A DNA stretch of 38,182 nt, taken from positions 1-38,182 of the IMG/VR virus record IMGVR_UViG_3300025109_000021. One strand, given 5' to 3'. Position 1 is the stretch's first letter, and the number at the start of each line of letters is the position of its first letter. The stretch comes from a virus. The translations under genes and the position numbers were made by a program. The notes beneath the pieces are model-generated. The model had not been told where the DNA came from and ran no database searches. It was given only the letters and a program-made list of their open reading frames with translations. Positions 1 to 38,182 of this stretch are shown piece after piece.

Positions 1-33
1 TTGTTGCTCGGAAGATTCTGAAATTTCAGGCAT
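1..33 (-). CDS. Partial gene cut by the left edge (first 11 codons)
   Basis: An ATG at 33 on the minus strand opens a frame (MPEISESSEQQ) that runs off the window without a stop. It lies downstream of the DNA polymerase gene in the same direction. There is no clear Shine-Dalgarno sequence, but an extended -10 (TGGTATAAT) ends only 8 bases before the ATG, so a transcript from it could be leaderless. With 11 residues visible no function can be given, and a chance ATG is possible. Confidence 0.35.
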   Translation of the reverse strand, partial: MPEISESSEQQ

Positions 34-41
34 AAGCTTAA

Positions 42-50
42 ATTATACCA
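42..50 (-). promoter_or_regulatory. Extended -10 promoter element before the left-edge gene
   Basis: On the minus strand positions 50-42 read TGGTATAAT, a perfect TATAAT preceded by TGn, the pattern that can work without a good -35. No TTGACA-like box is seen 16-18 bases upstream. Transcription would start near 35, just before the ATG at 33. The remaining bases 51-122 hold imperfect inverted repeats (GGTCCA/TGGACC) and a T run on the minus strand, but no convincing terminator. Confidence 0.4.
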
Positions 51-122
51 GAACCCCTAAAAAGAGGGCCGCTCAGGTCCACGAGAATGGACGATCGGAA
101 CCTTCCTGGACCCTAGATACCT

Positions 123-2111
123 TTATTTTCGGTATCTTTGGCCCTTCCAGGCTTCAGCCCCAATGGGGATTCCTTCAGCCCAATCTGGTTTCTCTTCCAT
201 GATCCGGCCAAACTCTTCAACGCTGCCGGTATCCTTCTTGGCTACTGCTATTATCTCATCATGCACATGCAATACCGTTTTATATGTACCACTTTGCTCT
301 ACCCTGGCCAAAGCACAACACAACAAATCTCTGGCGATAGCCTGAACAATATTCTCAACAAGCTTTCCTCCGTAGGTATCGGTCAGTCTCCAGACCTTGC
401 TCATAGAATCTTCAGAAAAGAACTGTACAGCAGGAGCCATAGCCCCCCAGGGTGTAACTTTTTCTATAACCCTTGGCATGTAATAGTGCAGACTTCTGCC
501 CGTTGGTAGGCTAACCACTAAGAATCTACCTGCCATTCTAAATACTACTCCATGCCCGTATTCTACTTTCCCCCCATCTTTCACCACTCCTAGAGCACAC
601 TTCTCTATCTCTCTCCAGCCTTTAGGAATCGCGCTGTAGCTTTCTCGAAAAGTATTGAGGGCTTCCTGCAGAAGTGCAGCAGGAGCCTTGATTTTATAGC
701 TCTTACAGGTGTCTTTAAACTTTTGCAGACCCATCCCATATCCAAGAGCAAGCACCGCTACCTTACCAAGCATTCTCTCTTCTTTGTTATCTGGCCCTAA
801 AGCTGGGTTCCTATAAATTTTTTGTGCAGTATCCACATAGAGATCCCTACCTTCGGCAAAAGCTTTCATGTAACCAGGTTCATCTACCAACCAGCCCAAA
901 ACTCTGGCTTCAATGGAAGCAAAATCAGCCACATAGAAATCCTCACCCTCTCCAGGTATCAGGACAGAGCGCAGCAAACTAGAAAACAAAGCGTTGGGGG
1001 CAGCATAGATCAACCGGAGCCACGCTAAGTCTTTCTCTCTAACAACCTCAATCGCGGATTCCACCTCCCCCTCGTCTTTAAAGGCCCCACGCGGTAGGTT
1101 CTGAGGCTGAAAGATTCTCCCCGCCCAGCGCCCGGTGTTTGCCCCGTGGTACATCAAGGTCCCCCGCATCTTGTTATCCACACAAAGCGCCCTCTCTACC
1201 GCATAGTATTTCTTAACTGAAACTTTACTTGTTAGTCTTCGGATTGCCAGGGCCTCTACTGCTTCGCTAAACATCTTCATATCGGTCCAACCCGCCAGGG
1301 CCGAATCTATACTTTCTTTAGTAATGTCAGGCTCTTTATATCCTCTCTCTTTTAACCACTCAAAGACTTTATCCCTCTGAGTAGGAGCAAGCCCGGTAAT
1401 CTCTGTAAACCTTTTGACAAGTTCAGCACTATGCTCCTCATAAAGATCGATCACATCTTCTACCAGGTCTATGTCTACTTCTACCCCGCGGTCTACTATC
1501 TTCTGATCCATCAGGTATACCGCTCTCTCAAACTCAGGCAGGTCAGACAGGATTCTATCGATTGCCCGTTCTACTTCTACATCTTGCTTGCAATAATCAT
1601 AGAGATTTTCGTACCTGGCAGAAGCATTATCCCTGGTAAACCGTACCGAAGAGTTATTCTTGGTAGGTTTACGCGGTTTGCTCAGGGCATACATATCATA
1701 GCGCCCCTGAACATCTTTTTTGGTAGTACCCAAAGCCAGAGCTGCCTTTTCTAGTTGTCTGGGCAGGGCATGGTAGGCACACTTGGCAGCAGTACAGTAC
1801 CAACGCTCTAAGGGAGTCTCAGGAAAGCCAATCTTAGATCCAGGACCCCCGTTGAGCATTACCCTCTCAAAATTAGCGTTATGAGCATAGAGTTTTACAG
1901 TAGGATCTTTAAGCGCCCTAAATAAAGCAGGAGGTATCCCTTCAGTCTCGGGAATCCAAAGCCCTACCTCTCCATCACCTACCGCCCAGCCAATACAAAG
2001 AATCTCTGTACTCGGGTGTTCTGCGTATGGGTAGACTCCGGTGGCCTTCAGATCGATTTCGGAGAAGGTTTCGATATCTATGTGGACTTTTTTAGTGTGG
2101 ATTTTGTTCAC
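123..2111 (-). CDS. Family A DNA polymerase with 3'-5' exonuclease domain
   Basis: This is the phage replicative DNA polymerase (662 aa), of the PolA/T7 gp5 type without a 5' nuclease domain. The N-terminal proofreading domain shows Exo I at D12-I-E14, an Exo II-like segment LYAHNANFE (about residues 74-82) and Exo III YCKQDV (about 173-178). The polymerase domain shows motif A DFASIEARV (about 398-406), motif B RMLGKVAVLALGYG (about 450-463) and motif C VHDEI (about 619-623), giving the two catalytic aspartates. The start is GTG at 2111, overlapping the methyltransferase stop as GTGA, with AAAGG 8 bases upstream. It probably copies the genome with the PrimPol-helicase and ssDNA-binding protein of this window. 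A 23-bp segment (1291-1313) recurs exactly inside the 2669-aa late gene. Confidence 0.95.
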   Translation of the reverse strand: MNKIHTKKVHIDIETFSEIDLKATGVYPYAEHPSTEILCIGWAVGDGEVGLWIPETEGIPPALFRALKDPTVKLYAHNANFERVMLNGGPGSKIGFPETPLERWYCTAAKCAYHALPRQLEKAALALGTTKKDVQGRYDMYALSKPRKPTKNNSSVRFTRDNASARYENLYDYCKQDVEVERAIDRILSDLPEFERAVYLMDQKIVDRGVEVDIDLVEDVIDLYEEHSAELVKRFTEITGLAPTQRDKVFEWLKERGYKEPDITKESIDSALAGWTDMKMFSEAVEALAIRRLTSKVSVKKYYAVERALCVDNKMRGTLMYHGANTGRWAGRIFQPQNLPRGAFKDEGEVESAIEVVREKDLAWLRLIYAAPNALFSSLLRSVLIPGEGEDFYVADFASIEARVLGWLVDEPGYMKAFAEGRDLYVDTAQKIYRNPALGPDNKEERMLGKVAVLALGYGMGLQKFKDTCKSYKIKAPAALLQEALNTFRESYSAIPKGWREIEKCALGVVKDGGKVEYGHGVVFRMAGRFLVVSLPTGRSLHYYMPRVIEKVTPWGAMAPAVQFFSEDSMSKVWRLTDTYGGKLVENIVQAIARDLLCCALARVEQSGTYKTVLHVHDEIIAVAKKDTGSVEEFGRIMEEKPDWAEGIPIGAEAWKGQRYRK
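1291..1313. repeat. Copy 1 of an exact 23-bp dispersed repeat
   Basis: Starting with CCCGCCAGGG and ending with CTATACT, these 23 bases are identical to 22451-22473 and in the same orientation. Here the minus strand is read as SIDSALAG of the DNA polymerase. In the other copy it is read in a different frame, so protein homology does not explain the match. Confidence 0.85.
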
Positions 2112-3265
2112 AAGTTAAACCTTTCCCCAATCCACCGCACAACCGGCACAGCTTTCGAATTGCCAACCGCTCTATATGCTTGAGTGTCGCTGTAACCTGG
2201 TACGTTGATTAAGTAGTCATCTGGGAATCCCTGCAATCTAAGGGCTTCTATTGGTGTTATTCTTCGAACCTTCCGATCAACCGTGAACCCCGCTACACAC
2301 ATTTGAGGCAGTCCACCATCGTCCCCGCTTCTAAGTGTTGGTGACTTATTTTCAATAGCGTCTCTTCCTGCGTCGTTTTGTGTGAAGGCTATACAGGCTT
2401 CTTGGCCGCCGGCTCGTGTCCTTGCTGTAAGAGCTCCCATTTGCTCTATTCTGGCGTTTTGTTCTGAGTCTACGCCGTAAAGAATACAAGGCTGCCTTTG
2501 TCTTCCTTGTGCCGTATTGAGTGTGGGGCATTTTCCATCGTTTGATATTCTAGGAGTCCCGTCTTGGCTTCTTGGCTCAAAAACAAAAGTTTCCGATTCT
2601 ACGTCAAGCCGTCCGTGTCCGTGAGCATTTAGGCACATGGCGGTTTCGCCTGTGCTAGAAGGGCTTTTTCCAGGGCTGCGGGTAATTTCTTTCCTCTCTT
2701 CTCCGCCCTTCTCAATATCCCTTCGCAAGCCCTCTTGCTCAAATAAAACTTCTCCGGGACGTCTTGGGTCGCCACTAATATGTCCGACAAGAAAGATTCT
2801 TCGGCGTCTTTGCGGGACTCCGAAGTTTTGTGCGTCCAGTACCCGCCATGCCAGGCCATACCCGTATTGAGAAAACGACCAGAGGATTTGTTCGAAGACC
2901 GATCCGTTCCCCATTGAAAGCACCCCCGGCACATTTTCCCAGACAAACCACTCGGGGCGTACTGCTCCAACCAAGTCAATAAAATCGAGTGTGAGATTTC
3001 CTCTGTCATCATCAAATCCTTTCCTTTTTCCGGCTATACTGAACGCTTGGCAGGGGGTGCCCCCCACTATTAAGTCTGGTTTTTCAGGCATATCCCAGGT
3101 CTCCCACTGGGTAAGATCGCCATAATTTTTTATGTTTGGATAGTGATGTTTCAGTACCGCACAAGGGAACTTTTCTATTTCTGAAAGTCCTATACACTCC
3201 CAGCCCAAAGGCCCCCAGGCTACTGTAGCGGCTTCTATACCGCTGCATACCGAGAGGTATTTCAC
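2108..3265 (-). CDS. DNA (cytosine-C5) methyltransferase
   Basis: The enzyme (385 aa) transfers a methyl group from SAM to C5 of cytosine in DNA. Visible motifs in order are: SAM-binding motif I (SVCSGIEAA, residues 5-13), motif IV with the catalytic Cys (GGTPCQAFS, C72), motif VI WENVPG, motif VIII QRRRRIFLVG, a variable middle part likely holding the target-recognition domain (about 180-310), motif IX RRITPIEALRLQGFP and motif X YRAVGNSKAVPV. The start is GTG at 3265, overlapping the upstream stop (GTGA). No partner restriction enzyme is visible, so an orphan phage methyltransferase that shields phage DNA from host restriction is the likely role. A second, +1-shifted frame is open for about 127 codons inside this gene. 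Confidence 0.95.
   Translation of the reverse strand: MKYLSVCSGIEAATVAWGPLGWECIGLSEIEKFPCAVLKHHYPNIKNYGDLTQWETWDMPEKPDLIVGGTPCQAFSIAGKRKGFDDDRGNLTLDFIDLVGAVRPEWFVWENVPGVLSMGNGSVFEQILWSFSQYGYGLAWRVLDAQNFGVPQRRRRIFLVGHISGDPRRPGEVLFEQEGLRRDIEKGGEERKEITRSPGKSPSSTGETAMCLNAHGHGRLDVESETFVFEPRSQDGTPRISNDGKCPTLNTAQGRQRQPCILYGVDSEQNARIEQMGALTARTRAGGQEACIAFTQNDAGRDAIENKSPTLRSGDDGGLPQMCVAGFTVDRKVRRITPIEALRLQGFPDDYLINVPGYSDTQAYRAVGNSKAVPVVRWIGERFNL
2629..3012 (-). CDS. Possible overprinted ORF inside the methyltransferase gene
   Basis: A frame shifted +1 from the methyltransferase stays open from ATG 3012 (or ATG 3009) to 2629, about 127 codons. AAAGGA lies 4 bases before the first ATG and 7 before the second, so ribosome entry is possible. 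The product is basic; it contains TGMAWHGGYWTHKTSES, SFLSDILV and then FYLSKRACEGILRRAEKRG followed by KKLPAALEKAL. From memory, the pattern YLSxxACxGILRRAxxRGKxLP recurs in phage proteins of unknown function; I could not verify this. In the other frame the same bases encode motifs VI and VIII and then the poorly conserved linker. It may be a true second gene, or an open shadow kept by methyltransferase constraint. Confidence 0.45.
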   Translation of the reverse strand: MMTEEISHSILLTWLEQYAPSGLSGKMCRGCFQWGTDRSSNKSSGRFLNTGMAWHGGYWTHKTSESRKDAEESFLSDILVATQDVPEKFYLSKRACEGILRRAEKRGKKLPAALEKALLAQAKPPCA

Positions 3266-3870
3266 AGGCCCAACCTATCTTCTTCCCTGCGAAGTTTTCC
3301 CACAGCGCGTATTCCTCGGTGCTCTAGTTGGGCTATCCTTGTACTGCTACGGCCCATACTTCTTGCTATTTCTGCCTGAGACTGAACACCCCTGCCCCCC
3401 AGCCCCAACCTACGCCTGATTACTTCCGCACTTTTTGGGTGTATCCTGTCTAGTAAATTCTCCAGGTACTCAGCGTCTTCATGCTCTATAGCTACCGATT
3501 CGGGAGTCTGGTATTCGATCTGCTCAAACTGAGGCCCCGTTAACAGCCCGGCAGATATCTCATGGTCTTTGATGATGGTCTTATCAAGTGACCCCCCTTC
3601 TCTTCTTACCTGTTGGTTTAGTTCCAAGATCTCAGGAGGCATAATGTCTGAGAAAACAACTTTAAAGAATTCTTCTAGCCTTTCTATGAATTTTTTTGCG
3701 GCCCCATGTTTTATGTCAGAGGCGTAAGTCAAGTTAGATAGATCATAAAGCAGCCCGATACTCACCCCTATTTCTTTTGCCAAAAAAGGTACGCTCTTCC
3801 CCGTTCGCTGCGTGTAATCATGCAGGAATTTATTCTTTACTTTGGTTATCGTGACTACTTGTACACTCAT
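3262..3870 (-). CDS. Regulator with sigma-70 region 4-like C-terminal HTH
   Basis: This protein (202 aa) probably controls transcription. Residues about 145-197 fit sigma region 4: LLDRIHPKSAEVIRRRLGLG, then a helix-turn-helix with QAEIARSMGRSSTRIAQLEH, then a basic end. Region 4 normally contacts the -35 box. The N-terminal part (PFLAKEIGVSIGLLYDLS, about 27-44) resembles another HTH of Cro/C1 style. Region 2, which contacts the -10, is not visible, so it is not a complete sigma factor. The ATG at 3870 overlaps the MerR-like gene's stop (ATGA), and its own stop overlaps the methyltransferase start. Its place in the early operon makes a late-gene activator an attractive but unproven role. Confidence 0.7.
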   Translation of the reverse strand: MSVQVVTITKVKNKFLHDYTQRTGKSVPFLAKEIGVSIGLLYDLSNLTYASDIKHGAAKKFIERLEEFFKVVFSDIMPPEILELNQQVRREGGSLDKTIIKDHEISAGLLTGPQFEQIEYQTPESVAIEHEDAEYLENLLDRIHPKSAEVIRRRLGLGGRGVQSQAEIARSMGRSSTRIAQLEHRGIRAVGKLRREEDRLGL

Positions 3871-4280
3871 ATTCCTACCCCCACCGGGGGAAACATCCTG
3901 TCTACTTCCCGCCTCAAATGCAGCACTCTGAATTTTGTGTACTGGGCCTCGGTATTCTCATCGGTAACTACATCCCCGTTAAAGATCAGGATTCGATCAT
4001 CGTCAATTAAGAATGTAGTATCTATTAGAGGAGCAGAGAGCTGAGGCAAAAGGTTTCTCAACACATCCATGGTCTTACGAAGCCTTTGGATAGAAAACCC
4101 TTTACGCCTGAGAACCGCTGCCACTTTCAGCAAGAACAGATCAGTAAAGGTGTAGAGTCTGTACCGGCCCTTACGTCGATAAGAGGGCTTGATAAAGTTT
4201 GTCTTATCCCAGGACTGGACTTGCCGGTAAGACAGGTCCAGGATTTGCGTTACATCTTTGGGGACGAAAAAGCTTTTCAT
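3867..4280 (-). CDS. MerR-like helix-turn-helix regulator
   Basis: The first 70 residues of this 137-aa protein fit the MerR winged-helix fold: VTQILDLSYRQVQSWDKTNF, a basic wing (YRRKGRYRLYT), then FTDLFLLKVAAVLRRKGFS and IQRLRKTM. The remaining part is rich in beta-type residues and has no metal-binding cysteines, so no effector can be inferred. It overlaps its neighbours on both sides (ATGA at 4277-4280 and 3867-3870) and is directly followed by the sigma-region-4-like gene. The two regulators are therefore likely made together and may act on the phage's own promoters. Confidence 0.75.
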   Translation of the reverse strand: MKSFFVPKDVTQILDLSYRQVQSWDKTNFIKPSYRRKGRYRLYTFTDLFLLKVAAVLRRKGFSIQRLRKTMDVLRNLLPQLSAPLIDTTFLIDDDRILIFNGDVVTDENTEAQYTKFRVLHLRREVDRMFPPVGVGI

Positions 4281-4498
4281 GTTGTTCCTAACCTACTTTT
4301 GTAAGTTTTGAGTTCACTATCTAACTCTAATAGTTGGGTTTTCAATTCAACAATACTGGCTTCTAACTCAGGTATTCTTGATTTTGCCCAACCCACATCC
4401 TCTTCTAAATACTCTATTTTTTGAGTTAAGGTTTCTCTGTCCTTCCCCCAACTGGATAGGATATTGCCTATTTCTGAGGGACTAAGTGCGGTTTTCAT
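4277..4498 (-). CDS. Small coiled-coil protein
   Basis: This 73-aa protein is almost all predicted helix with heptad-like spacing of hydrophobic residues (TQKIEYLEEDVGWAKSRIPE, LEASIVELKTQLLELDSEL). It has no enzymatic motif or membrane segment, so its function is unknown; it may oligomerise or help a neighbour. The ATG at 4498 has AAGGA 7 bases upstream and follows directly after the structured RNA element at 4516-4590. Its end overlaps the MerR-like gene. Confidence 0.75.
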   Translation of the reverse strand: MKTALSPSEIGNILSSWGKDRETLTQKIEYLEEDVGWAKSRIPELEASIVELKTQLLELDSELKTYKSRLGTT

Positions 4499-4515
4499 GC
4501 CTAATTCCTTTCTGT

Positions 4516-4590
4516 AAAAAGAAACTGCGGGCTAGAGGTGTCGTTCCCCCCTCTGCACCGCTCACGATGCGAGGGTCAACTAGCCCGCAG
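4516..4590 (-). ncRNA. Structured RNA element or complex terminator
   Basis: On the minus strand a perfect 11-bp stem (CTGCGGGCTAG, 4590-4580, with CTAGCCCGCAG, 4535-4525) encloses a second stem CCCTC/GAGGG (4575-4571 and 4553-4549). This continues, past one unpaired A, into GCATCG/CGGTGC closed by a TGAG loop. One inner pair is U-G on the minus strand and would be an A-C mismatch on the plus strand, so the minus-strand RNA is the one that folds. TTTCTTTTT follows the outer stem directly. A plain terminator does not need the inner stems. It lies between the ssDNA-binding gene and the coiled-coil gene, where it could set the ratio of upstream to downstream expression or be a cis-acting or free small RNA. 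Confidence 0.7.
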
Positions 4591-4603
4591 AAGTCAAACT
4601 TTC

Positions 4604-5158
4604 TTAGCCAAAGATATTGAAATCTGAGGATTCTTCTTCGGCTTCAGCAGTAGCTTCTGTACTTTTGCCGCCAAAGGCATCAGCCGCATCCTGCCGACCG
4701 TCTAAACGATCATCGTTGCGGGTCTTCTTCAGGTTATGGAGTCCAACGCCTACGCCTTTGTTCCCCGCGGCATCGTAACCGTAGAAAGCAACCTGGGCAA
4801 TGCACCAACAGCCGGAATAGAAATCGTTAGGATCAACAACATCCTGCAGGTTCTCATCAACAACACCAGGGCGCTGATTTGAAGAGGCGTTCATGAAATA
4901 CATCCCAGCATAATCAGGGTTGTCCTCTTTCTCAGTATCCCCATCACGAAGAGGCATACGAAGACCCTTAGGAGACTTTGCCCCAAACTTGGTCTTAACT
5001 GCTTCTCCGATTGCTTCTTTGATCTTCGCAAAGTCAGTACCCTTTTTTGGGAAGAGCATCTGGATGGAGTATTTCATCCTTCCTGATAGGTCTTCTTCTG
5101 CCTGGAATACTTTTACATAGCTTGCCCGGAATTCGGGGGTAATAATTTTAGTAGCCAT
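4604..5158 (-). CDS. ssDNA-binding protein (DUF2815-like)
   Basis: This 184-aa protein fits the DUF2815 family, which is linked to T7 gp2.5-type single-stranded DNA-binding proteins. Visible parts are a beta-rich OB-fold-like body (SYVKVFQAEEDLSGRMKYSI, then QMLFPKK; later YAGMYFMNASSNQRPGVVD and DFYSGCWCIAQVAFYGYD) and a strongly acidic C-terminal tail (EATAEAEEESSDFNIFG). The tail, with a terminal aromatic, is the usual docking site by which such proteins recruit polymerase and helicase. SD AAGGAG lies 7 bases before the ATG. It follows the nuclease and helicase genes, so it likely acts with them in replication and recombination. Confidence 0.85.
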   Translation of the reverse strand: MATKIITPEFRASYVKVFQAEEDLSGRMKYSIQMLFPKKGTDFAKIKEAIGEAVKTKFGAKSPKGLRMPLRDGDTEKEDNPDYAGMYFMNASSNQRPGVVDENLQDVVDPNDFYSGCWCIAQVAFYGYDAAGNKGVGVGLHNLKKTRNDDRLDGRQDAADAFGGKSTEATAEAEEESSDFNIFG

Positions 5159-5160
5159 GG

Positions 5161-6273
5161 TTAGGCTCCTTCCTCTGCAAACACTAAAGCTGCAGTTTCA
5201 TTTGCATTGATACTTTCACGGGGATCACTCTCAACAACAAGAGTTAATTCCCCCTCTTTCTTTTCACAAAGTTTAGCCACGTAGGGCTTACCTGCAATTT
5301 TCTCAAGCTGTGCCGGGGTCTTTAGCCTGGGGGTATAAGCATCAGTCCCAAGATCAGCCTCAATTACTTTCTCAACATCAGCTTTCCAAGATCTATTAGT
5401 TCTTTTGCGAACCATCTTGAATCCGTCGGGTACTTGACCTTCATCAGCTCTTACTCTTGCAAAAGACCAGACCTCTTTGGCCCACTCTTCAGCAATCGTA
5501 GCCGCTTTGAGTAGTCTGCCCATGTATGCAGGGTCAATCATGAGTTTAGGATTCTCAGAAACCTTCTCAATGACTTCCTTACTCAACACAGGACACATGG
5601 GCGCAGCAGGACACCATTTACAATGTTTCCCTGATACGATTGTCCCATCATCTGACAGGGCAATCTTAGCCTGACCCTCGATGGTTTTAGAAAGCTCTTT
5701 AAGCCTTGAGGCTTTGTGCTCCCAAGAGTTTACACCCCCGGCAATCCTGGGCTGGTAGATATGGTACTTGACCTTCCGTATCTTTAACCCCTTCACCTTT
5801 TTGAGAATCCCCAGGGCATAAATCATTAGCTGGTAGTTCATTTCTGCCGATACCGCCACACCCTGACCATACTTGAAGTCAATGATATGGAGCGTACCAT
5901 CCTGCTCTACTACCGCGCAGTCAAGCGTACCCCAGCACTGGTCAATGCCCGTATCCACCTTTTGCTCGATCAGAACATCCCCGCCAGTGTCAAAGACAAT
6001 ATCAGCAATGTAATCAGCGTACCCCTCGATATGCTTTAGCATCTCTTCGGGTACTGCATCAGGGTCAAACTCCCCATCCTCATATTCTGAGCGAAGAAGT
6101 TTCTCAGCCCACTCATGGGCCTGGGTCCCTTCAGCAGCAAAAGGAGAATCCTTTTCAGGGAAGACAGCTTCTACTCTCTCCCCCAATTGGATTGAGCCGG
6201 TGCAGATCATCCAGCGTGAGGAAGCAGACGGGGAGAGTCTTGCGTGTTCTCTCTCTGTGTGCTGTTCACTCAT
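5161..6273 (-). CDS. RecB/Cas4-like Fe-S nuclease (DUF2800-like)
   Basis: This 370-aa protein belongs to the PD-(D/E)XK nucleases of the RecB/Cas4 type and looks like the phage DUF2800 family. The active site is seen as GTLDCAV, then IIDFKYGQG (D-x-K), then QLMIYAL (Q-x-x-x-Y). One Cys near the N terminus (C24, SRWMICTGS) and a C-terminal cluster (C218-x2-C221-x5-C227) give the four-Cys pattern that holds a 4Fe-4S cluster in AddB, Dna2 and Cas4. I chose ATG 6273 because it overlaps the helicase stop (ATGA) and has GGGGGG 7 bases upstream; TTG 6291 has no such support. It probably trims or resects DNA ends together with the adjacent helicase and ssDNA-binding protein. Confidence 0.85.
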
Positions 6274-6902
6274 GCTACAGCCCCCCGGCAATCCTTAACA
6301 AAAGCCCCAAACTGATTCTCAGGGAGACTTGAAAGGTTCTTACATTCGTATTTACCCAGGATCTCAACAGCTTTGTCCTTCCCGGGTCCGTTCTTCACAT
6401 CGGTAAGAGCTTCGAGACAATCCTTGAGCTTGAATACTTTCTGGATACCACCGCACCGCTCCATAAAAGCCTGGTGAGCGTCTACAGGTAGATCAGAGAT
6501 TTTCTGCACTTCAAACTCTTGGAGTAAACCCTTGGCAGCTTCCATGTCATTAGCGTCACGATAAGACATTAAGGCAGCTTTGAGTTCTTCTACGGGTACT
6601 GGAGTTAGTTCCTCTCCAGACTCTTCAAGTAAAGCGCTTAACTCTTCAGGAGTTAACTGGGGCTCTTCCTCGCTTTTCCCAGCCGCTTCTGCTTCATCAG
6701 CGGCAATCTGGGCCTTAGTCCTGCGGGTCCTACGCTTTGGTTTGTCCTCTTCTGCTTTGCCCTCAGGCTCAACATCGATAACATCATCTGCGGGTTTAGT
6801 GCGGACCGCCTTAGGGGTAAAATTAGCCCAGCCTTCCACCGCATCAGCAATACGCTCAAAGGCATCAGCAATGCGCTCGATAGGTTCTTTTTCTTTACTC
6901 AT
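6270..6902 (-). CDS. Possible separate product from an internal in-frame start
   Basis: Codon 416 of the helicase gene is ATG (6902-6900), preceded by GAGAGGGAAG with normal SD spacing, and it lies exactly where the SNF2 domain ends. Translation from it would give a 210-aa protein beginning [20 protein letters not shown]. In many phages similar IERIADALE-type and TRRTKAQIA-type sequences are stand-alone small proteins (recollection, not checked). The sequence shows a plausible ribosome-binding site; whether it is used is inference. The alternative is a simple domain fusion. Confidence 0.4.
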
Positions 6903-8147
6903 AATTACTTCCCTCTCTTCAATAATTTGGGAAACGACTTCCTTTTTCTGGAGAGCGCGTTTCAATTGATACTGGTCTATTGACCCTTCTATGGTTAAAA
7001 ACTGGGCTAATACTTTATCTTTCTGCCCGATTCGGTGTACCCGGTCCACCGCTTGCATAATATCAGCAGGGGCCCAGGCACTTTCTATAAAAATTACACA
7101 AGACGCAGCAGTTAAAGTCAGGCCCGTTTTCCCTGCCTGAACATTGACAATAAAAAAGTCTAAACGCCCCGCCTGAAAGTCTTTAACTATCTCTTCTCTG
7201 TCCTGGGATTTAGTAGCGCCGGTCAGGGTGTCTACTTTGAAACCTGCCGCCATTAACTTCTCATCTACCGCCTCAATTACACCCCTATGGTGAGCGAATA
7301 CCAGGATAGGTTTTCCGGGCTGTTTCATATCAAGGATATGCTCAACAGCCAGAGGCACCTTACTCATGCCGTGATCGTGCATGATCTCCGGCAGGCCTAA
7401 GATAGATAACGGGCTGACTACTTTCCCTATCTCCTCAAGCGAGAATCCTTTCTCCCTCTTATCTACTGGAAGATCCAAGGATATTATCTGGTAGGTCTTG
7501 TCTGGTAGATCAGGAAGCACTTGTTCTTTAGTCAGACGAAAAGTATAGGGGGCTATGCTTTTTCTTAGTTCATCGAGGTTTGACGAGCCCGATACATCCA
7601 GGCTTCCCCCGGTCCAGGGGGCTTTCCATCCGGCACAATACTTCTTACCGAAAGCGTACCAATCCATCTTTATGATACGCATGGCATGGAGAAGCGGGAA
7701 AAGTTCTATAGGCCGGTTTGGGATAGGGGTTCCAGAGAGCGCCCAGACTTTTCCCGCATTTAGAATCCAACGGGTACAGGCTTTAGTGCGTTTAGCTTTA
7801 CCGTTCTTGAGATACTGGCTCTCATCGAGAACCAGCACAGCCCATCTTTTAGGTAGACGGTGCTCCATTTTAGCCGCGATATCATAATTGATAATCGTGA
7901 CCCGCACATCATAGCGGATAGTGCATTTGGTAGTGAGCACATGGTAAGTAAGATCAGTCCACTTCTCGATTTCCTGCTTCCAGACAAACTTGACTGAAGC
8001 CGGGCAGACTATAAGTACCTTGGAACCTTTAGGGAGGGAGGCTAAAGCACAAATTGTTTTGCCAAGCCCTTGATCTAAGGCGAGGATTGCTCTATCTTTC
8101 TTAGACAGCCAATCCACGGCTTTCTCTTGGAATCCGTACAGATTCAT
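6270..8147 (-). CDS. SNF2-family helicase with C-terminal extension
   Basis: Residues 1 to about 405 form a compact SNF2/SMARCAL1-type ATP-driven DNA translocase. Motif I is LDQGLGKT (about 24-31), motif [12 protein letters not shown], motif [14 protein letters not shown], motif [19 protein letters not shown] and motif [13 protein letters not shown]. Such enzymes remodel or anneal DNA at forks. The last 210 residues are different: a helical [18 protein letters not shown] segment, a basic/acidic linker ([20 protein letters not shown]) and two similar helical blocks ([16 protein letters not shown] and [16 protein letters not shown]). I took ATG 8147, which has AGGAAAG 8 bases upstream, rather than GTG 8174. 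It is the first gene of the leftward operon. An internal in-frame start at 6902 could make the C-terminal part alone. Confidence 0.9.
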
Positions 8148-8165
8148 AACAACATCTTTCCTATC

Positions 8166-8220
8166 CGTTTTCACGTTTTAGCGTTTATTTTGTATGTTGA
8201 TGTACGTTATAGTACGTTAA
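8166..8220. repeat. Direct repeats in the divergent control region (operator or iterons)
   Basis: Three 10-bp units lie head to tail at 8191-8200 (TGTATGTTGA), 8201-8210 (TGTACGTTAT) and 8211-8220 (AGTACGTTAA), one DNA turn apart. Further CGTT cores stand at 8166, 8174 and 8182, spaced 8 bp. The 10-bp units overlap both -10 elements. Sites on the same DNA face suggest cooperative binding of a small regulator, for example one of the HTH proteins in the window, or an initiator protein if this is also an origin. Confidence 0.55.
8184..8213 (+). promoter_or_regulatory. Possible rightward promoter overlapping the leftward -10
   Basis: TATAGT (8208-8213, 5 of 6) lies 18 bp after TTTATT (8184-8189, only 3 of 6). 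The start would be near 8220. This -10 shares bases with the leftward -10, so the two polymerases could not bind together. The weak -35 would call for an activator. Confidence 0.4.
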
Positions 8221-8237
8221 AGTCTTGCCAACGTCAA
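8209..8237 (-). promoter_or_regulatory. Strong leftward sigma70-type promoter for the replication operon
   Basis: On the minus strand TTGACG (8237-8232) and TACTAT (8214-8209) are separated by exactly 17 bp; each matches the consensus at 5 of 6 positions. Transcription would start near 8202, giving a leader of about 55 bases before ATG 8147. It is the only plausible promoter found for the whole leftward early operon. Confidence 0.75.
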
Positions 8238-8284
8238 TAGTTTTTGTTAAGGTTTTTTGTGTTGATAGGAGAATTAGTATTCTT

Positions 8285-9229
8285 GTGGTGGGTATATTTC
8301 AGATAGACGGCAAGATACCAAATCTTGCGCTTTTACAGATAGCCGCTTTTTATCTTTCAGAGGGTGTATATGTAGAGCCTTACAATTCTGAAAAGGTAGA
8401 AGATTATAGGTATGTATTTGCTTCTCAAATTTTTAATTTTTCTAAAACTCCTGAGCTACCTGTGAATTCACTGATCGGCGGGACGGGGTTTGACGTAGGG
8501 CTTAAACTTCCTGAAGAATATGAGCGGGCAAAAATTACAAAAGAAGCTTGGGAGTTGTACCCTAACTATGAACCCAACTTGGGATTCACTATGCGGGGGT
8601 GCCGCATGGCTTGTGATTTTTGTGTAGTCCCTAAAAAAGAAGGAAGGCCCGTGGGTTTTAATTCCCTCTCAGAAATTTTAGTTAAAGAGACTGATAAGTT
8701 AGTGCTATTAGATAACGACTTTTTTGGGGGGCCTTACTGGGAAGATGTTTGTAGAGAAATTATAGATCGAAAATTGAAAGTATCTTTTGCACAAGGGCTA
8801 AATCTTAGGCTTATAAATGAGCGCCAAGCGAGTTACCTTGCAAAGATAAAATTTAAGAACCAAGGGTTTACTTGCAACCAAGTCACGTTTGCGTGGGACA
8901 GATATAAAGACAAAAAAGTCGTAGAACATAAAATAGAATTGCTTTTTGCTGCAGGAATAAAACCTTACCGTATCCAGTTTTTTATACTGATAGGATTTGA
9001 TTCTTCCCACGAGGAAGATTTAGAAAGAATACTAACCATACGTAGGTGGAAGTGTGATGCTTATGTAATGCGCATGATGGAGCCCCACCACTATAAGTCC
9101 GAATATGATCTGCAATTGGCTAAACATCTGCAAAGGTGGGTAAACCGCCGACTAATAAAGGTTGTATCTTTTGAGGAATACTTAAAAGGTAGGAAGTTTG
9201 AATACTTGGAGAATATTAAATGTTTGTAA
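8285..9229 (+). CDS. Radical SAM protein
   Basis: This enzyme-like protein (about 314 aa) carries the radical SAM signature C106-x3-C110-x2-C113 in GFTMRGCRMACDFCVVP, the three Cys that bind a 4Fe-4S cluster for SAM cleavage. The N terminus (FQIDGKIPNLALLQIAAFY) resembles the B12-binding-like region that precedes the radical SAM barrel in many family members. Barrel strands with LVLLDNDFFGG and IQFFILIGFD follow. The substrate is unknown. The start is unsure: AGGAGA (8267-8272) stands 12 bases before GTG 8285 but 6 bases before an ATT at 8279, while TTG 8225 lacks an SD. The gene is visibly more A/T-rich than its neighbours, which hints at recent transfer. It is the first gene of the rightward operon. 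Confidence 0.85.
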   Translation: MVGIFQIDGKIPNLALLQIAAFYLSEGVYVEPYNSEKVEDYRYVFASQIFNFSKTPELPVNSLIGGTGFDVGLKLPEEYERAKITKEAWELYPNYEPNLGFTMRGCRMACDFCVVPKKEGRPVGFNSLSEILVKETDKLVLLDNDFFGGPYWEDVCREIIDRKLKVSFAQGLNLRLINERQASYLAKIKFKNQGFTCNQVTFAWDRYKDKKVVEHKIELLFAAGIKPYRIQFFILIGFDSSHEEDLERILTIRRWKCDAYVMRMMEPHHYKSEYDLQLAKHLQRWVNRRLIKVVSFEEYLKGRKFEYLENIKCL

Positions 9230-9417
9230 ACCCAAACAACATAGCTATCCCAGTGATAATCACTACTAGCGAGTTAGCAGAGCTTTTGAAAGTCAATGAA
9301 GTCACCATCCAAAGATGGTGTCGTCAGAGAAAAATCCCATTCTACCGGAGTGGATCTGATTATCGTTTTGACAAAAATGAAGTTCTGAGGACTCTAAAAA
9401 ATGCCGAACTTAAATGA
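9220..9417 (+). CDS. Small excisionase/MerR-type HTH protein
   Basis: This 65-aa protein is a single winged HTH of the excisionase (HTH_17) type: VIITTSELAELLKVNEVTIQ, RWCRQRKIPFYRSGSDYRFD, then KNEVLRTL. This fold binds DNA and is used by excisionases, plasmid partition factors and small regulators. No integrase is present in the window, so it is probably a regulator rather than an excisionase. ATG 9220 overlaps the end of the radical SAM gene, with GGAG 8 bases upstream. It is a candidate to bind the direct repeats at 8191-8220. Confidence 0.8.
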   Translation: MFVNPNNIAIPVIITTSELAELLKVNEVTIQRWCRQRKIPFYRSGSDYRFDKNEVLRTLKNAELK

Positions 9418-11596
9418 ATATCTGAAAGCCTATAAGAGATTGATCCCTTTAAAGGGAAAGAGGGCCACGTTAAAAGGCTGGCCTAAACTTCCTTTTGAGA
9501 AGTGCCTGCAACAGACCGAGTACCCAAACAATTTTGGCTGGGCGCTTGATGATTCTGATCTGGTACTAGACGTAGATCCCCGCAACGGCGGGATGGATGG
9601 TATAGAGAAGCTATCCAATGACTGCGGAATCGATTTGGTGGAGGCCACCAATGTCCGGGCTATATCCGGGGATAGCGGCCTCCACCTTATCTTTAAAAAA
9701 GATCCCGAATTCCCGGTCAAGTATAAGCTCCCTGCCTATAAAGGAATTGAGGTCTTATCCTTTGGGTCCTATATCGTAGGAGTGGGATCGATTCACCCGG
9801 ATACTAAAAAACCCTATATGTGGGACTACACTTTTGAATCTCTCAATGATGCCCCTGAAGTTCCAGAGGCTCTACTTAGTATTGTCGAGCGGGCTGAAGT
9901 AGCGGAGCAAAGTGGGCTTGAGAATTATGATGATAGTGAAAATACCCAATCGCGCTACCTTGATTATCTTGAGGGGGTAGGCCCCTGTTTCATGCAAGAT
10001 GATGTATCAAGTTACATTCTCTCGTTGCGAGGTAGAGACCTGGGCCTTTCCCCCCTCAAGACCTTGGACTGCTTATGTAAGTGGGACGAGGAGAACAATC
10101 CTAAATGGGGGCGCGATACTCTATATTCTAAAGTAGTTCATGCTTACCGCTATGGTAAATCCCCCAAGGGTTCTGCTAATCCCCGGGCTGTGTTTGAAGA
10201 GTCTGCCCTGGAGCCAGAGGCTAAACCTACCCCTATTGATGAGAACATAGACGAGTTGGTTTCCTACGGGAAGAACGCACCTGAAAATGCCAGGCTCTAC
10301 TTATCAAGAGAGTACCCCTGTGATGGGCTGAGATACCGCTACGGGCTTTACTATGCCTACGATTACGATCAAGGTATCTGGGAATGTATCGATAATAAAA
10401 CCCTTCAACACCAGATCCAGGGGGCTATGGAGTATTCAGGTGTCTCCCAGAACGCTATCAATTCCACTATCACAGCGGTAGACCGTAAGGTATATGGGAT
10501 CAATTTCAAGTTTGATGAGACCAAGATAGCCTTTGCTGATGGAATCTTGGACCTGAAACACCCTGAGAGTCCTGTTGTGCATGAGTTTGATATCAAGCAC
10601 CAGGTATGTGGAAAGCACCCCTTCCCCTATAGCTTGAAGGGTAAATGCGACCAATGGCTCAGGTTTCTTGATGAGATCTTTGAAGGAGACCAGGAGAGGG
10701 TTGATCTTCTGCAGGAATGGTTTGGTTACAATCTCGTACCCCCCACGGATCACCAGAAAATTATGGTGTTTGTGGGTGCGAGTCGAGCGGGGAAGGGTAT
10801 TATCTCAAGGGTACTGCGTTCAGTAGTAAGGCCCGAGAACTTCGCCGGGATATCTCTCTCCTCCCTGGTCAACGATTTCGGGCTGTCCATGCTGGTAGGT
10901 AAAAAGACTGCGGTGATTGCTGATGCCCACGGGGTGTCTCGGGGGCAGCAGGGAAGGGCCAAAGAGATCCTGCTTAATATCTCAGGCGGGGATTATGTGG
11001 CGGTTAACCGAAAGAGAGAGTCTTTTCTTTCCCTGAAGCTACCTACCAAACTCACTTTGGTAGCCAATGAGGTCCCTTCTTTTTCTGATGGGTCTGATGC
11101 CCTTGCCAATAGATACCTGATACTCCCTTTTAGAAAGTCTTTCGCAAACGAGGAAGACCCTTTTCTCGAGCGCCGGTTACTCGGAGAACTGCAGGGAATC
11201 CTTGGATGGGCAGTAGAAGGATTGAAAAGACTTTGTATCCAGGGGCGGTTCTCTTCTGTACTGAGCGCGAAAGAAGAGCTGGCAGAGATCAAAGCCGCGA
11301 ACAACCCGGTAGCAGAATTCATTAAGGAGTATATTCGTTTTGATAAAAAAGGCACTGTTGAAGTGCATGAAGTCTACGATGTTTACCTTGAATACTGCCG
11401 GGATTTTGGCAGAGCGCCTATGTCCTCCCACCGTTTTGCTTCTTTGTTCTATAGGAATTTACTTTCTTACGGCATTAAGAAGAGCCAGAGCAGAGGAGGG
11501 GGGAAAAGGACTTATGTTTTTGAAGGGATTAAACTAGAGAAGGACCAGCCTTTTCATGTGATAGACGGGGGCTGGGTTGCTGAACAGAAAGGATAG
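9401..11596 (+). CDS. PrimPol primase - SF3 (D5-like) helicase fusion
   Basis: This 731-aa replication protein joins a primase-polymerase to a superfamily 3 helicase. The PrimPol domain (about 1-165) shows the metal-binding D57-V-D59 in DLVLDVDPRNGG, then SGDSGLHLIFK and SFGSYIVGVGSIHP. A linker with a D5_N-like part follows (about 260-440). The helicase domain has Walker A GASRAGKG (about 458-465), Walker B TAVIADAHG (about 502-510) and motif C LTLVANEVPS (about 551-560), then a winged-helix-like end (VHEVYDVYLEYCRDFGRAPM). It should open the origin and prime synthesis for the polymerase encoded on the other arm. It overlaps the HTH gene by 17 bp; SD is GAGGA. Confidence 0.93.
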   Translation: MPNLNEYLKAYKRLIPLKGKRATLKGWPKLPFEKCLQQTEYPNNFGWALDDSDLVLDVDPRNGGMDGIEKLSNDCGIDLVEATNVRAISGDSGLHLIFKKDPEFPVKYKLPAYKGIEVLSFGSYIVGVGSIHPDTKKPYMWDYTFESLNDAPEVPEALLSIVERAEVAEQSGLENYDDSENTQSRYLDYLEGVGPCFMQDDVSSYILSLRGRDLGLSPLKTLDCLCKWDEENNPKWGRDTLYSKVVHAYRYGKSPKGSANPRAVFEESALEPEAKPTPIDENIDELVSYGKNAPENARLYLSREYPCDGLRYRYGLYYAYDYDQGIWECIDNKTLQHQIQGAMEYSGVSQNAINSTITAVDRKVYGINFKFDETKIAFADGILDLKHPESPVVHEFDIKHQVCGKHPFPYSLKGKCDQWLRFLDEIFEGDQERVDLLQEWFGYNLVPPTDHQKIMVFVGASRAGKGIISRVLRSVVRPENFAGISLSSLVNDFGLSMLVGKKTAVIADAHGVSRGQQGRAKEILLNISGGDYVAVNRKRESFLSLKLPTKLTLVANEVPSFSDGSDALANRYLILPFRKSFANEEDPFLERRLLGELQGILGWAVEGLKRLCIQGRFSSVLSAKEELAEIKAANNPVAEFIKEYIRFDKKGTVEVHEVYDVYLEYCRDFGRAPMSSHRFASLFYRNLLSYGIKKSQSRGGGKRTYVFEGIKLEKDQPFHVIDGGWVAEQKG

Positions 11597-11601
11597 TGGA
11601 T

Positions 11602-11985
11602 ATGCCAGTTAAACAATCAAAAGAGATAGTAGTAAAGTCAAAACCCCACGAGCAAACGGAACTCATAGAAATTATTTATGCCAATTTAGATCTGAAGGAG
11701 CCCCACTCCAAGCGTTTCATTGCCCAGATCCTCGAGAATATCAGGCTCTTTGATAAGAAGCAGCATGACTACGGCCCGGGCAATATTGAAAAGTTCATGC
11801 AGACTGGAGTAATGATTCGTCTGTCGGACAAGCTAGAGCGGCTTATCAATTTGTGGAAAAAGGATTCTACCTCAGCGGAATGCGAAGCGGTTATGGATAC
11901 CTGGGCAGACATTTCTAATTACGGGGCTATAGGGCAGATGTGCCTTAGCGGGGAGTGGGCCAAGCATGTGGAGGATAAGAAGTGA
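11602..11985 (+). CDS. DUF1599/Nmad1-like protein
   Basis: This 127-aa helical protein contains KKQHDYGPGNIEKF, RLSDKLERLINLW and DTWADISNYGAIGQMCL. This order (K-x-x-D-Y-G, R-x-x-D-K-x-x-R, D-x-x-D-x-x-N-Y) is the hallmark of DUF1599, also called nucleotide modification associated domain 1. The family is found in phages and is thought to act on or sense nucleotides, somewhat like MazG-type enzymes; its reaction is not established to my knowledge. ATG 11602 is preferred over GTG 11596, because AAAGGA stands at normal distance only from the ATG. It follows the PrimPol-helicase and is coupled to the next small gene. Confidence 0.75.
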   Translation: MPVKQSKEIVVKSKPHEQTELIEIIYANLDLKEPHSKRFIAQILENIRLFDKKQHDYGPGNIEKFMQTGVMIRLSDKLERLINLWKKDSTSAECEAVMDTWADISNYGAIGQMCLSGEWAKHVEDKK

Positions 11986-12110
11986 ATACTGATATGGGGT
12001 ATTTAATTTACCTTTTAGCTTTCTGGTTAGGAGCCTTTAGCGCCGATGCCCATTTAACTTCCATCGGGGTTGTGGCGGGACTAGCTCATATAGCAGTGGA
12101 GAGGATGTAA
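11982..12110 (+). CDS. 42-aa membrane protein
   Basis: A small gene fills the gap between its neighbours exactly. GTG 11982 overlaps the previous stop (GTGA), has GGAGG 7 bases upstream, and its TAA shares a base with the next ATG (TAATG). The peptide begins MNTDMGYLIYLLAFWLGAFS and continues with ADAHLTSIGVVAGLAHIAVE and RM. Residues about 6-20 and 27-38 are hydrophobic, so one or two membrane segments are likely. The role is unknown; it could be a holin- or antiholin-type peptide, although the lysin lies 1.6 kb downstream. Confidence 0.75.
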   Translation: MNTDMGYLIYLLAFWLGAFSADAHLTSIGVVAGLAHIAVERM

Positions 12111-12349
12111 TGGGGCCGAGAAAAGAAACTTTGATTAGAAACCTCGGGGCTTTGAATCTCCTCGGTAGGGGTGCTTCTTGCGAAGATATGATGGAGGTTA
12201 CTAAGTTAACCCACAGTACCCAGCACATGCAGACCCAGGATCTTATTCGCAAAGGATATGTAGAAGAAAAAGCTATGGGAGGCCCGGGGGGTCTCATACA
12301 TTATTTTATTACTCAGAAGGGACTTGACTTCTTAAAAGTGAATGCTTAA
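12110..12349 (+). CDS. Small winged-helix DNA-binding protein
   Basis: This 79-aa protein is a single winged helix: LGALNLLGRGASCEDMMEVT is the first part of the HTH, LTHSTQHMQTQDLIRKGYVE the recognition helix region, and EKAMGGPGGLIHYFITQKGL the wing and last strand. It resembles the MarR/PadR-type fold with no effector domain. GAGAGG lies 5 bases before the ATG. It is probably a phage regulator, one of three mini winged-helix proteins in this operon. Confidence 0.75.
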   Translation: MGPRKETLIRNLGALNLLGRGASCEDMMEVTKLTHSTQHMQTQDLIRKGYVEEKAMGGPGGLIHYFITQKGLDFLKVNA

Positions 12350-12352
12350 CAT
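12324..12352 (+). promoter_or_regulatory. Possible promoter for the 12359-12466 RNA
   Basis: TTGACT (12324-12329, 5 of 6) and TAACAT (12347-12352, 4 of 6) are 17 bp apart. The predicted start is about 12359, one base before the first arm of the RNA structure (12360). The boxes overlap the end of the winged-helix gene. It is moderate in strength and unproven. Confidence 0.45.
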
Positions 12353-12358
12353 TGACAA

Positions 12359-12466
12359 TGCTACCGGACAAAACCCCAGGGAAGAAAGTACATAGCAAGC
12401 CCCCGCTTGCGTGATTAAGCCCCTTGTTCGGATTCTGTGTCCGGTAGCAACGAGGGGCTTTTTATT
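12359..12466 (+). ncRNA. Structured RNA with pseudoknot-capable terminator
   Basis: Three pairings are seen in about 105 bases. GCTACCGGACA (12360-12370) is a perfect 11-bp match to TGTCCGGTAGC (12438-12448). GCAAGC-CCCC-GCTTGC (12395-12410) is a tight hairpin. AAGCCCCTTGTT (12417-12428) pairs over 12 positions with AACGAGGGGCTT (12449-12460), followed by a T run, as in an intrinsic terminator. The first pairing uses the loop of the third, so all can coexist as a pseudoknot or compete. One U-G pair works only in plus-strand RNA. GAGGGG (12452-12457), inside the terminator arm, is also the SD of the gene at 12467. This could be a free small RNA, an attenuator, or a leader that hides the ribosome site. 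Confidence 0.7.
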
Positions 12467-12712
12467 ATGATATCCAGAGGAACTAAACCCGAAACAGTAG
12501 AGAAGTATCTTGGGGCTATCAAGGCTCTAAAGGGCAAGGCCACGATCAAAAGGATCGGGGAACTGGTAGGGGTTAAACAGTGCAGCGCCTACATAAAACT
12601 TGAAGATCTTGTTTACGAAGGGTACGTAGAAATCAGAGGGCTTTACCAGGAACAGAAAGGGGCAAAGGCTTCGAGGGTATACGGGATTATAGGAGAGAAT
12701 CATGCAGAATAA
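12467..12712 (+). CDS. Small winged-helix protein
   Basis: This 81-aa protein has a winged-helix pattern: YLGAIKALKGKATIKRIGEL, VGVKQCSAYIKLEDLVYEGY, then VEIRG and a wing to VYGIIGE. The layout matches the 79-aa protein before the RNA element (compare LEDLVYEGYVE with TQDLIRKGYVE), so the two may be diverged copies. I chose ATG 12467, which has GAGGGG 9 bases upstream, over GTG 12437, which would start inside the RNA structure. Its SD lies in the terminator stem, so translation may depend on that fold. It is a candidate to bind the adjacent RNA or its own control region. Confidence 0.7.
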   Translation: MISRGTKPETVEKYLGAIKALKGKATIKRIGELVGVKQCSAYIKLEDLVYEGYVEIRGLYQEQKGAKASRVYGIIGENHAE

Positions 12713-12869
12713 AGAAGTAACTAAACTACTACACCACGGCCACTGTGATGGTTGTGGGAATGAGCGCCTTGCCTGCCGCTGTGCAGAGGGCTTTAGGATC
12801 TGGGGCTATGAGAAACCAGACTATGTGGACCTGTCAGTAATTGACCCTAAGATGTTGGATTTGCAATGA
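12702..12869 (+). CDS. 55-aa mini zinc-finger protein
   Basis: ATG 12702 has AGGAGA 5 bases upstream and overlaps the end of the previous gene. The peptide contains LLHHGHCDGCGNERLACRC, in which C15-x2-C18 and C25-x-C27, with nearby His residues, can bind one zinc ion, followed by a conserved-looking WGYEKPDYVDLSV. The fold would be a small zinc ribbon, usually a nucleic-acid or protein contact module. The stop overlaps a further tiny gene (ATGA). Function unknown. Confidence 0.65.
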   Translation: MQNKEVTKLLHHGHCDGCGNERLACRCAEGFRIWGYEKPDYVDLSVIDPKMLDLQ

Positions 12870-12964
12870 GTAGGAAAGGCTTAGCCACGGACTACGAAAG
12901 CAGCAAAGATTACCCGGCATTGCCTGTGAAGAGGGTAAAAGTCGGAATGAAAGATAAATCATGA
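12866..12964 (+). CDS. 32-aa peptide
   Basis: The frame starts at an ATG overlapping the previous stop (ATGA) and ends overlapping the next start in the same way; that is the main support. The peptide (MSRKGLATDYESSKDYPALP then VKRVKVGMKDKS) is basic and low in hydrophobic residues. No strong SD is visible, so expression would rely on coupling. Function unknown. Confidence 0.4.
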   Translation: MSRKGLATDYESSKDYPALPVKRVKVGMKDKS

Positions 12965-13143
12965 CAGTAGGCAAACAATACAGAGAAGAAATTGAAAGAG
13001 TGATGAGTACGCTCCTTCTCAACGAATCGGGTGAGGTAGTCGGAGGCACAGCTATTTCAGAAATTGAGCGTGAAGTGTACGACCAGGTTGTAGGCAAATT
13101 TGTTTTGTCCTCTTTGCGGGGACAGTTAGTAGGGTTGAGATGA
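12961..13143 (+). CDS. 60-aa acidic/helical protein of unknown function
   Basis: This 60-aa protein (MTVGKQYREEIERVMSTLLL and onward) is mostly helical, with repeated EIER/EIEREV patterns that could form a small coiled coil or dimer. No known motif is recognised. ATG overlap on both sides (ATGA at 12961-12964 and 13140-13143) supports it as a real gene in this chain. The SD is weak (GAAAGA about 6 bases upstream). Confidence 0.55.
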   Translation: MTVGKQYREEIERVMSTLLLNESGEVVGGTAISEIEREVYDQVVGKFVLSSLRGQLVGLR

Positions 13144-13232
13144 AATGTCCCTCCTGTTACGGGAACCTTAAACAAACGAGCAATCCTGGGGTTTATAAAT
13201 GTGGGAATTGTGGAACTGAGGTTAAATCATGA
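13140..13232 (+). CDS. 30-aa zinc ribbon
   Basis: The whole protein is one minimal zinc ribbon: MKCPSCYGNLKQ, a short loop, then YKCGNCGTEVKS. Two C-x2-C knuckles 12 residues apart are the standard four-Cys zinc site of ribbons in RNA polymerase subunits and ribosomal proteins. It starts at an ATG overlapping the previous stop and overlaps the next gene's start. At 30 residues it is near the smallest possible ribbon; it may dock on a host or phage protein. Confidence 0.6.
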   Translation: MKCPSCYGNLKQTSNPGVYKCGNCGTEVKS

Positions 13233-13456
13233 TGGATTATATAGGTGCAAGGCCCGGTAAACTCACAGCAAAAGATAAGGTTTTAGCCCACATACCTAAG
13301 AGCGGGTTGGTAAACCATGCTCAACTAAAGAAAGCCCTCACTGTATCTCCTGAGAGTATCTACCGGGTGCTCCATGAGCTTGAAGGGTCGGGGGTTATCA
13401 AACAGGTTACAGACGACGGAATAAATAACTCCAAAGTTGGGTGGGTAAGAGTATGA
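13229..13456 (+). CDS. Small winged-helix protein
   Basis: This 75-aa protein fits a winged helix: DKVLAHIPKSGLVNHAQLKK, ALTVSPESIYRVLHELEGSG, VIKQVTDDG and a short last strand VGWVRV. It is of the MarR/IclR-like DNA-binding type without any ligand domain. GAGG lies 7 bases before ATG 13229, which overlaps the preceding zinc ribbon's stop; ATG 13232 is an alternative. It is the third mini winged-helix protein in this 1.3-kb stretch. Confidence 0.7.
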   Translation: MMDYIGARPGKLTAKDKVLAHIPKSGLVNHAQLKKALTVSPESIYRVLHELEGSGVIKQVTDDGINNSKVGWVRV

Positions 13457-13623
13457 AAGCGACAGGAACATTTACAAAACAAAATGGGGAGGTGTTTATC
13501 ATCAACGATTACCAGCCCTCAATCCCCCTGGCAGAAGCCAAAGAAATGTACAAGACGGGCCGCCTGGGAATATCTAAGTCCTGCTACACCAACAGGGTTA
13601 TGCTGGAGAGGTTGTTGAAATGA
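13453..13623 (+). CDS. 56-aa protein of unknown function
   Basis: The protein begins MKATGTFTKQNGEVFIINDY and has a beta-strand-rich first half and a basic second half (SKSCYTNRVMLERLLK). No family is recognised. ATG 13453 overlaps the previous stop (ATGA) and is preferred to GTG 13441, which lies further inside the upstream gene. Its own stop overlaps the next mini-gene in the same way. Confidence 0.6.
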   Translation: MKATGTFTKQNGEVFIINDYQPSIPLAEAKEMYKTGRLGISKSCYTNRVMLERLLK

Positions 13624-13739
13624 AGAATCTCAAATGTCCTAAATGCCTGTTAGATACTTACACTCATACCCGCCAGACAGAAAAACCAAAACATTTCTGC
13701 CTGCATTGCGGGTGTTCTTGGGATGAGGAGAAGAAGTGA
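13620..13739 (+). CDS. 39-aa zinc ribbon
   Basis: MKNLKCPKCLLDTYTHTRQT, then KPKHFCLHCGCSWDEEKK: two knuckles, C-x2-C and C-x2-C-x-C, hold one zinc ion in a ribbon resembling small phage and transposase zinc fingers. The ATG overlaps the previous stop (ATGA) and the gene's end overlaps the lysin start (GTGA), so it is made in a translational chain with the lysin. Function unknown. Confidence 0.65.
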   Translation: MKNLKCPKCLLDTYTHTRQTEKPKHFCLHCGCSWDEEKK

Positions 13740-14266
13740 AAGTACCCGAGCAATTCAAGATAGCCCTCAAAGCTTTAAAGCTCCTACACCCTGAACTGCT
13801 AAATATCATAGGGGCTCAGTGGTGTCTAGAGTCTGACTTTGGTAGATCAGACTTAGCTAAGAAGGCCTGCAATTTTTCTGGTTTAGGGTATAGAGACCTG
13901 GCCCCTTTTCTCCATAAGAACATACTGGAGCGGGTAGGGATGTACCAATACACCGGGCAGGATGGAGATACCAAAGAGTATTTGAAATGTTACATGCCCG
14001 TAGATTTTACCCAGGTGTACCTGGCTTTCCTCAGGAGGGAAGTGTACAACACCCCCGAGATTAAGGTGGGAGAACTCCTCCAAAGCCCCTTGGCCTTGTT
14101 AGGTTGGATTGCCGATCAAGGGTTTTGCGGATGGGTGCCAGGGGTAAAGAGGAAAGATTACCAAACGGATGAGGACTACCAGCAGGCTACCCACGCAGAA
14201 TATGTCAGGTCTGTGCTGGAGTGCAGCTTATCGACCAATTATCAGAAATTATTGAGGGAGTTATGA
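13736..14266 (+). CDS. GH73-like N-acetylglucosaminidase (endolysin)
   Basis: This 176-aa protein resembles the glucosaminidase (GH73) fold that cuts the glycan strand of peptidoglycan. The N-terminal half carries IIGAQWCLESDFGRSDLAKK followed by ACNFSGLGYRD, which fits the family pattern A-Q-x-x-x-E-S-x-x-G-x-S-x-x-A...N-x-x-G; E32 would be the catalytic acid. No signal peptide or cell-wall-binding domain is seen, so export would need a holin. The start is GTG 13736 with GAGGAG upstream, coupled to the zinc ribbon. It sits in the rightward operon, whereas the holin-like gene is in the late leftward operon. Confidence 0.75.
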   Translation: MKVPEQFKIALKALKLLHPELLNIIGAQWCLESDFGRSDLAKKACNFSGLGYRDLAPFLHKNILERVGMYQYTGQDGDTKEYLKCYMPVDFTQVYLAFLRREVYNTPEIKVGELLQSPLALLGWIADQGFCGWVPGVKRKDYQTDEDYQQATHAEYVRSVLECSLSTNYQKLLREL

Positions 14267-14418
14267 CTAAGCATAAAGACCCTAAGAACGATCTCCCTTC
14301 AGCAATAAAACGCATTGAAACTTTAGAAGAAAAACTAGACAGGCAGTACAGGTTATTGCACAAAATTTCTGAGGATTTGCAGAAGTTACAAAGCGATTTT
14401 GATTGGGAAAGAAGTTAG
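14263..14418 (+). CDS. 51-aa coiled-coil protein
   Basis: This short protein (MTKHKDPKNDLPSAIKRIET and onward) is a single amphipathic helix with heptads (IETLEEKLDRQYRLLHKISE, then DLQKLQSDFDW). There is no membrane segment. GAGGGAG lies directly before the ATG, which overlaps the lysin stop (ATGA). It may be a lysis accessory such as a spanin-like or lysin partner, but nothing in the sequence proves it. Confidence 0.65.
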   Translation: MTKHKDPKNDLPSAIKRIETLEEKLDRQYRLLHKISEDLQKLQSDFDWERS

Positions 14419-14421
14419 GAT

Positions 14422-14622
14422 ATGAACACTTACCAGTATGTACGAGTAGGAGAAAGAATGAAAAATGCAGCACCAGACAAATTAGTAATATGCGGCACAT
14501 GCAAAGGCGTTGGATCACTAGAGAATATCTACCCGCCAAGGAAGCCCATCCCCTGCCCCTATTGCCACGCTACAGGCAGGATGTACAAGGCTAAGAGCAA
14601 TGTACCTCCTATTATTCTATGA
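14422..14622 (+). CDS. DnaJ-type mini zinc-finger protein
   Basis: This 66-aa protein has two C-x2-C-x-G-x-G-like repeats, CGTCKGVG and CPYCHATG, the pattern of the DnaJ cysteine-rich domain, separated by 17 residues. Two repeats are enough for one zinc site. Such small proteins are common in phages and may act as chaperone-like or RNA-binding modules. AGGA stands just before ATG 14422. The stop overlaps the next start (ATGA). Confidence 0.75.
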   Translation: MNTYQYVRVGERMKNAAPDKLVICGTCKGVGSLENIYPPRKPIPCPYCHATGRMYKAKSNVPPIIL

Positions 14623-15071
14623 GCGGGCGGGACAAATTTATACCTAAGTATGCTAAGTACACCCCCTACAAAGGGCGCTTGGTCTCTTGCGAAGGAGCTA
14701 TCCCCCTGTCTGAATCCCTGAAGGGGGTCATTGGGGCCAATACAGTCTACAAGCAAGAGAACCTTCCTCTCAAAGCTAATGTAGTCCTATCTATTGAAGC
14801 CGGGTGCTGCATTAAGCATAATTACTATGTAGTCCAGGAGAAGCGGAAGGATCTAAAAAAAGTAGGAATGCTCAAAGCTACTTTCGTGCTCATGGAATAT
14901 AAAGGTAGAGTTACCTGGTTCCCACTAGACAAGGCCCCAATGGTAGGCGCGGAGTTACATAGGACAAGCGGCTGGGGGTTTAAGGTGACAGGGTTTGTAG
15001 ACTGGTTGGTAAGTCGAAGCCCTGTAGAAGCCAAGCGTATTCAAGAGCAGATTTACGAATTGATAGGTTAA
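14619..15071 (+). CDS. 150-aa protein of unknown function
   Basis: I do not recognise this protein. It is rich in beta-strand patterns (LKANVVLSIEAGCCIKHNYY, LKATFVLMEYKGRVTWFPLD), basic overall, with no signal peptide or membrane segment, and ends in a helix (PVEAKRIQEQIYELIG). The start ATG 14619 overlaps the previous stop. Its place between the lysis-type genes and the HTH gene gives no clear role. Confidence 0.65.
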   Translation: MSGRDKFIPKYAKYTPYKGRLVSCEGAIPLSESLKGVIGANTVYKQENLPLKANVVLSIEAGCCIKHNYYVVQEKRKDLKKVGMLKATFVLMEYKGRVTWFPLDKAPMVGAELHRTSGWGFKVTGFVDWLVSRSPVEAKRIQEQIYELIG

Positions 15072-15082
15072 AGGACCAAGAT

Positions 15083-15439
15083 ATGTCTCATTCAAGACAC
15101 CCCTACTTTGAAATTAAGAAACTAAGAGAACGCTGGAGAATCACCCTTGCTGAGATTGCTGACGCATTAGGGGTCCCTTTGGCTCACATAGCTTTCATGA
15201 CCAGTAGGAATACCCCGATAGGTCCTTACGAATCTCTGCTTGCCGGGATGATCTTTGGTAAGCATATAGACTACTTTGGTATCCGCTACCTTCGTTGGTG
15301 CATTACCCAGGAGAAAAAGAAGATTGAGCCTGAGATGTTAGAGGCTATGCGTATTTCTACTCTTAACCTGAGGCACAGACTTGAGAAGAAACAGATTATT
15401 AAGCGGGATGATATCGATGAAGTGGACCCGTTTAGTTAA
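15083..15439 (+). CDS. HTH-containing protein, last gene of the rightward operon
   Basis: This 118-aa protein has a likely helix-turn-helix near the N terminus (RWRITLAEIADALGVPLAHI) and a helical second half (KKIEPEMLEAMRISTLNLRH). No wing or effector domain is seen. SD AAAGGA lies 7 bases before the ATG. Its TAA (15437-15439) shares bases with the stop of the small-terminase gene on the other strand, so two operons collide here with no terminator between them. A regulatory role is inferred only from the HTH. Confidence 0.65.
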   Translation: MSHSRHPYFEIKKLRERWRITLAEIADALGVPLAHIAFMTSRNTPIGPYESLLAGMIFGKHIDYFGIRYLRWCITQEKKKIEPEMLEAMRISTLNLRHRLEKKQIIKRDDIDEVDPFS

Positions 15440-16113
15440 GAAAAAATATCATCTTCTTCATCAGGCTCAGACTCTTCCTTCTTAGGTTCAGAGTCCATCT
15501 TAGCCTTTCTCAAGATAGGAATTACCTTCCCGTTAGCATCAGTCTCATAGCCTTGGATCACATTTACCTGCACGTTGCTGTCAGTAATGTTGAACCCATC
15601 TGAGAAAAAGCCTACGCACTTTAACAAAGTCTCAGCGGCTTTGAGCTTGTCGTGAAGCTCAATCTTGACCTCACCTTTAGGAGTCCGAGTAACCTTCTTA
15701 ATCGATGCTGCCTGGTCTGGGGTTAAAAGGCTTGAGTCTTTAAGGGTGATGTTTCCTTCCGCGTCCCAGGAGGCTACGTCAGTGAGTTTAGCAAAGGCTA
15801 CCCCTATGACTTCCTCAAGAGTCCTCTGGCCCAGGATCTCAGAACGCTTAGCCCTGTCTAGTAGGAATTCTCTGATAACCCTGCCAATACCCGGCTTCTT
15901 TGCCAGGGCCGGACCCTGCACCTGTGCGTTCTTCTTCACCCCGAAGACTTCACGAAAAGCCCTTGAAGCATTTAGATCCTTAGCGTATTCAATGGCAAAG
16001 AGAATTTCAGCAGGAGAAAGCTGCTCATCCTGCATGGCGTTGCGGATATTCTTTTGGATGGTTTTCTCATCCGCATCCGTAATGATTGAGTTAGGGTCTA
16101 TTGGGAGATCCAA
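15436..16113 (-). CDS. Terminase small subunit
   Basis: This 225-aa protein fits the Terminase_2 type small subunit, which recognises the packaging site and regulates the large motor subunit. Family features are LSPAEILFAIEYAKDLNASR, AFREVFGVKKNAQVQGPALA (the HTH), AKKPGIGRVIREFL, the AFAKLTDV segment, and the ending VKIELHDKLKAAETLLKCVG. The tail is acidic (EESEPDEEDDIFS). The start appears to be TTG 16113 with GGAG upstream, overlapping the holin gene by 16 bp; ATG 16035 is an alternative. It is the last gene of the late operon, far from the portal, and no large subunit is in the window. Confidence 0.85.
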   Translation of the reverse strand: MDLPIDPNSIITDADEKTIQKNIRNAMQDEQLSPAEILFAIEYAKDLNASRAFREVFGVKKNAQVQGPALAKKPGIGRVIREFLLDRAKRSEILGQRTLEEVIGVAFAKLTDVASWDAEGNITLKDSSLLTPDQAASIKKVTRTPKGEVKIELHDKLKAAETLLKCVGFFSDGFNITDSNVQVNVIQGYETDANGKVIPILRKAKMDSEPKKEESEPDEEDDIFS

Positions 16114-16574
16114 GTTTCACACTCCGGGCAACGAGTCATGCCGTCAAAAAACTCAGCTTCAAACTCATGCTTGCACTTGTCGCAGGAGATTAGCTCAGAT
16201 ACCGCCCGAGCCCCTGGTGCGATAGGGATAGGCTCTTTCTTCCCGCCAATAAAAACTTTTTCTACTGACCTGCCAAGGCCATAGGCCCCAGCTACCGCGG
16301 CAAGAAATTTCCATATCTCAGGAGGCAGGGCAATCTTGTGTATGGTGCCGTTCTGCCACATTAACGCAAACTCATAGACCCCGTGATTCCATACCATGAC
16401 AAAGAGAATAAAGAGCATGAAGCACGGTCTCCAGCTAGAGGCCAGAAAACCGCCCCCCGCTTCAACCAAGGCCATTTGTCTCTGTTGCCTGCCCTTCTCA
16501 TGCCCTGAGTCTGGCAGCAACCCGGACACTCTTTTAACTATAGGTTTGAGTAAACTTAAAGGGTTAAAATTCAC
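16098..16574 (-). CDS. Holin (3TM, gene-transfer-release type) with C-terminal zinc ribbon
   Basis: The middle of this 158-aa protein fits the 3TM holin family: SSWRPCFMLFILFVMVW, a central segment VYEFALMWQNG, then LPPEIWKFLAAVAGAYGLGR and SVEK. Such proteins form inner-membrane holes at lysis. After about residue 128 comes a zinc ribbon (CDKCKHEFEAEFFDGMTRC, then PEC), which the usual family members lack as far as I recall. The start is GTG 16574, overlapping the 2669-aa gene's stop (GTGA) with a G-rich SD. Because it is late-expressed while the lysin is in the other operon, lysis timing could be set here. Confidence 0.7.
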   Translation of the reverse strand: MNFNPLSLLKPIVKRVSGLLPDSGHEKGRQQRQMALVEAGGGFLASSWRPCFMLFILFVMVWNHGVYEFALMWQNGTIHKIALPPEIWKFLAAVAGAYGLGRSVEKVFIGGKKEPIPIAPGARAVSELISCDKCKHEFEAEFFDGMTRCPECETWISQ

Positions 16575-19500
16575 CGATCCCCCCTTTGCAGTTTCTTCTC
16601 TTCGATCTCCTGCTTGATCTGACCAAGCTTTACTTTACCTTTCCCTACGGCCTCAAAGTACCTTTTCAAGCTCCGCGCTCTTGAAGAAATTCTTTTGTGG
16701 CGTTCGGGCCAATCGGGAGAAAGGATATCTTTACGAGTGATATTTTGCAGTTCATCCATAAAAGCTTTAAATTCTTTGGTAGCTCGAAGCCCCTTATGCT
16801 TGGAGGCTTCTTCTAGCATCCCTTGAACAGCACGATTAGAGAAAGGGTTGGCAGTACCGAGAATGCCAAGGCGCTTATACATAATGTCTTCAGCCCTTGC
16901 TTTACCTGTTTCACCAATGCTTGAAATATCAAGCATAGCCCTTCCGACTTTGGGAACCCATTTATCTACAATATGGTCTGCATCTCGAGGGTCAACAGTA
17001 TCTATACCAAACTTCTCTCTTGCCAGGTAGTAGGCCTCTCTTGAAACCTTGGAAGCTTTGGATATGTTGCGCTCAGAGACAAGCTTAGGATCAGTGGGGG
17101 AACGGTAGTAGGACCCAGGGTGGAATTTGTACCCCAAAGGAACTTCGATTACAGACTGCATAGGCCCACCTACACTAGTAACACTAGGCATGGCAGAACC
17201 CATCATCAGAGAAGCGGCTTCCTGCCAATCTAAATCCCCCATCTTTTCACCCCTGAAATATGTCTCGGCAATCTCACTTGCAGCCGAAGCTATAGGGCCT
17301 ATGGTATGAGCTTTGGGTAAGTTGATCCATTGAATCCAACCGCCTGACGCTTCCACCATCCAACGAGGAGCGGGGATATTCCAGAAGACATGCTTCCAAT
17401 ACCAGGGCATTTCTTTGAACTCATCTTCTCGCTCCGCATCAGCCACCATAGAACGCTCAAGCATTAACAGCGGGATTTGAGACCATAGGACCAATCCCAG
17501 GTAAGAAGAAGGATCTCTTGCTATCGCATCAATGTGAGAGCCAATCCCCTTGGTTTGAGCAACAAGAAAACCCGTAACAGTATTCATCTTCTCGGTCCAG
17601 GTTCCCCCGGTTCTGAAATTGAGGATATTGGCAGAATCCGAAGCTCCGCTCTGAAGGGTTTCTCTCCTACCCAGTCCTGCAGCTTCAGCATCTTCAATCC
17701 CACGTTCTAACTCAGGAAGCCTGTTGATCGTTTCGGATATCTCAAGCCCTCCCCGTAGAATTTTCCCTAAACCCTTCGCCCAGTTCGTAGGATCGAGGAT
17801 AAGAAACTTCTTTTCCTTAGCCGCGAACTTCATGGATTCTCTCACAGCATTTTCAAAATCTTTTTGGGTATGTATGCCCTCATGCCCTACTGCACCCCCG
17901 CCAAGGGTCAATTCTTGGCTTCTTTTAGCCGCTTTTGAGAGGGCTTTAGGCATGGTGTATAGGAAATGCTTGCCGAGCATGTAAGGGGCCGCGAGAAACC
18001 CCAAGCCCCCGGCTACCTTCTTACGCTTGGACACTAAAGGCGCATTCTGAAAATCGGAGATACCGTTTCGTATCCAGAAATCAGGAAGTAAGGTAATGAG
18101 AGGTTTCCATACTTTACGGATATACCAGGGCAGGAAAGGCATTTTGAGGTTGAGTCTTGGGCCCACTAACTCAAACCCTTCTTGGATCTCAGGGGCAAAG
18201 GACCAGTAATCTTTGACCCCTTTCCTCACAACAGGAATAGAACCCGGCTCCCCTTTATGGACTTTTCGCCCGAAGTGGCCAACAGGTTCTCCGCTTACCC
18301 TGTGCGCCATTTCGATCATGTCTACAAAATATGAACGAACATCATTCTTGTGGATCTCGTTTAAAGTTCGGTAGGTATTGAGAAGCATATTGCTGTAGAT
18401 GTTCTGTACCGGCTTATCTGAACCTTCAAGTCTTCTGATAATATCTTTGTACTTATCAGACCCTTGCGGGGACTGGGTTGCCGCAGAGACCTCATCAGAA
18501 AAAGAACTATCTGGGTCCATCAAACGGGTGAGCATGAAATACTGTTGGTTACTAGATTTCACAACCTTGTAAAACTCTTCTGTATAAATATCTGCATCCA
18601 CCAACATCCTAAAAAGCCCGTCGAACCATTTGTCAATGAACTGTCCAGCTTCTCTCATCTTAGCGTATTCAGGGTCTTGCTTTGCGGAATCAACAAGTCT
18701 TGAGGCCCGGGCAAAATCGGTCTCTTCCCCTACCCCCATACCAACGATACGGGCTTTATTCCACTGGCCATCCCGGATCTCTTCGATTGTAGGGATTAGA
18801 TCAGGAAGTACCTGTTCTATTTTTCCCACTAGCCTATCTACTTTCTTACTGCTCAAAGAGCTTGTATTTGATATGGATGTTCGGAGATTCGCGATCATGT
18901 CCCCGAAAGGTTTATAGACATTGGCACTGTCAAGAGCTTGCCCGGAGTCAACCAGAGCGTAGAGTTCCCCCAGAGCAGTATTTACAATGCTAGATATGTT
19001 GGGGTCTTTGAGCGCGTAAAGGTTCCCGATGATGGGGTCAACCGCATTACCAAGAAGGGCTAAGTTATTTTGCTCTACCTTCTCTAAAACATGAAGAGAC
19101 ATTTGGATATCGGCAGACTTGTCTAATTTCTCAACCAGGTTCTTTTCCCCGATTCGTCCAAAGAGTTGAAATACCTTTGAGAAAGGCTCTGTTACCTGGC
19201 GGGTGTAGTCATAAGAGACAAGCCCTTTATCAACCATCTGCTTGGCAATAGAAGCTACTCCCTCTTTAGCAGTCATCTTGTCGTGCATGATCTTGAGCGG
19301 ATCACCCGCGTGAGCTTGACTCATTCTTGTAGCGGGCTCTCCAGCTAATTCGGCCAGGTCCCCGAAAGCGTCTAGGAGTGCATGGGCTTTATTGGTAAGC
19401 CTCTGGGCAAAGAAAGACCGAGACTTCCAAGAGGGCTCAGATGGTGTTCTACCATCGATCACATCCTGGGTAGATACGTGGGTAGTTCCTTCGTCAGAAG

Positions 19501-22500
19501 TAACATAGTGGCGCAGATCCTCACTGACCCCTCTTATATCAGTCAGCGCGTTCTTACCAAGTTTCTGAGGAAGTGCTTTTTCAAAATAGGTAGCAAACCC
19601 CGGAGCCCTTTTCTTAGCTTCCGCAGGATTGAGGATATAGGCCGTAAAGAATTCGGATAGCCCTTCCTGCACAATCCGCGTTTCCACATCAGGGAAAGCA
19701 TTTGGGTCTGCTTGATACTTCGCGTTGATTAGATCCTGGGTTTCAGTAGACAGGAAGTTATGAAGCTCCTTGCCGTGATTCTTTACTACTGTAGGATTGA
19801 GAATATGGTGCCTCTGGTCAAGAAGTCGCCCCTGCGCATAGAGAAACCCTCTCAGGTCTCCTTGCTCGAAGTAGGCTTGCCCTGTGCCGTGATCGTCTAC
19901 AAAACCAAAGCCCCAATCTTTTGCTCTCACACTCTTAGGGGGTTTGCCCCAGCGGATAGGAGAACCAATAAGTTTGGTTAAAGCCTTCTGCATTTTCCTG
20001 GGTTCTTTAGGCCTCCCCGTTTTATTAGTGGGGGCGGTAGGTATCTCATGCTCAATCACTGGAGAATCTTTGAAGGTGTGGCGGGTTTGGAACAGAGTGT
20101 TGGAAGCTTGATAGTCCCCTTTTTCTACTGTTATAAAATGTTTATCGGGGGCCCCGTTGTAGTATCCTAAAAATTCCCCCCCGTCTAAAGCCAGTCCTTC
20201 TTCAAAAGATTGCGAATCGTCATATTCGTAGTAGAAAGTAAGGTCCTCTCTTCTAAACATAACAACATCCCCGGTGTCTTTACTCCGAACAGCTACGTAT
20301 TCGGGAATATCTGAGGCTTGTTCGTACCCCATTTCTTTAAAATCGCCAAAGGGGACTATTTCAGCAGAGGGAGCCCCCGCAAACTGACTTACTATAATAG
20401 AGTAAAGATCTGATCTATTTCTTGTCCGAAAGGCTTCTCGAACTTTGTTGATAATTTCATAAGCCTGTGGGTATTCTTTTATTTTTAGCATGTTTTCAAT
20501 TCGCCAATCAAAATCACTCCTTTCACCAAAAAGGCCGACCAGCTCATCTGCAAAACCCCCAAAATATTCAGTGTCGAAAAACTGCTTTTCTTGTTCGGAT
20601 AGGTGGGGTGCTACCTCTTCTAGTATACCTACATATCTTTGCCATTCAGAAAAAGAATAAGTGTCTAAGCCTCGACTAAGAAATACCAACACTCTTTTTA
20701 GAAAGTCCAGGTCTTTTACATTTTTAACTCCTCCCGCGTCTTTAATTATGCTGTCAACTAACTCCTTAACTCCGTGGGGACTAGAGGCCCCTAAAGGTTC
20801 AGGAAACATCTGGGTAAATACGCCTGATTCTTCCCTATGTTTTCGCGCCTCGGCATACGCGGCTTCCGCGCGTTCTACATCCTCTTCGGTAATTGGAGCT
20901 TCCAAAATCTTTCGCGCTTTTTCAGAACTAGAGGGCTCTTCATGCCGAGGGTGAGAAGGAAGTATCTCCCCAGTCTTGTTGTAGTGACGTATGGCTTTTT
21001 CTTCTTCAGGAGTAAAGGACTTCATCTGGCTTAGTGCTTTACCCCCGGTCTCTTTCCAATTGTTGTACCTATCTAATAGGGGATTAGCTTTGAGGGGCTG
21101 CGATTCAGCTTTGGTCCTGCGCTCAATCACATCAGCCATGACAGCGTTTTTCATTGTCTCAGGCATCAAGCCTTTTGTATCAAACCCAAAGGCATCAGCG
21201 AACTTGTTATAGAGTTTCCCGAGGAACTGAACCATATCGTGAAAGATTCTTTTCAGCGCCCCTCTTGGCTCTTTATGTCCTGCCATGAAGCCTTCCCAAT
21301 CTTCCGCGAAAGCTTCTTTATTTTCTGTAGTCCAAACTCCGTCTTTTCCTACGCCATAAGATTTATTCATCAAGCTTTTTTGAGAAGGAGTCAATATGTT
21401 CTCAAGCAAATGCCCCGACTCATGGATCAGGGTTGTATAGTCCCCGGTCTCAAAGGCTTTAATTAAACCCCCTACTTCCCTGGGAGTAAAAGAGCCCATA
21501 GCCTTACCATCTGTTGACTGTGCGCTTTCAAGGGATACACTATCAAAGTATTCTTGGGTAGTCTCTACAACCCCCGCCTTTACTGCTTGCTCTGCTAGAA
21601 CTTCATGTAAAAGGGCAAAAGCTTTTATTTCGGTATCTGAAAACTGATCAGCAGGAAAAGATTCTCTAGCTCTTTTCTCAAAAGATACCCCTTCAGGAGT
21701 CTGGCTCTCCGCCCCGCCTAAAGCTTCTACGTGGTCTTCAGCTTTGTCTTTTAATACCTCCCGAGGGTTAGTTTGGAATAGCCGCTCTTCGGTCTTCCCT
21801 GGTACTGGAGGATTCTCGGTATCTAACTGTTCGAGGGCATCTGAAATCTGGAGATCTTTCCTTTTCTTTTGAAGAACTTTAACTTTCGTTTCTTCACCCG
21901 GCACATTCTCATGATCCTTGATATCTTCAGTTATCTCAGCAATCTCAGGATTTACCTTTACCTCTTTAGGCTCTGCGGTTTTAGTGGATTCTTCTTTCTT
22001 AGCCAGTACCGCTTCCCACTTGGCTTTGAAGCCTTCATCTTGCATAGCATAAGCCATTTGGGGATTAGTCAGCCCGTCCACCATGATATCTGTAATCTCT
22101 TCATCGGTCTTTAAAGGCAGGATCTCATTGATATACTTTTCTGGATCTGCTAGGAATAGCTCAGAGGTAAGGTTTGTCTCTTTAGTTTCCAAGGTCTCAG
22201 GTATTTCCTCTTGCAAAGACTCCTGCTCTACCTCGGGGGCCGCTTCAGCCCTTTTCATCATGTAGGCAAGTTCTTGTTCGAGTTCCCCAAACCCCCCAGA
22301 AGTATCGGAATCGGAATCAATTACATCCCCGATGATATCTGTACCCGCGGTCTGCTTGGCCTCTTCCTCGAAATTCTCAAGTACTTTGGCCTCCGAAATC
22401 TTCTCTTGCTCAACCCGGCCCTGTAGTGCTTCCGCATCAGCCGCTTGTAGCCCGCCAGGGCCGAATCTATACTCATTAAAAGCTTTATTCTCGGAGAGCT

Positions 22501-24580
22501 GTTCTTGTTCTACTCTTTCGGCCAGGGAGGTCAAGTCTTCAGGCTGAACCCCTTCGGGGGTGGGTTCTTCTTGTTCAGGGGAATACTCTCGTTTATTCTG
22601 GTTTTCCTGCGCCCTTTCATCTTCAAACCTTTTAGCCAGGGTAATTAGGTCTTCGGGCGAAGATTCCCCTATGGCTATGTCCTCGTCCGGGGGGTTTACA
22701 AAAGCTTCTGGACCGGCTTTACGCTGCTCAATAATGAATTGAATATCAGAGCGAATCGTATCCATATCCTCGCTTAAAGGCATATCTAGTAGATCGCTCT
22801 GCGCCACTACTTCATCAAACAATCGATCCAGTTGGTTAAGATCCTCTTCTTTCATGGCGATAAGCTGTGAGTACCGCTGAACTGGATCTTTAGGCATTGT
22901 TACGGTTAAAAGGTTTTGAGCTTTCTTAAAAGCCCCTTTCTCTTTAACCTTTCCTAAGTGTTGTGTTATCTCTATACCCACACTTAAAGGACCGGAACCA
23001 ACCAAGGCCGCGATCATAGTCTGGGTTCTGACTTTATTGAAAGCCTCTCCGTAGGTCAGTTCTCTCGGAGCTAAACCAAGGGAGGTATCATACTGGGAAC
23101 CGATCTGAGTTTGAAACGTTTCCTGTCCTATTTCCCCCGCTACATCAAAACCTACTTTACCTGTGACTCGGGGTATTGTGTTCTCTGCTACCCAAGTTAA
23201 ACTTTTTCCTGCTGCCGATTTGGTCACGGCTTTGGAATAAAGTTCAGGCAGCATTTTCTTAAAAGCTGCACCAGGTAAAGCGATCAAAGAGTTAGTAACA
23301 AAGTCTGCAAGCCCTTCAGTGCCCGCGGTCCATGCGGCTTTTTCTATGGCTGCCTGCTCTACCGTGATACCCGTATCTAGTATCCTCTGCTTGTCTTCTG
23401 CCCACTTCTCTTTGGTATAGTTAGGGTCTTTCTCCTGTAGCTTCCCAAGATAACTATATAAAGTATTGTCATAATCCGATCCAAAGACTAGCGGGATAGT
23501 GGCTAAAGCGGAAGTAGCCCCAAAAGCTAATGCTCCTAAAGTGGGGGACTTGGTGTACTTGTATGCTAAATACCCCACCGGGGCACCCGCAGCAAGAGAA
23601 GGCCAACTAGAGCCCGCGCTTTGCACCGCCTCTGCTACCTCTTTAGTGGTTGTGGTGTCTTCGGGGAATAAATAGTCCCCCAGGTATTTGCCTCCGGTAG
23701 CCCCTAACATCCCGCCTACAGCAAGTCCAAGAGGCCCGCCCCCAAGCATAAAACCCGCGGCACTACCTAATCCTCCGCCGATTATCTCACTGACAGGGAT
23801 ATCTACATCTTCATATTTTTTGGGAATCTTTACAGAGTGCTTATCTTTCTCTTGCTGACCAACACCTTCAGTCCAATTTTTATAGCCTAAAAGGTTTGCA
23901 AGCCAGTCACCTTCATCATCCACAAACTCTACTTCCCCGGTGAGAAGCTGTTTTACCCCCCTATTAGCTGCATAAATCTGTTTAGTGCCCTCATCCACAT
24001 ACCCAGGGGCTTGTTGGGCAATAGCCCCAAAGGAACCAATAAGATCCCCTGCCCGACTGTTCACGTCAAAGAACCAGCCTTCATCCTTTTCCGCATCGAT
24101 CTTTTTAATGTTCTCTTGCTCAGGAGTTAGGGGCTTTGGTGCGGAGGGGGTAAGAGAGGGGATCGAGAATCCAAAATCTGAGTCATCTTGCTTTGCGCTA
24201 GACGGGGATAGTGACTGAATAGAAAAGCCTGCCCCCTCATTATCCTGAGGAGTAAGAGTGGGTACTGAAAAGCTGAACTCTTCAGAATCTTGAAGCCTCA
24301 ATTCTCCTATATCTTTAGTCCTTTGCTCCGCATCTGCTACTGCTTCTTCAATACTCAAAAATTCTCCTACGTGTTTATTTACTCCACGGTAAAATAGGTC
24401 TGTGGCTTCATCATCTGAGCGCCTTACCCCATCTACTATAGTGGGTATATTATAAGCCCTTTTACCTTGGCCTACATCTGCCTCTACAGTTATGGTCTCC
24501 TCTGTGGAGAAAGTGTTATCTGAATTTCTCAGTATGGGTTTATGTATGTTGCTACTGGGCAGGAAGCTTGAGTTTGCCAT
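16571..24580 (-). CDS. Giant virion/ejection protein with zincin domain (large polyvalent protein)
   Basis: This is the largest gene in the window (2669 aa). The N terminus has the NIPTIVDGVRRSDDEATDLF motif often seen in phage giant proteins, three FSxPxLTP-type repeats (about 100-150), and a glycine/alanine-rich hydrophobic stretch (about 265-365). Three degenerate repeats lie at about 650-735. A zincin-like protease site H1053-E-x-x-H1057 (TLIHESGHLLENIL) is followed by EAFAEDWE, which may supply the third ligand. A second helical motif with EGLSEFFTAYILNPAEAK follows, and the last 500 residues resemble LPD38-type polyvalent domains. By position, third of three large late genes, it is likely packaged and injected with the DNA, like P22 gp16. 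SD is GGGGGG. Confidence 0.8.
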   Translation of the reverse strand: MANSSFLPSSNIHKPILRNSDNTFSTEETITVEADVGQGKRAYNIPTIVDGVRRSDDEATDLFYRGVNKHVGEFLSIEEAVADAEQRTKDIGELRLQDSEEFSFSVPTLTPQDNEGAGFSIQSLSPSSAKQDDSDFGFSIPSLTPSAPKPLTPEQENIKKIDAEKDEGWFFDVNSRAGDLIGSFGAIAQQAPGYVDEGTKQIYAANRGVKQLLTGEVEFVDDEGDWLANLLGYKNWTEGVGQQEKDKHSVKIPKKYEDVDIPVSEIIGGGLGSAAGFMLGGGPLGLAVGGMLGATGGKYLGDYLFPEDTTTTKEVAEAVQSAGSSWPSLAAGAPVGYLAYKYTKSPTLGALAFGATSALATIPLVFGSDYDNTLYSYLGKLQEKDPNYTKEKWAEDKQRILDTGITVEQAAIEKAAWTAGTEGLADFVTNSLIALPGAAFKKMLPELYSKAVTKSAAGKSLTWVAENTIPRVTGKVGFDVAGEIGQETFQTQIGSQYDTSLGLAPRELTYGEAFNKVRTQTMIAALVGSGPLSVGIEITQHLGKVKEKGAFKKAQNLLTVTMPKDPVQRYSQLIAMKEEDLNQLDRLFDEVVAQSDLLDMPLSEDMDTIRSDIQFIIEQRKAGPEAFVNPPDEDIAIGESSPEDLITLAKRFEDERAQENQNKREYSPEQEEPTPEGVQPEDLTSLAERVEQEQLSENKAFNEYRFGPGGLQAADAEALQGRVEQEKISEAKVLENFEEEAKQTAGTDIIGDVIDSDSDTSGGFGELEQELAYMMKRAEAAPEVEQESLQEEIPETLETKETNLTSELFLADPEKYINEILPLKTDEEITDIMVDGLTNPQMAYAMQDEGFKAKWEAVLAKKEESTKTAEPKEVKVNPEIAEITEDIKDHENVPGEETKVKVLQKKRKDLQISDALEQLDTENPPVPGKTEERLFQTNPREVLKDKAEDHVEALGGAESQTPEGVSFEKRARESFPADQFSDTEIKAFALLHEVLAEQAVKAGVVETTQEYFDSVSLESAQSTDGKAMGSFTPREVGGLIKAFETGDYTTLIHESGHLLENILTPSQKSLMNKSYGVGKDGVWTTENKEAFAEDWEGFMAGHKEPRGALKRIFHDMVQFLGKLYNKFADAFGFDTKGLMPETMKNAVMADVIERRTKAESQPLKANPLLDRYNNWKETGGKALSQMKSFTPEEEKAIRHYNKTGEILPSHPRHEEPSSSEKARKILEAPITEEDVERAEAAYAEARKHREESGVFTQMFPEPLGASSPHGVKELVDSIIKDAGGVKNVKDLDFLKRVLVFLSRGLDTYSFSEWQRYVGILEEVAPHLSEQEKQFFDTEYFGGFADELVGLFGERSDFDWRIENMLKIKEYPQAYEIINKVREAFRTRNRSDLYSIIVSQFAGAPSAEIVPFGDFKEMGYEQASDIPEYVAVRSKDTGDVVMFRREDLTFYYEYDDSQSFEEGLALDGGEFLGYYNGAPDKHFITVEKGDYQASNTLFQTRHTFKDSPVIEHEIPTAPTNKTGRPKEPRKMQKALTKLIGSPIRWGKPPKSVRAKDWGFGFVDDHGTGQAYFEQGDLRGFLYAQGRLLDQRHHILNPTVVKNHGKELHNFLSTETQDLINAKYQADPNAFPDVETRIVQEGLSEFFTAYILNPAEAKKRAPGFATYFEKALPQKLGKNALTDIRGVSEDLRHYVTSDEGTTHVSTQDVIDGRTPSEPSWKSRSFFAQRLTNKAHALLDAFGDLAELAGEPATRMSQAHAGDPLKIMHDKMTAKEGVASIAKQMVDKGLVSYDYTRQVTEPFSKVFQLFGRIGEKNLVEKLDKSADIQMSLHVLEKVEQNNLALLGNAVDPIIGNLYALKDPNISSIVNTALGELYALVDSGQALDSANVYKPFGDMIANLRTSISNTSSLSSKKVDRLVGKIEQVLPDLIPTIEEIRDGQWNKARIVGMGVGEETDFARASRLVDSAKQDPEYAKMREAGQFIDKWFDGLFRMLVDADIYTEEFYKVVKSSNQQYFMLTRLMDPDSSFSDEVSAATQSPQGSDKYKDIIRRLEGSDKPVQNIYSNMLLNTYRTLNEIHKNDVRSYFVDMIEMAHRVSGEPVGHFGRKVHKGEPGSIPVVRKGVKDYWSFAPEIQEGFELVGPRLNLKMPFLPWYIRKVWKPLITLLPDFWIRNGISDFQNAPLVSKRKKVAGGLGFLAAPYMLGKHFLYTMPKALSKAAKRSQELTLGGGAVGHEGIHTQKDFENAVRESMKFAAKEKKFLILDPTNWAKGLGKILRGGLEISETINRLPELERGIEDAEAAGLGRRETLQSGASDSANILNFRTGGTWTEKMNTVTGFLVAQTKGIGSHIDAIARDPSSYLGLVLWSQIPLLMLERSMVADAEREDEFKEMPWYWKHVFWNIPAPRWMVEASGGWIQWINLPKAHTIGPIASAASEIAETYFRGEKMGDLDWQEAASLMMGSAMPSVTSVGGPMQSVIEVPLGYKFHPGSYYRSPTDPKLVSERNISKASKVSREAYYLAREKFGIDTVDPRDADHIVDKWVPKVGRAMLDISSIGETGKARAEDIMYKRLGILGTANPFSNRAVQGMLEEASKHKGLRATKEFKAFMDELQNITRKDILSPDWPERHKRISSRARSLKRYFEAVGKGKVKLGQIKQEIEEKKLQRGDR
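22451..22473. repeat. Copy 2 of the exact 23-bp dispersed repeat
   Basis: Identical to 1291-1313 and in the same orientation. Here it is read as EYRFGPGG, in a different reading frame from the polymerase copy, within the linker between degenerate repeats of the 2669-aa protein. Confidence 0.85.
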
Positions 24581-25658
24581 CGAAAGCCCCCCAATCTCTT
24601 AAAAATTTAGAGAACCCTGCGGAGAAATTAACAGGGGTGTAGTTCGGATCGGTTTTTACAATTCGTATGTAATCTCGTAGGAGCTGTGCTACTACTTTAT
24701 TCTTAGGCCACGGCCTGCCTTGCACTTCAACAGTTTCGGGAAGGCGTTGGGTATTAGATACTACCCCCGTTTTCAAACTCTCAAAAACACCGTCAAGGTC
24801 CTCTGGCCCAACAGCATGAACAAACAACCCGGGGAAGATCTTCTCGAAATCCTTGTTGCCAAAATTAGATTCTCGGAAAGTGCCCATAATCGCGTCTTCA
24901 AACTGCTCTTGAATAGCCTCTTGCTGTTGTTGGGAAGCCTTTTGTTCTTTAACTTCCTTCTGAGCCTTACGTGCAGCTTTCAAACTTTCTTTATTCTGCT
25001 CGTCAAAACGCATCTTGAGGAATTCTTTAGCGGTATTAGATTGAGTAGCCAATACCCGGATAACTTTCTCAGCTTCATCAAGCCTGGGTTTCTCGGGGAA
25101 GAAGGGCTTCAGTATATCCCAGCTCTGTTCTACAGTAGATTCCCACACCTGAGGGTTCCCTGTCTCTGCTGCACCTAAGAGCGCCTTAGCGTTGGAGTCC
25201 AGTATCTTCTGTTTATTAGACGCAAGAGTATCCGCTTTCTCTTTAGCATCATCGTCAAGCCCCGATACAAAGTTGAATACTTTTCTGGCCCCCTCTAAGT
25301 CTCCTTCTTCCAAAAATATATTAGATAGTTTCTTTGTGTACTGGGGAGTACCTACTTCATTTTCTTTTACGAAATCAGACAGCCGGTTCTTAGTATCATC
25401 TTCTTTCTTAAAGCCCCTCTTCTGCCTCTCAGACATTAAGTTAACCTGGTCAGTATAGGCATCAGCCCTTTGCTGCTGCATAGCAAGTTGGTTCTTTTGA
25501 GTTGTCTGTTGTGCTTCAAACCTCTTTTGCTGGGCCTTAGCTTCATCCCTTTTAAACTGCATTTGTTCAACAGATAGGGCATTCTTAAAATGCTGAGTGG
25601 AATCGGGCATCTTGAACTTGGGCTTGTATATTTGAGAAATAAGATTTGCCGCGTCCAT
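24552..25658 (-). CDS. Coiled-coil virion protein, probable ejection protein
   Basis: This 368-aa protein is almost wholly helical and Gln/Lys/Glu-rich (KAQQKRFEAQQTTQKNQLAM; AARKAQKEVKEQKASQQQQE). It resembles internal virion or ejection proteins of podoviruses in composition rather than in any specific motif. It lies between the two giant late genes, overlapping both (TAATG at 25658, 29 bp at 24552-24580), with AAGGAAG as SD. In P22 three ejection proteins are encoded together after the neck genes; this gene takes the middle place. The identification is by position and composition only. Confidence 0.65.
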   Translation of the reverse strand: MDAANLISQIYKPKFKMPDSTQHFKNALSVEQMQFKRDEAKAQQKRFEAQQTTQKNQLAMQQQRADAYTDQVNLMSERQKRGFKKEDDTKNRLSDFVKENEVGTPQYTKKLSNIFLEEGDLEGARKVFNFVSGLDDDAKEKADTLASNKQKILDSNAKALLGAAETGNPQVWESTVEQSWDILKPFFPEKPRLDEAEKVIRVLATQSNTAKEFLKMRFDEQNKESLKAARKAQKEVKEQKASQQQQEAIQEQFEDAIMGTFRESNFGNKDFEKIFPGLFVHAVGPEDLDGVFESLKTGVVSNTQRLPETVEVQGRPWPKNKVVAQLLRDYIRIVKTDPNYTPVNFSAGFSKFLRDWGAFDGKLKLPAQ

Positions 25659-28600
25659 TATTTTTGCTTCCTTAGCGCATCGATAAGTTGATTAGTTTGG
25701 GACTGTTGATAGAGACTGCTCAAAGTATTTTGAATATTTTCATACCCTTGAAGTTTGGCGCTTGTCGCTCCCATGATCCCTGCCCCTGCGGATTGAGCCT
25801 GGGCGATACCAAGTTGTCCTTGGGCTGTACCTGACTTTATCAAGTTCTGCCCGGATTGCTGGGCAAAGGTTTGACCCGCTGTTCCAAGGGACTGGGCGTA
25901 GTTCTGACCTGCTAAATTCACTTGCCCTGCTGTAGTCTGCCCCTGCCCCGATAGAGATTGTAAAGGCGCAAGGGACTGATAGTATTCATTAAGCGCATTC
26001 TGCCTTCGCTTGTCCTGGATCTCCTGCTGCCCATAGTATTCTTTTTGAAAATCAGACCTTCTGCCTTCCTGGATTGCTTGCCTACGGTAATACTCGTCCT
26101 GAAAATCTTTACGCTGCCCTGAAGCAAAAGCTTGCTGCTGCTGGCTTTCCCCTATCGCTTCAGCCCTTTGAGAGAAGTGCCGGGTATCTTCTTTTATTCT
26201 CTCATTGATACCCGCTTCCCTTAACTGATTGTATTGGAGTTGTTCTTTGAGGTATCCATCGATACCCTCTTTTTGCCTTGAATAGAACTCAGCCTCATCG
26301 AATCGATTCTCCTGGATTGCTTGGAGCCTTCGACGGTCAAACTCCTGCGCCATACTTTGCGCTTCTGTAATAGCTTGTTGACTCCTCTGGTCGGCTACTG
26401 ACCGTTCCTGAGCAAAGTCTTTATAGGCATAATCAGAAGTAAACTTGGCAAGGGCGTTCTGGGCTGCACCCGATAAGGCCCCAGTTCGGGCCGCTGCCCC
26501 CCTTTCAATCGCTTTAGTAGCCTCATCCAACCTGAATTGGTATCCCGGGGACTTTTCATAATCTTCTTGTGTGTAATCCTGTCCATGCCTGTACCTCGGG
26601 TCTGCATCTAAATAGCTTTGAAAATCAAAAGGGTCTTGTGTCCTAATATCCGTAGTCGGATCTGTAATGCGGCTGTACGCTTCAGTCAAGCGGGGATCAT
26701 CCCTACTTATAATCTTGTCCTGGGCCTGAAACCTCGGATCTGTGGAATAATCCACCATAGGTTTGTATTCTTCGGTGAATCTAGGGTCACTCTCTAAAAC
26801 CGTGCGGAGGTAATTAGTATCAAGCCTCGGGTCTGTGATCCCTTCTTCTGGCCTATCTGAATACTTAAAAAACTGAGCCCGGGTATCTTCCCCAAGAGCA
26901 GCAATCTGGTTTTGAACCTCACTTGTAGCCCCCTCAGCCTCTACGGGGGGTAATCCTCTTTCTTCTCGAAGCTTGTTGATACTCGCTTGCTGTCGATTGC
27001 TTTCATGTTTTTGTTTCTCTGAAGCTAGAAAACCCTCGAAAGCCTCTTGCTCCGCAACGGTCTTTTCACCTTCCCCCTCGAAACTCTTTCGGAGCTGCGA
27101 TTCCTTTACAGCCCAAGGGGTATCCTCAGCAACACTCTGACCTAACGCATCCAAACGGCTCGACTCTTGAGGGGTGAATTCAGAAAGCCCAAACTCTTTT
27201 AGGTTGTTATATAGAGTATCATAGGCAGGTCTACCTATTACCTCAGCTAGAGGCTGTATCAAATCTAAGACCGCCTGATTAGTCTGTTTGCGGGTCTCGT
27301 CGGCTTCAATTTCCTGAAACGTGCCATAGATTTGATCTATTAGGGGGTCTAATTGCGCTTCAGGTAAGTATTGCCCCATGTCTTGGGAAACCCAACCTCC
27401 TATAGCATCTCGGTCCACCGGCCCGCTAGTCCAAGGGTCCATGCCGATCATGGCCTTGAACTGCCTATCTGGGCCAATCTTGGTTTTCATCTCTTCAGGG
27501 AAAAACGCCGTATATTCCCCTATCTGTTTTTCAAGGGCAGCAATACCCTCTGTATCTAAACGTGCCCTTCCTTCTTTATCTGATAGAGCATCTGACTGCT
27601 TTATTACATCATTCACTGTAGAAGTAAATACGTCCCGCTTAAACCTGTTTTCAGAAGCATGCTTATCTGTCTGCACTCCAGCCAAGGTCTTGTGGAGATC
27701 GCCTCCTTGAATAATGCCCCCTGAAGCTATAGCGTCAGCTATCAAAATATCTTGAGTAGAAGAGGCGTTTTTGAACTCAGGTATAGCATCGGCGAGTTCT
27801 TTGAATCTTTTCTGGTAGTCCACTCGCCCATCAGCTTTGGGGTCTTGCCCAAAACTCTTTATATTCTCAGCATATTTACCAGCGTACCCCGCTGCCATGC
27901 TCTGAAAAGTCATGTTAGACAAATCGCCCTTCAGAAAAGAACGGGACTGATGATCCGTAGGGAGTTCCCACCTTGAGTCTGTTCCAGGTATTTGGTATCC
28001 GCTCGAAGCATTCGTTCGTCTTACTATACTGTCTGGTAAAGAATCAAAAAACTTCTCAGTTATCTTAGGCCCAGTCACCACGGATTGTTCACTAATCTTG
28101 CTAATTGCCGAAGACCACGCGGCATCGGTTGTCTGAGTCCCCCCGGAATTCATCTCTGTAAAAATATCATCAGATATGTAGGTTGTAGGTTGCCCCGGGG
28201 CGTGCACCTGTTCAAACATTTGTCCTAAATCTTCAATCAAAGGGGTGCTTTCCCCCGTCCCCCCTTGAACTGGGACCGTTTGAACGCCAAACTCCTGCCT
28301 AAGAGTACCCGCTACGGGCTCATCCATATACTTCCAAAGAGGATCGTTGGGGGGGATACCTTTTTGCTGCTTGATCCTACTAAGCCCCTGCCCTAGTGTT
28401 TTGCTGCCGTAGTGGTCGTTGGGGTGATTCTCGTTAACAAAAGCGGATTGAGGGTCTTGTTTCTCTAATAGCCACCACTTGAACTTGTTCATAAGAGCTG
28501 GGTTGGGGGCCCCTTCCGCAGAATTCTGTCTCGCTACACTGAACCCTGTGTCTTCCATGAACATCTGAACTAAAGCACGTTGATCGTTCTCTATTGAAGG

Positions 28601-29914
28601 GTCTAATTTTGATGGGTCAGATTTTCCCGTCTGCTTATATATCCCCGATTCAGCAAACCCTATATTGCCCTTATCAGGAAGTATCCCCCTTTCAGGGACT
28701 TGAACTGGCTGGCGAGTTTCTTCAGGATCTATCTCGGAAAGATCAGAAGTTTTAGGCGCGGTTCCGGTTTCCAATGCGGGGGGTGTGCCCGTGTCTATGA
28801 CTCCGCCGGTAGGAAGATTACCCTCATTGGCTGGGTCAAAACCCTCAATCTTGCTCATGGTTTTACTGGTATCCCCATACTGCTGGGATATGGCGTTAAC
28901 ATTTTCCTCCCGAGTTTCAAACAAGCGGTTAATGTCTGTAGTATGGGGAGAAACGGGGCGGTAGTACCCTTGTGTACCATCATCTTTTAAATAAGGAACC
29001 AATTCCCCGCTTTGAACTTTCGCCTCGATCTCCGGAGCCGTTGGGGGCTGGTACATAGGGTCATCTACATCTACAGAAGGCGTGCCATCCATAGGAGGAA
29101 GTTCAGGAGATGGGGTTTCAATACCTAAACGTTTGTTGTGCTCTCGGGCTAAATAATCCCCAAGAGGATCTGGCACATCAAAATCCGGAGGGAGCAATTT
29201 CATTTTCCCGTCAGGGCCAAAGGCGAGCGGCCTGTCTATGTTAGACAGCCATCCGTGCTCTTTTGTGTTCAACGCAAGAAAGCCGTTTTGGTCTATATAG
29301 GAAGAGTCTTTGGAGAGTTGCGTAGGTATGCCCGTAGTGGGGTGAACTGTAAACAAGTTTCCCGTCGGGTCGGTATATATACCTGGGGTACGTATCCCCT
29401 CATTAGACAAACGCGAAGAAACTCGATCACTGGGCGCTCCAGCCTGTCCTCCCGGAACTTGCCCCCTACCAGGCTCACCAAACCCCTCAAATGTAGATTC
29501 GGGAGTAGATAGTTGATCCCCATAATAAGAAGGTCTTGTGGTTAAATGAGGTGCCGGGTTGTATATAAAAGACTGAAGCCTGTCATCCTTCATATCAGGG
29601 CCAGCCAGGACCTTTTGTTCAAGAGAAGAAAGAGCACGAGAACCTGAATCAAGAAAAGGTTGAAGAGTTTGTTGGCTCTTATCGTATTGAAACTGAAGTT
29701 CCGCAAGCTGGCTATCAAATTGCTCTTTAAGTAATTTATTAGCCTCTTGAGTGGCCTTGTAGTCTAACTCTGCCGCATACTGCTGGGCAGCAGCTTGTTG
29801 CCCCGCAATAGCTTGAGAAGCATCTGCCTGGGCATCAGAAGACTTTTTACCTAAGACAAGGGAGCCTATACCCAGTACGGCACTAACCGGATCAACTGGT
29901 GGTATTATAGACAT
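25658..29914 (-). CDS. Large virion protein, DNA-transfer/ejection type
   Basis: This 1418-aa protein starts with a short hydrophobic segment (VDPVSAVLGIGSLVLG), then helices ending in LQPFLDSGSRALSSLEQ, and has near residue 1160 the segment SPGYQFRLDEATKAIERGAA with ARTGALSGAAQNALAKFTSD. Both patterns recur at the ends of phage DNA-injection/internal virion proteins. The roughly 1000 residues between are less familiar and Pro/Gly-rich. A run of DPR(F/L/Y) repeats lies at about 1030-1135 and the tail is very Gln-rich. ATG 29914 has GGAGGT 6 bases upstream and is chosen over the longer start at 29950. It most likely helps move DNA across the cell envelope. Confidence 0.75.
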   Translation of the reverse strand: MSIIPPVDPVSAVLGIGSLVLGKKSSDAQADASQAIAGQQAAAQQYAAELDYKATQEANKLLKEQFDSQLAELQFQYDKSQQTLQPFLDSGSRALSSLEQKVLAGPDMKDDRLQSFIYNPAPHLTTRPSYYGDQLSTPESTFEGFGEPGRGQVPGGQAGAPSDRVSSRLSNEGIRTPGIYTDPTGNLFTVHPTTGIPTQLSKDSSYIDQNGFLALNTKEHGWLSNIDRPLAFGPDGKMKLLPPDFDVPDPLGDYLAREHNKRLGIETPSPELPPMDGTPSVDVDDPMYQPPTAPEIEAKVQSGELVPYLKDDGTQGYYRPVSPHTTDINRLFETREENVNAISQQYGDTSKTMSKIEGFDPANEGNLPTGGVIDTGTPPALETGTAPKTSDLSEIDPEETRQPVQVPERGILPDKGNIGFAESGIYKQTGKSDPSKLDPSIENDQRALVQMFMEDTGFSVARQNSAEGAPNPALMNKFKWWLLEKQDPQSAFVNENHPNDHYGSKTLGQGLSRIKQQKGIPPNDPLWKYMDEPVAGTLRQEFGVQTVPVQGGTGESTPLIEDLGQMFEQVHAPGQPTTYISDDIFTEMNSGGTQTTDAAWSSAISKISEQSVVTGPKITEKFFDSLPDSIVRRTNASSGYQIPGTDSRWELPTDHQSRSFLKGDLSNMTFQSMAAGYAGKYAENIKSFGQDPKADGRVDYQKRFKELADAIPEFKNASSTQDILIADAIASGGIIQGGDLHKTLAGVQTDKHASENRFKRDVFTSTVNDVIKQSDALSDKEGRARLDTEGIAALEKQIGEYTAFFPEEMKTKIGPDRQFKAMIGMDPWTSGPVDRDAIGGWVSQDMGQYLPEAQLDPLIDQIYGTFQEIEADETRKQTNQAVLDLIQPLAEVIGRPAYDTLYNNLKEFGLSEFTPQESSRLDALGQSVAEDTPWAVKESQLRKSFEGEGEKTVAEQEAFEGFLASEKQKHESNRQQASINKLREERGLPPVEAEGATSEVQNQIAALGEDTRAQFFKYSDRPEEGITDPRLDTNYLRTVLESDPRFTEEYKPMVDYSTDPRFQAQDKIISRDDPRLTEAYSRITDPTTDIRTQDPFDFQSYLDADPRYRHGQDYTQEDYEKSPGYQFRLDEATKAIERGAAARTGALSGAAQNALAKFTSDYAYKDFAQERSVADQRSQQAITEAQSMAQEFDRRRLQAIQENRFDEAEFYSRQKEGIDGYLKEQLQYNQLREAGINERIKEDTRHFSQRAEAIGESQQQQAFASGQRKDFQDEYYRRQAIQEGRRSDFQKEYYGQQEIQDKRRQNALNEYYQSLAPLQSLSGQGQTTAGQVNLAGQNYAQSLGTAGQTFAQQSGQNLIKSGTAQGQLGIAQAQSAGAGIMGATSAKLQGYENIQNTLSSLYQQSQTNQLIDALRKQK

Positions 29915-30249
29915 TAGATTACCTCCACTCCCCCGCCAATGATGGAGCATCCTCCATTTACGGTGCCTTTGGTTACAAGAAAATCCCCCGCCTGTAAGAC
30001 TAAGCCCTCTACCTCTGTAACCCTTGAAGCGCTTGTACCGCTCACTGATTTCTTAGCTACCAGGTAGTCGTTACCCGTTGACTGCCCCGTAGGGACAATC
30101 CAGAATTCTACATCGACTGCACCTGCGGTATTGTTGTAAAGGTTCAGAGCACGAAATACGGTACTCGTGGAAGCCGGGCAGGTATAGAAAGTCTGCTCAG
30201 TGTTGGGCACTAAGGAAGGCGCGATGAGTTGTTTAATATTTACTGCCAT
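29914..30249 (-). CDS. Small beta-rich virion protein
   Basis: This 111-aa protein is all beta-strand in pattern (TFYTCPASTSTVFRALNLYN, VDVEFWIVPTGQSTGNDYLV, SRVTEVEGLVLQAGDFLVTK), like head-decoration or fibre-base proteins of phages. No specific family is certain. It overlaps the gene before it by 10 bp and the 1418-aa gene by one base (TAATG). The position after the gp10-like gene suggests a part of the tail hub or a capsid decoration protein. Confidence 0.65.
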   Translation of the reverse strand: MAVNIKQLIAPSLVPNTEQTFYTCPASTSTVFRALNLYNNTAGAVDVEFWIVPTGQSTGNDYLVAKKSVSGTSASRVTEVEGLVLQAGDFLVTKGTVNGGCSIIGGGVEVI

Positions 30250-30461
30250 AAGCCTATCGCCAATAATCTTTCAATATCTTCTGATCGTGCGCTTTGTTCA
30301 TGTAAAAACCCATCTGACATAATTACTGAAGCCCCGGTGAGCTGGATATCTTCAGCAGCATTTGTCATTTCAGCTACTAACCTATTGTACCATCTTTGCC
30401 ACTCAGCCTTACCCGGTTCAGCGCGAGAAGGGAAAGGGGGGAATTTAATAGTTGAAGGCAT
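30240..30461 (-). CDS. 73-aa virion-region protein of unknown function
   Basis: This short protein (MPSTIKFPPFPSRAEPGKAE and onward) has a Pro-rich start and two helices (EWQRWYNRLVAEMTNAAEDI; EDIERLLAIGLW). I do not recognise it. Its ATG overlaps the gp10-like gene's stop (TAATG) with GGGGAGGA just upstream. By position it could be a small tail-assembly part. Confidence 0.6.
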   Translation of the reverse strand: MPSTIKFPPFPSRAEPGKAEWQRWYNRLVAEMTNAAEDIQLTGASVIMSDGFLHEQSARSEDIERLLAIGLWQ

Positions 30462-31840
30462 TAGTCCTCCCCTACTTCTAATTCGCCAAAGGCCCCCAGG
30501 ACAATTGCTCTCATATCATGAGCTACCTGAAGTTTAAAAATGATCTCACGGAATTGGCCTATCCTTCTCCATACCACTCTATTAGTGTACGCACCTGTGG
30601 CCCCAATAGATTCACTTTGCACCGGGGAGAAAGTATGCCCTCCATCTTTTGACCAGGAGAGATCTGCTTGAGGATCACCTGCGGCATTGATCCCCTCCTC
30701 AAAATCAATCTGAAGTCTGGTCAGGGTAATGCGTTTATCTTCTTCACTGATAACTGGGGTTGTACGGGTTCTCGTAACTACAGCACCGTTTTCTGTGTAA
30801 ACCGTGGGGGTGAGTTTGTAGACCTTCCCGTTGGTGTAGTCCCCTACATACCAAACCCCGTTCAGCTCCGTACAGAAGGTACCTCGAAAGTGGGTCAGGG
30901 AGGGACTTTGCCTCTCGTGCCACATCTGAGTATTCAAATCGTAAACCCACGTTGCCCCTTCAGTCGGAAAAGTTAGTGCGTAAAAGTAGTGCCCATCGAT
31001 GCTGTAGGTCATCCCCTCAGCATCAGAGATCGTAGAGTATCCTGCGATTGTTTCGTGGAGCGCGTCAGTGCCAATGGGTTGTGCCTGCCACTGGGAGGCC
31101 ATAACAACCGTGCGATGGTTGGTAAGCCAGAATTTAGAGTCCGCGATTGAAGCAACAGACCAGGGGGCCGCACAGCCATATTCTGTTATACCTCCGCTGA
31201 TTCTCTCAAAGGGGTAATCCGCATTTCCTGAGTTGTACCAGAATTCGGTAGATTTTGTTCCGGCGATCATCAGTTCTCTTTGATCTGCGATAATGGCCAG
31301 AGACTTATCTGGGTTGATCTCAGCGCTTGCGAAATCGAGAGAAGCCCAGGCACTACCATCATAGAGGGTAGATACGTAGACCTTCTGCCCGCCTAACTCA
31401 ACCCCTACAAAATACCCATCGAGAAACACTACCTGTCGGATTGCCGCTGGGAGTGCTACAGATGAGAAAGTAGATCCTGAGATAACAAACCTGTACCCCG
31501 TAGAAGTCCCGTTAGCAACAAAGACTTCAACCCCGTTATGAGCAAGGGATATGGGATCAGTGCCGGGAATTGTCCCCAGCTCTGTCATGGTCCCTGCTTC
31601 GGTAATGGAGTAGAGTTTGGTTCCACTGACAGCATAAAGTTTATCGTCGGTGGATATAAGCCCTCGGACTTTAGCCGCTGCTGCCAGGGTGACAAAAGCT
31701 TCTAACCCCGGAGTGGGGTAAAGCGCTCCTGCGCTCTTGCCCCCCGGACCTCCTGCCCTGACGTACCAATTGATACACTGCTGGGCATTGAGATTAGGAG
31801 TTCTGAGGGCATAAGCCGGGCCTACAAAGTCTATAAGCAC
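30461..31840 (-). CDS. P22 gp10-like head-completion (DNA stabilisation) protein
   Basis: This 459-aa protein fits the P22 gp10 family (P22: 472 aa), which closes the portal channel after packaging and joins the head to the tail. The start shows AYALRTPNLNAQQCINWYVR and ALYPTPGLEAFVTL, typical of the family, followed by many repeated beta strands of a propeller-like fold (GLISTDDKLYAVSGTKLYSI; WLTNHRTVVMASQWQAQPIG). The start is GTG at 31840, overlapping the upstream stop (TAGTG) with GGGGG upstream. It follows the gp4-like adaptor gene, the same order as in P22. Confidence 0.85.
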   Translation of the reverse strand: MLIDFVGPAYALRTPNLNAQQCINWYVRAGGPGGKSAGALYPTPGLEAFVTLAAAAKVRGLISTDDKLYAVSGTKLYSITEAGTMTELGTIPGTDPISLAHNGVEVFVANGTSTGYRFVISGSTFSSVALPAAIRQVVFLDGYFVGVELGGQKVYVSTLYDGSAWASLDFASAEINPDKSLAIIADQRELMIAGTKSTEFWYNSGNADYPFERISGGITEYGCAAPWSVASIADSKFWLTNHRTVVMASQWQAQPIGTDALHETIAGYSTISDAEGMTYSIDGHYFYALTFPTEGATWVYDLNTQMWHERQSPSLTHFRGTFCTELNGVWYVGDYTNGKVYKLTPTVYTENGAVVTRTRTTPVISEEDKRITLTRLQIDFEEGINAAGDPQADLSWSKDGGHTFSPVQSESIGATGAYTNRVVWRRIGQFREIIFKLQVAHDMRAIVLGAFGELEVGED

Positions 31841-32583
31841 TACAGACCCCCAAAGAATCCGGCGCGTGAAACCCCATTTCTCCTACGGTTCTTCAGTTCA
31901 AACACTGTCCTTGAGGACACATTCTGCTGGAGCCTCTTCATGTTTCCCTTGAGCCGGTTAGCCTCTTGTACAATAAAAGGATTGATAGGCTTCCCAAACT
32001 CAGGGGCAATACGAAGGGCAAGCAGGTACTTCAAAGCTTCGAGGTATTCCGTAGGATAACCCAGGGCCAGGGTTGCATCTGTGATGAAACTAAAGCTCTG
32101 AAGTGTTGATATGAAAACAGTGTAATTGGTGTCTGGTGTTGGATAGAGGGTGATATACCCTGTAACCCAGCCAGGTTTAAAAGACAAGATACCTGGTCTC
32201 CCTGAAGACGACTTATTCCCGTAGTGGAAATCATAGTCCTTCCAGGATATAAGATCGAGCGGGGAGTCTAGCCCTCCGCTGTCTCTGACCCATGCGTAGT
32301 TAATAGACATGGGCCGGACCTGTGCGATATGTGGTCCCCCATATTCTGAACTAGGCGAGGGGTCAGTACCTATAGAGGCAGGCGCGGTATAAGTGCTATC
32401 TACCGCCCAGGACATTTCATTTTCCTGAGGGAGAAAATAATTCTCAGTATAGAGGGAGGAGAGCATTAAATTTAATGCCTCCAAAATATCTGTCTTCTCC
32501 TGTGTAGAAGCAGACTCCCCTGTATAGAGAACATTTATTAGCCGCATTGCCGACTCTATAAGACCCACACCTGTTAAAGACAT
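31840..32583 (-). CDS. P22 gp4-like head-tail adaptor
   Basis: This 247-aa protein resembles the P22 tail accessory factor gp4, which binds beneath the portal ring. Family-like segments are AMRLINVLYTGESASTQEKT, DILEALNLMLSSLYTEN at the N terminus and YPTEYLEALKYLLALRIAPE near the end. It is longer than P22 gp4 (166 aa), mainly through a beta-rich middle part (ITLYPTPDTNYTVFISTLQS). It directly precedes the gp10-like gene and is separated from the small paralog gene by only four bases. Confidence 0.8.
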   Translation of the reverse strand: MSLTGVGLIESAMRLINVLYTGESASTQEKTDILEALNLMLSSLYTENYFLPQENEMSWAVDSTYTAPASIGTDPSPSSEYGGPHIAQVRPMSINYAWVRDSGGLDSPLDLISWKDYDFHYGNKSSSGRPGILSFKPGWVTGYITLYPTPDTNYTVFISTLQSFSFITDATLALGYPTEYLEALKYLLALRIAPEFGKPINPFIVQEANRLKGNMKRLQQNVSSRTVFELKNRRRNGVSRAGFFGGL

Positions 32584-32587
32584 TTAT

Positions 32588-32755
32588 CTACTTATCCTTT
32601 TTAACCCGGGAAACGGGTTTGGGTTTAGGTTTCTCAATTCCAAACTTGGCAGGGGTATCTACATACCCGGCTTTCTCAAGCTTAGGAATATCCTTGGACT
32701 CGACAATTTCCCCCTCAGGGGCTAAGTCCTCATGATACATAAAACACTTGCTCAT
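32588..32755 (-). CDS. 55-aa GYxDTPAKF-type mini-protein (second copy)
   Basis: This small protein starts MSKCFMYHEDLAPEGEIVES and carries KAGYVDTPAKFGIEKP, then a Lys/Pro tail. The pattern xYHxxxAPxG...GYxDTPAK is shared with the gene just upstream, so the two are tandem paralogs. Similar short GWxDSPAxF motifs occur in many phage structural regions; the role is unknown. ATG 32755, with AAGGA 6 bases upstream, is the start; a longer start at 32803 would overlap the upstream gene. Confidence 0.75.
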   Translation of the reverse strand: MSKCFMYHEDLAPEGEIVESKDIPKLEKAGYVDTPAKFGIEKPKPKPVSRVKKDK

Positions 32756-32756
32756 T

Positions 32757-32921
32757 TTAATTCCTTCCATACTTAGGAGCCGCGTACTTAGCCGGGGTGT
32801 CAAAGTACCCTTTTTTCCTAATCAAATCTTTAGCCTGGTGGATATCAACCTTGCGCCCGTGGGGAGCACTTATAGGATGGTACACCATCGTCAAGTTCTT
32901 AGTCCTTCCTGTTATCAGCAT
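32757..32921 (-). CDS. 54-aa GYxDTPAKY-type mini-protein (first copy)
   Basis: The frame begins MLITGRTKNLTMVYHPISAP and continues with HGRKVDIHQAKDLIRKKGYF and DTPAKYAAPKYGRN. SD AAGGA is 8 bases before ATG 32921, and the stop (32757-32759) lies just before the next gene's ATG. It shares MVYH...AP.G...KKGYFDTPAK with the following gene, pointing to duplication. Function unknown; position between coat and adaptor genes suggests a virion or assembly part. Confidence 0.75.
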   Translation of the reverse strand: MLITGRTKNLTMVYHPISAPHGRKVDIHQAKDLIRKKGYFDTPAKYAAPKYGRN

Positions 32922-32943
32922 ATCCGTAGTCCTTTCCTCCCCG

Positions 32944-32999
32944 AGAAAGACAGGGCCGAAACCCTGTCTAACACAGAAAGGATAAGCGCCAAAACGCTT
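32944..32999 (-). terminator. Hairpins after the coat gene (partial terminator)
   Basis: On the minus strand the coat stop is followed by a short hairpin TAAGCG/CGCTTA (33000-32983) and then a stronger one, AGACAGGG with CCCTGTCT (32969-32962 and 32955-32948, loop TTTCGG), followed by TTTCTC. The weak T run suggests leaky termination. It would let coat protein be made in excess over the downstream neck and ejection proteins. Confidence 0.55.
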
Positions 33000-33000
33000 A

Positions 33001-34224
33001 CTACCCCGTGATCCTTACACCAAGGGGAGCATTGATAGTGTGTACGCCGTACAAAACATCAAGACGATAATTTTCCTCATCGTTTGTTCCGTCAAGGTAA
33101 GAATAGAGCCTTACATTCAAACCTTTGTAGGTCACACTAGCCCCATAAACTGCTGAACGTGGAACGTCAAGCGGAATGGTAGCAAGTGCGAAAGCATCCG
33201 GGTGGAACATCAAGTTCTGAGGGTGTTGACTCTGAGAAGCCCCGGTCTTGATCGTAATAGCCGCATTGTCAGCAGGCAAAACGTCTATAGTCGCATAGGG
33301 CGCTTTACTGCTGGTATCAGCCAAACTTACAACACGAGGACTAACAGCGGTAGCTGATTCACCAGAGGCATTCTGCGCGGAATCGGCAGTCACTACGAAG
33401 AACCGAAGAGATCCGGTGCTTTCATAGGTACGACCATTTACCGCATTCACAGCTGCAACGGTAAAAACATCACCTTTGGTCAGAACTACATCGCCGTTAG
33501 AACCGCCCCAACCATCGATATTGATAGTAGTGGCACCTTCAGCGGTAGCCCCGTTAACCAGGGGAGTCCCAGAATACTCACCAACAGTATGCTGCTTAAC
33601 AGCCTGACCCATGTAAAACTGGGTGTTGTTGAGTTGTCCGAGAAAACCGCGGCGGGTTAGATCTTCAGCTAACTGCTGATTGAAATAACCTTTGAGATCT
33701 CCAGTGGTCATCTTGTTCTGCATCGCAGGTCCCATTACACAAGCTCTTTCCTCAAAAGGGGCCATTTCCTCATCAAGAAGCTGACCGGCATCACCAATGG
33801 TAGCGATGCTTGAGGGGGTTGTACCTGGAGTACCTACAAAGTTGTAGATCCCGGTGTAAAGGCCAAGAAGATCAGACTCGATCTTGTTAGCAATGGAAAT
33901 CATACCTGGTCGAACATAACGATGATTGAAGTCTTCAATCTTCATCTTCAGGTCTTGAGTAGTAAAAGCCCAGTGGACTTTCTCACGACTCGCAACGGTG
34001 AAAGTTTCGTTCTCCTCAAGCAGATTGGGAGTGCTTGCAATAACTGCTCCACTGGTACTCTTGATCTTAACCGGCTTTCGGATACGGATGGACTCTCCAA
34101 CCTTATCAAACTCTGGTTCGTAATCCCTGTGGATCAGTCCACAAGCAACCAGAGCGTTATCAAGCTCACGCACAGCGAGAGCGGCGATAATGTCATCTGT
34201 AATCAAAGTATTGGCTAACGCCAT
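33001..34224 (-). CDS. P22-like major coat protein
   Basis: This 407-aa protein fits the P22 coat protein family (P22 gp5: 430 aa), an HK97-fold shell protein with an extra inserted domain. Recognisable parts are the start MALANTLITDDIIAALAVRE, VGESIRIRKPVKIK (the N-arm and E-loop region), a long helix, PFEERACVMGPAMQNKM, GFLGQLNNTQFYMGQ and the end NYRLDVLYGVHTINAPLGVR. The inserted beta domain is about residues 220-330. SD GGAGG lies 8 bases before the ATG. It follows the scaffold gene after 58 non-coding bases, as in P22. Confidence 0.93.
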   Translation of the reverse strand: MALANTLITDDIIAALAVRELDNALVACGLIHRDYEPEFDKVGESIRIRKPVKIKSTSGAVIASTPNLLEENETFTVASREKVHWAFTTQDLKMKIEDFNHRYVRPGMISIANKIESDLLGLYTGIYNFVGTPGTTPSSIATIGDAGQLLDEEMAPFEERACVMGPAMQNKMTTGDLKGYFNQQLAEDLTRRGFLGQLNNTQFYMGQAVKQHTVGEYSGTPLVNGATAEGATTINIDGWGGSNGDVVLTKGDVFTVAAVNAVNGRTYESTGSLRFFVVTADSAQNASGESATAVSPRVVSLADTSSKAPYATIDVLPADNAAITIKTGASQSQHPQNLMFHPDAFALATIPLDVPRSAVYGASVTYKGLNVRLYSYLDGTNDEENYRLDVLYGVHTINAPLGVRITG

Positions 34225-34282
34225 TTTCTAACCTCCAAGAATAAGTACCACCTTCCCGAAAGTTTCATTCAGAGCTAGGGGT

Positions 34283-35359
34283 TTAATACCCGACATATTT
34301 TCTCTTCCCGTGCTTTCGCAGTTCCCGCTCGTCGGCATCGGCTTGATCCATGTGGGAAAATATATCCTGCATAGACATTCCCGCATCTTTGCGGGGTGCG
34401 ACACCGCCCGTTCCGTGAAGACTCACAGGCGGGGGAGGGGGTGCGGAAGACGTTTTAACTTCCGGCGGTGGTTGTGATTTCATGTACTCGATTTTCCCTT
34501 CGAGCCGCGCCACTTCCATAGCGACCTGCTGTGGGGGCATTTGTGCTACTCTCTGGGCTTCCTGGGGGTTTCGTCCAAAGTGTTTTGCGATATCGTGAAA
34601 ATGCTCCGACTCAGACATGACAGAGAGCATACCCGCACTGATTGGAAGTTTTTCATTATCCACTACCAGGGACTTGAATTCCGGGTCAACTGCGATAGCT
34701 TCATCTATCTTGGCCCGAACCATTTCCTGAGAAGTGGATTGAATATCCGTTTGCGCTTTCTGCTGCTCTTGTTCATACCCTTTAACTCGTGTCGAGGCAT
34801 CTTGTACCGCAATCTCTCTTGCAGACGTTTTTACCCTCCAGTCTAAAACTGCTTCCTGGAAATCGCTTTCATTCTCAAAAGAATCCTGCTTAGGTCTTTC
34901 GGCTTTGATAAGGTCCAGCTCTTTTTGTTGCGTGGTTAGTGCCTGTTTCTGGCTATCCGAAAAACGGGCTAACTCATCATACTTACTAGAAAGATCGTGA
35001 TTCTTTTTAGTAAGTTCGTTAATACGCCTTTGTACCCCAGATGGGACTTTCTTATCGGCTTCTATTGAAGGTTCCGCTCCTTCTTTTGGATCGGTAGACG
35101 AGGGTTCCGCTCCCTCTGTTTGGTCGGTTTTATCAGTACCTTCTGAACCATCTGCAAATTCCTGGTACAAAACTTTCTTCTCAGGGATCGTACCGTCAGA
35201 TCTCAGGACTCTTATGTTCCCATCCTCTGAGGTTTCAATCTCCCGAGCCTGTCCTGTGCCAATAACCTGCATGGTTGGTTTAGGCTGATTCGGCTTTGAA
35301 TCCGGGTCATGTTTTTCAACACCTGCCAGAATCGCATCCGCGTCAAAAGTGGTTTTCAT
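34283..35359 (-). CDS. Scaffolding protein
   Basis: This 358-aa protein is charged, helical and without a globular motif: an acidic low-complexity start (GSEGTDKTDQTEGAEPSSTD), coiled coils in the middle (QRRINELTKKNHDLSSKYDE; LIKAERPKQDSFENESDFQE), a Pro-rich linker and a basic end (ADERELRKHGKRKYVGY). P22 scaffold uses a basic C-terminal helix-turn-helix to hold coat protein, and this tail fits that design. It lies between portal and coat, the P22 order. The ATG overlaps the portal stop (TAATG). Confidence 0.85.
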   Translation of the reverse strand: MKTTFDADAILAGVEKHDPDSKPNQPKPTMQVIGTGQAREIETSEDGNIRVLRSDGTIPEKKVLYQEFADGSEGTDKTDQTEGAEPSSTDPKEGAEPSIEADKKVPSGVQRRINELTKKNHDLSSKYDELARFSDSQKQALTTQQKELDLIKAERPKQDSFENESDFQEAVLDWRVKTSAREIAVQDASTRVKGYEQEQQKAQTDIQSTSQEMVRAKIDEAIAVDPEFKSLVVDNEKLPISAGMLSVMSESEHFHDIAKHFGRNPQEAQRVAQMPPQQVAMEVARLEGKIEYMKSQPPPEVKTSSAPPPPPVSLHGTGGVAPRKDAGMSMQDIFSHMDQADADERELRKHGKRKYVGY

Positions 35360-37368
35360 TACTGTTTGCTCCTTTCTCGTGCATTTTTCATGAGGCGCAT
35401 AACAGTCTGCGCCGCCACCTGTTGAACTCGTTCATCATCCATTTTTTTGCTAGATTCAACCTGTAGCTGTAGCTTCTGAATCTCGAGCTTGGATTTCTCA
35501 AGCTCAAACTGATTCTTCTGTTGCTCTGCCTGTACCGCTGGATCGGGAGGGGGAGGAGGCCCAGCTTCGATACCTTCTGACTCTTTAATATCTGGGGGCA
35601 GAGCTTTTTCAAAACGAAGTCTCAATTGATCCGCGCCGTACCAGTCACTCATCCCGGCGAGAACATCCATAACCATTGGGAGGATATTCGGGTTGTGCCG
35701 GGTCAATTCAAGTATCTGGTCGAAACCTTCTTCTCTTCTAGTCTGATACCCTGGCCCTACTGCTACTTGCACATCGTACTCACCAACAGTCACATCACTA
35801 ATAACCCGATCAACACCCTTTCCGGGGGTTACAGTATCATCAGGAACATTGATCGCGGCCTCTTGTGGCTGATCCATCTCATCTACAATCTGAATAATAC
35901 GAAAGGTGTCATAGACTCCCCGGATTAGATCAACGATTACCCGGCCTTCGTGGATTAAAGCGTTGTTGAAATTGCCGAGAAAAGCATAGGCGTTATTAGC
36001 AATCTCTCTATTTCTCGCTCGAAGGGCCTTGCCGGATACCTCATTAGACTTCTGCCCTGTAGCTGCCTGAAAGACTCCGGTAGTAAAGTGCATGTCATTG
36101 ACAGCACTCTGAGCTTCGTTGACCATACCTGAGGGGATTGTAGGCGGGGTCTCCCTTTTCGGTACATTGCCGTCTGGGTCACGTTGATAAGTAAGCCTCT
36201 GCCTTGGTTCAATGTTAGAGTTATCCCATTCCTCTTCGTGCCCCTCAAACATTTCTTTAGTACCTATGTATGGGGCTCTGGGACTTTGGCTCACATGCTC
36301 TACAGCAGAAGAGCGCATGTAGTTGTAAACCCGCTGGGAATCCTTACCATTTCTGACAATGCCCCGGCGGTAGATTACATCATCTACTACATCCTCTTTC
36401 CCGTAGACCCGGATGATGGGGATATACTTCCCCGGCCACTCTATAGGATCTCCAAGGATTTCACTTCCGCTCATATAAGCCATTTTTACCTGAGCAGCTT
36501 TAATAGTGCGGGTCTTCTTAATCCTCTTCCGTTCTCCCTTTGGAACTAACTTCTTCTCCATGACAGACCCGTTATCCATCTCGACAAGAGTTTTGTTCTT
36601 GTATTCTTTGTACCAATACTCAGCGACCCGGATGATCTCTTCTCCCCCAGAATTAAGGGCTGTGGAGGCTGAACCTATCGATACCGAAGACGGGGTATGC
36701 CCGGGGAATATCTCTTTAAACTTGGTGCGAGACATGTTCTGAGTAATGAAACAGAAGTTCATATCCCCGAGGTCAGCACCTACGGCATCGGGGTCTGAAA
36801 AGACTGATAAGGGGTTGAGTATTTTTTCATAGATGATTTCCTGGTCAAAAGATTCGGTATTCCTATATCGAGTCTTTACCCGGTAAAACCCCTGTCCACA
36901 TTTGACGGCACACTCCAAAGCCCAGGTTCTCGCGGTCCTGCCGTTGCCCTTCTGTTCAATATGCCTGACAAGGCCCTGTAGAATGTTGGCTACTTCTACG
37001 TCATCTTCCCCGCCCCTTGGGATAATCTTTAACCCTGGGGGGTTTTGACGATATTCACCAACAATGGAATCGACAAGGGTTGAGAGGTAGTTCGCGGTGA
37101 TGCAGGGTCTTCCCGCTTCAGTTCTTGCTGCCAGTACCTCAGAATCCCACTGATCGTTGTTGAGGAACCTCAGGTCATCGTGCATATCCTTGCGGTTATG
37201 CTCATCCCCGCTGATCGTATTTTCTAAACGGGAAATACCCTCTCTGAAGAGATCCCTTTTATGGGAGTCCTCCATCTTTTGCCGTTTAGCTTCCGGGTAG
37301 TCCTCAAGATTGAAGTGCTGTACTTCACCCCTTGAACCTGGAAATGTTTGAGAATTTTCTAATTTCAT
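35359..37368 (-). CDS. P22-like portal protein
   Basis: This 669-aa protein fits the P22-type portal family (P22 gp1: 725 aa), the twelve-fold ring through which DNA enters and leaves. Family features are LRFLNNDQWDSEVLAARTEA, GRPCITANYLSTLVDSIVGE, YRQNPPGLKIIPRG, the crown/wing segment GQGFYRVKTRYRNTESFDQE, NPLSVFSDPDAVGADL and, near the end, YDVQVAVGPGYQTRREEGFD. The C terminus is a long Gln/Glu/Lys helix, as in P22's barrel. It overlaps the neighbouring genes on both sides, and the large terminase expected upstream is not in the window. Confidence 0.93.
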   Translation of the reverse strand: MKLENSQTFPGSRGEVQHFNLEDYPEAKRQKMEDSHKRDLFREGISRLENTISGDEHNRKDMHDDLRFLNNDQWDSEVLAARTEAGRPCITANYLSTLVDSIVGEYRQNPPGLKIIPRGGEDDVEVANILQGLVRHIEQKGNGRTARTWALECAVKCGQGFYRVKTRYRNTESFDQEIIYEKILNPLSVFSDPDAVGADLGDMNFCFITQNMSRTKFKEIFPGHTPSSVSIGSASTALNSGGEEIIRVAEYWYKEYKNKTLVEMDNGSVMEKKLVPKGERKRIKKTRTIKAAQVKMAYMSGSEILGDPIEWPGKYIPIIRVYGKEDVVDDVIYRRGIVRNGKDSQRVYNYMRSSAVEHVSQSPRAPYIGTKEMFEGHEEEWDNSNIEPRQRLTYQRDPDGNVPKRETPPTIPSGMVNEAQSAVNDMHFTTGVFQAATGQKSNEVSGKALRARNREIANNAYAFLGNFNNALIHEGRVIVDLIRGVYDTFRIIQIVDEMDQPQEAAINVPDDTVTPGKGVDRVISDVTVGEYDVQVAVGPGYQTRREEGFDQILELTRHNPNILPMVMDVLAGMSDWYGADQLRLRFEKALPPDIKESEGIEAGPPPPPDPAVQAEQQKNQFELEKSKLEIQKLQLQVESSKKMDDERVQQVAAQTVMRLMKNARERSKQ

Positions 37369-37721
37369 AGTATCTCAGGATCTTCTATATCCTCTTCACT
37401 GATTTTTGTAATTCTCTCTTCAACCCACTTCTGGGCCTCAGTACCTAGCTTCTTATGATCGATAAAGTCTTCAAGTGCTTTTTTAAAGGCTCTTTCTTTT
37501 TGGATAACAATCCCATATTCTCTGAGCTTGGCAAGGGCTCCCTCTAAAAGCAGGTTCAAATCCCTGAGTCTCTGCCGGGTCTTACGGTCTATAAGCACTT
37601 CCCCCACTCCAGTAATAATCACAGATACCAATTCCCCGATAACATTCACCGCGGCATCCTGGGTAACAATCCTTTTAATAGGCCGCTTGATTAGACCCCA
37701 AAGCTTTCTCAACCACCCCAT
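37365..37721 (-). CDS. 118-aa protein before the portal gene
   Basis: This small protein starts MGWLRKLWGLIKRPIKRIVT, an amphipathic basic/aromatic helix that could lie on a membrane, then has a weakly hydrophobic part (VIGELVSVIITGVGEVLI), a coiled-coil-like helix (RQRLRDLNLLLEGALAKLRE) and an acidic end. No family is recognised. ATG 37721, with GGGAG 5 bases upstream, overlaps the previous stop (TAATG) and is preferred over ATG 37733. Membrane-related or DNA-packaging roles are possible. Confidence 0.65.
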   Translation of the reverse strand: MGWLRKLWGLIKRPIKRIVTQDAAVNVIGELVSVIITGVGEVLIDRKTRQRLRDLNLLLEGALAKLREYGIVIQKERAFKKALEDFIDHKKLGTEAQKWVEERITKISEEDIEDPEIL

Positions 37722-37861
37722 TATTTCTCCCATTTCTTCTGGTAAGGCTTACCTAAAAGTATCTCAGCCTGACTCAAAGGCTTCTCTTCTTTAGGCTTCT
37801 TTAAATCGTCCGAGGTCACCTGCTGGCCTTGAGGGTTATCAGATATTTGTTTGGTACTCAT
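37721..37861 (-). CDS. 46-aa hydrophilic protein
   Basis: The peptide (MSTKQISDNPQGQQVTSDDL, then KKPKEEKPLSQAEILLGKPY) is short, charged and Pro-rich with no known motif. ATG 37861 overlaps the upstream stop (ATGA); no good SD is visible, so it is probably made by coupling. A longer TTG start at 37936 would lie inside the neighbouring gene and lacks support. Function unknown. Confidence 0.5.
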   Translation of the reverse strand: MSTKQISDNPQGQQVTSDDLKKPKEEKPLSQAEILLGKPYQKKWEK

Positions 37862-38182
37862 TTGACAAACTTCACAATCAATCCCCCTACAGAAGCGCAA
37901 AGGGTCATTGTGGCCGCGGTCTTCGCAAAGACCCACGCCTTGCCTTCCTCTTTGCCAACCTTCTTGGCCTCGTTAACCTGGAAAATGTGCATTTCTGTAG
38001 TAAGCCGATCCACTGCATTAGCTAATTTATCGCCCACACTAATCATCCTTTCGAATTCCTTTTCAGTCCTATCCTTGTGATTGGTCAAACTAATGAGTAG
38101 GCCTTGAACTCGCTCCTTTAAAGTGGCAATACATTTTTCTGAATCCGCAACCTGTCTAACCAGGTTATCTATTCGTTTAGTC
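37858..38182 (-). CDS. Coiled-coil/TM protein, cut by the right edge
   Basis: The frame has no stop back to the window edge; the first possible start inside the window is TTG 38088, but the open codons upstream encode a clear coiled coil (RIDNLVRQVADSEKCIATLK), so the true start is probably outside. At least 107 residues are visible: heptad helices, then a C-terminal membrane segment (KTAATMTLCASVGGLIVKFV). The helix-plus-C-terminal-anchor plan resembles XhlA-like and other phage lysis or membrane proteins, but no specific family is assured. Confidence 0.7.
   Translation of the reverse strand, partial: TKRIDNLVRQVADSEKCIATLKERVQGLLISLTNHKDRTEKEFERMISVGDKLANAVDRLTTEMHIFQVNEAKKVGKEEGKAWVFAKTAATMTLCASVGGLIVKFVK

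Follow-up and report, generated by a model that had tools for sequence, protein, structure and literature searches.

A probable overprinted gene in the +1 frame of phage C5 cytosine methyltransferase genes

A C5 cytosine DNA methyltransferase (MTase) gene in a 38,182 nt viral sequence (IMG/VR record IMGVR_UViG_3300025109_000021; this whole stretch is referred to as the window) encloses a second open reading frame, in the +1 frame, which is very likely a genuine coding gene in the family of MTases to which it belongs. Selection on the +1 frame and start signals of its own are shown; translation has not been observed, and there is neither a peptide nor a ribosome footprint. The initial annotation, made from the sequence alone, had called this ORF probably a real gene if the second frame proved conserved in the linker, and at the level of the family that view is supported.

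The MTase (nt 2108–3265, minus strand) is 385 aa in length and matches PF00145 (E = 1.4e-61) and TIGR00675 (dcm). The adjoining gene (nt 3262–3870, minus strand) has a sigma-70 region 4 domain that is barely above the Pfam cut-off (24.5 vs 24.1 bits). The overprinted gene (nt 2629–3012, minus strand), recognised by its ORF coordinates and by family conservation, specifies 127 aa plus a stop. It begins with ATG at nt 3012, has a second ATG at nt 3009, and closes with a stop codon at nt 2631–2629. A possible ribosome-binding site, AAAGGA (nt 3017–3022, minus strand), precedes the first ATG by 4 nt and the second by 7 nt. The coordinates, frame relation, AAAGGA, two ATGs and peptides given in the initial annotation all held, its estimate of about 127 codons matching the 127 aa. 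From the first ATG the product begins MMTEEISHSILLTWLEQ. Its conserved C-terminal half (residues 74–127; nt 2632–2793, minus strand) lies in the linker that follows motif VIII of the MTase, and was delimited by comparing identity in the +1 and main frames and by 19 conserved +1 positions. Within it are the element DILVATQDVPEKFYLS (nt 2737–2784, minus strand), which by hhalign and HMM comparison resembles L.DILE..V..KYYLS, the linker that some ordinary MTases have in their main frame, and ACEGILRRAEKRGKKLPAALEKAL (nt 2659–2730, minus strand), a two-helix hairpin predicted by AlphaFold2 on a relative (L179). Upstream of the ATG, an in-frame TAG (nt 3034–3036, minus strand) closes the +1 frame; many relatives stay open at this point and have starts that lie further upstream. 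The profile match in the window extends from nt 3084 to 2638 and contains two TAG and one TAA codons, all of them upstream of the open ORF.

The openness of the +1 frame was assessed in MTases retrieved with a part of the main protein that the ORF does not cover (residues 1–58), from 80 viral and 80 bacterial genome contigs, and stops were counted from motif IV (PCQ) to 50 codons past motif VIII. With a regular expression as MTase finder only 73 of 247 loci could be mapped, and another mapping took its place; 4 truncated and 11 unmapped loci were dropped from the 247 before counting. All 77 mapped and long-enough viral homologs are free of +1 stops across this span, as are 50 of the 72 genome-derived homologs, the remaining 22 carrying stops. 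The +2 frame, as a control, is open in 0/77 and 0/72. The C-motif pattern fails in 10 of the 77 viral and 13 of the 72 genome homologs. Expected numbers of stops were obtained by shuffling synonymous codons while keeping the MTase protein, with near-identical genes collapsed to 100 non-redundant genes (35 from the viral set and 46 from the genome set; one of 101 was dropped for unknown bases). In these there are 51 stops in the +1 frame against 358 expected, and 560 against 623 in the +2 frame; the 35 viral genes have none against 122 expected. The window's own gene has one against 5.0 (P ~0.015), and this single stop comes before the ATG. Across the family, +1 stops fall mostly in the N-part. 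Between column 74 and motif VIII a stop occurs in only 4 of 101 aligned genes, and none occurs from motif VIII to column 350 (L041 and L046 were omitted from one printed family alignment).

Selection was measured on both frames in 102 close pairs, by classing single transitions according to their effect in each frame, with identical genes collapsed. The pair and identity sets, and the genes counted with the linker HMM below, include loci fetched via the hidden protein as well as via the MTase. Values of dN/dS in the +1 frame are 0.40–0.45 in the N-part and 0.14–0.23 in the C-part, compared with 0.72–2.54 upstream and 1.17–1.78 downstream of the overlap in the same frame. The MTase frame shows 0.22–0.35 in the C-part (the linker) and 0.04–0.13 elsewhere, so the suggestion in the initial annotation that the MTase is under weak constraint after motif VIII held. 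Since the +1 frame is strongly constrained there and the MTase frame is loose, the linker is mainly the territory of the hidden gene. After motif VIII, 19 positions of the +1 frame, which include L, E, L, S, A, C, G, I, L, R, R, A, L, P, L, A, L, hold a single residue in 88–99% of 101 genes. Conservation of the MTase residues that overlap them is mostly 20–65%, a few reaching 79–85%.

Two other groups of MTases were measured as well. In 32 streptococcal pairs, +1 dN/dS is 0.44–0.51 in the N-part and 0.23 in the C-part (NN/NS only), with controls of 1.17–2.79. In 22 Paenibacillus-type pairs with a long +1 ORF the values are 0.29–0.37 (N) and 0.09–0.20 (C), and the main frame shows 0.33–0.72 in the C-part. 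The upstream control of the latter group is 2.13–2.87; the downstream control, on few changes, is not clean, with +1 NN/NS at 0.36 (0.05–1.06) on 2 and 6 changes, though SN/SS is at 1.58.

One could argue that there is no gene at all, and that the frame stays open merely through MTase motifs and codon bias. Part of the N-half of the +1 frame is indeed forced by motifs IV–VIII, and ordinary MTases give weak, mostly N-half matches that contain stops. Against this, shuffles that preserve the protein predict 358 stops where 51 occur, and the 19 linker positions are far better conserved in the +1 frame than are most of the main-frame residues they overlap. For the family, the shuffle and conservation tests refute this reading, which is all but excluded. 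The initial annotation had stated that frequent +1 stops in close homologs, or +1 conservation no greater than a background that keeps the MTase sequence, would refute a second gene. Both tests were run and neither did so, as stops are rare and conservation exceeds the background.

The copy in the window is N-terminally shortened, with a later start, and its clear conservation is limited to the C-half. Over that half it is 85% identical to one near relative (L002) in the +1 frame and 68% in the main frame, and the corresponding figures for another (L003) are 70% and 61%. Over the N-half, +1 identity is 34% to L002 and 27% to L003, and the same frame outside the ORF gives 29–48%; against these two nearest relatives the N-half of the window's ORF is not distinguishable from background.

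Start signals proper to the +1 frame are present in three MTase families at the level of sequence; initiation itself has not been observed. Just upstream of motif IV, SD ≥6 with ATG, GTG or TTG occurs in 19 of 100 window-like genes against 2.1 expected (the highest of 40 simulations gave 5), and SD ≥5 with a start occurs in 33 against 8. The +2 control has no such case in the 100 genes at either threshold. A typical sequence before motif IV is AAGGAGTGGAATATAAATG. The span searched for starts was chosen after looking at the data. In the region used by the window's own gene, 5 to 40 codons after PCQ, starts with SD ≥5 are found in 19 of 100 genes vs 8.1 expected (highest of 40 simulations, 14), and a second count over the same region gave 49 vs 32; because an SD excess is present here also, the start site varies across the family. 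With near-identical genes collapsed, SD ≥5 starts are found in 11 of 13 streptococcal genes (4.3 expected) and 28 of 46 Paenibacillus-type genes (7.9 expected).

The C-terminal end of the hidden proteins has the consensus LSDILE..V..RYYLS.KAC.GILRRAEKRGK.LP..L..AL, and L.DILE..VD.KY.LS follows motif VIII in the main frame of some Dcm-like MTases of the ordinary kind. A first set of ordinary linkers, 16 of 49 control regions picked by a loose KY.LS pattern, gave only a weak profile match (hhalign probability 44.5% local, 2.3% global). After revision of the set (one dropped, four added by hand, and realigned) the probability rose to 91–92% for the window-like C-end alone and 94–96% when streptococcal relatives were included, with a score of 42 vs ≤17.6 for permuted controls; hhalign E-values refer to one comparison each. 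Because the revised set was partly hand-picked, an unselected test was added on 41 regions from outside the family. Seven of these main-frame control regions reach 8 bits or more with the combined hidden C-end model (best, 22), compared with 0/41 reversed regions and none in 20 shuffled sets; the window-like model alone finds 3 real, 0 reversed and 0 shuffled. Conversely, an HMM of the ordinary linker matches the +1 products of 219/306 window-like and 78/78 streptococcal genes, missing 87 of the former, and matches none of the main-frame products of the same 306 and 78 genes. As the 7 of 41 show, most ordinary MTases lack a visible element of this kind, so a main frame without it is not necessarily deficient.

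A comparable case is seen in the Paenibacillus type, where the +1 product ends in LNP.WVE.LMGFP.GWTD. This end matches classical motif IX (hhalign 96.9%, score 40 vs 11.6), and the classical motif IX pattern occurs in 0/46 of the main frames of this type. The motif-IX-like ends were collected by a loose pattern (51 distinct ends); the strict form, WVE.LMGFP, is present in 15/46. Taken with the linker HMM results, an MTase-like piece is thus found in the +1 frame and not in the main frame on two occasions. Elsewhere, motif IX is in the main frame in 245 of the 259 occurrences where it was detected. In three loci (L041, L046 and L410; the first two are the same contigs as L398 and L399) the hidden ORF continues in frame into motif IX, so that the MTase looks split over two overlapping ORFs. 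Three further observations may be placed here. In Paenibacillus phages Fitz and DevRi (L476, L477) a +1 ORF of 236 codons has an LNP.WVE.LMGFP.GWTD-like end, and that of DevRi is annotated as a second MTase (CDS 1985–2689 of the locus); ORFs of this kind recall a type of protein annotated elsewhere as a stand-alone hypothetical protein or methylase. In Staphylococcus phage IME-SA4 (L478) a +1 ORF with a QMNIF start ends just before a DILE element that is in the main frame, possibly an intermediate state. Lastly, an ordinary bacterial MTase (L294, nt 1399–2373, minus strand) has QVSLF in its main frame just before a DIL..KY linker, which parallels the peptide (see below) and linker of the hidden proteins.

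The likeness of the C-terminal end to an MTase linker raises two alternative explanations. Ribosomes might shift frame while translating the MTase and produce an isoform that ends after the +1 linker, with no separate protein being made. In favour of this, the end resembles the ordinary linker in the wrong frame, and in L041, L046 and L410 the +1 ORF reads into motif IX, so frames have been swapped in evolution. However, avoidance of stops and +1 dN/dS below 1 are also found upstream of motif VIII, where a shift at motif VIII would not need them, and there is an excess of SD-plus-start signals in three families; we regard frameshifting as unlikely, though still possible. Alternatively, the +1 ORF could be the decaying relic of an old frameshift in an MTase, a reading favoured by the resemblance to the ordinary linker and by the shortened N-part in the window. 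The strong purifying selection in the C-part of the +1 frame among present-day pairs largely refutes it, and it is very unlikely.

Structure prediction adds little beyond the C-terminal hairpin. AlphaFold2 on the relative L179 gave a two-helix block with pLDDT 95–98 over residues 121–147; the model is confident for only about 33 residues and is poor outside the hairpin. In the MTase model, which rests on an alignment of 21 rows only, residues 178–332 have pLDDT below 50, so that disorder of the MTase linker is suggested but not established. Foldseek with the hidden-protein model returned one match (E 6.7), and no fold match of note. Of 87 +1 products searched, none matches PF00145 or the dcm model, and no HNH family is among their Pfam matches. 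Pfam, NCBIfam and PDB sequence searches with hidden proteins gave scattered single-member matches or none, and no PDB match. PADLOC reported weak MTase_II matches in 5/87 (best, 0.0018) and 2/87 (best, 2.9e-5).

Many of the hidden proteins begin with a short peptide that resembles QL(S/D)LF-type peptides, the bacterial sliding-clamp-binding motif. Its recurrence is shown; that it binds DnaN is inferred, and there are no binding data. The pattern Q-[LIM]-[STDNE]-[LFMI]-[FLW] occurs in the N-part of 49 of 100 window-like +1 frames (1.2 expected). In 43 of these it lies 8 to 15 codons before PCQ, directly behind the start, and in 5 it lies at +30 to +33; these five belong to the P1/Pseudomonas type and start late, for example with MQLTQLDLF or MQLTLL. 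The other 51 of the 100 lack it, P1 among them (its own hidden protein starts MQLTTNG and has no match to the pattern), and it is likewise absent from the window's +1 product. It is found in 34 of 39 streptococcal genes (0.45 expected), at −18, and in 43 of 55 Paenibacillus-type genes (0.65 expected), at −9, so that it is near the N-terminus at three different places along the MTase. The pattern was defined after the window-like proteins had been viewed, and its last place was narrowed to F or W for the other two sets, members of which had also been seen before it was applied. Identical genes were collapsed, and the count of 43/55 is limited to +1 ORFs of at least 120 codons (34/46 without the limit).

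Genes of this kind are widespread among phages and prophages. The initial annotation likened the C-terminal half to a pattern found in many phage proteins, and this held. PHROG 16143 matches the window's product (E 4.2e-6) and 63 of 87 relatives, and PHROG 1008 matches 9 of the 87; both are labelled DNA methyltransferase. The window's hidden protein matches at least 561 of 600 candidate viral-contig stretches, and matches include P1 dmt (L083) and phages of Mycobacterium, Vibrio, Roseobacter and Streptococcus. At E ≤1e-3, 155 phage records match the hidden protein of a relative; among the 60 of these that were considered, only a few of them in detail, there was no clear stand-alone copy, the inspected matches being inside MTase genes. 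In 299 Pseudomonadota genomes, 14 have a match at E ≤1e-3, of which 5 are strong (E 3.7e-30 or better) and 9 weak, the latter mostly in the N-half and with stops, as the motifs of ordinary MTases would force. MM1-type genes have no +1 stops against 142.7 expected in 24 non-redundant genes (+2 frame, 248 vs 270), and the hidden ORF of pneumococcal phage MM1, which has a DILE..V..FLS end, is annotated as ORF14 (L250). Paenibacillus-type prophages have 15 against 227 expected in 46 genes (near-identical ones collapsed), 42 of these being stop-free. By contrast, only 2 of 12 Staphylococcus IME-SA4-like genes, in which the DILE element is in the main frame, have no +1 stop. Two disrupted loci were also observed. 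In Mycobacterium phage Thibault (L247) the MTase is fragmented around an HNH gene, with gp104, as annotated, occupying the hidden frame, and in the P1-like Escherichia phage vB_EcoM-813R1 (L082) the MTase frame is broken and a hypothetical protein is annotated in the hidden frame.

The hidden gene is not wholly undescribed, and in this the initial annotation partly failed, as the overlap is already in print for streptococcal phages and MM1 annotates the ORF. In the 5093-group phages of S. thermophilus, C5 MTase products in different frames overlap totally, which was called striking (PMC5601072); MM1 and Tn5252 were cited there for an equivalent overlap. These are likewise two products from one stretch of DNA, and MM1 ORF14 is a member of the wider family described here. 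The section concerned notes the overlap; it assigns no function, has no test of selection, and mentions neither start signals nor homology of an element nor occurrence outside streptococci. An active C5 MTase of a pneumococcal phage has been described (PMC6755750), and the nested gene is not named in the relevant passages. No paper that treats the wider family, or its selection, starts or element likeness, was found in the open-access literature searched, which included no preprints and few subscription papers; PMC11445585 and PMC11054321 are not relevant to the nested gene. The ShiLan domain, a hidden out-of-frame HNH endonuclease within a phage methylase (PMC11855218), is likewise an out-of-frame protein gene in a phage DNA methylase gene. 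It is, however, a mobile insertion of 202 aa in the third frame, whereas the gene described here is a +1-frame gene that overlies the MTase motifs themselves and shows no match to HNH. M.AquI is a two-subunit C5 MTase with its elements divided over two overlapping ORFs. L041 and L046 resemble it, but in the present family the main ORF normally runs on to motif IX and the second ORF is nested. With sliding-clamp binders the likeness is confined to the N-terminal peptide. Roughly half of the window-like relatives and most of the streptococcal and Paenibacillus-type ones have this peptide; the window's copy does not.

As to function, the hidden product may be a partner of the MTase that supplies a segment in trans and tethers the enzyme to the clamp. 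Of the explanations considered this is the one we favour, but it is an inference without peptide, footprint or binding data, held at somewhat less than even odds; because the linker element is found in a minority of ordinary MTases only, our confidence was lowered. The partnership proposed in the initial annotation remains an inference, although the likeness of the C-terminal end to an MTase element makes it more likely. In outline, translation of the nested gene would begin at an internal start of its own within the phage MTase gene, and the C-terminal element of its product would be a homolog of a segment found in some ordinary C5 MTases (here the DILE..V..KYYLS linker after motif VIII). An old frameshift would have moved this segment into the +1 frame, the main frame being overprinted with loose sequence. 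The partner would then dock on the MTase and return the segment in trans and, in roughly half or more of relatives, its N-terminal QL(S/T)LF-like peptide would bind the host sliding clamp, so that the tethered MTase might methylate new phage DNA at the fork. PCNA recruits DNMT1, an analogy for a clamp-tethered MTase. The coding constraint, start signals, C-end likeness and recurrence of the peptide are shown; the frameshift history, docking, clamp binding and purpose are inferred. A bolder reading, which is possible, is that several phage C5 MTase families are bipartite enzymes, each with a catalytic chain and a +1 subunit that returns a missing segment and carries the clamp peptide. The segment returned could be the DILE linker in one set and a motif-IX-like piece in another.

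It is also possible that the nested gene is real and its product acts apart from methylation, for example as a clamp binder acting to slow replication of the host or to block its defence, with the MTase gene as a mere carrier. The coding evidence would be identical, a clamp-like peptide makes sense without an MTase, and the products have no PF00145 or dcm match. Against such an independent role, the C-terminal ends are like MTase elements in two separate families, and in the few phage records inspected the match lay within MTase genes.

Whichever role applies, genes of this type are dropped or mislabelled by annotation; the MM1 record says methyltransferase, and the P1 record lacks a CDS for the hidden ORF. 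The family provides an example, in DNA phages, of a gene nested on the same strand as another, with selection quantified for each frame, and links a class of phage proteins without known function to a familiar enzyme, as a partner that can be tested. If the partner reading is true, it would represent a replication-coupled methylation device in bacterial viruses, and a natural enzyme with its parts in two frames of one DNA.

Follow-up and report, generated by a model that had tools for sequence, protein, structure and literature searches.

The stretch of viral DNA analysed here (38,182 nucleotides in all, henceforth 'the window') contains a pair of operons that point away from each other across a short AT-rich gap, and the question that this locus raises is what the gap does: whether it simply carries two back-to-back promoters, whether it also holds an operator through which a phage protein acts on both sides, or whether it is a decision switch or an origin of replication.

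A sole divergent junction between two operons

The gap at 8148–8284 is the only divergent junction within the window (Table 1). With a GC content of 32%, against 47% for the window as a whole, it is the most AT-rich intergenic gap and shares the minimum GC found for 136-bp stretches. An earlier reading, made from the sequence alone (the 'sequence-only reading'), had marked out a region of 72 bp that does lie in this gap; the gap itself is wider, at ~137 bp, and extends from the helicase gene, for which comparison with a homologue makes the ATG at 8147 the most likely start, to the start of the radical SAM gene at 8279–8285. It is because of this position—sole divergent junction, lowest-GC tie—more than because of element scores that promoters are likely to lie here; on these grounds 8148–8284 is well supported as a predicted divergent promoter/operator region, and we infer promoter activity in both directions. 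There were no Rfam matches across 7900–8600, and the rightward leader folds no better than shuffled sequences.

To the left, the operon runs through genes for an SNF2 helicase, a DUF2800 exonuclease, an Enc34-type SSB, a MerR-like protein, a sigma-region-4-like protein, a C5 methylase and DNA polymerase A; to the right, through those for a radical SAM protein (phrog_9298), an HTH_17 protein and a Prim-Pol/D5 primase-helicase. Replication genes are therefore present in both. Three other viral contigs, 99.9% identical, come from the same phage. They lack the gap region and continue for as much as 9.2 kb past the right end of the window (position 38182; L008 1–9186), where they carry genes for a terminase large subunit and tail fibre; the whole genome, of which the window is a fragment, measures at least 47 kb. 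A single 2669-aa ORF (16571–24580) occupies 8 kb of this fragment.

Three further features of the operons can be recorded. Near the point at which its homology begins, the radical SAM gene lacks an ATG; its start may be an unusual ATT at 8279, since an AGGAG at 8267–8271 lies 7 nt from this codon and 13 nt from the GTG at 8285. The 202-aa protein encoded at 3262–3870 in the leftward operon has a match to sigma-70 region 4 towards its C-terminal end, with none to Pfam region 2, and could redirect the host RNA polymerase. Positions 4525–4590, which separate the SSB gene from the next leftward gene, contain an inverted repeat with perfect 11-bp arms (CTGCGGGCTAG/CTAGCCCGCAG) around a second stem; read as minus-strand RNA this segment folds with -43.5 kcal/mol (z -3.1), has no significant Rfam match, and may serve inside the operon as a structured leader or as a site of processing.

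Table 1. Positions in the window of the gap, its elements and the neighbouring genes
Feature	Position	Strand	Basis
Divergent intergenic gap, 32% GC	8148..8284	.	sole divergent junction; lowest-GC tie
Three 10-bp direct repeats	8191..8220	+	best 10-bp-lag identity in window; Tandem Repeats Finder
Five CGTT cores (8166, 8174, 8182, 8205, 8215) and one TGTT (8195), single strand	8166..8218	+	tetramer clustering
Leftward -35, TTGACG	8232..8237	-	sequence, promoter scan
Leftward -10, TACTAT, predicted start ~8202	8209..8214	-	score 9.30, window rank 14
Rightward -10, TATAGT, overlapping the leftward -10, without -35, predicted start ~8220	8208..8213	+	window rank 129
Alternative rightward promoter, TTGCCA-17-(TGT)TAAGGT, predicted start ~8260	8225..8253	+	score 9.31
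SNF2 helicase, first gene of leftward operon	6270..8147	-	start set by homologue comparison
Radical SAM protein (phrog_9298), first gene of rightward operon	8285..9229	+	homology
65-aa HTH_17 protein, candidate ligand of the repeats	9220..9417	+	Pfam/NCBIfam, fold
Prim-Pol/D5-type primase-helicase, rightward operon	9401..11596	+	domain matches
MerR-type HTH protein, leftward operon, second candidate regulator	3867..4280	-	domain matches

Predicted promoters on both strands

Promoter scores were calculated with approximate E. coli frequencies, a matrix that may not fit the host of this phage. On the minus strand, TTGACG and TACTAT stand 17 bp apart and form a plausible predicted sigma-70-type promoter. 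The sequence-only reading had called it strong: its elements are indeed present, but the score is an ordinary one, ranking only 14th in the window, and the best leftward score has p = 0.07 against dinucleotide shuffles of the gap. The scanner found fewer promoter-like sites than in shuffled sequence (17 versus 24.3).

The weaker rightward promoter proposed to share this -10 is borne out as far as the overlap goes, TATAGT and TACTAT having five positions in common; it has, however, no convincing -35 at 15–19 bp and is outscored by a separate candidate, TTGCCA-17-TAAGGT, which equals the leftward promoter in score, is preceded at its -10 by TGT, and has a predicted start just upstream of the AGGAG.

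The overlapping, pseudo-symmetric boxes have -7T and -11A reciprocally paired at 8209 and 8213, and the gap looks like a fresh example of an already known promoter type, although a pair of equal quality overlaps in 83% of shuffles, which is the chance expectation. The two predicted starts, 8202 and 8220, are 18 bp apart, within the 7–25 bp range of the bidirectional class and at the commonest start spacing of known bacterial bidirectional promoters with reciprocal -7T/-11A (PMC10268837; PMC12825309). The likeness to acrA/acrR and soxS/soxR, described in the same papers, extends to the overlap of -10s on both strands and to the placement between divergent genes. It differs in that the phage starts are only predicted, the rightward box has no -35 and faces a better separate candidate, and the leftward +1 (8202) is a C, with A at 8201 and 8203; the rightward +1 (8220) is an A. 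A -18T is present for the leftward predicted start and absent for the rightward one.

Polymerases facing the two ways would overlap with either rightward promoter, so the mutual exclusion that had been proposed is, as regards binding, a fair inference; at bidirectional promoters polymerase cannot occupy both orientations simultaneously (PMC12825309). That the overlap by itself makes a switch does not follow, because basal activity at the measured promoters is too low for either direction to affect the other unless one side is activated (PMC12825309). MerR-type proteins can confine polymerase to a single orientation, and a MerR-type gene is present in the leftward operon of this phage.

Direct repeats and a CGTT array across the -10 boxes

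The three 10-bp repeats that had been reported over both -10 boxes are present on the plus strand as TGTATGTTGA (8191–8200), TGTACGTTAT (8201–8210) and AGTACGTTAA (8211–8220), neighbouring copies matching at 7/10 and 8/10 positions. Their identity at a lag of 10 bp (15/20) is the top value in the 38-kb window and has p = 0.005 against dinucleotide shuffles of the gap when the lag is fixed at 10, rising to p = 0.066 when any lag of 5–25 is allowed; Tandem Repeats Finder reports an array at 8202–8223 with a score of 37, a value inside the spread of scores for eight other small arrays elsewhere in the window. The repeats are real yet modest.

The further CGTT cores noted beside them, at 8166, 8174 and 8182, are likewise there, and five same-strand CGTT in 54 bp make up the window's most extreme cluster among all tetramers. 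With both strands counted, none of 100 shuffled versions of the window exceeded four, and a comparable cluster was not found in the 9 kb of the same phage past the window. Taken with the 10-bp repeats, this array across the -10s looks like an operator.

The alternative that survives best is that there is no operator here, only two ordinary back-to-back promoters (TTGACG-17-TACTAT and TTGCCA-17-TAAGGT), with the repeats a by-product of AT-richness and of -10-like TANNNTA words. Such words occur at 8203, 8208 and 8213, making the repeats themselves -10-like, and the equal scores of the two promoters and the p of 0.066 with any period point the same way; the CGTT cluster, however, reaches well beyond the -10s (8166–8185), and neither its rank nor the leading lag-10 score is what this account would lead one to expect. 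We regard it as possible, at clearly less than even odds.

No relative close enough for promoter conservation to be judged was found by a distant DNA search and tblastn of phage records, or among viral and genome contigs; at the protein level, this module's best relatives share ~30–37% identity, too little for promoters to be compared. A conserved partnership across the divergent layout was considered and rejected, relatives of the radical SAM gene lying in one-directional operons in the annotated phages examined. The exact double repeat, GTACGTTANAGTACGTTA, is also present in three viral contigs whose gene content is different, which by our rough, uncomputed estimate is not above chance for 17 fixed bases in such a collection. 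In a viral contig of other gene content (L018, 328–377), a non-coding tandem ACGTTACAGT array with an exact 10-bp period lies beside a terminase-like gene.

A winged-HTH protein as candidate ligand

The 65-aa HTH_17 protein of the rightward operon is a tentative candidate as ligand of the 10-bp repeats, one that we would put below an even chance. It passes PF12728 (49.4 bits, cut-off 27) and the excisionase-type NCBIfam model TIGR01764 (47.7 bits, cut-off 28.8) but fails the NCBIfam HTH_BldC cut-off (26.7 versus 77 bits). Its best solved relatives by sequence are nonetheless BldC–DNA complexes (6amk, E 0.009), and BldC is also the best match by fold (Foldseek probability 1.00, E 0.04, TM 0.72 on the target) for a structure predicted from the single sequence (mean pLDDT 79). 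Arg30 and Lys36 of BldC are matched by R32 and K38 of the phage protein, whilst the wing residues differ; the PDB alignment spans the same residues.

BldC lines up head to tail on direct repeats, and the tracts that it protects are spaced by one helical turn (PMC5859096); related head-to-tail assemblies have been described for RdfS and lambda Xis (PMC11963761). The parallel in the phage is a short winged-HTH protein together with an AT-rich promoter region whose direct repeats follow one another at roughly one helical turn. It is an imperfect one: the protein is ~26–28% identical to BldC, under the family cut-off and with a different wing, its binding is only predicted, and the repeat unit is 10 bp in the gap as against 9 bp for BldC. 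Read on the minus strand (TTAACGTAC / ATAACGTAC / TCAACATAC), the repeats are compatible with the BldC motif AATTXXXX(C), an AT-rich tract with a C 4 bp downstream, a consensus whose looseness keeps this from being a strong test.

The proposals of an origin and of a decision switch

The sequence-only reading had also suggested that the locus could be an origin, for which its AT-richness, the direct, iteron-like repeats and the adjoining replication genes can be cited; no positive evidence for one was found. Typical iterons, however, are longer than 10 bp, and no DnaA-box match was found in the gap. GC skew is negative to ~8 kb, positive to ~15 kb and then negative, changing sign at each of the two places where the genes change direction; on the coding strand it is positive in every gene tested, whichever strand the gene lies on, and no skew switch independent of gene direction was found in the window, itself a genome fragment. 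We therefore rejected GC skew as an origin signal, being explained by gene direction, a step that removes evidence without disproving an origin; that the gap is or includes one seems very unlikely.

Divergent early promoter regions are known in phages, and the locus resembles them in its gene layout and in its AT-rich gap between two early-type operons; it differs in that its repeats are direct rather than dyad operators, and in that the window proteins scanned included neither a recognised CI-like repressor nor a recognised integrase. The least probable proposal, that overlapping promoters decide between the replication operon and the radical SAM operon, can draw on the shared -10s, the repeats that span both and the three HTH genes of the phage, but the Prim-Pol/D5 primase-helicase of the rightward operon makes the contrast misleading and the proposal unlikely, because an either/or choice between operons that both hold replication genes would split one replication machine. 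Also against it, promoters that were tested at basal activity did not compete through overlap by itself (PMC12825309), and the scanned proteins showed no such repressor or integrase.

Discussion

The explanation that we prefer, at a probability of roughly one half, is that 8148–8284 is the divergent promoter/operator of a podovirus-like phage, with the repeats serving as an operator for a phage winged-HTH protein that balances both operons. The leftward sigma-70-type promoter would drive the helicase, exonuclease, SSB, MerR-like, sigma-region-4-like, methylase and polymerase genes, and the radical SAM, HTH_17 and primase-helicase genes would start at either TATAGT or TTGCCA-17-TAAGGT; polymerase binding would be mutually exclusive in both cases, and strong activation of one direction could lower the other. 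The ligand would most likely be a phage winged-HTH protein whose monomers line up head to tail, each taking one helical turn, and for this role the HTH_17 protein is the prime candidate. Its binding would result in autoregulation and a balance of the two operons, not an all-or-none choice. A more specific proposal, in which BldC/Xis-like monomers assemble head to tail across the common -10, one subunit per turn, and the reach of that assembly over the CGTT array determines the ratio between the two replication operons, we consider doubtful.

Should the repeats not bind the 65-aa HTH_17 protein, the gap would be an ordinary divergent promoter region. If they do, the locus would offer a simple phage example of a head-to-tail winged-HTH assembly controlling a common -10, and an excisionase-like phage protein with no recognised integrase beside it would gain a definite function.
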